A DNA stretch of 29,478 bases from a virus: the IMG/VR virus record IMGVR_UViG_3300022221_000019, positions 1 to 29,478 of that record; one strand, 5' to 3'. Within the stretch, counting starts at the first letter, position 1, and each line of letters begins with the position of its first letter. Below are positions 1 through 29,478 of this stretch, piece after piece. A model generated the notes under the pieces. The model made no database searches. It was not told where the DNA came from and saw only the letters and a list, made by a program, of their open reading frames with translations. The translations under genes were made by a program, and so were the position numbers.

Positions 1-1119
1 TGGAACTGAACCCGCTAAAGTTGTTTGCCCTAGTGCTGGTGTTTTACCATCAACACTAACAACCGCCGCCTCGACTCCATCAATCATGTGTTCTTGACTT
101 GTAGCTAAACAAACTGAGATTGAAGACCCTACTTCTTTCTGTCCAAGGTTTGTTGGTAGTTTTCCATCTATTGATGTTGTGTTACTTGCAATTGTAGTTA
201 ATGAAGTGTTACCTGTAGCCTGGTTAGCTGCCGTAGCTGCGCCTGTAGGTAACGGAAGCGTTGCTGCGCTTACAGGTTGTGTTTCAGTTACATCTGCTTT
301 GGCTTGGAGTTCAGCTAGAAGATTACTTAAAGCTGTGATGATTGTATCTTGTTTAAGTTCCGTTGCCGGTGCTGCTATAATTTTGGCTAGTATCGCCGCC
401 GCTGTAGCTTCAGAGGCGCGAGTTCCTAGTGTTGCTTCCTTACCTATTAAATCTAATTTTCCGTGAGCTGTAGCGTCAAATGTCTTAGCTTCATTTGAAG
501 CAGTCACTCCTAGCTTGTTTGTTCCGTCACCAACTTGAACTGAATCTGGGTTAGCTCCATTATGTTCAAGTTGTACGTTTAGGTTATTAGCAGTAATGGT
601 TAAATCACCTGAAGTGTCCATAAGCTTTACAGGCAATGGTTTATTATTAGCCGGTGTCACTGTATCTTCATTTACTTCAACTTCTAAACCATCTAGCTTG
701 AATTGTGTTGGTCCTGCAATTGCTGAACCTGTGCTAGAGTATCTTTGCGACACTGGACGGTAATGATTATAAGTATCACCTGCGCTTAGATTAGCTGAAA
801 GTATAGCTGTAAGTTCTACTGTGTTTGCATCTATTATTTTGAGTACACCTACTTCTAATTCTTCAATTGAGTTAGCTGTAGTTTGAAGTCTGATTAAATC
901 TCCTTCTTTAAAGGTATGTGCAGTTTTTACCAGTAACTTATCAGTTGATCCTACTTCAGCTATTTCACCTGTAGCAAGCTGCGTAAAACCAATAGCTATA
1001 ACATTAGCTGCAAATTTATTTGAACCTGCGGGTTGTACCGTTACGAATTCTCTTTTGATTTTGTCTTGAGAGTTATTATCTAACTTCTTTGACGTAGGGT
1101 ATCCTGATATTCCTGACAT
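1..1119 (-). CDS. Tail/fibre-like structural protein, C-terminus cut by window edge
   Basis: The frame is open for all 373 codons from an ATG at 1119 down to base 1, so this is the N-terminal part of a longer protein. A strong GGAGTGGAGG ribosome site lies 5 nt upstream. Residues 1-125 look beta-rich, with a segment (KTAHTFKEGDLIRL) of the kind seen in phage structural modules. A low-complexity Thr/Ala/Asn part follows, including LPLPTGAATAANQATGNTSL, a motif I associate with phage tail and virion proteins. It lies last in the late cluster, after the internal virion proteins, where T7-like phages encode the tail fibre. A TACACTAAGA motif sits 24-33 nt upstream of the start. Fibre is inferred from position; no receptor-binding domain is visible in the part present. 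Confidence 0.75.
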   Translation of the reverse strand, partial: MSGISGYPTSKKLDNNSQDKIKREFVTVQPAGSNKFAANVIAIGFTQLATGEIAEVGSTDKLLVKTAHTFKEGDLIRLQTTANSIEELEVGVLKIIDANTVELTAILSANLSAGDTYNHYRPVSQRYSSTGSAIAGPTQFKLDGLEVEVNEDTVTPANNKPLPVKLMDTSGDLTITANNLNVQLEHNGANPDSVQVGDGTNKLGVTASNEAKTFDATAHGKLDLIGKEATLGTRASEATAAAILAKIIAAPATELKQDTIITALSNLLAELQAKADVTETQPVSAATLPLPTGAATAANQATGNTSLTTIASNTTSIDGKLPTNLGQKEVGSSISVCLATSQEHMIDGVEAAVVSVDGKTPALGQTTLAGSVP

Positions 1120-1142
1120 AAAACCTCCACTCCTTTAGGGCT

Positions 1143-1152
1143 TCTTAGTGTA
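1143..1152 (-). promoter_or_regulatory. TACACTAAGA motif, tail-fibre copy
   Basis: Exact 10-mer on the minus strand in the 47-bp gap between the large internal virion gene and the tail-fibre gene, directly after an AATATATA box. It suggests a separate start of transcription for the fibre. Confidence 0.5.
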
Positions 1153-1166
1153 TATATATTAAATTA

Positions 1167-3710
1167 TCAATCAAATATTTTGGTTTGTCCACGTTCACGC
1201 ATCATTTTTCTTAATCTCTTTTTCCTTTTTGTATCGGCACTATCTAAAAGTGATTCAAGAAATAATGTATCCAATACTGGACGCATAATAAAGTGGTTTT
1301 GAAATGGAACGTGATTTACAAGTGTCTTAGCATCTTTCCATTTAAGTCTTCCCTGCTTATCACCAAATGCTGTGGCTTTTAATTTTGTCATAAGTTTTGC
1401 CATATCATCTACTGTTCCTAAAGCCGGTCCTGCTACGGATGATACAAATGTTCCATACTTGTTATCCACTGCTTGAGATAATAAATCACCGTATAGTCCA
1501 CCTGCGCCGCCTTTAATGAAAGCTTCTTTCCATGTGTCTGGTAGAGTCGGATCGCGTGGAGTTCTATTGTTTTTAATATCATTAAGACTTAGTGCGACAT
1601 AACCCATACCTGTTAGGCTTACCATCCACCCCATTACATTCATCATGCCTTGGTTCTTGTTTGGGTTAGCGTGGTAAAGACTTTGGATTGTGTCCTGCAT
1701 CTTGAAAGCAAATGATTTAAGCATTGCTAGAGTTCTTAAAAGTTCACCACTAGCTGAACCAGGTGGTAGACCTTGGTTAAGTAACGCTTGTTGTTTAAGT
1801 CCAGGTGTCGGTACACCATCGTTTGCGATATCGTTAAACATTGTATCGAGCTTTCTTCCTAGAAAGTCGCGCATTTCACCTTCAGATTTACCTAAGAATT
1901 GCGGATCATTCTTGCCTAGTTTTTGTCGTAATTCATTAATTATTTTAACATCAACTGTTTTAAAGGAATCTACATCTAACGTCTTTACTCCGTCTTTTAC
2001 ATCTGTGATAGCTGCCTTAAGTATTGGATAAAAGTCTTCAGTAAATCCTGAACGCTTAAGTGTTAGTGCGATTACATCATCAACTTTGTTGTCAAGAATT
2101 GCGCGCGATATATGATCGCTAAAAGCTTGAAGCATAATAGTTTTATGAAAAGCCGCTTGAACGCCGATTGGATTTATCCTTGTGTAGAAGTCCATCATCT
2201 TATTAATTGTTTTATTGGCAGTGCCTTCAACACCAACATGTCTAAACATTGCGCCCATACCTGTTTCAAGATAGACATTAAATCTAGCTGCTTTAGTTAC
2301 TAGTTCAGGGCTTTTGCCTGTTATGGCTTGCTTTAAAGCTTTAGGGCTTTCCGCTATGAAGTCAGTGACAATGTTAGTCCATGAAGCAAAGAAGTTCTTA
2401 TTTGTTTTAGCACTAAGCATAGCTGCCATTGAAGCAAGATCGGTTGAAGCTGTGATGGTTGAACCACCTAGTAAGCGCATATATTCCAAACTTCTCCACA
2501 TTGACATAAACTTAGCTGCGCTTTGGTTATGCGGTTTTGAAGCTGTACCATCCAAGTTCTTCCAAACGATATTCATAAATGAATGTGATCCCTTGGCGTG
2601 GGCATCACGTATTTTATTAGCTAGTGTTGTATTACCATCTGCATCTGCTTTTTTAATTGCTCGTTTAACAAGGGAGTCAAAAGTTCCTTTTGGGTTTGGT
2701 CCTAAAACTTCTCGTAATGCATTTTGCTTTGCACTTGTTTTAGCGGTAACTGCTAATTGCTCAAGGATGTTATGTCTTCCAAATTCAGAATTCCACTTTC
2801 CGGTAGCTCCTTTTTTGAAAACGAATTTTCTTGAACGCGTAGCCCTTGCTTCGAGCGAGCTTCTTGATGAAAGATCAAGCATACCAATATCCATTAAGCC
2901 TTTAGTTAAATCACCTTCGATTATGTTCTTAACTGTTTTATCTAGGATTTTATCAATCTCTTTAGCCGATAGACCTGGGAATGTTTCATCAAGATCAATT
3001 GATTCTTTTAAAAGTTCTTTAGCGCGCGTAGGATTAGTCGCCATTTTTTCTGCATCATAAGAGCGCATAACATAATTATCTTGGTATCCTAAATCAAAAC
3101 CTGCTTTGCGTTTTTCCATGTACATGAAGTCGTTAAACTTTTTAACTTTCTTAGCTATCTCGATCATTTCAAGATCATATTTATTTCTAGCGTTTTCTGT
3201 TCCCATTTCGATAATTTCAGCTATCTTTATCTGTGCGTCTACGCCGCCTTTGGTTAGATAATTTTCTTCAGCTTTAGTAAATAATTGATCAACATAAGAT
3301 TGATATCTATCAGAGTTAACATCTCTAATGTGTCCTACAGAATGTGTTGCATTCTCTACTGACTTCTTTGTTCCAACAAGAATTGATTCCAATCCCTCTA
3401 GTGAATCTTTAAAACCTTCTTGGTGGATATGTCCTTCAAAGCGTGTTGCATATTGCTGTACTTGTACTTTTTCTAATTTCTTTTTCCATGATTCTCTACG
3501 GTGATTATTTAAAATCTCAAGTGCTTTGGTTCTAAACACTTCTGGATCATTAACCTTTTCAAGTAGTGCTTGAAGTTCATCGCCCATTTCATCTACGAGT
3601 TTTTCATTAATTTCTTGTGAAGCTCTATCCAGTATTTCTTGTTCTTCAGCATAAAGTTTTTTTAAACTTTCAGGTAGGCTTTCTTTTACTAATCGTTTGC
3701 ATTCACTCAT
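1167..3710 (-). CDS. Large internal virion protein (T7 gp16-like position)
   Basis: An 847-residue protein. I take the ATG at 3710, which shares TAATG with the stop of the preceding gene and has AAAGG 7 nt upstream; an in-frame ATG at 3731 would add seven residues. The first ~200 residues are charged and helical, the middle (about 400-480) has small hydrophobic stretches, and the C-terminal third has a Gly-rich segment (FIKGGAGGLYGDLLSQA) and a basic tail ending near RKMMRERGQTKIFD. This type of C-terminus recurs in ejection proteins of podoviruses. Order after the gp15-like and 574-residue proteins fits the T7 gp16 slot, the protein thought to span the envelope during DNA entry. Unlike T7 gp16, no lytic transglycosylase motif is visible. 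The exact family is inferred. Confidence 0.72.
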   Translation of the reverse strand: MSECKRLVKESLPESLKKLYAEEQEILDRASQEINEKLVDEMGDELQALLEKVNDPEVFRTKALEILNNHRRESWKKKLEKVQVQQYATRFEGHIHQEGFKDSLEGLESILVGTKKSVENATHSVGHIRDVNSDRYQSYVDQLFTKAEENYLTKGGVDAQIKIAEIIEMGTENARNKYDLEMIEIAKKVKKFNDFMYMEKRKAGFDLGYQDNYVMRSYDAEKMATNPTRAKELLKESIDLDETFPGLSAKEIDKILDKTVKNIIEGDLTKGLMDIGMLDLSSRSSLEARATRSRKFVFKKGATGKWNSEFGRHNILEQLAVTAKTSAKQNALREVLGPNPKGTFDSLVKRAIKKADADGNTTLANKIRDAHAKGSHSFMNIVWKNLDGTASKPHNQSAAKFMSMWRSLEYMRLLGGSTITASTDLASMAAMLSAKTNKNFFASWTNIVTDFIAESPKALKQAITGKSPELVTKAARFNVYLETGMGAMFRHVGVEGTANKTINKMMDFYTRINPIGVQAAFHKTIMLQAFSDHISRAILDNKVDDVIALTLKRSGFTEDFYPILKAAITDVKDGVKTLDVDSFKTVDVKIINELRQKLGKNDPQFLGKSEGEMRDFLGRKLDTMFNDIANDGVPTPGLKQQALLNQGLPPGSASGELLRTLAMLKSFAFKMQDTIQSLYHANPNKNQGMMNVMGWMVSLTGMGYVALSLNDIKNNRTPRDPTLPDTWKEAFIKGGAGGLYGDLLSQAVDNKYGTFVSSVAGPALGTVDDMAKLMTKLKATAFGDKQGRLKWKDAKTLVNHVPFQNHFIMRPVLDTLFLESLLDSADTKRKKRLRKMMRERGQTKIFD

Positions 3711-5434
3711 TATTTGCCTTTTAGAAAACAATTCTTTAAAGTTTGAAAAATTGTATTCTTGCCTTTCATCATTTCTTCTTCAATTTCAATTTCACGTAAA
3801 GCTAATTCATCGGCTTCATCTGCCATACCTGTTTCAACTAACTCTCTTAGATTGGCTTCTTCATTCTTTACTTGTTCAATTACTGCACGATCAAAATCTT
3901 CTGCTTTAAGATCAGGTGTCTCATCAATATCTTTTTGAGAATGTTCATTAAACATAATGTCATTTTCTTTTTTATTAACCATATCATCTGCTGATCCCCT
4001 AATCATTTCTTGATCAGGTTTTGGTTGTGCTTTACTATCTGCTTTAAAACTATCTGAATGTTTCAAATTACCTTCATTATAAATATAAGCATGGTTAGCT
4101 GCACCATCTTCAGAATAAATAACTCCATTGTATCCTTGTGTGTTGATATCGTCGTGTATGTTTTTAAGTATTGCGTTTACATCATCCCCATTTAATTCAG
4201 CAACGGTTTTAACATTTTCAATTCCTTCTCTTAAAGTTTTAGCATCTAAAAATGCTTCAGTGTATTCGGGATTAAATTTATTTATTGTATCTTTTATTTT
4301 AGGAATTACAGGTGAATCAAAGCCTGTATCGATATTTAAAAGGTTTGCTTCATGTAGGTTGATCTCATGAATGCCGCCAACTGTGTCCTGTAATGTATCA
4401 TTTGCTAGTTGGTTAGCAAGGTTTGGGTTATCTGTGATGTGTGTGCCTTCATTGCCCATAAAGTCACCTACTACGTGGTGATCACCATACTCGACGGTTC
4501 CTTTTTTCTGAACAGTTGAAACATAAAATTTCTGGTTAGGAAGATCAACGTCTTCTAGTTTGGTATACTTGTAACCAGCTCTGATTGATCCATGTGGTAC
4601 ATTTGATACACCATATAGATGGTTTTTTCTAAGCTCAATTATTGCTGAAAGGTCCGGCTTCTTCCCTGAAGCTACTTGACCAATAACAGACTTTATAGCT
4701 TGTCCCATCCACGGAGCATTGTCGGCAACATACTTTCCACCTTTTTTTAAGCCAAAAGCTGCGCCTGGAAAAACTACCCCACCACCGACTACTGAAATAA
4801 GTGCGTCATTAATGGTATAATCTTCCTGCATTCGCTCACTACTTGACATGAAGTAAGGTTCAAGTGCTGCGTTCGCCGCTACGCCTTCAACTACGCTTCT
4901 TGTTAAATTTCTTGATTCTAATAAATCACTTGTACGCTTAGCTATCTTTGTTGCTCGATATCCTAGCTTTCCTGATTTAGCTCCCCACTTAGCTGCTGTG
5001 CCTAGTCCACCTGTAGCTAATCCAAGTAATACATCCGCTCCTGCTTCGATTGGATCAGTAGCGTGAGCTGCTAAGCCACCTAACAAAGAAATTCCAAACG
5101 CATCTGATTTTCCATGATTAGAGATTATTCCCATCAATCGCTTCTTTTCTTTTGCTTCTTCATTAAGTTCATTCGCAAATAAATATGATGTAGGTTTTGT
5201 AAAAGGTTTTTCTACATCCGTAAATAACTCGTTAAGTTCTTCAGGTGAAGATAGACCATGTGGATCATTGGAAGCTAGTTCTTCTAAGTGATCTTCTTGG
5301 TATTGGCGTGAAGTGAATATATCCTTCATACCTAATTCAAAAGCTGCATCTAACCTTTCAGTGATATTATATTCAGGCGCAGCAGTTTCTACTGGTATTG
5401 GAGTTTCTAAAAGCATTGCTGTACGTGCGCCCAT
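3710..5434 (-). CDS. Internal virion protein with ADP-ribosyltransferase-like domain
   Basis: A 574-residue protein; its start shares TAATG with the upstream stop and has AAGGAG in front. Residues 1-110 are acidic. Hydrophobic Gly/Ala-rich segments lie at about 112-145 and 194-228, as in membrane-penetrating ejection proteins. Residues ~300-465 have the layout of the ART found in phage polyvalent proteins: FYVST (303-307) in the position of the usual YHGT, a GNEGTHITDNPNLANQLA stretch (327-344), and a late GYNGVIYSEDGAANHAYIYN stretch (434-453), like the family's GYDGIVY...SYIVF. The usual His of the first motif appears to be Val, so activity is uncertain. The C-terminus is a highly charged helix. 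It lies between the gp15-like and gp16-like genes, which suggests ejection into the host with the DNA. The ART call is pattern-based. Confidence 0.65.
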   Translation of the reverse strand: MGARTAMLLETPIPVETAAPEYNITERLDAAFELGMKDIFTSRQYQEDHLEELASNDPHGLSSPEELNELFTDVEKPFTKPTSYLFANELNEEAKEKKRLMGIISNHGKSDAFGISLLGGLAAHATDPIEAGADVLLGLATGGLGTAAKWGAKSGKLGYRATKIAKRTSDLLESRNLTRSVVEGVAANAALEPYFMSSSERMQEDYTINDALISVVGGGVVFPGAAFGLKKGGKYVADNAPWMGQAIKSVIGQVASGKKPDLSAIIELRKNHLYGVSNVPHGSIRAGYKYTKLEDVDLPNQKFYVSTVQKKGTVEYGDHHVVGDFMGNEGTHITDNPNLANQLANDTLQDTVGGIHEINLHEANLLNIDTGFDSPVIPKIKDTINKFNPEYTEAFLDAKTLREGIENVKTVAELNGDDVNAILKNIHDDINTQGYNGVIYSEDGAANHAYIYNEGNLKHSDSFKADSKAQPKPDQEMIRGSADDMVNKKENDIMFNEHSQKDIDETPDLKAEDFDRAVIEQVKNEEANLRELVETGMADEADELALREIEIEEEMMKGKNTIFQTLKNCFLKGK

Positions 5435-7596
5435 TAAAACTCCTTGAGTCCTGTTTTGGTGTAAGCCATTCGTTTACGTTTAAATTTAAAAGCACTTTCA
5501 TTCATCTCTGAATACTTAAGTTCAATTTTGCGATCCATGCTGTCTTTAATTTCAGCTAAACCATTTCCGGTGTCTTCATAAAGAACTGCACCATCACCAC
5601 CATTCCAAACCCAAACACCTGTGTCGGAAATATGGTTGATGTAATTCGATCTACTTCCTTTGAAATTCTTAGGTGGTTGAATATCTGCTGCATTTGAAAA
5701 GTCAATCATTTCATCTAGTGAATCTTCAGTGAAATTATCCACAACATCTTTATCAACTCCTAAATCTTTAGGGATCATAAGTGGTGTTTTACTTGATGTG
5801 AAATCAAAGTTGTTATTTATAACAGTATCAATCGCTTGTTGTTTAGCTTTATCGTGATCAACTTCACCCCCTGCTGACATTAAGCGTTTGTATTCAAGCA
5901 TTACATTAGTTGTGAAGCCGTTCATAATATCTCTATTAGCTCCACCAGGGTTTGTTTTATTTAAAGCTACTTTAAAGCTTTGGTAATCTTTATCAATTAA
6001 AACATCGTTTAAATCAATGTTCGGGTTTGTTGATTTTGTTTTTCTAAAGTCTTCTTCAATCTTATCTTTGTTTCTAATATTCTCAAGCATTCTAGTTTTT
6101 GATTGATAATCTTGAGAATAGAAAACTGTAGAGTGTTCCGGTGCGATTTTCTTACTTTGTAATAGTTCTTTGAGTACGCTGCCTGAAGCATCACCAAAGC
6201 TCTTTTGTATTCTTTCGATAGCTACCGCGCCTATTTGTCCTTCTTTATTTGTTATAGCATCACTATATGAATTTTGCATATCTTCAGTTAAGAACTTAAT
6301 GTTAGTTATTCCTGCATCTTGTTGATATGTCCTGGTGTTGGAAACGTAAGATTGTGTAGCTTCGTATAGTTCTTCGTCGGATATATCTTCATTTAGTGGG
6401 TTTAGTATTTGCTGTGATTGATTAGCAATATCTTGGCGATCCCCTGCTGCAAAATCTGCACCTTTAGTTTCCATATTTTTTAAAGTGTTTTGTTTAACCT
6501 TTAAGAACATATCTTGTAATGCTTCTCTTTGAGCTGCATTGAAAGCTCCTTCTACTTCACCTAATTTTAATTTATCGTTGACAGCTACTGCTTTTTCTTT
6601 AGCATTCATCTGTGAAAACTTTTCATTCTGATCATGGATAGCTTGTAAGCCTTGAACAGTATTTGCCATTTCTGCTGAGTTATCAAATGCTCCTTCCAAA
6701 GCCATAGATGATACTCTGTTAAAATCATTGGCGCGTAATTTTTTCCCTGAATAAACTGCTGCTTTTAAGTCAGTGATGTGTCTACTTATGCTTGCTTTAG
6801 ACATGCTGTTATTTTGTTTTTGTATTCTTTTTAATCTTTCAAGTGTAGCATTTCTTTTTTCTGAGCTTATACCATCTAGTATCGCTTTCGATTGTGGATA
6901 CTTACCTTCAAGTAATGAGATACCTTGTGATACTATTCCTGGATTAGTTTCATAATAAGTACTAAGTGAGTCAAATTGTTTATTTTTAAAATTCTTAATA
7001 CCTTTTCGACTTTGTTCAGGTGTCCAAATTTCTTCTTCTTTTCTGAACATGTTTTGAATAGTTGTAATATTTTGAACGTGCTTATCAGGTGAGTAATTAA
7101 TTGCTAAATCTTGTCCCATTAAATCTGTTACATCTTCAGCGTTTTGATAAACTTTAGCTACTCTTTCATTTCTTTCATACGATTGAGCTTTTCTCTGAGA
7201 AGATAGGTTTGTTTCAGATAGCGCATTTTCAGAAGCTCTACGTGATAATGGTGTGTGGGTTGTTGTATCAAGTACATCTTTGTGAAGATCACCTAATCTT
7301 TGTTGGTAATCTTGTGTGAAGCCTTCCATTGAATCAGCATACTTTTCTTCTTTTTTCATATCTTCAAGGAGTGAATCAGCTTGAAGTGTGAATTCTGCTT
7401 TATTTTTTATAGCTTGTGTTCTTGCTTCTGATTGAGCTAATTGCTGTCCAAATTCACCTGCGATTCTTGAAACTTGTCCTGCTACTTGCGATTGAGCTTT
7501 GCTAACCATTCCTGCGCTTTCAATTGATTGTGTTGGAGCGCGCATCACATCTAGCGATACTCCACCTGGTAAATCTGCTTTACTTATCTTTGGCAT
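5434..7596 (-). CDS. Internal virion protein (T7 gp15-like position)
   Basis: A 720-residue, mostly helical, Gln/Lys/Glu-rich soluble protein with no signal peptide or membrane segment. The start follows AGGAG by 6 nt, and the stop overlaps the next start (TAATG). The N-terminus (about residues 20-60, with QVAGQVSRIAGEFGQQLAQS) predicts a coiled coil like those of the second internal virion protein in T7-like particles. Size and position, directly after the short gp14-like gene and before the two large ejection proteins, match T7 gp15, which builds the periplasmic part of the ejection channel. No enzymatic motif was recognised. The role is inferred from gene order and composition. Confidence 0.68.
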   Translation of the reverse strand: MPKISKADLPGGVSLDVMRAPTQSIESAGMVSKAQSQVAGQVSRIAGEFGQQLAQSEARTQAIKNKAEFTLQADSLLEDMKKEEKYADSMEGFTQDYQQRLGDLHKDVLDTTTHTPLSRRASENALSETNLSSQRKAQSYERNERVAKVYQNAEDVTDLMGQDLAINYSPDKHVQNITTIQNMFRKEEEIWTPEQSRKGIKNFKNKQFDSLSTYYETNPGIVSQGISLLEGKYPQSKAILDGISSEKRNATLERLKRIQKQNNSMSKASISRHITDLKAAVYSGKKLRANDFNRVSSMALEGAFDNSAEMANTVQGLQAIHDQNEKFSQMNAKEKAVAVNDKLKLGEVEGAFNAAQREALQDMFLKVKQNTLKNMETKGADFAAGDRQDIANQSQQILNPLNEDISDEELYEATQSYVSNTRTYQQDAGITNIKFLTEDMQNSYSDAITNKEGQIGAVAIERIQKSFGDASGSVLKELLQSKKIAPEHSTVFYSQDYQSKTRMLENIRNKDKIEEDFRKTKSTNPNIDLNDVLIDKDYQSFKVALNKTNPGGANRDIMNGFTTNVMLEYKRLMSAGGEVDHDKAKQQAIDTVINNNFDFTSSKTPLMIPKDLGVDKDVVDNFTEDSLDEMIDFSNAADIQPPKNFKGSRSNYINHISDTGVWVWNGGDGAVLYEDTGNGLAEIKDSMDRKIELKYSEMNESAFKFKRKRMAYTKTGLKEF

Positions 7597-7604
7597 GTTT
7601 ACTC

Positions 7605-8066
7605 CTATGCTACCATTTTAGCTGCCATAGCTCCACCTGCAAGCACTGATCCGAACGCTTGCCATTTACCTGCTTCTTGTATATCACCTGCGAGTTTAGC
7701 ATCAATATCAGCTCCTTTCATAAGCATACTAGCTTTATAACTAGCTTCTTGCATTTGATCTTCTACATTTTGTTCTACTTTATTTATTGTATCATTTAAA
7801 GCGGCTAATGTTGAACCGGAAGTAATAGCGACTCCACCTCCTGCAAAACCCGCCATCTGTTCCTTTTGGAAGCTTAAGCCTTTGAGTCGTGTTCTTTCTC
7901 TATTGATTCTTGCGCGCTTTAAAAGTTCAACTGCTTGACCGCGCTTTGCTGCTGCTTGTGCTTTAGCTGCTGCTGCTTGAGAATCTGCTGCGTCCATTGC
8001 GCCTTTTGCTTGTAGTAGTGAACCTGCGAAGGTTACACCTGCTATAACTGCTATAGGTAATGCCAT
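7605..8066 (-). CDS. Internal virion protein (T7 gp14-like)
   Basis: A 153-residue protein with AGGAG 7 nt before the ATG. The N-terminus (ALPIAVIAGVTFAGSLLQAK) is hydrophobic and is followed by an Ala/Gln/Lys helix. A central AGFAGGGVAITSGSTLAALN segment and a C-terminal hydrophobic helix (FGSVLAGGAMAAKMVA) complete it. This hydrophobic-helix-GG-hydrophobic layout, and the S-G-S-T-L element after a Gly-rich turn, are what I recall for the smallest podovirus ejection protein, thought to form the outer-membrane pore for DNA entry. It lies between tail tube B and the gp15-like gene, exactly as in T7. A holin is unlikely from length and context. Confidence 0.75.
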   Translation of the reverse strand: MALPIAVIAGVTFAGSLLQAKGAMDAADSQAAAAKAQAAAKRGQAVELLKRARINRERTRLKGLSFQKEQMAGFAGGGVAITSGSTLAALNDTINKVEQNVEDQMQEASYKASMLMKGADIDAKLAGDIQEAGKWQAFGSVLAGGAMAAKMVA

Positions 8067-8075
8067 TGTTCACTC

Positions 8076-10160
8076 CTACTGATCATATGTTACACCTTTG
8101 TATACAACACCAAGTATACTCATCGGAAGTGACTTATTTTGCTCAATAACAATTTGGTTATTTTTTGCTGGACTTATATCAACTTTCTTTTCAATATCAT
8201 CTGTTAATAAATTAACTCCATCGCTATTTGATAAAGGATAAGTTTTACTTTTATCACCTACACTTCCACCAATTGTTTTATAGAATTTAACGAATATTTC
8301 ATGAATTCTTTTAATACTTCCTTGAGCTGTGCCGAACGCTTGTCCTGCTTCAATGGGCATTGTTATAATTTTAGATATGTAAGGAAGTCCTACAAAGAAT
8401 TCTTCACCTGAATTTGTAGTGGTTACTTGTCCTGAAGAGACTGTAAGCCCTTCTTCTAGTACTCCATCAACCCATACATCAACTGATTCACCTTCTAGGT
8501 GTGATAATCCTGTTACAACATTATTGGGTGTGCCTAATTTTGTATAAACTGCACTATCCATCATAAATGGTTTATGTGTTTCACTGTTAACTGGATAAGT
8601 AACGCTTCCTTTGTATGGTAGGTCTATCATTTCAAGGTATTGATAAGTGGTACTATTAATAGTTCTTTCAACTAAAAGATAAATTTCATCACTATTGTAA
8701 GGAACAATGGTTTGCACAGTCCCACCTATGTCATGTATAGCCCACGATATCACATCAATTTCTTCATGATATACACAAGTAACAAGTTGTCCATCTTCAG
8801 TTCTAAGCCATATTGCGCCTGTTCCTTTCTGCAAAACTAATTGCTTAAATGGTGTATTGCCTTGTATTTCTTCTGATATTAAATTTAATTGTCTTGTGTT
8901 AAAGCTTGTTGTGTTTGCTGATCTTACAAATTCTCTTAGCGCGTAACCATCACTTGAGACACTGATTGTACTTTTATTAGTTTTTACTGGACGCACATCG
9001 CTTGAACCAAAACTCGTTGATGCTGGTAAGTTGGCATTTAGTGAGCTAAGTATTTCACCGTTACCGCCAAAACCTATGATCTCATTAAGATCAGTTCCGG
9101 CTTCTAGGTTTTCGCCTGACTGTAACCATTGTATTGATGATTTATCTTTGGATGAAATTGTAAAATCAAAAGGATCAAGTGAAGAAATATCACCAAAGTA
9201 ATTAATCCCAGATGCATCGCTTGAGCTATCTTGAGCTAATCGTCTAACCATAAGATGTTGTAAACTTCCTACAAGTGTTCCAAATAATCTAGCTTCTACA
9301 CCAAATACAACTCTTTGTTGGAAGTATGTCATATACTGTAATTTATGTGTGACTGATATTTGAAAATTATCGGAAGCGGTTGTAGCTCCAAAGTTTATTA
9401 CAACTTCAGCATCATATACCCCAGGTGTTCCTAATGGTGAAAGATCATTGCTAGTTACAAACGCTACACCTGTTACAGCTCCATGAGTTATTTTAATATA
9501 ACTGCCTTTAGTTTTGGTTAATTTAAAAGATGTATTTAATTGTATTGTGCCGGTTGTCCCTGTGGGTGTTATGGTTTTGCCTGCGACAATGTTTGGTATT
9601 TCATAAATATTAAATTTAGCTGCATTCTTATCATTATAGAATGCTGAAAAAATAGGACTGAACGGAACGTCAACATCGATAACTTGTGATAAAAGATGTA
9701 TTTTTGTTTTTGTTACAAAAACTGATCCCGATACACCTGATCCTTTGTATACCACTAAAGGTTCTTTGTAGTATCTTGTTATGATTGTGATATCACCTAT
9801 GGTCATGTAATCTACAACTGTTCCTAGTGTTAATGTTGTGTTGTCGGATTCTTTGCCGTAGGAAAGATTTAATGAGCTTGTTGTGAATGTTCCATCTGAA
9901 GTCATTAAGCCTAGTACACCTGCTACTTCTGTTATGAAGGTACCATCGGGTAAAGGTATTAATGTTTCATAAGTATCTTGTGCGTGTGCGCTTATAAATT
10001 GTGTTCCAGGTCTACGGTATGCTCCACCTTGTTTATAACCTAAGAAGTTTTGAACTAATTCAGCTCCTTCCATGTAGTCTTTACTATCAGTTCTACCACG
10101 CATGTTTTTAGATAACATGCCCTTTGATAGAGAATTCATGATAGTATTAAACTTAGTCAT
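8076..10160 (-). CDS. Tail tubular protein B (gp12-like, tail nozzle)
   Basis: A 694-residue beta-rich protein. Its ATG overlaps the stop of tail tube A (ATGA). The N-terminus (SKGMLSKNMRGRTDSKDYMEGAELVQNF, then YRRPGTQFI) is the signature start of the T7 gp12 / podovirus tail nozzle family, in which the first ~60 residues bind the rest of the nozzle. A VTKTKIHLLSQVIDVDVPFSP segment and a long C-terminal beta region follow, as expected. It assembles as a hexamer below the gp11-like gatekeeper ring and forms the lower part of the short tail. Length is close to the roughly 800 residues of T7 gp12. Family assignment is firm; species-level function is inferred. Confidence 0.88.
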   Translation of the reverse strand: MTKFNTIMNSLSKGMLSKNMRGRTDSKDYMEGAELVQNFLGYKQGGAYRRPGTQFISAHAQDTYETLIPLPDGTFITEVAGVLGLMTSDGTFTTSSLNLSYGKESDNTTLTLGTVVDYMTIGDITIITRYYKEPLVVYKGSGVSGSVFVTKTKIHLLSQVIDVDVPFSPIFSAFYNDKNAAKFNIYEIPNIVAGKTITPTGTTGTIQLNTSFKLTKTKGSYIKITHGAVTGVAFVTSNDLSPLGTPGVYDAEVVINFGATTASDNFQISVTHKLQYMTYFQQRVVFGVEARLFGTLVGSLQHLMVRRLAQDSSSDASGINYFGDISSLDPFDFTISSKDKSSIQWLQSGENLEAGTDLNEIIGFGGNGEILSSLNANLPASTSFGSSDVRPVKTNKSTISVSSDGYALREFVRSANTTSFNTRQLNLISEEIQGNTPFKQLVLQKGTGAIWLRTEDGQLVTCVYHEEIDVISWAIHDIGGTVQTIVPYNSDEIYLLVERTINSTTYQYLEMIDLPYKGSVTYPVNSETHKPFMMDSAVYTKLGTPNNVVTGLSHLEGESVDVWVDGVLEEGLTVSSGQVTTTNSGEEFFVGLPYISKIITMPIEAGQAFGTAQGSIKRIHEIFVKFYKTIGGSVGDKSKTYPLSNSDGVNLLTDDIEKKVDISPAKNNQIVIEQNKSLPMSILGVVYKGVTYDQ

Positions 10161-10720
10161 TAGTTTCTAACCTGTAAAAATTTTTCATTGGTTAATTGTC
10201 TTGTGTATCCTTCTTGTGAGTCGAATGATCGCATGTCTCTAAGCATTAAGTTATAATCTTTTTTAAGTGTTTCTTTAAGGCTTGCACTTTGAACTAAAGA
10301 GTATGAAAGTTCTAATGCCAGTTTTGTTGAAAGCAGTTCAATGAACCCTGCGCTGAATTTTGTTACATCTGTCACTTGGTAAATGTATCTGCAATTAAGT
10401 ACAGTTGATTCGTAATAAATTTTACCATTTTCAACATACCATCTATAATCTGGTTGTTCTACTTCAACCATGCGTAAATAATCGGCGGGTATATCAAATT
10501 CAGGAAGATCATCATCCCACAAATGGTTATTGCCATTATCTGTTAACGCTGCTGATTTAACTGCGAAATTCCAAGAAAATGAATAAAGTAAATCATCTCT
10601 GATTTTAGCGTATTGCTCATTGCAAAGTTCCGCTTCTTTAGAGTTATCTGAAAGTGAAGTTATAGTGTTGGCACCAAGTTTAAGTAAAGCTGAATTACAT
10701 ATTGTAACTTCTGTGGTCAT
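10160..10720 (-). CDS. Tail tubular protein A (gp11-like gatekeeper)
   Basis: A 186-residue protein with AAGGAAG 6 nt upstream of the ATG. The N-terminal half (TICNSALLKLGANTITSLSDNSKEAELCNEQYAKIRDDLL, then SFSWNFAVK) is the standard opening of the tail tubular protein A family: helix, LG-turn, E-x-A-x-x-C, then a W/F-rich helix end. The C-terminal part (FIELLSTKLALELSYSLVQS, then a helix ending in LRDMRSFD) fits the remaining fold. The protein forms a ring between portal and nozzle and holds the packaged DNA in. It overlaps the nozzle gene by ATGA, so the two are translationally coupled. A strong terminator separates it from the gene upstream. Confidence 0.9.
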   Translation of the reverse strand: MTTEVTICNSALLKLGANTITSLSDNSKEAELCNEQYAKIRDDLLYSFSWNFAVKSAALTDNGNNHLWDDDLPEFDIPADYLRMVEVEQPDYRWYVENGKIYYESTVLNCRYIYQVTDVTKFSAGFIELLSTKLALELSYSLVQSASLKETLKKDYNLMLRDMRSFDSQEGYTRQLTNEKFLQVRN

Positions 10721-10732
10721 ATAACTTCCTTA

Positions 10733-10759
10733 GAAAAAGAAGGGAGCGAAAGCTCCCTT
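10733..10759 (-). terminator. Rho-independent terminator after the small head protein gene
   Basis: On the minus strand AAGGGAGC, a TTTC loop and GCTCCCTT form a perfect 8-bp stem followed by CTTTTTCT. It lies 3 nt beyond the stop of the 153-residue head gene (10763) and before the tail tube A start, so it should limit transcription from head genes into tail genes. Confidence 0.8.
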
Positions 10760-10762
10760 GTA

Positions 10763-11224
10763 TTAGTCTGCCATGTAGATAATTGAAATTTTCAATTCAA
10801 CACCATCTGCTGCATCTGTAGCAGTTGTACACTTCAAGAAAGGTTGAACAGGCTTTGCAAACCTTTTCATCATTCCTGCGTTACCAGCGGCATCACTCAT
10901 CTTAGCGATAACTGCTGCTGTACAAGTTACAGTAGCGATAAATGCATCTGCATCTTCAACGATTGAAGCATCATCACTTGCTTTGTGTCCTACCGAGAAT
11001 ACACCAGTTGTCCCAAGATCACCTGATTCAACGATTACTTCTAAAACTCTAGCGTAAGCTGGAAGTTCAGGTAAAAGTATTTCATCGTCAGCAGCGATAA
11101 CATTTTGAGCGAATGTGATTCTATCGTGTAAAACACTTGCCTTACCATGGAGATCACCGCGCTCGATTTTCTCAGAAGGTTCAGATTGTGTTTTATCATA
11201 GTTGTCCATGTTAAAATTTGCCAT
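10763..11224 (-). CDS. Small head protein, possible capsid decoration protein
   Basis: A 153-residue protein with AGGAG 8 nt before the ATG. The N-terminal ~40 residues are polar; the rest alternates beta-strand segments (ILLPELPAYARVLEVIVES, FSVGH, and a final VELKISIIYMAD) with small Ala/Thr-rich loops. This fits a compact beta-sandwich virion protein. It lies directly after the major capsid gene and is flanked by terminators that share the same GGGAGC stem, so it is probably made in large amounts with capsid. Decoration or head-fibre base is the likely role, but I recognise no named family. Confidence 0.55.
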   Translation of the reverse strand: MANFNMDNYDKTQSEPSEKIERGDLHGKASVLHDRITFAQNVIAADDEILLPELPAYARVLEVIVESGDLGTTGVFSVGHKASDDASIVEDADAFIATVTCTAAVIAKMSDAAGNAGMMKRFAKPVQPFLKCTTATDAADGVELKISIIYMAD

Positions 11225-11237
11225 AGTTATTACTCCT

Positions 11238-11259
11238 AAAATTGCTCCCCGAAGGGAGC
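11238..11259 (-). terminator. UUCG-loop terminator after the major capsid gene
   Basis: On the minus strand GCTCCC-TTCG-GGGAGC is followed by AATTTT, 9 nt beyond the capsid stop. The stem is short but has the very stable UUCG tetraloop. The weak T-tract suggests a partial terminator, which would lower readthrough into the next gene, or an RNA end that protects capsid mRNA. Confidence 0.65.
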
Positions 11260-11267
11260 TTTAATTA

Positions 11268-12209
11268 TTATTCAGAACAGATTACTTCTACTACTTTTTC
11301 TTCTTCCATTCTTACTGCACCGATTCCCATTTTCGCGTAAACTTGTTTAGCGTAGTGTCTATCAGGTAGCTCAGAAATCTTAGCAGTAATTTCTTTACCA
11401 GTTGAAAGAAGTACCCCATCTTGCGCCCATGCAAAACAACGTCTTGAATTGGCGGCTGTAATTGTACCAGTACCAGCTCCTACCGCTCCATTTGTTACAG
11501 TGTATGTAACATCGGCGGCAGCTTTTGGAAGTCTCTCAAGTCTAACAAAGTAAAATCCCATAAAAGTATTTACTTCACCCATGACTAGAGCTTTGATTGA
11601 AGCGTAGTCTGAGCTAGTAACTTCAGTTTCGCCAAGTAGTGATTGAAGCTGAGAAGAACCGATTGCAAAATTTCTTTTGATTGATTCATCAATGTCATTT
11701 GCATCAAACTTCTCTTTTACTTTTCTAAGAGTTTTTACGTTAAGGTTAACACCTGTAGTAGTTGTACCGTCAAAGGCAGCTACTTTTTGAGAGTTCGGAA
11801 GTACAACTGCTGTAGCTCCTTCTTTACCTGCATAAGCGTTACCTAAAGCAGCAGAGATAATTACATCATCTTTACTTCTACCTAAAGCCCACATAGCTGC
11901 TTGAGCATATGGAGATTCAGGACTAATTAACATTCTGATTTTATCTTCTTCATCTACTAGATCAGCGTGGTAGTAGTCAGCTAGTGTAACTCTACGTCTG
12001 CTGTGTGGAGTATCAGAATAAGATACTAAAGAGTGACGACCTGTTTTTAATTGAGCGTCAACGCTTCCAATTCTTTCAAAGAATTTTGATTCACTATTTT
12101 GTGATTCGTTTCTAACTGTGCCTTGTAGCTTAGAACCTTTTTGTTGAGAAAGGTGAAAAACATTTGCTGAATATTGCTTTACAAAAGCTGTAGTAATTTC
12201 AATAGACAT
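11268..12209 (-). CDS. Major capsid protein
   Basis: A 313-residue protein with AGGAG 6 nt upstream of the ATG. The N-terminus (SIEITTAFVKQYSANVFHLSQQKGSKLQGTV) and the segment with HSRRRVTLADYYHADLVDEEDK are what I recall from the podovirus capsid family with an HK97 fold, where a conserved Arg-rich stretch precedes an acidic D-x-V-D-x-x-D loop. The C-terminus ends in a beta strand with VRMEEEKVVEVICSE. It lies immediately downstream of the scaffold gene, with a 160-bp leader and a following UUCG hairpin, consistent with high expression. Function: forms the icosahedral shell. The call rests on family pattern and gene order together. Confidence 0.85.
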   Translation of the reverse strand: MSIEITTAFVKQYSANVFHLSQQKGSKLQGTVRNESQNSESKFFERIGSVDAQLKTGRHSLVSYSDTPHSRRRVTLADYYHADLVDEEDKIRMLISPESPYAQAAMWALGRSKDDVIISAALGNAYAGKEGATAVVLPNSQKVAAFDGTTTTGVNLNVKTLRKVKEKFDANDIDESIKRNFAIGSSQLQSLLGETEVTSSDYASIKALVMGEVNTFMGFYFVRLERLPKAAADVTYTVTNGAVGAGTGTITAANSRRCFAWAQDGVLLSTGKEITAKISELPDRHYAKQVYAKMGIGAVRMEEEKVVEVICSE

Positions 12210-12369
12210 TTTTTACTCCTATTAATTAAATAAAATTTCCGTGGAGACTACCCTCAACCATAAGGATCACCGAGATTTTAATTATATAAACAGGACTGTA
12301 GGATACAGCTACCCCTAACAATTAAAACTTATATATTAAGGGTAACTGCGTAATTAATGGTATGTCAAA
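12210..12369 (-). promoter_or_regulatory. Leader region between scaffold and capsid genes
   Basis: This is the longest gap inside the late cluster. Reading the minus strand it holds a consensus TTGACA (12362-12367) just past the scaffold stop, but no good -10 at 17 nt; the nearest AT-rich candidate (TTAATATAT) is about 24 nt away. A small CTGTA-TCC-TACAG hairpin lies in the middle. A separate capsid promoter or leader RNA is plausible but not shown. Confidence 0.35.
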
Positions 12370-13224
12370 TTATTTATTCATCATTTCAAATAATTTATTT
12401 ACTTCCATAACTGCCTTTTCGTGAGCAGGGTGCGAAGAATTATTATACGGATGTTTTCCATCGCCTAGAATGTGTAAATATTCTTTGTTAGCTTCTTCAG
12501 GAGTTTTCCCCCATCCACCTTTGGAGTCACTAATAAGATTATCTTCTTTTAGCATTTGTCCAATTTTATTAAGAACTTTTACATTCTTAACGCTACCGCT
12601 AAATTCAGGAGACATAAGATGATCAAATAAAGCTTCATCTTCTCCTGCCATGTGTTTGGCAGCTTTTCTAGCTAAGTCAATTTGTCCATCATATCCTGCA
12701 CCCCATTCTTTCTTAAGTTCTTCTTGTTCGGCTAGGACTTGATCGTTATATTCTTTAACCTCATTCATCTGAGATTGTCCGTATTCACCTACCAGGTGGT
12801 TTAATAGTGCTTCAGCTTGTTTAGGTAATACTCCTAACTCATGAGCTTTGCTTGAATATGACCCCATTAACTCATCATCAATATCAATGCCTTCACCTTT
12901 TTCAAGCTTATAATCATCAATTTCTTGAGGTAGTCCTAGTTTCACCAAGGCTTCTCTTAATTGAGTTCCATCATCATGTTTATTCGGAACGATAATCTTA
13001 TCCGCTCCAATCATTCTTTGCGCACTTACATAAGACTTAACAAGTCCTGGAATATCTTGGATTGCTTCCATCGAAGGATCATTTCTAAAATCTTCTTCTA
13101 AAGCTTCCTTCCAGTTTTCAGGGAAGTTTATATCGGGTGTCGGTGTCGGTGTCGGTGTTGGTGTTGGTGTTGGTGTTGGTTCCGGCGTAGGTGTTGTATC
13201 ACCGCCTAGTAGTGATGTACTCAT
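12370..13224 (-). CDS. Capsid scaffolding protein with Pro-Thr repeat
   Basis: A 284-residue acidic protein; AAGGAG lies 7 nt before the ATG. After a short Ser/Gly start, residues ~11-30 are a run of Pro-Thr dipeptides encoded by a GGTGTY hexamer tract. Then come FPENWKEALEEDFRNDPSME, a helix with LVKSYVSAQRMIGADKI, and LVKLGLPQEIDDYKLEKGEG, a succession I recall from podovirus scaffolds. The remainder is a charged helix, and the C-terminus (about 240-284) is a short basic/helical capsid-binding type segment. Position between portal and capsid supports the role: it directs procapsid assembly and leaves before maturation. The Pro-Thr spacer is unusual and could vary in length by slippage. Confidence 0.82.
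   Translation of the reverse strand: MSTSLLGGDTTPTPEPTPTPTPTPTPTPTPDINFPENWKEALEEDFRNDPSMEAIQDIPGLVKSYVSAQRMIGADKIIVPNKHDDGTQLREALVKLGLPQEIDDYKLEKGEGIDIDDELMGSYSSKAHELGVLPKQAEALLNHLVGEYGQSQMNEVKEYNDQVLAEQEELKKEWGAGYDGQIDLARKAAKHMAGEDEALFDHLMSPEFSGSVKNVKVLNKIGQMLKEDNLISDSKGGWGKTPEEANKEYLHILGDGKHPYNNSSHPAHEKAVMEVNKLFEMMNK
13136..13195 (+). repeat. GGTGTY hexamer repeat inside the scaffold gene
   Basis: About eight tandem hexamers (GGTGTC three times, then GGTGTT four times, then degenerate units) on the plus strand encode the Pro-Thr run at the N-terminus of the scaffold protein. Because a unit is 6 bp, gain or loss by slippage keeps the frame. Confidence 0.9.
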
Positions 13225-13242
13225 AAATTACTCCTTGTTTTA

Positions 13243-13512
13243 TTATATATAATTCTGGTCATGTTTAGACCATTCTTTGATTCTTTCTTCAGCTTCTTCA
13301 ATATCGATATTAAGCATATGCATAATCTCTAAGGCTAGTGATCTGCGTCCTTCATTATATGCGTGTTCACGTTGATCATCTGAATATATGTTGCTTAGAA
13401 TTTTAGCCTTCACTAAAATATCATTTAAAACTTTTCTTCCATCTTCAGATTTAAAAACATCTTTGTAGTAAACAGACATATCTATCTGCTTTTTAAAGCG
13501 TGGTATTTTCAT
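13243..13512 (-). CDS. Small protein between portal and scaffold
   Basis: An 89-residue protein with AGGGAG 6 nt upstream of the ATG. It is charged and helical with no membrane segment: a basic start (MKIPRFKKQIDM), a middle helix (GRKVLNDILVKAKILSNIY) and an acidic C-terminal helix (MLNIDIEEAEERIKEWSKH). Small genes in this position of podovirus genomes are common and mostly of unknown role; a head-assembly helper is the obvious guess. I recognise no family. Confidence 0.6.
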   Translation of the reverse strand: MKIPRFKKQIDMSVYYKDVFKSEDGRKVLNDILVKAKILSNIYSDDQREHAYNEGRRSLALEIMHMLNIDIEEAEERIKEWSKHDQNYI

Positions 13513-13521
13513 TCAAACTCC

Positions 13522-15129
13522 CTAACCAATAGCTCCTAACTTACTTGCAACATCGGCTTCATGTTGTTCAGCTACCATGTCTTCTTGTTGTTGCATCATT
13601 TCGGCTTTAGCTTTTCTATCTTTTTCAATTTTTCTTTTTGAGTTTATAATTTCTTGAGGGAGATTAAATAAGTTAGCAATGTATCTAAAAGTTTCATCTG
13701 TGTTAATATTGTCCATAACATTTGGATCAAGTTGAATAAGTGGTGCCATAACTCCTAGAACTCTTTGAAGGTTGTCGGCTTCAGTCGCGCGTTGCGCCCT
13801 AGCAATCATTGATGAATATCTAACTTGTAAATCTTTATCTAATAATATTTCTGGAACATTTGGATCAAATAACCCGCGTCTTTTCATGATTCCAAAAACT
13901 CTATCAACTATTGGTTTTAAAAGTTCATTGTGAAGTCTACCTAAAATTGGTCCCATCATTCTAAGCTTTTCTTCAGTTCTTTGTAGAACTTCGGTAGCAG
14001 TCATCTGTGGACCTTCATTAAGTTGAAGTTGGTCAATAAAGAATGCTTCTCTTATTTGCATCTTGATTGCATCAACAAAATCCATTCCTAGTCCTGGTTG
14101 ACTTCCTGTTTGTAATGGTTCAATTCTATCTTTAGTACCAGCTCTATAATAGTTAATAGCTCCTGGAGCTGTCTTAAGCGGTAGTACCACTCCTTCATCG
14201 GGAGCTTGTAGTGTTGGATCAATAACTTTTTGAGCTGCGATGATTGAAGTTCTTTTAACTTCATTAAGCATTTTAGCATCTGGTAACGCCTTCATAGCAG
14301 GACTTCTACCATGCATTTCATTGGAGCGTTTACTCCATCTAGGCACAGCAAAAGGGAATTCATCGAAGCCGCCTTTTTTGATAAGTCTCTTTTTGCATTT
14401 TAAAACATGCACAGAAGAATACGGTTTATTACTAAACGCTGCTTTGAATGGATTGAATTCATTATTTGGAAAAACACCATGAATGACTTCATATTTTTTC
14501 ATGGGTTCATTTTTTAATTGTAATAAAAACATCTCATCAAATTTGTCTTTCCCGTATTTTTCCATAAGCTGCATAGCTGTAAATTCATATATCTTATATA
14601 CAGTTCTAATACGTGATTTAGCGTCTTCACTTATTAAAGCTTTGTTGATGTGTTCAGATTTAAAGCGAACAACATCTTCTTCATCTTCTTCCATCTCTAG
14701 GAAGCCTGTACCTGGAACTCCAAGGTCTAGATACACTTCATGTATTTGAGTTTGAAAATTTGAATTATTTAAAACTTCAACCATTCTTTTAACAGAATCT
14801 TGAAGCCAAGCAATAGCTGCTTCGTCTTTATCAGCTTCAGGATCACCTGTGATCATATCAAACCAAATAACAGATGGGTTAGTTAGCATTGAATGAAGTG
14901 CTGAAGCTAGAAGCTCATTCGTGTGTTGTGGTGTCGAATCTAAAAGATGTGTGTTCTTTTTCTCACCGCTTGTTGATTTAGATGTTATCTGATCATTAGC
15001 AGGTGCAAAGTATTCGGCTAATTCTTGCCAGTGATTTTCCCATGTGCCTCGATCAGCTTTTAATTTATCATAATTTTTGATAACCCATTCGGCTAACTTT
15101 TTTTGTTCTTCAGTTTGTTCATGTATCAT
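13522..15129 (-). CDS. Portal (head-tail connector) protein
   Basis: A 535-residue protein whose ATG overlaps the previous stop (ATGA). It has the T7 gp8-like opening (LKADRGTWENHWQELAEYFAP, then DSTPQHTNELLASALHSMLTNPS) and a central segment with a Tyr/Phe-rich beta part, then EGPQMTATEVLQRTEEKLRM near residue 390. The EGPQMTATEVLQR motif is a hallmark of the podovirus head-tail connector family and belongs to the long channel helix. Residues after ~495 form a charged coiled coil with Gln-rich MMQQQED. The dodecamer forms the DNA gateway and docks the terminase. Length agrees with the family. Confidence 0.92.
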   Translation of the reverse strand: MIHEQTEEQKKLAEWVIKNYDKLKADRGTWENHWQELAEYFAPANDQITSKSTSGEKKNTHLLDSTPQHTNELLASALHSMLTNPSVIWFDMITGDPEADKDEAAIAWLQDSVKRMVEVLNNSNFQTQIHEVYLDLGVPGTGFLEMEEDEEDVVRFKSEHINKALISEDAKSRIRTVYKIYEFTAMQLMEKYGKDKFDEMFLLQLKNEPMKKYEVIHGVFPNNEFNPFKAAFSNKPYSSVHVLKCKKRLIKKGGFDEFPFAVPRWSKRSNEMHGRSPAMKALPDAKMLNEVKRTSIIAAQKVIDPTLQAPDEGVVLPLKTAPGAINYYRAGTKDRIEPLQTGSQPGLGMDFVDAIKMQIREAFFIDQLQLNEGPQMTATEVLQRTEEKLRMMGPILGRLHNELLKPIVDRVFGIMKRRGLFDPNVPEILLDKDLQVRYSSMIARAQRATEADNLQRVLGVMAPLIQLDPNVMDNINTDETFRYIANLFNLPQEIINSKRKIEKDRKAKAEMMQQQEDMVAEQHEADVASKLGAIG

Positions 15130-15608
15130 AATAAACTACCACGTGTTTGAGCTAGTGCAGGTGCAGCTCGTCTTGATCTAACTTCAGATTCTCTTGATTG
15201 TATAGCTTTAAGAAGTGATTCAACATCTTCTTTTTTAGCTAGTTTAGCTTTTCTAGTTGCTTCTCTTTCAGCTTTTATTCTTTTACCACTAGATTCCCAC
15301 GGTTTGAGCGGGTCATAACTATAATCAGCGGTTTCCATTAGGTATTTTCCTATGTTTTGTTCTTCTTCAAGAAGTGAAGATAAACCACGCTTATCAACAT
15401 CAGAAAATTTTTGACCTCTAGCTGTGCGTCCTTCTTCACCTTTTTTGTGACCTAATCCTGACATTCCATAGGTTTTCTTACCTTTAGCTGCTTCTTGCAT
15501 AGCTCCGCTACCTGAAGCAATTAAAGACGAGTACTTAATAAAACGCTCAAGCCCGCCTTGAGATAACCCTTTATAAGCTGCCCATTTTTTCGCAGTCGCT
15601 TTTGCCAT
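15126..15608 (-). CDS. Small packaging-region protein of unknown function
   Basis: A 160-residue basic protein with a strong AGGAGG ribosome site 8 nt before the ATG. It is polar and probably largely disordered or helical: an N-terminal Lys/Ala segment, a GKKTYGMSGLGHKKGEEGR loop, a middle acidic patch and a basic helix, ending in RRAAPALAQTRGSLL. The end of the gene overlaps the portal start, so translation is coupled. Small proteins between terL and portal are usual in podoviruses. I recognise no family and can only say it likely takes part in head assembly or packaging. Confidence 0.6.
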   Translation of the reverse strand: MAKATAKKWAAYKGLSQGGLERFIKYSSLIASGSGAMQEAAKGKKTYGMSGLGHKKGEEGRTARGQKFSDVDKRGLSSLLEEEQNIGKYLMETADYSYDPLKPWESSGKRIKAEREATRKAKLAKKEDVESLLKAIQSRESEVRSRRAAPALAQTRGSLL

Positions 15609-15626
15609 TTTATAATCCTCCTGGTC

Positions 15627-16928
15627 CTAGAATAAATTATAATCATTCTGTGTTTGCCTTGGCAAATTTCTTTTGTTATTCTTTTCCGTTGGTGATCTAA
15701 GTCCTAACGCTAAATATCTAAATGCATCACTACCATTACTTGACCAATCATGTAATGGTTTGTCTAGGAATATTTTATTTTTCGCATCCCACTTTCTTTG
15801 ATAATTCTGCAAAGCCTGGATACCACGGTTACATTTAACCTTATTAAAAACGCATCTAGGTAGCAGCATTCGCACCGCATGTATCCCATCATCAATAGCT
15901 TGGCGCGATTGTATTTTAGTACGTATTCCGTACTTGGTGAAAGTTTCTTGTCTCGATTTACCTGTTTCTAAACTACGCGCTGCTGCATCATGTGGTAGTG
16001 TGTGCTCGCCATAGACATAGCCTTTTTCTTGTAGGATTTTTGCATAGTGATCAATTCCTTCACCGCTCATTTCATAGTAATCAATCAAGCGTACTTCATT
16101 CATATACTGCTGAACAAACCAAATTGAAGTGGTGTCTCCTACTCCTAAGTCCCAAAATGTATCGACTGGAAGTGCTGGATCATAAAGCACATCTCCGTAA
16201 AGCTTTCCTTCTTTTTCAAGTTTAGCTAATGGTTTAGAATAATATGCTCCAACAAGTGCAGCACTCCATGAGCATTCAAATTCTTGCTCAAATTCTTCTT
16301 CGCTCATCGTTAGAGCTGCTTCATCTAGTTCTTCTTGATCAATAACCTTAGTTTGTGAAGCCCTAAGCGTAGCCTGTAACCAATTCTTACTACCGACAGT
16401 GTTGTGATAAATATCATAAAAGTGGTTCCTTCCTTTAGGTGTACCAATAAATATCGCCCATCCCTTTCTATCTGAAAGCGCAGGTCTAATAACCTGACTC
16501 CATATAGTCGGATCGCATTCGGCATATTCATCAACGATACAACCATCCAAGTAGATACCCCTCAAGTTGCCAGGGTTTTCAGCTCCTAATAACATCATCC
16601 TGATCTTATCACCTCGCCCAGGGCGCGGTATATCTATCCTAATCTCCGATTCATTAGCCGTAGCTCCTGGTATTCCTTTCACAAAATCTTTGATATACTC
16701 CCATGCAATACGTTTAGCCGCACCATATGTAGGAGCAATGTAAGCATATTGTGGGTTTTTGAGATCACATCTCAAGGCTTGATCAATTAATTCATTGATA
16801 CTAAACACCGTCTTTCCAAAACGTCTATGGCAGCAAAGAACATTAAATCTTTTTAAGTTTGCGTGTAACCATCTTTGAAAAGGGCGCGGCTTGTAACCAG
16901 TATCAATTACCTGAGAGTCGTTCTTCAT
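15627..16928 (-). CDS. terL: Terminase large subunit (packaging ATPase/nuclease)
   Basis: A 433-residue protein. The ATPase domain has a Walker A-type CCHRRFGKT (32-40) with the terminase-typical Arg before the loop, a Walker B CIVDEY (130-135) and a GTPKG coupling motif (162-166). The RNase H-like nuclease domain shows WDLGVGDTTSIW (259-270) with Asp 260 and Asp 265, LIDYYE (281-286) and LPHDAA (311-316), giving the expected acidic cluster. It cuts the phage DNA and pumps it into the prohead through the portal. The start overlaps the small gene upstream by 26 nt and has only a weak ribosome site, so translational coupling is likely. Length is normal for podoviruses. Confidence 0.95.
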   Translation of the reverse strand: MKNDSQVIDTGYKPRPFQRWLHANLKRFNVLCCHRRFGKTVFSINELIDQALRCDLKNPQYAYIAPTYGAAKRIAWEYIKDFVKGIPGATANESEIRIDIPRPGRGDKIRMMLLGAENPGNLRGIYLDGCIVDEYAECDPTIWSQVIRPALSDRKGWAIFIGTPKGRNHFYDIYHNTVGSKNWLQATLRASQTKVIDQEELDEAALTMSEEEFEQEFECSWSAALVGAYYSKPLAKLEKEGKLYGDVLYDPALPVDTFWDLGVGDTTSIWFVQQYMNEVRLIDYYEMSGEGIDHYAKILQEKGYVYGEHTLPHDAAARSLETGKSRQETFTKYGIRTKIQSRQAIDDGIHAVRMLLPRCVFNKVKCNRGIQALQNYQRKWDAKNKIFLDKPLHDWSSNGSDAFRYLALGLRSPTEKNNKRNLPRQTQNDYNLF

Positions 16929-17163
16929 TAGCCTGCTTTTCTTCTTTCTTAGCTAGTTTAGCGTTCATCTTGGCGTTTTCTCTATTGGCTTGGATATTTG
17001 CTTTAACTTTAGTTCTTGAAACTTTACGCACAGATTGTTCAGCTTCAATTTCTTCTTTTAGTTTTTCTGCTTTTTTACCCTGCTTAATGGCTTTTTGTTC
17101 TAGCTTTTCAGGAAAAGTTTTCCAACTACCATTTGGTAATAGCACTCTATTGTTTGCTTTCAT
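16903..17163 (-). CDS. Small Lys-rich protein between terS and terL
   Basis: An 86-residue, strongly basic, probably coiled-coil protein (long Lys/Glu/Ala helix from residue ~15 to the end, with EKLEQKAIKQGKKAEKLKEE). I prefer the ATG at 17163, which has AAGGAG 7 nt upstream, over the one at 17169, which would leave only 1 nt. It overlaps terS by 17 nt and terL by 26 nt and fills what would otherwise be an unexplained 218-bp gap, which supports it as a real gene. No family is recognised; a packaging accessory role is inferred from location only. Confidence 0.6.
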   Translation of the reverse strand: MKANNRVLLPNGSWKTFPEKLEQKAIKQGKKAEKLKEEIEAEQSVRKVSRTKVKANIQANRENAKMNAKLAKKEEKQANEERLSGN

Positions 17164-17836
17164 CTTCATCTCCTTGATTCATTTCTTCCACAATTTTTTT
17201 GACCTGTGGATCAGTCTCAATAAAATTAGTATCTCGCACTATTCCTGTGTTGACAACTATTTGCACCGCACCTGCTTGGGCGCTATTGTTATCCTTCTTG
17301 TTACCAAATGTTTCACCATCATTTACGCCCGCTCCCCACTTCATTGTATCGATTTTAAGCTTCAGTGCAGCAAGTTCATCCTTGGATAAATTCTCTACAT
17401 CTTCAACCTGATCCATAATCTCATCATATAAACACTCAGCTCGCGCCCTACGCGCTTCATTTATTGCCATGGCAAATGATTCATTCTCTCTCATCCAACG
17501 GCGTACAATCGAATATGATGGATAACCAGGACGCTTACATATTTTAGTTATTCCTTCGCCGCCTGCTACATGATCGCAAATAATATCCGCAACTACTTTG
17601 TTGAATTTAACCTTTGAAGGTTTGTAACTTTCAATATTCATTCCAGTAGGCACCAAAACTTCTTGACCTTCATGCATCACCTTGGTAAAGCCTTCGCGTC
17701 TACCAAGTTCCATCTCAGGTGTGACCACATTCTCAACTTGAATAACGCGACCACTCACAGCGTCAACTGTTTCCATCAACCCATCTTTGTTAATGTGTGT
17801 GAAAAAGTCTTTTGAATTAGGTAAAATATCTGACAT
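17147..17836 (-). CDS. terS: Terminase small subunit (DNA recognition)
   Basis: A 229-residue protein. Residues ~85-150 hold the small-terminase helix-turn-helix pattern: ICDHVAGGEGITKICKRPGY, then PSYSIVRRWMRENESFAMAI and NEARRARAECLYDEIMDQV, the last being the family's typical E-A-R-x-x-R-A-E-x-x-x-D-E helix. It binds the packaging site and controls terL. It begins the late cluster. The ATG at 17836 has no Shine-Dalgarno sequence; the next in-frame ATG (codon 21) has only a weak one. A TACAAT box ends 11 nt before the ATG, so the mRNA may have almost no leader. Confidence 0.88.
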   Translation of the reverse strand: MSDILPNSKDFFTHINKDGLMETVDAVSGRVIQVENVVTPEMELGRREGFTKVMHEGQEVLVPTGMNIESYKPSKVKFNKVVADIICDHVAGGEGITKICKRPGYPSYSIVRRWMRENESFAMAINEARRARAECLYDEIMDQVEDVENLSKDELAALKLKIDTMKWGAGVNDGETFGNKKDNNSAQAGAVQIVVNTGIVRDTNFIETDPQVKKIVEEMNQGDEDESKQ

Positions 17837-17840
17837 ATTT

Positions 17841-17868
17841 ACATATTGTAATATGTAATGTAGAAAGT
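17841..17868 (-). promoter_or_regulatory. Possible terS promoter and operator-like palindrome
   Basis: ACATATT-GT-AATATGT (17841-17856) is a perfect inverted repeat directly upstream of terS. On the minus strand it contains TACAAT, with TTTAC at about the right distance upstream as a weak -35. A repressor bound to the palindrome would cover the -10. Promoter strength is uncertain because the spacing is short (15-16 nt). Confidence 0.4.
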
Positions 17869-17905
17869 AAAGCCCGCTGCGTGAAATGGGAGTTCACAGC
17901 GGGCT
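17863..17905 (-). terminator. Terminator after the serine recombinase gene
   Basis: On the minus strand AGCCCGCTGTGAA pairs with TTCACGCAGCGGGCT with a 2-nt bulge, followed by TTTACTTTCT. It lies about 90 nt past the recombinase stop and separates that transcript from the late cluster. Confidence 0.75.
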
Positions 17906-17993
17906 ATTGGCTAAAGAGGTCACAACATCCGTGTCGTTAATTATATTGTATTAATATAAATTTTGTTTGTCTAATTTCTACTCTTCATAGTTT

Positions 17994-18632
17994 TTAGAAT
18001 TTGGGTTCAGGGATTGGTCTATTCTTTGATTTTTTAATTACCTTAGCTATTAAAGACTTGGAACAACCTATCTGTGCCGCAATTTGATCATATGTGTGGT
18101 TTTTATGGTGCAATGCCAGGATAGCTTTATGTTCATATTTCTTCTTTGGACCTATTTTAACACCATTTGCTTTAGCGTTTGCTAAACCATCTTTAACTCT
18201 ATCGGCTATAAGTTCGCGCTCAAATTCACCAATTGCTCCCATGATGTTAAGCATTAATCTTCCTTCTTTGGTGGTGGTGTTAATATTTTCTTTTACGGAT
18301 ACCATGTTGACCCCTATACGTCTAAAGTGATCTGTGAAGGATATTAAATGCTTTAGTGATCTAGCTATTCTGGAAAATGAATATGTCACCACAGTAGGCA
18401 TTGCACCGGTTCCAGGGTGCCTTAATGTTTCTATGGCATCCATCATCTCGCCTAGTCCTTTTCGATTTTCCTTGGCACCAGAAACTCCTTCATCCTCGTA
18501 ATATACGAACCTACTGTTTTCGTCGGTGTGTCCAAGATTTTCTAAGTGCTGTAAGATTGCGTGTGTTTGAGTTTCAATCCCATTGGATTGGTTTTTTGTT
18601 GAAGTTCTTAGGTAAATAAAAAATGTTTTCAT
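17994..18632 (-). CDS. Small serine recombinase (resolvase/invertase family)
   Basis: A 212-residue protein of resolvase/invertase size. The catalytic N-terminal domain has YLRTSTKNQ (7-15) with nucleophile Ser 11, an acidic YYEDEGVSGAKENRKGL segment (44-60), and SFSRIARS (85-92) with the family's catalytic arginines. The long E helix (FERELIADRVKDGLANAK, 137-154) and a C-terminal helix-turn-helix (HTYDQIAAQIGCSKSLIAKV, 179-198) follow. It cuts and exchanges DNA at short crossover sites. It has its own promoter, AAGGAG ribosome site and terminator. The lack of a large C-terminal domain argues against a phage large serine integrase. It may resolve multimers, invert a segment, or act in lysogeny; nearby inverted repeats are candidate sites. 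Confidence 0.92.
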   Translation of the reverse strand: MKTFFIYLRTSTKNQSNGIETQTHAILQHLENLGHTDENSRFVYYEDEGVSGAKENRKGLGEMMDAIETLRHPGTGAMPTVVTYSFSRIARSLKHLISFTDHFRRIGVNMVSVKENINTTTKEGRLMLNIMGAIGEFERELIADRVKDGLANAKANGVKIGPKKKYEHKAILALHHKNHTYDQIAAQIGCSKSLIAKVIKKSKNRPIPEPKF

Positions 18633-18690
18633 TAATTATAGTCTCCTTATAAGACACGATGTACAACGAGGTGTAGGTGAACTTAAATTT

Positions 18691-18700
18691 TCTTAGTGTA
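18691..18700 (-). promoter_or_regulatory. TACACTAAGA motif, recombinase copy
   Basis: The 10-mer TACACTAAGA (minus strand) lies just downstream of the TATAAT box of the recombinase promoter, over the expected transcription start. Exact copies precede the tail-fibre and primase genes. Confidence 0.55.
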
Positions 18701-18701
18701 A

Positions 18702-18728
18702 ATTATAGCTAAAAAGTAAAATAGTCAA
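18702..18728 (-). promoter_or_regulatory. Sigma-70-type promoter of the recombinase gene
   Basis: On the minus strand TTGACT (18728-18723) and a perfect TATAAT (18707-18702) are separated by 15 nt, a little short. The predicted start near 18695 gives a leader of about 60 nt. Confidence 0.65.
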
Positions 18729-18870
18729 CTAATATTTTGTAAAAATGCATACTGGATATAGTGGTGATAGGTAAGATTTCAACAAGACGCGCGCTTTGGG
18801 GTACACCCATGTTATATGTGCTTATAACTCGAAAACTCAACGGTTTTCCAAGTACTTAGGTGCCTTGTCT

Positions 18871-18888
18871 ACTATTCTATAGAATAGT
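18871..18888. repeat. Perfect 18-bp palindrome
   Basis: ACTATTCTATAGAATAGT is its own reverse complement. It lies about 240 bp upstream of the recombinase start and could be a half-site pair for a dimeric recombinase or repressor. Confidence 0.7.
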
Positions 18889-18942
18889 GAACACTGTAAG
18901 TTATTGATAATACATAGCACCAATATAACGTCGATCACGTGC

Positions 18943-18966
18943 GTAGGGACAACAAGCTGTCCCTAC
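18943..18966. repeat. Strong inverted repeat (9-bp stem, 6-nt loop)
   Basis: GTAGGGACA and TGTCCCTAC are perfectly complementary around ACAAGC. No T-tract follows on either strand, so it is not a standard terminator; it may be a protein site or RNA structure. Confidence 0.65.
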
Positions 18967-18994
18967 CATATTATATGTAGTGGTGTTGGAATTG

Positions 18995-19388
18995 TGCAGT
19001 GCGGGTAACAGTTTAGAAATAGCAACCGCTACCTCAAAAATGGGCATTTAAGTGTTTAATATTGTTGAGTAATACAGCGCGCCTTATGCACTGCGGGTAG
19101 CAGGTAGCAGGTAGTTCCCAACACTTTTCTATATTTTATTTTTAGGTATACTGTTTGATATACCTAACACTTGTTTTATATATAGTACAACTATAGCACT
19201 ATCCCAATATCTTCTTTTTAATAATAACATTAGATTAATTATTTGTTACCATGTTACTACTAAGTAGGGTGTTCTCTGGAATTCCACAAACTTGACGCAC
19301 CAAAAACAGGTGTTACCTAACTGCTACCTAATTTACAACACAAACTATTGGAATCATTGCATTTCGACGTTTTATAACCGCTACCACT
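18995..19388. repeat. Scattered GCTACC / GGTAGC iteron-like motifs
   Basis: AACCGCTACC (19024-19033), AACTGCTACC (19319-19328) and AACCGCTACC (19377-19386) lie on the plus strand; CTGCGGGTAGCAGGTAGCAG (19091-19110) holds inverse tandem copies; TGCAGTGCGGGTAACAG (18995-19011) and TGCACTGCGGGTAGCAG (19087-19103) match at 15 of 17 positions. The last plus copy overlaps the -35 of the accessory promoter. Confidence 0.6.
19142..19167. repeat. TTAGGTATA inverted repeat
   Basis: TTAGGTATA (19142-19150) and TATACCTAA (19159-19167) are perfectly inverted around an 8-bp spacer. There is no T-tract, so an operator or recombinase site is more likely than a terminator. Confidence 0.6.
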
Positions 19389-19416
19389 TGACAAATAGCG
19401 TAAAACCGTCGATAAT
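19388..19416 (+). promoter_or_regulatory. Sigma-70-type promoter of the accessory operon
   Basis: Consensus TTGACA (19388-19393), 17-nt spacer and GATAAT (19411-19416). The predicted start near 19423 gives an ~80-nt leader with a TGCACC/GGTGCA inverted repeat (19445-19450, 19472-19477). A GCTACC motif abuts the -35 box, a possible operator. Confidence 0.75.
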
Positions 19417-19478
19417 ACCAATATCAAGATGTAAGATTCTTGGTTGCACCGGATCAAACGCTTATAAACGTGGTGCAT

Positions 19479-19495
19479 AAACAACTAACCAAAGG
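19479..19495 (+). repeat. 17-bp leader repeat, copy 1
   Basis: AAACAACTAACCAAAGG is repeated exactly at 20703-20719. In both places AAAGG is the ribosome site and lies 8 nt before an ATG. Confidence 0.8.
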
Positions 19496-19503
19496 GTATT
19501 TTT

Positions 19504-19635
19504 ATGAAAACGACAATGATTATTTTCACTTCATTCATTTTATTAAGTAATTTACTCGCAGCAACAACGCAACAAAGCAGTAAAAAGAGAAACATTAAGA
19601 TTGGTAAAACAATATTCAAACTAGCAAAAAGGTAA
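19504..19635 (+). CDS. 43-residue secreted or membrane-anchored basic peptide
   Basis: The sequence has a Lys-containing start, a hydrophobic core (MIIFTSFILLSNLLAA, residues 5-20) and a mature part rich in Lys/Arg (SSKKRNIKIGKTIFKLAKR). This is the layout of a signal peptide with cleavage near Ala 20, giving a small cationic peptide of ~23 residues, or of a one-span membrane peptide. AAAGG 8 nt before the ATG lies in a 17-bp leader repeated in front of the gene at 20728. It is first in the accessory operon, right behind a strong promoter and before the ArdC-like gene. No family is recognised; an envelope-acting or early host-takeover peptide is only a guess. Confidence 0.6.
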   Translation: MKTTMIIFTSFILLSNLLAATTQQSSKKRNIKIGKTIFKLAKR

Positions 19636-19687
19636 ACGCGCGGGATCAACAAAGCAGCGCACAACAACTTAAACAAAGAGGTAAAAA

Positions 19688-20620
19688 ATGACTAAGAAAA
19701 AAACAAGAACTAAAGTAATTGGAAAAAAGCCCAACTCTTATGAGAAAGTAACCGACGCAATAGTTGAATCATTACAGCTAGGTGATATCCCTTGGAATAG
19801 CCCATACATTAGACGCTATCCGCAAAACTTCACTAAAGGAAACATTTATCGTGGCATAAACTATTTTCTACTTGGCATGGACGACGCGCTTTATCAATCC
19901 TATGCAACTTTCAACCAAATTAAAAACAATGGTGGAAAAGTAAATAAAGGCGCAAAATCTCGGTTGGTGTATTTCTTCAAAATGTTAGAAATTGAGACTA
20001 AGCAAAAACTTAAAAGTACAGGCGAAACAATTAAAAAAGATATTCCGTTCCTTAGAACTTATAACGTCTTTAAACTTGAAGATACTAACCTCGATCCGTC
20101 TTTATTCATTGAAATTGGTGACGCTGCTAATGAAGACAAAAAAGAAGTACACCAAAAAATTGATATTGCATTAGAGCTATTTTTCACTAACACCACACTA
20201 ACTCAAAAACTTGGTGGCAAGTGTGGTACATACTCACCAATGAGTGATTGTGTTAGAATTCCAGACACAACAAATTATAAAAACTTGGATTCGCGCTATT
20301 CAACTATTTTCCATGAGCTAGTGCATGCTACTGGGCATGAGTCAAGGCTTAACCGTGATCTTAAAGGCTTTGACATTGACAAGCATTCATATAGCCTTGA
20401 GGAACTTGTAGCGGAAATGGGCGCGGCTATTCTATGCACTCATTTTGGGATTGCAAGTGAAAAGCTTATTGAAAATAAAAAAGCATACTGTCAATCGTGG
20501 GCAAAATATCTAAATAGCGATACTAAGCTTGCTTATAAAGCAGCAAGTAAAGCGCAAAAAGCGGTTGACTTTATTTTGGAAAGAATGAATGAACTTGAAA
20601 CAACTAAAAAGGCGGCATAA
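19688..20620 (+). CDS. ardC: ArdC-type anti-restriction protein (ssDNA-binding plus zincin domain)
   Basis: A 310-residue protein; AGAGG lies 7 nt upstream of the ATG. Residues ~15-145 form the ArdC N-terminal ssDNA-binding domain: YEKVTDAIVESLQLGDIPWN, a GNIYRGINYFLL segment, YATFNQIKNNGGKVNKGAK and YNVFKLE. Residues ~190-300 are the metallopeptidase domain with FHELVHATGHESRL (208-221), whose zinc ligands are His 209 and His 213 with catalytic Glu 210, and the EELVAEMGAAIL helix (238-249) that supplies the third ligand. Such proteins occur on conjugative plasmids and phages and protect entering DNA from restriction; ArdC of plasmid pSa is the model. Expression as an early gene from the nearby promoter fits. 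Length matches the family. Confidence 0.9.
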   Translation: MTKKKTRTKVIGKKPNSYEKVTDAIVESLQLGDIPWNSPYIRRYPQNFTKGNIYRGINYFLLGMDDALYQSYATFNQIKNNGGKVNKGAKSRLVYFFKMLEIETKQKLKSTGETIKKDIPFLRTYNVFKLEDTNLDPSLFIEIGDAANEDKKEVHQKIDIALELFFTNTTLTQKLGGKCGTYSPMSDCVRIPDTTNYKNLDSRYSTIFHELVHATGHESRLNRDLKGFDIDKHSYSLEELVAEMGAAILCTHFGIASEKLIENKKAYCQSWAKYLNSDTKLAYKAASKAQKAVDFILERMNELETTKKAA

Positions 20621-20622
20621 AA

Positions 20623-20694
20623 ATGAGCATTGCAATTACAATTATCACAACAATAACTCTTATTATGAACTACGTTACCATAGCGGTAGCGTAG
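20623..20694 (+). CDS. Possible 23-residue hydrophobic peptide
   Basis: The ATG follows the ArdC-like stop by 2 nt and is preceded by a GGCGG element about 8 nt away. The predicted peptide (ITIITTITLIMNYVTIAVA core) is almost wholly hydrophobic and could span a membrane. Its length is at the limit of what can be judged; support is tight spacing and composition only. The end of the frame carries a GCGGTAGCG motif like those upstream of the operon. Confidence 0.35.
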   Translation: MSIAITIITTITLIMNYVTIAVA

Positions 20695-20702
20695 TTACAC
20701 CA

Positions 20703-20719
20703 AAACAACTAACCAAAGG
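20703..20719 (+). repeat. 17-bp leader repeat, copy 2
   Basis: Exact copy of the segment at 19479-19495, again ending in the AAAGG ribosome site 8 nt before the ATG at 20728. Confidence 0.8.
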
Positions 20720-20727
20720 ATAATATC

Positions 20728-21051
20728 ATGGACACAACAAAAAGAGTTACAAAACTCGCAAAAAATATGGCACTACTTGCAATCGAAAAGAAAACTTTAA
20801 GGCTTGAAATTATGGACCTCAAACGAAAAAAGAACGGTGATTTTTACGTTAAGGATTATGCATTTGTTACCACCGCGCGCGCTCGAATCAATGAACTTAA
20901 GCTAAGAATTAGTGAGTACAATCGATTGTATTGGTCAAAAAGACGCGCGCACAAACACCATGAATTTGGATTTGGTCCTGAAACTTTTCAAACATGGATC
21001 AAAGCCTATAAGTTAACTTTTCGGTATTTTGATAATAACAAGGGGGTATAA
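20728..21051 (+). CDS. Accessory operon protein of unknown function, basic
   Basis: A 107-residue basic protein. Residues 1-75 form a Lys/Arg/Leu-rich predicted coiled coil (MALLAIEKKTLRLEIMDLKR and ARARINELKLRISEYNRLYW), then RRAHKHHEFGFGPETFQTWI leads to an aromatic-rich end. No family is recognised. The ribosome site lies in the repeated 17-bp leader. It sits between the ArdC-like gene and two further small genes, so an early DNA-binding or anti-defence role is possible but untested. Confidence 0.6.
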   Translation: MDTTKRVTKLAKNMALLAIEKKTLRLEIMDLKRKKNGDFYVKDYAFVTTARARINELKLRISEYNRLYWSKRRAHKHHEFGFGPETFQTWIKAYKLTFRYFDNNKGV

Positions 21052-21052
21052 A

Positions 21053-21343
21053 ATGAAAGTATTAATAGAATCAATTGTAGCGTTTCAAAGCGTTGAAGAT
21101 TTTGAAATTGAAAGTGATTTAATTTATGAGAATTTAAGCGATGATCAGTTAGTTGAATATCTACAACAATGGGAATTTCCTGGCGAAGCTGATCAAAATT
21201 GGTATGCCGTTGATGATGTAAACACCAATTTTTTAGGTTATGAATATAAAAAAGACAATGAAACATATTTACTCAATAGATACGAAAATAGCCTAGTTAT
21301 TGGCTTAGCTCGAATCGTAGGTTATGACAAGGGGGAACAATGA
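21053..21343 (+). CDS. Small acidic accessory protein
   Basis: A 96-residue acidic protein. The ATG at 21053 has AGGGGG 6 nt upstream; an upstream in-frame ATG at 21029 lies inside the previous gene and lacks a ribosome site. The sequence starts with a beta-strand like MKVLIESIVAFQSVEDFEIE, then LSDDQLVEYLQQWEFPGEAD, and an aromatic middle. The stop overlaps the next start (ATGA). Acidic small early proteins of phages often mimic DNA or bind host proteins, but no family is recognised here. Confidence 0.6.
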   Translation: MKVLIESIVAFQSVEDFEIESDLIYENLSDDQLVEYLQQWEFPGEADQNWYAVDDVNTNFLGYEYKKDNETYLLNRYENSLVIGLARIVGYDKGEQ

Positions 21344-21708
21344 AACACAACTTAAACAAAAAAGAACTATTGGAAAAATTAGAAGTAAACACGCTTAAGC
21401 ATCACGATACAATCCAAAAAATAAGGGACGCGATAAAGGAAAATGATAGAACACCAAAAAAGATTGTAAAACCATTACTAAGCACCTTGGACTATCACAA
21501 TGAAATGCATGATACATTAATACGTGAGTTATTGGATTATATGCTTAATGAACTTCACAAAGCACAAAGCAAAAATGATTTAATTAAAAAGAAGTATTTG
21601 GCATATGTTAGTGGTGATATACATATCACTGATCTATTAAAATACGTTGAAGCATTTAGCACAACGGCAAAAGACTTGAAACAACTTAACAACAAAGAGG
21701 CGGTGTAA
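21340..21708 (+). CDS. Helical accessory protein of unknown function
   Basis: A 122-residue Lys/Leu/Asp-rich protein, predicted almost all helix (a long first helix to residue ~35, a second with DYHNEMHDTLIRELLDYMLN, and a third with ITDLLKYVEAFSTTAKDLKQ). It starts in an ATGA overlap with the previous gene and has GGGGG upstream, so the pair is translationally coupled. No motif or family is recognised. Confidence 0.6.
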   Translation: MKHNLNKKELLEKLEVNTLKHHDTIQKIRDAIKENDRTPKKIVKPLLSTLDYHNEMHDTLIRELLDYMLNELHKAQSKNDLIKKKYLAYVSGDIHITDLLKYVEAFSTTAKDLKQLNNKEAV

Positions 21709-21709
21709 A

Positions 21710-21868
21710 ATGAAAGAATTCAAAACAATATGGAGTGATGGTTATATTTCAATAATTATCAATAAAGATAATAAATGGTTTCTAATTGGTAACATCAAAA
21801 AATTTGATTCATTAGAGGCATTAGAAAAGCATTATAAAGGTGAAATAAAAAGCATAAAACAATATTAA
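21710..21868 (+). CDS. 52-residue accessory protein of unknown function
   Basis: A 52-residue protein starting 1 nt after the previous stop, with AGAGGCGG upstream. It has aromatic beta-strand segments (KTIWSDGYISIIINKDNKWF) and a basic helix at the end (LEALEKHYKGEIKSIKQY). The pattern resembles small phage proteins with an immunoglobulin-like or beta-hairpin-helix fold, but I name no family. It ends the accessory operon before the terminator at 21899. Confidence 0.6.
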   Translation: MKEFKTIWSDGYISIIINKDNKWFLIGNIKKFDSLEALEKHYKGEIKSIKQY

Positions 21869-21898
21869 TTTTACACTTCACATTTTAAAGCCTACAAT

Positions 21899-21923
21899 AG
21901 CCCCTATAAACAGGGGCTTTTTT
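21899..21923 (+). terminator. Rho-independent terminator overlapping the endolysin ribosome site
   Basis: AGCCCCT-ATAAAC-AGGGGCT followed by six T residues; the stem ends 30 nt after the accessory operon. The 3' arm AGGGG is also the Shine-Dalgarno sequence of the gene that starts at 21924, immediately after the T-tract. Confidence 0.9.
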
Positions 21924-22316
21924 ATGCTTAATAACACTATCCTAACTTTCCACAAAGCATTAGTGTTACAATTATCTCAAAACTTGGAACTTAGTGAGAT
22001 AAAATGCAAGTGCAAAAGAACAGATTGCATTGTAACACACCTTGACTTTAGAATAATAGACGCATTCGAGAGACTACGCGCATCATGCGGTCATAAACCA
22101 ATAATTATAACTTCAGCATATAGATGCGACACGCACAACAAACATGTAGGCGGCTTGGTATTATCGCGCCATAGATTCGGCGCAGCTCTGGATATGTTAC
22201 CACCAAAGGGCATGAAGCTTGCTGAATTCCATCACCGTTGCTCTAAAATCTTCGACGTAGCGATTCTATACCCCGAAGATGGATTTGTGCATGTACACTT
22301 CAACCCCATAGCTTAG
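21924..22316 (+). CDS. M15-type peptidoglycan peptidase, likely endolysin
   Basis: A 130-residue protein of the Peptidase M15_3 type. It has the short Cys-containing N-terminal piece (CKCKRTDC, 28-35), the SAYRC motif (64-68), SRHRFGAALDM (81-91) with His 83 and Asp 90 as zinc ligands, and GFVHVHFNP (120-128) with His 125 as third ligand. Such enzymes cut peptide stems of peptidoglycan and serve many phages as endolysins. No signal peptide is visible, so release would need a holin; none is clear in the window. The ATG follows a terminator hairpin directly and its ribosome site lies in the stem, so expression probably depends on readthrough and stem opening. Confidence 0.85.
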   Translation: MLNNTILTFHKALVLQLSQNLELSEIKCKCKRTDCIVTHLDFRIIDAFERLRASCGHKPIIITSAYRCDTHNKHVGGLVLSRHRFGAALDMLPPKGMKLAEFHHRCSKIFDVAILYPEDGFVHVHFNPIA

Positions 22317-22413
22317 AATCGATCCTAAGGCCTCTCAAGGCTATGTTTCAAAACGACGAAAAATCAGGTACTTAAAACGACGTTTTTACGAAAGGACAAC
22401 AAGCGTTTGGACG
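22317..22413. other. Convergent intergenic region with weak hairpins
   Basis: Between the endolysin (plus) and the protease (minus). It contains two AAAACGACG copies, the near-palindrome AAAACGACGTTTT and a small AGCGT-TTGG-ACGCT stem. No strong bidirectional terminator is seen. Confidence 0.45.
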
Positions 22414-22758
22414 CTATGTTTCGGATTGGGAAATTTCGGGATCACCAAAGTCTTTGTACTGCTTTTTAAGATAAAAGGTAAATGCTTCATGAAATAATTT
22501 AGCAAACATTTCTACCACGATTTCTTCAATATCCAGGGTAAAACCTGGCATTTGACGCAAACCGCACCGGCAACACAGTGCATGTCCCATCTCATGAAGC
22601 AGGGTTTCTTTGAATAATTCAGGCATTTTCTTTGAACATATGGACGAGTTTATGATGATTTTATCACCGCTAAACTCACCACATATACCTTCATCAAGTG
22701 AAGCATGGAATACAGGATATAATTTACCTAGAACTGGTAGATACATTAATAATTTCAT
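22414..22758 (-). CDS. HExxH metallopeptidase-like protein
   Basis: A 114-residue protein with TLLHEMGHALCCRCG (52-66): His 55, Glu 56 and His 59 give the HExxH zincin motif, and the downstream DIEEIVVEMFAKLF helix (76-89) can supply the third acidic ligand, as in IrrE/ImmA-type or SprT-like proteins. Four Cys lie around the motif (26, 41, 62-65). AGGAG lies 6-7 nt upstream, and the ATG overlaps the stop of a small secreted peptide gene (ATGA). No helix-turn-helix is fused. The substrate is unknown: repressor cleavage, as by ImmA, or a phage protein-processing role are both possible. Confidence 0.75.
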   Translation of the reverse strand: MKLLMYLPVLGKLYPVFHASLDEGICGEFSGDKIIINSSICSKKMPELFKETLLHEMGHALCCRCGLRQMPGFTLDIEEIVVEMFAKLFHEAFTFYLKKQYKDFGDPEISQSET

Positions 22759-22931
22759 TCAGCATCCTCCACATCATAGCAATCGCAGCTCCTTGGGCGC
22801 GTTAAATCGTAGACAACTATCTCATTTGGTGTGTGGAATATATCTAAATCTTCGTAGAGATCATAAACTACCTCTAATGAAGTGGCGGGCAGGGAAACAG
22901 TAATTAAGAATGTTACGATCACTTTCTTCAT
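22755..22931 (-). CDS. 58-residue secreted acidic peptide coupled to the metallopeptidase
   Basis: The peptide has a signal sequence (MKKVIVTFLITVSLPATS, likely cut near residue 18) and an acidic mature part of ~40 residues with VVYDLYEDLDIF and a CDC pair (49-51). The stop overlaps the start of the HExxH protein. The ribosome site is poor; TGTTACAAT, an extended -10 type box, ends only 5-9 nt before candidate ATGs at 22935 and 22931, so the mRNA may be nearly leaderless. No family is recognised; a periplasmic partner or substrate of the protease is a guess. Confidence 0.55.
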   Translation of the reverse strand: MKKVIVTFLITVSLPATSLEVVYDLYEDLDIFHTPNEIVVYDLTRPRSCDCYDVEDAE

Positions 22932-22989
22932 ACATAAATTGTAACAAAAATGTGATAAAGCTCATAAGAATTTTAATTTGAGTGATTTA

Positions 22990-23003
22990 GTTTTTTAAAA
23001 AAC
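22990..23003. repeat. GTTTTTTAAAAAAC palindrome
   Basis: A perfect 14-bp palindrome in the gap between the 58- and 53-residue genes. It may be a weak two-way terminator or a bent-DNA site. Confidence 0.4.
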
Positions 23004-23021
23004 CATCCATGGCAGGGGGAA

Positions 23022-23183
23022 CTAGCAGATTTTTAATTTCTTACATTTTTTAGTGACAAAGATATAAGCCCTAAAAGCAATCTCATAGGCTAAACTACCA
23101 TCATCTAAATCAGCTATTTTAAGAGCTAACTTTTTTCTAGTTTCTTTGATTCTGCGCAGGTGTTCTAGATTAATCGACTTCAT
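23022..23183 (-). CDS. 53-residue basic protein downstream of the receiver-domain gene
   Basis: A Lys/Arg-rich helical protein (HLRRIKETRKKLALKIADLD then FVTKKCKKLKIC). AAGGAGA lies 8 nt upstream of the ATG at 23183, and the gene overlaps the receiver-domain gene by 14 nt, so the two are in one operon. The acidic D-D turn between two basic helices recalls small phage DNA-binding proteins, but no family is recognised. It could be the output partner of the receiver. Confidence 0.6.
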   Translation of the reverse strand: MKSINLEHLRRIKETRKKLALKIADLDDGSLAYEIAFRAYIFVTKKCKKLKIC

Positions 23184-23481
23184 GAATTAACTCTCCTTGG
23201 TGTAAGTTTGTCATTATCTCAGCAAGCTTGTAGATGTCATAAGGCTTTCTAAAGTCCACAACGTCCAAAGGATTGAGGCTACCGCTGTGAGTAAAATAAA
23301 GTACTCCCTTTTCTTTTTTCGCATTTCCTACCCCTATTATATCGTGTATAACTATGTCACCTGCCTTGGCTTCACATTCTTTAAAGTTTTTACATAGCTT
23401 AAAATAATCGCATCCAACGTCTTTAAAGATATAATCCATTAAGGTTAAAATCTCTGGTTCATCGTCTATTATCCAAATCAT
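23170..23481 (-). CDS. Stand-alone response-regulator receiver (CheY-like) domain
   Basis: A 103-residue protein; the ATG at 23481 has AGGGGG 5 nt upstream, better than the in-frame ATG at 23514 inside the preceding gene. It shows the REC order: IWIIDDEPEILTLM (2-15) with the acidic pocket Asp 6, Asp 7, Glu 8; DIVIHDI (42-48) with phospho-acceptor Asp 47; LYFTHSG (61-67) with the Thr/Ser position; and DFRKPYDIYKLAEI (76-89) with Lys 79-Pro 80. All key residues are present, so phosphorylation is plausible. No output domain is fused. Single-domain receivers are rare in phages; it may intercept a host signalling relay, or act on the neighbouring 53-residue or RHH-like protein. Confidence 0.75.
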   Translation of the reverse strand: MIWIIDDEPEILTLMDYIFKDVGCDYFKLCKNFKECEAKAGDIVIHDIIGVGNAKKEKGVLYFTHSGSLNPLDVVDFRKPYDIYKLAEIMTNLHQGELIHEVD

Positions 23482-23494
23482 GTTACCCCCTATT

Positions 23495-23695
23495 CTATTT
23501 CTTTTTCGTATCACTATCTATAAAACCTAACTTAAGTAGTTCATTAATTTTTTCATCTAAAACATTTTGGACATTTACATAGCCTTTCTTATGTAATTCT
23601 CTTAACACTTTCTTATTAATTCGCACTGATTTAACTAAATCTTTGGTTAAATCAGTTACTTTCATTTCATCTTCTTTCACTTTTGTATCTTCCAT
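23495..23695 (-). CDS. Ribbon-helix-helix-like DNA-binding regulator
   Basis: A 66-residue protein; an AGGATGG element lies 7 nt before the ATG. Residues ~22-58 (VKSVRINKKVLRELHKKGYV then NVQNVLDEKINELLKLGF) fit a ribbon-helix-helix: a short strand with alternating basic/polar residues, a helix, a Gly turn and a second helix. Such proteins bind tandem palindromes as dimers, commonly their own promoter. Three ACTAC-N6-GTAGT sites lie directly upstream, one including the ribosome site. It is followed after 13 nt by the receiver-domain gene. The family is inferred from the pattern; an antitoxin-like protein is the main alternative. Confidence 0.6.
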   Translation of the reverse strand: MEDTKVKEDEMKVTDLTKDLVKSVRINKKVLRELHKKGYVNVQNVLDEKINELLKLGFIDSDTKKK

Positions 23696-23697
23696 AG

Positions 23698-23763
23698 CAC
23701 TACCATCCTGTAGTGATAATATACTACAGTTCCGTAGTGCGTTAAAGACTACATTGATGTAAT
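23698..23763. promoter_or_regulatory. Triple operator ACTAC-N6-GTAGT upstream of the RHH-like gene
   Basis: Sites at 23699-23714, 23723-23738 and 23748-23763 (the last with GTAAT) lie at 24-25 bp spacing. On the minus strand TATATT, 17 nt after TTTAAC, forms a possible promoter that the middle site overlaps; the first site spans the ribosome site. Confidence 0.6.
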
Positions 23764-23849
23764 TTAGTTTAAATTTAGATATGTAATATTAGATACTTGC
23801 GACGAATATCGCTTTTTTATTGTAAGAAAAAATACTCCATTACCTAGTT

Positions 23850-24182
23850 CTATTTATTCTCAAGTTTCCCATTTAGCCGATCTAATTTTATATGCAATGT
23901 TAATACCCACACACATAATGCAATAAATGAAAAAACATCAGCCAGTTTCTCTATTTCTTCGCTGCTCATCATTCTTCCCCTTTCTTTGAAGTTAGATTTC
24001 GCTGTACTGTTAGTTATATCGGATTTGTATACCTTTACGGCTTTATAGCCACCCCTTTTAAGCTGTCTCCAACTCATTGAGAATTTAACCACCGCGTTTT
24101 TAATTAAATCCCTATGCGTTAGTCCTGCAACAATCCAAAATTTATTACCTTTTGTGAGTTGCCAAAAAAAATCCCTTTTCAC
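23850..24182 (-). CDS. Protein of unknown function with C-terminal membrane helix
   Basis: A 110-residue protein if the GTG at 24182 is used; it has AGAGGA 7 nt upstream and lies 23 nt past the previous stop. An ATG at 24233 inside the previous gene would add 17 residues but lacks a ribosome site. Residues 1-55 are basic and aromatic (FFWQLTKGNKFWIVAGLTHR); a Met-rich acidic linker leads to a single hydrophobic segment (LADVFSFIALCVWVLTLHI) near the C-terminus. A tail-anchored inner-membrane protein is likely. A holin role is possible in principle, but context does not support it. Confidence 0.5.
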   Translation of the reverse strand: MKRDFFWQLTKGNKFWIVAGLTHRDLIKNAVVKFSMSWRQLKRGGYKAVKVYKSDITNSTAKSNFKERGRMMSSEEIEKLADVFSFIALCVWVLTLHIKLDRLNGKLENK

Positions 24183-24205
24183 TAGTTTTTCCTCTACTGT
24201 TGTTT

Positions 24206-24988
24206 TTAAAATTGCAACACGCCATTGCTGCAATCACCCTGAAATAAATCACCCTCATTAGCCTTTAACCAATCCTTATCTGTGATCCCTGTTTTTCTCA
24301 TAAATTCATCCATTCCGACATTTTCATTTTCATCGCTATACCTAAATAGAGAGTTAAAATTGTCAATTGCATAATCTATGGAAAATTTCGGAGGGTTTTT
24401 CTGATTCAGGCAAAGCTCTCCATAAACACCACCAACTTGATCTTCAAGGTCTTCCCAAGAATTAATATTTAGTTGAGTTGTTCTTATGGCCAATTTTAAG
24501 ATTTCAGTTGGTTTGAAATTAAAGCCTTTTTCTTGATATTTCTTCAACCTAACTAGCGAAATTAGTGGGTATTTTGTACCCTTATTTATTGTTATGTCTT
24601 TCGAGGCGAGAGCTGGCAAAAAACTATCATGGAGCAAGATTTCATCCCTTATAAAATCATAAGCGCCCATATTCGCATCAAAGTCAAAGTCTGAAAAAAC
24701 ATCTCGATGGTCATTAAAAAACCTGTAATGGATGACTTGTATTTTATATTCACCCTTAATAAAGGTTAGTGACTTTTCTGATACAAATTTCAAATAAAAA
24801 GAGTTGCCAGACAGGACAGATAGACAATCCTTGAAAGCTTTTTCATTTCTAGGGTAGAGGTCATAATCATTAATATCGACCCTCATAAAAATGGAGGTCA
24901 TTGCTCCTCCAGCTAGATAACCATCGAACTTACCTAGTAGGCACTCTGGTAGTAGGCTTTTTAAATATTCTTTTTGTGTGCTATACAT
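24206..24988 (-). CDS. Viral nucleotidyltransferase (poly(A) polymerase/CCA-type head)
   Basis: A 260-residue protein; AAGGAG lies 5 nt before the ATG. Residues 20-50 hold the nucleotidyltransferase core: GYLAGGAMTSIFM (23-35) with the Gly 27-Gly 28 turn, then INDYDLYPR (39-47) with the metal-binding pair Asp 41 and Asp 43. A third acidic strand is likely in DFDFDANMGAYDF (100-112). A KYPLISLVRLKKYQEKGFNF segment (139-158) follows, as I recall for phage and large-virus members. These transfer a nucleotide to RNA or protein; the substrate here is unknown. No tRNA gene or RNA ligase is seen nearby, so RNA repair is not implied. A toxin-like or anti-defence role is possible. Confidence 0.75.
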   Translation of the reverse strand: MYSTQKEYLKSLLPECLLGKFDGYLAGGAMTSIFMRVDINDYDLYPRNEKAFKDCLSVLSGNSFYLKFVSEKSLTFIKGEYKIQVIHYRFFNDHRDVFSDFDFDANMGAYDFIRDEILLHDSFLPALASKDITINKGTKYPLISLVRLKKYQEKGFNFKPTEILKLAIRTTQLNINSWEDLEDQVGGVYGELCLNQKNPPKFSIDYAIDNFNSLFRYSDENENVGMDEFMRKTGITDKDWLKANEGDLFQGDCSNGVLQF

Positions 24989-25026
24989 ATTTTCTCCTTA
25001 TTGCAGTACTCCTAATACTATTTGTT

Positions 25027-25050
25027 AACTTGGTTGTAGGTTACCAAGTT
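25027..25050. repeat. AACTTGGT inverted repeat upstream of the nucleotidyltransferase
   Basis: AACTTGGT and ACCAAGTT form an 8-bp stem with an 8-nt loop. In the minus-strand mRNA it lies ~40 nt upstream of the nucleotidyltransferase start and may be a leader structure. On the plus strand TTTTATTT follows, but no plus gene precedes it. Confidence 0.45.
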
Positions 25051-25074
25051 TTATTTCGTCTAAAATATCTGAGA

Positions 25075-25146
25075 TTAGTAATGCTCACACTTCATAATCG
25101 CTGTAAAATCTCTTCTATGCTGTGTTAATATTTCTTTAATCTGCAT
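25075..25146 (-). pseudogene. Truncated zinc-ribbon peptide gene
   Basis: A strong AAAGGAG site lies 6 nt before the ATG of a 23-codon frame (MQIKEILTQHRRDF, then TAIMKCEHY, stop). The start closely resembles a small phage zinc-ribbon protein in which RRDF, C-E-H-C-G, a D-D turn and a second C-x-x-C follow. Here the second Cys is Tyr, followed at once by a stop, and no other frame continues the domain. I read this as a remnant. It could still be translated as a leader peptide for the nucleotidyltransferase. Confidence 0.5.
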
Positions 25147-25161
25147 GTCTTACTCCTTTAC

Positions 25162-25527
25162 TCAAACGTCTCTTGAGTAGTTAATATTCCCTTCTCTCTT
25201 AATAAGCCTTCCACCAGGAAGCATATCTTCAATACTATATTGTGTAATTCTTTTAACTCCACCTTTCATATTGAATTGATTTAAAACATCTTTTGCGATT
25301 AATTGTAGATCACCAATTAATTCATCAACTGATTCGTATGGGTTGTCTTTGTGGTTGTTGATAACTTTTTCAACCATCATGGATTGACCTGTAGCAAGCA
25401 CAGTCATAATTTCTTCACTAAACCACTTTGAACTTATTTTTCTTGGGTTTTTACGGTTGGGAAATCTAGCTGCTGTAAGCTGATTAATAATCATATTGTT
25501 TTCACCTGTAATTAGTTTACTTATCAT
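25162..25527 (-). CDS. Helical protein of unknown function in the primase operon
   Basis: A 121-residue protein. The ATG at 25527 has GGGGG 5-6 nt upstream and overlaps the previous gene by 11 nt; an upstream in-frame ATG (25554) has no ribosome site. The sequence has a basic segment (ARFPNRKNPRKISSKWFSEE), a Met-rich helix (MTVLATGQSMMVEKVINNHK), an acidic helix (SVDELIGDLQLIAKDVLNQF) and a basic tail. It reads as a soluble, DNA- or RNA-associated protein, but I recognise no family. It is the last clear gene of the primase transcript. Confidence 0.55.
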   Translation of the reverse strand: MISKLITGENNMIINQLTAARFPNRKNPRKISSKWFSEEIMTVLATGQSMMVEKVINNHKDNPYESVDELIGDLQLIAKDVLNQFNMKGGVKRITQYSIEDMLPGGRLIKREGNINYSRDV

Positions 25528-25678
25528 TACTACCCCCATAAAACACGTTTTCATTTTTACAAATTTCTAAATTATTATTTAAAATAATATTGTAATAATG
25601 CGCTACTGATCCGATACACGCAACATATAAAAGAAGCGTTGTAGCAATTACACAATAACTTATAAAAATTATTCTCAT
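25517..25678 (-). CDS. 53-residue membrane or lipoprotein-like peptide
   Basis: The ATG overlaps the previous stop (ATGA) and AAAGGG lies 4 nt upstream. Residues 3-26 are hydrophobic (IIFISYCVIATTLLLYVAC), like an uncleaved signal anchor or a weak lipobox around Cys 21; the rest is Asn-rich (NIILNNNLEICKNENVFYGG). It overlaps the next gene by 11 nt, so it sits inside a coupled run of four genes. An outer-membrane spanin subunit is conceivable from size, but no partner or lysis context is seen. Function unknown. Confidence 0.5.
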   Translation of the reverse strand: MRIIFISYCVIATTLLLYVACIGSVAHYYNIILNNNLEICKNENVFYGGSNDK

Positions 25679-25869
25679 AAAACCCTTTGGTAATCTTTAA
25701 CACCAACTAAATTACAATGCAACAAAGCTTGGAATTCTTTCTTATCAGATATATAATTCACACGCACCATTGGTTTTTTATAATCCAAAGTGTAAGAAGC
25801 TTTTGTAATCACAGCTCCCTTTGGTAAATTTCTCCTCACTCTAATTACTTGTTTTTCTGTTAGCATCAT
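25675..25869 (-). CDS. 64-residue basic protein coupled to primase
   Basis: A small basic beta-type protein (VIRVRRNLPKGAVITKASYT, then KPMVRVNYISDKKEFQALLH). It starts in an ATGATG overlapping the primase stop and ends in an ATGA overlap with the next gene. Two in-frame ATGs (25869, 25866) are equally possible starts. Constant coupling to the replication gene suggests a replication accessory role. No family is recognised. Confidence 0.6.
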   Translation of the reverse strand: MMLTEKQVIRVRRNLPKGAVITKASYTLDYKKPMVRVNYISDKKEFQALLHCNLVGVKDYQRVL

Positions 25870-28193
25870 ATAAAACTCTCACTTATTTTAAGCCTAGCAC
25901 CTTCAAAGCCACGCACATTTTTATTATTAATCTTCATTTGCTTTGGCTTCTTACCAATAATCAATGCCACCTCTTTAGCGAATATATTCTTGCTTTTGAA
26001 TTTGCATTTATATTTCTCACACCAATCGACATATCTTAAGAATAATTCGTTAGTTACTAGTTTATCGTCAATTCTACCTGTTACTTCAGCATGGTCATAA
26101 AACCACTCACTCACAGTATCAGTAGCGCGCTTATAATCAGATATAGCATTATCCACTTCATCGGCTTTTGTGAAACCATTTTGCATAATTAGCCGATCAT
26201 AACCTTCAATAATTCTATTCAAGATTCCTGGCAGTTCCTTTTTAAGTTTAGTTAGGATATGAACATCTGCATTCACACCTTCAACAAATTTCTGTTCAAA
26301 TGGCACAATGATTAAACGTCTAAAAAACCCATTTGAACTATCAAAGTTATTAGGCAGCTCATTACATGCCATGATTAACTTGGTTCTATTCTCCATTACC
26401 ATCTGCGGTTGTTTATATAATTGCTTTACTTGATATCTACCGCCTGAAGTTATGATCTTAAAAACCGATGAATCAAGAAGTCCTTTTCTTGGTGTTTCTT
26501 CAGCTATGTTAAATAACTTATTCATCATCAAAAAGAGTTTAGCATCATTGGATAGATCAGTTAAAAGAAGATTGGAATAGGCTTCAACACCAGCTAACTC
26601 GCAAAGTATTTCAATGAAAGTTGACTTACCGTTACTTCCTTCACCTTCCATAATTAAACATTTATGCCAGCGGTACTCCATAGATGAAAAGGAGTATCCG
26701 GCAAATTCAAGCAGGATGTTTTCTAGCCCTTTTCTATTACAGGTTATCGCTTCCATAAACTTATCAAAGCTAGGACACAAAGCTTTGGGATCATATTCAT
26801 AATCAAGCGTAGTAGTAAAACCATACTCCGGTTTATGCTCCATAAAATCTTTGGTTTTAAGATCAAGCATTCCGTTTTTGAAATTCATCACACCACTTCT
26901 ACCACCAAAGAATTCACTATTTACTTTATTGGTTCGATGAATGAACTTTAGAAATTCACTAACCTTGGTGTTCATGGTTAAATCTTCAAAGTGTTCTTGA
27001 GCATAAGCTTCAATGAGACTATCTTGCAATAGCTCCCAATGAGTATCCTTCCAAACATAAACCCAATTAGCTTCAGTTGTTTTGTATTTATATTTCTTTT
27101 CAAAGTGTCGTCTTAAGTCCTCAAACATCGGCTTACCGTAACCAATAGTTCCATCAGGTTTAACAATTCTTTGGTGAAACTTTGTCTCACTTGTTTTAAT
27201 AAATGAAGCACCTCTCAAAAGAACAGGTGAGGTTATACTTCCAAAGTGTTTACAGCTTTTACATCCATCCCAAAACTCATTAACACCTTCACAGGTTCTA
27301 GGTCCACTAGCGGTTGTTGCTTGCTCAAACTTAGCTTGAGTAGCAGCTTCATCATATGCATCATGATCTTCAGAGTATTCATGGGCGCGGGCTTGACCAT
27401 CTTCAAAGCGTCCAACAATTGACAGCATCGCATACCACTCAGGTTCACCAACGCTATTGGGATTATCTTTACACCACTTAAGAAAGTCACATTCCTTTTC
27501 TACTTCTTCATGGTCTATTTTACCCCAAGCTTTAAGCTCCTTAACTCCGATTTCATTTTCAGCTTTAACACCTGTAGCGGCTAGGCGCAGATCAAAGTAT
27601 CTTGGAACAATGAAAGCATTAATTAACGTAGCTTGTTTAGTTCCTTTATCTTTTTTAATATTTTGAGTACCAGGAAGTCTTAAGATTCTACCCTTAGAAA
27701 AGACCACCGGATCAGCGTTACCAGGAAGCTTCGCTGCTTTCATAGCATTATCAATTAGAGTACAACAACCTTTGTAATATAACTTCATTTCACTAAAGTA
27801 TTTAAGATCATCAAAGCCTTGCTCTAATCCGATAATAAGCTGCAAACCATTACCAGTTGCGACGATTCCTGTTTCTTGACGCTCGATCTTTAAAGTCTCG
27901 CAGATCAGATCAATATATTCTTCAATTCTATCAGTATTAATACCATCAATATCGAATGGAATAATGTTTTGGAATGCGAAATCTCTAGGCTTTTCTGATT
28001 CATTACAGTTTGCTGCTGTATAATATAGATTATATCTTTCTTCTTGCGGTATCCAACTAAGAACTTCATCAAGATTTTGGAATAATCCGGTCACGCTTTT
28101 AACTCTCCAATTCTTTTTATAGAATCTATGAGCTAAGACTTCCTTGCCTTCCTTGTTTATATAAGGACGCAAACCTAAAATTTGTATATACAT
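25866..28193 (-). CDS. P4/D5-type primase-helicase
   Basis: A 775-residue replication protein. The N-terminal part is a primase/polymerase-like domain: PFDIDG (79-84) with metal-binding Asp 81 and Asp 83, TGNGLQLIIGL (113-123) and SKGRILRLPGTQN (166-178). A Cys/His stretch around 301-316 (C301, C311, C314, H316) may bind zinc. A D5-type N-terminal region (~330-470) leads to the superfamily 3 helicase: Walker A GEGSNGKST (517-525), Walker B KLFNIAEETP (559-568), sensor-type RTKLIMACNELP (603-614) and RRLIIVPFEQKF (625-636). The protein unwinds and primes phage or satellite DNA, like P4 alpha. AAGGGATCA upstream of the ATG is complementary to the loop of a candidate RNA. Confidence 0.93.
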   Translation of the reverse strand: MYIQILGLRPYINKEGKEVLAHRFYKKNWRVKSVTGLFQNLDEVLSWIPQEERYNLYYTAANCNESEKPRDFAFQNIIPFDIDGINTDRIEEYIDLICETLKIERQETGIVATGNGLQLIIGLEQGFDDLKYFSEMKLYYKGCCTLIDNAMKAAKLPGNADPVVFSKGRILRLPGTQNIKKDKGTKQATLINAFIVPRYFDLRLAATGVKAENEIGVKELKAWGKIDHEEVEKECDFLKWCKDNPNSVGEPEWYAMLSIVGRFEDGQARAHEYSEDHDAYDEAATQAKFEQATTASGPRTCEGVNEFWDGCKSCKHFGSITSPVLLRGASFIKTSETKFHQRIVKPDGTIGYGKPMFEDLRRHFEKKYKYKTTEANWVYVWKDTHWELLQDSLIEAYAQEHFEDLTMNTKVSEFLKFIHRTNKVNSEFFGGRSGVMNFKNGMLDLKTKDFMEHKPEYGFTTTLDYEYDPKALCPSFDKFMEAITCNRKGLENILLEFAGYSFSSMEYRWHKCLIMEGEGSNGKSTFIEILCELAGVEAYSNLLLTDLSNDAKLFLMMNKLFNIAEETPRKGLLDSSVFKIITSGGRYQVKQLYKQPQMVMENRTKLIMACNELPNNFDSSNGFFRRLIIVPFEQKFVEGVNADVHILTKLKKELPGILNRIIEGYDRLIMQNGFTKADEVDNAISDYKRATDTVSEWFYDHAEVTGRIDDKLVTNELFLRYVDWCEKYKCKFKSKNIFAKEVALIIGKKPKQMKINNKNVRGFEGARLKISESFI

Positions 28194-28196
28194 TGG

Positions 28197-28205
28197 TGAT
28201 CCCTT
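28197..28205 (-). promoter_or_regulatory. Primase ribosome site, target-like AAGGGATCA
   Basis: AAGGGATCA on the minus strand lies 3 nt before the primase ATG. It is the exact complement of bases 28340-28348 in the loop of the candidate RNA. Confidence 0.6.
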
Positions 28206-28206
28206 C

Positions 28207-28216
28207 TCTTAGTGTA
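28207..28216 (-). promoter_or_regulatory. TACACTAAGA motif, primase copy
   Basis: Exact 10-mer 14 nt upstream of the primase start. It lies 31 nt downstream of a consensus TTGACA (28253-28248 on the minus strand), which itself has a weak -10 at normal spacing. Confidence 0.5.
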
Positions 28217-28258
28217 TGATTTTTAGGATGTAGAAAAATATATTAATTGTCAAGTCAC

Positions 28259-28287
28259 TTGATTTTTTTACATTTTTGCTTTATAAT
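28259..28287 (+). promoter_or_regulatory. Sigma-70-type promoter of the candidate small RNA
   Basis: TTGATT (28259-28264), 17-nt spacer, perfect TATAAT (28282-28287); predicted start near 28295. No start codon with a ribosome site lies between it and the terminator. Confidence 0.7.
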
Positions 28288-28294
28288 ATAGTCT

Positions 28295-28362
28295 AAATTG
28301 TCTTTTTCACAGACAAACTCTTTGGTGCCGCCTTTAGCTTGATCCCTTGGGCGGCATTTTTT
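28295..28362 (+). ncRNA. Candidate antisense/regulatory small RNA
   Basis: A ~68-nt RNA is predicted between a good promoter and a terminator. It would have two hairpins: TTGTCT/AGACAA (28298-28316) and the terminator TGCCGCC/GGCGGCA (28326-28356). The 17-nt terminator loop contains TTGATCCCTTG, complementary over 11 bases to the ribosome site of the plus-strand gene at 28416 (28403-28413) and over 9 bases to that of primase (28197-28205). It resembles small RNAs controlling replication in P4 (CI RNA) and plasmids. No expression evidence is available. Confidence 0.55.
28326..28362 (+). terminator. Terminator of the candidate RNA
   Basis: TGCCGCC pairs with GGCGGCA (7 GC-rich base pairs) and is followed by six T residues. 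There is no plus-strand gene upstream for it to end, which supports a separate short transcript. Confidence 0.8.
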
Positions 28363-28364
28363 AT

Positions 28365-28393
28365 TTGACATTGCATTTTCCATTTCCTATTGT
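28365..28393 (+). promoter_or_regulatory. Promoter of the right-hand plus-strand operon
   Basis: Consensus TTGACA (28365-28370), 17-nt spacer and TATTGT (28388-28393), 4 of 6 matches. It starts directly after the terminator T-tract and gives a short leader of ~15 nt that holds the CAAGGGATCAA ribosome site. Confidence 0.6.
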
Positions 28394-28415
28394 TGAAGAA
28401 CACAAGGGATCAATC

Positions 28416-28562
28416 ATGCGAATTAAAGAAATAAATAACGAATTATATTATTGGGACCAATTTCAAAAGAAGTGGTTAGAGTTTATTGGTAGCAAAGCTG
28501 AGAAGCTATACCATGAAACTGAAGAACTAGTACACAAAGAGAGAGAAGAAGATGAAGATTAA
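28416..28562 (+). CDS. 48-residue acidic protein at the head of the right-hand operon
   Basis: Start at 28416, with AAGGG 7 nt upstream inside CAAGGGATCAA; an in-frame ATG at 28347 lies within the terminator and is rejected. The peptide starts with a basic/aromatic part (MRIKEINNELYYWDQFQKKW) and ends in an acidic helix (ETEELVHKEREEDED). It overlaps the metzincin-like gene by 11 nt. No family is recognised. It is probably translated together with the next gene and controlled by the candidate RNA. Confidence 0.6.
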   Translation: MRIKEINNELYYWDQFQKKWLEFIGSKAEKLYHETEELVHKEREEDED

Positions 28563-29145
28563 GGTAGAACCTACATTTGTAAAAACTCACTACACAAACA
28601 TAAACCACCAAATGACAGCGGAAGCTAAGATTGAAAGCATCTTAGAGCTAGTTGAGATGGTATTTAATTCAAATGAGCTGGGTGATTTTATTTTATATCA
28701 CGGCTACTATGTTAAACCATGGTTTAGAAAACGCAGATGGGTTCAAGGTTTTAAGCAAACCAAAAACACAAATTACTGGCACTGGACAAATTTCATGGGC
28801 GGTGGTGAGCGTAACTCTCATGAAGATAATATATGGCAGGTCCGCTTAAACATTTATTATAGAAAAGATAATGTTAAAGGCTTTACCAATCCACCAAGTC
28901 CCTTCATTAATAGTAACTCTTATTATTTTGATATATTAAATATGTACAATTATGACATTACAGCTATCACTGAATTTGTTGAGAATTTAACCCATGAATA
29001 TTGTCACCTGGTGGGAATGCATCACAGTTTTTGGTGGAAGAAATGGCAATGGAATGACACAGCTCCATATGCTATCGGAAGAAAGGCAGCGGAAATAGCT
29101 GAAGCATTTATAATGACTAATGAATGGGAGCTTAGAGAGTGGTGA
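28552..29145 (+). CDS. Metzincin-like zinc metallopeptidase
   Basis: A 197-residue protein. Residues 148-158 read HEYCHLVGMHH, an exact HExxHxxGxxH: zinc ligands His 148, His 152 and His 158 with catalytic Glu 149 and the metzincin Gly 155. There is no signal peptide, so it acts in the cytoplasm or virion. The N-terminal half is rich in Trp/Tyr (YYVKPWFRKRRWV, then NYWHWTNFMGGG). It overlaps the genes on both sides. The methionine turn of true metzincins is not clear, although MTNEW near residue 189 is a candidate. Phage proteins of this type are poorly known; the substrate cannot be inferred. Confidence 0.75.
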   Translation: MKIKVEPTFVKTHYTNINHQMTAEAKIESILELVEMVFNSNELGDFILYHGYYVKPWFRKRRWVQGFKQTKNTNYWHWTNFMGGGERNSHEDNIWQVRLNIYYRKDNVKGFTNPPSPFINSNSYYFDILNMYNYDITAITEFVENLTHEYCHLVGMHHSFWWKKWQWNDTAPYAIGRKAAEIAEAFIMTNEWELREW

Positions 29146-29318
29146 CTCCAATCTATATAACAGCTACAGAAATTGAAGATAGAAAGAAAAATCCATATAA
29201 ATACATGAGTGAGTATCAAAGAATGCGCGCAAAGGTTATACATTATAAATGGGGAAAATTCCGTAGGATCATGTTAAGACATACGGTTACAAAACTGTTA
29301 GAGATCAAAAAGAAATGA
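29142..29318 (+). CDS. 58-residue basic protein, GTG start
   Basis: The GTG at 29142 overlaps the previous stop (GTGA), and GAGAG lies just upstream. The protein is basic and helical (EIEDRKKNPYKYMSEYQRMR, then IHYKWGKFRRIMLRH) without a membrane segment. The stop overlaps the next start (ATGA). Its length and position, before the helicase gene, suggest a small DNA-associated protein. No family is recognised. Confidence 0.55.
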   Translation: MTPIYITATEIEDRKKNPYKYMSEYQRMRAKVIHYKWGKFRRIMLRHTVTKLLEIKKK

Positions 29319-29478
29319 ACTTAATAGATAGAATGAAATACAAACTCAAGCCTTATGATTGGCAGTTTGAAGCAATGAGAAATGCTGAACATCAATCTGA
29401 GTACGCGCTTCTAGCACAAATGGGATCAGGAAAATCGGGTGCATTGGTAAATATACTGCGCTTAAAATATAATCAGCA
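29315..29478 (+). CDS. Superfamily 2 helicase, N-terminal part, cut by window edge
   Basis: The first 54 codons of a longer gene, starting in an ATGA overlap. KPYDWQFEAM gives the Q-motif-like element before the ATPase core (here D-W-Q-F-E-A), and LLAQMGSGKSGALVNILRL is the Walker A motif (GSGKS) as in SNF2/DEAD-type phage helicases. It likely unwinds DNA in replication or recombination. Which branch of superfamily 2 it belongs to cannot be said without the rest. Confidence 0.8.
   Translation, partial: MNLIDRMKYKLKPYDWQFEAMRNAEHQSEYALLAQMGSGKSGALVNILRLKYNQ

Follow-up and report, generated by a model that had tools for sequence, protein, structure and literature searches.

Genes and features of the primase locus

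The window analyzed here is a complete IMG/VR record, a linear phage fragment of 29,478 bases, whose terminase resembles those of HTVC010P-type pelagiphages (46-48% identity). It contains a D5-type primase gene on the minus strand, separated by a 222-base gap from a plus-strand operon in which a 48-aa gene is followed by a 197-aa gene, a 59-aa gene, and a SNF2-like helicase gene truncated by the end of the record. The gap holds a candidate small RNA (Table 1). The promoter, two hairpins, and T6 terminator that an earlier note on this DNA had read from the letters, with no gene between them, were all recovered at the same positions.

Table 1. Features of the primase/plus-operon region of the window.
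Feature	Position	Strand	Basis
D5-type primase/helicase, 775 aa	25866-28193	-	phrog_864 DNA primase, E 1.4e-78; Pfam D5_N
Primase ATG	28193	-	start codon
Primase ribosome site AAGGGATCA, target 1	28197-28205	-	9 base pairs with the loop
Small-RNA promoter-like site, TTGATT-17-TATAAT	28259-28287	+	10/12 consensus matches; alone not above chance
Primase promoter-like site, GTGAAA-16-TATTAT	28283-28310	-	9/12 consensus matches; weak
Candidate small RNA, about 68 nt, two hairpins, no ORF	28295-28362	+	promoter-like site 5', terminator 3'; fold more stable than shuffles, z = -3.1
5' hairpin of the RNA	about 28298-28316	+	minimum-energy fold
Intrinsic terminator, stem GCCGCC/GGCGGC extended, T6 tail	28324-28362 (hairpin 28324-28358, T6 28357-28362)	+	fold and sequence
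Anti-Shine-Dalgarno loop UUGAUCCCUUG / TTGATCCCTTG, pairing seed	28339-28349	+	predicted mean unpaired probability 0.80
Plus-operon promoter-like site, TTGACA-17-TATTGT	28365-28393	+	10/12 consensus matches
Plus-operon ribosome site CAAGGGATCAA, target 2	28403-28413	+	11/11 complementary to the loop
Plus-operon gene 1, 48 aa, no known family	28416-28562	+	ATG at 28416

The promoter-like sites of the primase and the small RNA are arranged back to back. The plus operon has a promoter-like site of its own directly past the terminator, and the candidate RNA can therefore be a separate unit. Promoter-like sites occurred in the window at the same frequency as in shuffled sequences, and as a group they were weak or no better than chance.

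Several other genes of the window were also noted. The 197-aa protein of the plus operon (28552-29145, +) carries HEYCHLVGMHH, a zinc-metallopeptidase-like motif, and matched no family. A 114-aa protein with a HEMGH motif (22414-22758, -) is a second small peptidase-like protein, with a weak match to phrog_1233. Another 114-aa protein (23170-23514, -) shows by eye motifs like those of response-regulator receivers (IIDDEPEIL, a central D, and FRKPYD), and it gave no Pfam or PDB sequence match. An anti-restriction protein was encoded at 19688-20620 (+; phrog_7245, E 3e-68) and an invertase-type small serine recombinase at 17994-18632 (-; phrog_125, E 2e-47). The recombinase is a possible sign of a temperate or plasmid-like lifestyle.

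Complementarity of the terminator loop to both ribosome sites

According to the earlier note, the terminator loop is exactly complementary to the ribosome site of the plus operon (11 nt) and complementary to 9 bases of the primase site; both matches were confirmed. The targets do not overlap the loop but lie 143 and 64 bases from it as separate copies, and the spacing from site to start codon is identical at both (AAGGGATCACCA-ATG and AAGGGATCAATC-ATG). When the 141 candidate starts of the record were ranked by the loop only, the plus gene came first and the primase second. This ranking and the comparison of loci below support, on computational grounds, the proposal in the same note that one RNA serves replication and the divergent operon, acting on the primase in trans. 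The loop-only ranking was chosen because the G+C-rich stem sequence dominates duplex energies computed over the whole intergenic region, by which the primase site of the window scored P 0.195. When the query was lengthened by the terminator stem, the two targets fell to ranks 4 and 29. Therefore, the specificity, and the claim with it, rests on the loop.

The complementarity between the loop and its targets in the window exceeds chance. Among random 17-nt loops of the same composition, 0.2% matched the primase site over 9 nt and 0.02% matched the plus site over 11 nt; 46 of 3,000,000 loops reached both lengths together. Ribosome sites are G- and A-rich, hence short matches are common, and an ordinary terminator with a C- and U-rich loop could come to resemble an anti-Shine-Dalgarno sequence. 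However, such a coincidence is very improbable in view of the random-loop count and of the recurrence of the same triad at loci L118 and L015, and probably at L014.

A second explanation confines the element to the plus operon. A read-through transcript would fold the loop onto the plus site as a cis-acting leader or attenuator, and the primase match would be a by-product of shared Shine-Dalgarno sequence. It is true that the RNA precedes the plus operon and shares its strand, and that the longest match in the window is to the plus site. However, a promoter-like site follows the terminator. Furthermore, the best target at L118 and L015 is the primase on the other strand (16 and 13 nt, respectively), which is beyond the reach of cis pairing. 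We consider this explanation improbable and favor a small RNA that acts on both flanking genes.

The same layout in distant phages

Close relatives of the window were not found in viral_contigs through either its primase or its second plus gene, and no DNA match to the window was obtained among named phages. A scan with a 17-mer pattern returned two matches, both chance occurrences inside unrelated genes. In an alignment-based search of viral contigs, primases of the same family, roughly 30-42% identical, were found at about 35 loci. About 20 of these loci have a divergent upstream gene (primases roughly 35-42% identical). The gene starts in the window and the compared loci are predictions, and the phages are uncultured.

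L118 gave the longest match. Its primase site GCGAGATCAAAAGGAG is matched exactly by the loop complement over 16 nt (rank 1/181). The hairpin has the stem CCCCGCACCA/TGGTGCGGGG, and its loop carries the GCGAGATCAAAAGGAG repeat, which reads as the complement on the opposite strand. The site of the divergent gene, GCGAGACAGAAGGAG, ranked 2/181, and GCGAGACAAAAGGAG, the site of another gene in the divergent operon, ranked 3/181. The T run of this first hairpin comes only after a 6-nt spacer, which counts against the case. A second hairpin follows it (3095-3153, minus strand) with nearly the same stem, GCCCGCACCA/TGGTGCGGGC, a different loop, and the ending TCTTTTT. This hairpin may serve to terminate the RNA, or it may be a further regulator with a different target.

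At L015, an opposite-strand terminator (stem GCCCTAGAA/TTCTAGGGC, T6) has a loop that is the complement of the primase site AAACCTGCGAGGG. The match is exact over 13 nt and extends to 17 contiguous pairs with one G-U (-34.5, rank 1/249), and a gene of the divergent operon with the site CTGCGGGGGGAAAA ranked 2/249. The minimum-energy fold of a longer transcript breaks up the loop hairpin, which counts against this case. L118 and L015 were both noticed through their primase matches, so only their second targets are unselected. No match to the window terminase was found at either locus, and the module thus occurs in different phage lineages.

L014 has a terminase related to that of the window (49%) and a helicase as its divergent gene. 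Its seed, UUUCCCAGGA, lies between two hairpins and pairs with the primase site TCCTGGGGAG over 10 pairs including two G-U (rank 2/243) and with the helicase site CTGGGAAA over 8 Watson-Crick pairs (rank 16/243). This locus is a probable but weaker case, with a moderate significance of P 0.05. Possible further cases are L119 and L035, where similar but imperfect triads occur and the seed lies immediately 5' of the terminator. An additional target of the L035 seed (CTGCCTTTTCCACAAG; with L134:3765) might be a 343-aa gene some 10 kb distant, whose ribosome site CTGTGGAAAAGGTGG also pairs with it. L037 and L019 were weak candidates and were not counted.

At L118, L015, and L014, the candidate RNA is positioned between the primase and the divergent operon on the strand opposite the primase. 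The earlier note had proposed looking in related phages for independent change of the loop and the ribosome sites. At L118 and L015, and less strongly at L014, loop or seed and targets differ wholly from those of the window, yet they stay complementary.

The layout was not general among primase loci. The element was absent from about 14 other divergent primase loci, and the layout was absent from 12 D5-type primase regions of named phage records, most of them co-directional; one of the 12 is an unannotated metagenomic clone. In G002, the nearest relative with both a related terminase and a related primase (40%), the upstream gene is co-directional and such an RNA is lacking. At L018, a co-directional relative, a hairpin (TGAGGGACCAT...ATGGTTCCTCA, about 3930-3985) sits directly in the primase leader, possibly as a different kind of leader control.

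Two screens and one shuffling test were applied across loci. An unbiased screen compared the loops of strong terminators with nearby starts (445 pairs, 83 loci, 735 kb). L015 (13 nt) came first and the window (9 nt) second, both to the primase, against a background in which most pairs shared 3-5 nt and the commonest match was 4 nt. A wider screen of perfect-stem hairpins placed L118 and L015 on top and L069 third; among about 4,000 hairpin-loop/start pairs, 21 matched over 8 nt and 10 over 9 nt. The double-target test asked how well one segment pairs with both flanking leaders compared to shuffles. The z values were -7.5 for L118, -3.3 for L119, -3.1 for the window, -2.3 for L035, and -1.8 for L014, and about 0 for most other divergent loci; the region limits of this test cut off the loop of L015. 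L016 reached -2.5 and was not counted; its seed is palindromic and lies near a promoter.

The third-ranked locus of the wider screen, L069, bears on an explanation at the DNA level, in which the three AAGGGATCA copies of the window are operator or origin repeats that bind a repressor or replication protein, and their placement in a loop and at ribosome sites is secondary. Short repeats beside a replication gene are a typical mark of operators and iterons. At L069 (4890-5180), TTGAATGGCA and TGCCAGACA recur in either orientation in an iteron-like array just past the primase gene, possibly a replication origin, and these repeats yield a 12-nt loop-to-start match. DNA repeats can therefore mimic the signal, and the operator explanation is retained. 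L015 also has a 22-nt direct repeat of 91% identity. However, the copies in the window, at L118, and at L015 fall exactly in an opposite-strand hairpin loop and on normally spaced Shine-Dalgarno sequences, there are no extra copies at promoters, and the distance between copies varies (143, 114, and 157). In the four strongest loci, five of six differences in the pairing core are A to G in the target and keep a G-U pair, which mildly favors RNA pairing. Repeats bound as DNA are thus an unlikely account of these loci, and pairing by an RNA loop is preferred.

Proposed control and comparison with known RNAs

We propose that the phage encodes an anti-Shine-Dalgarno RNA through which translation of two units is probably repressed: that of the primase, in trans, and that of the divergent operon. 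A short RNA would be transcribed between the two units and would stop at its own terminator. Its hairpin loop would pair with two Shine-Dalgarno regions, that of the primase mRNA and that of the gene heading the divergent operon. For the primase this contact would be in trans, since the RNA is read from the opposite strand and the two do not overlap. Pairing would cover both ribosome sites and block ribosome binding, and its position at Shine-Dalgarno sites favors a translational block. In this way, the RNA would restrain the replication primase and, with it, the divergent operon. The role might be copy-number control, timing, or upkeep of a quiet state in a resident phage; since RNA dose rises with copy number, the RNA could be a copy-number brake. 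What the analysis shows directly is the sequence, the fold, the ranking of targets across the record, and the complementarity kept between unrelated sequences; that the RNA is transcribed, pairs in the cell, and represses, and what purpose it serves, is our inference.

More tentatively, the loci may represent a recurrent class of phage modules for the control of replication. A single small RNA, placed between divergent operons, would have a loop that fits both flanking ribosome sites, and loop and sites would change together into a private code specific to each phage. This broader idea is possible but doubtful. If it is true, the private code could define superinfection immunity groups and copy number. 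It would be a simple, readable control code, in which one loop silences both arms and is kept while every letter changes. The layout would be recognizable in uncultured phages by sequence alone and would predict which phages repress each other. To our knowledge, control of replication genes has been described for only a few phage RNAs, all of them from model phages. No description of this arrangement was found in the literature searched.

Rfam gave no family at the gathering threshold, and no relevant weak match, in the window, L014, L015, L118, or L035. By mechanism, the nearest known RNAs are C4 and the C4-like RNAs; the target of C4 is antirepressor synthesis. In P1 and P7 immunity, C4 RNA is cut from its leader by RNase P and has three stem-loops; the second loop, a', provides specificity and the b' loop covers the ribosome binding site, with variable loop sequence and constant architecture (PMC5320573). 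The candidate RNA is likewise a small phage RNA predicted to act on phage mRNA in trans, with a loop complementary to the ribosome site of its target. Unlike C4 RNA, it has its own promoter-like site and terminator, a single seed, and the primase and divergent operon as targets, and it does not match the Rfam covariance model.

By role, the nearest known RNA is CI of the satellite phage P4, which holds down replication genes that include a primase. P4 CI RNA is a processing product of the transcript of its own target operon, and transcription termination results when it pairs with seqA and seqC (PMC4825925). Both would be phage RNAs that restrain replication genes through short complementary segments. 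However, the candidate RNA lies on the strand opposite the primase, without overlap, rather than in the leader of the replication operon, and its targets are Shine-Dalgarno sites. Thus, the analogy to P4 CI drawn in the earlier note fits the proposed role but not the predicted mechanism or the gene layout. The candidate RNA is a member of neither group. From its sequence it is best described as a putative variant within the phage antisense RNAs, with a promoter-like site and a terminator of its own, a position on the strand opposite the primase, and one loop that fits both arms.

The antisense RNAs by which plasmids restrict Rep synthesis, such as ColE2 RNAI, are encoded opposite their target and are fully complementary to it. 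They share with the proposed mechanism a loop contact that blocks translation of a replication protein, and a dose that can follow copy number. Unlike them, the candidate RNA has at least two predicted targets, does not overlap them, and is not transcribed from the opposite strand across the pairing region. The OOP RNA of lambda is cis-antisense to cII and leads to decay by RNase III (PMC12197685). It resembles the candidate as a short terminated RNA adjoining replication genes, but it lacks an anti-Shine-Dalgarno loop for two flanking operons. In common with trans-acting small RNAs of the bacterial type, the candidate RNA has a short seed complementary to the ribosome sites of non-overlapping genes, together with an intrinsic terminator.
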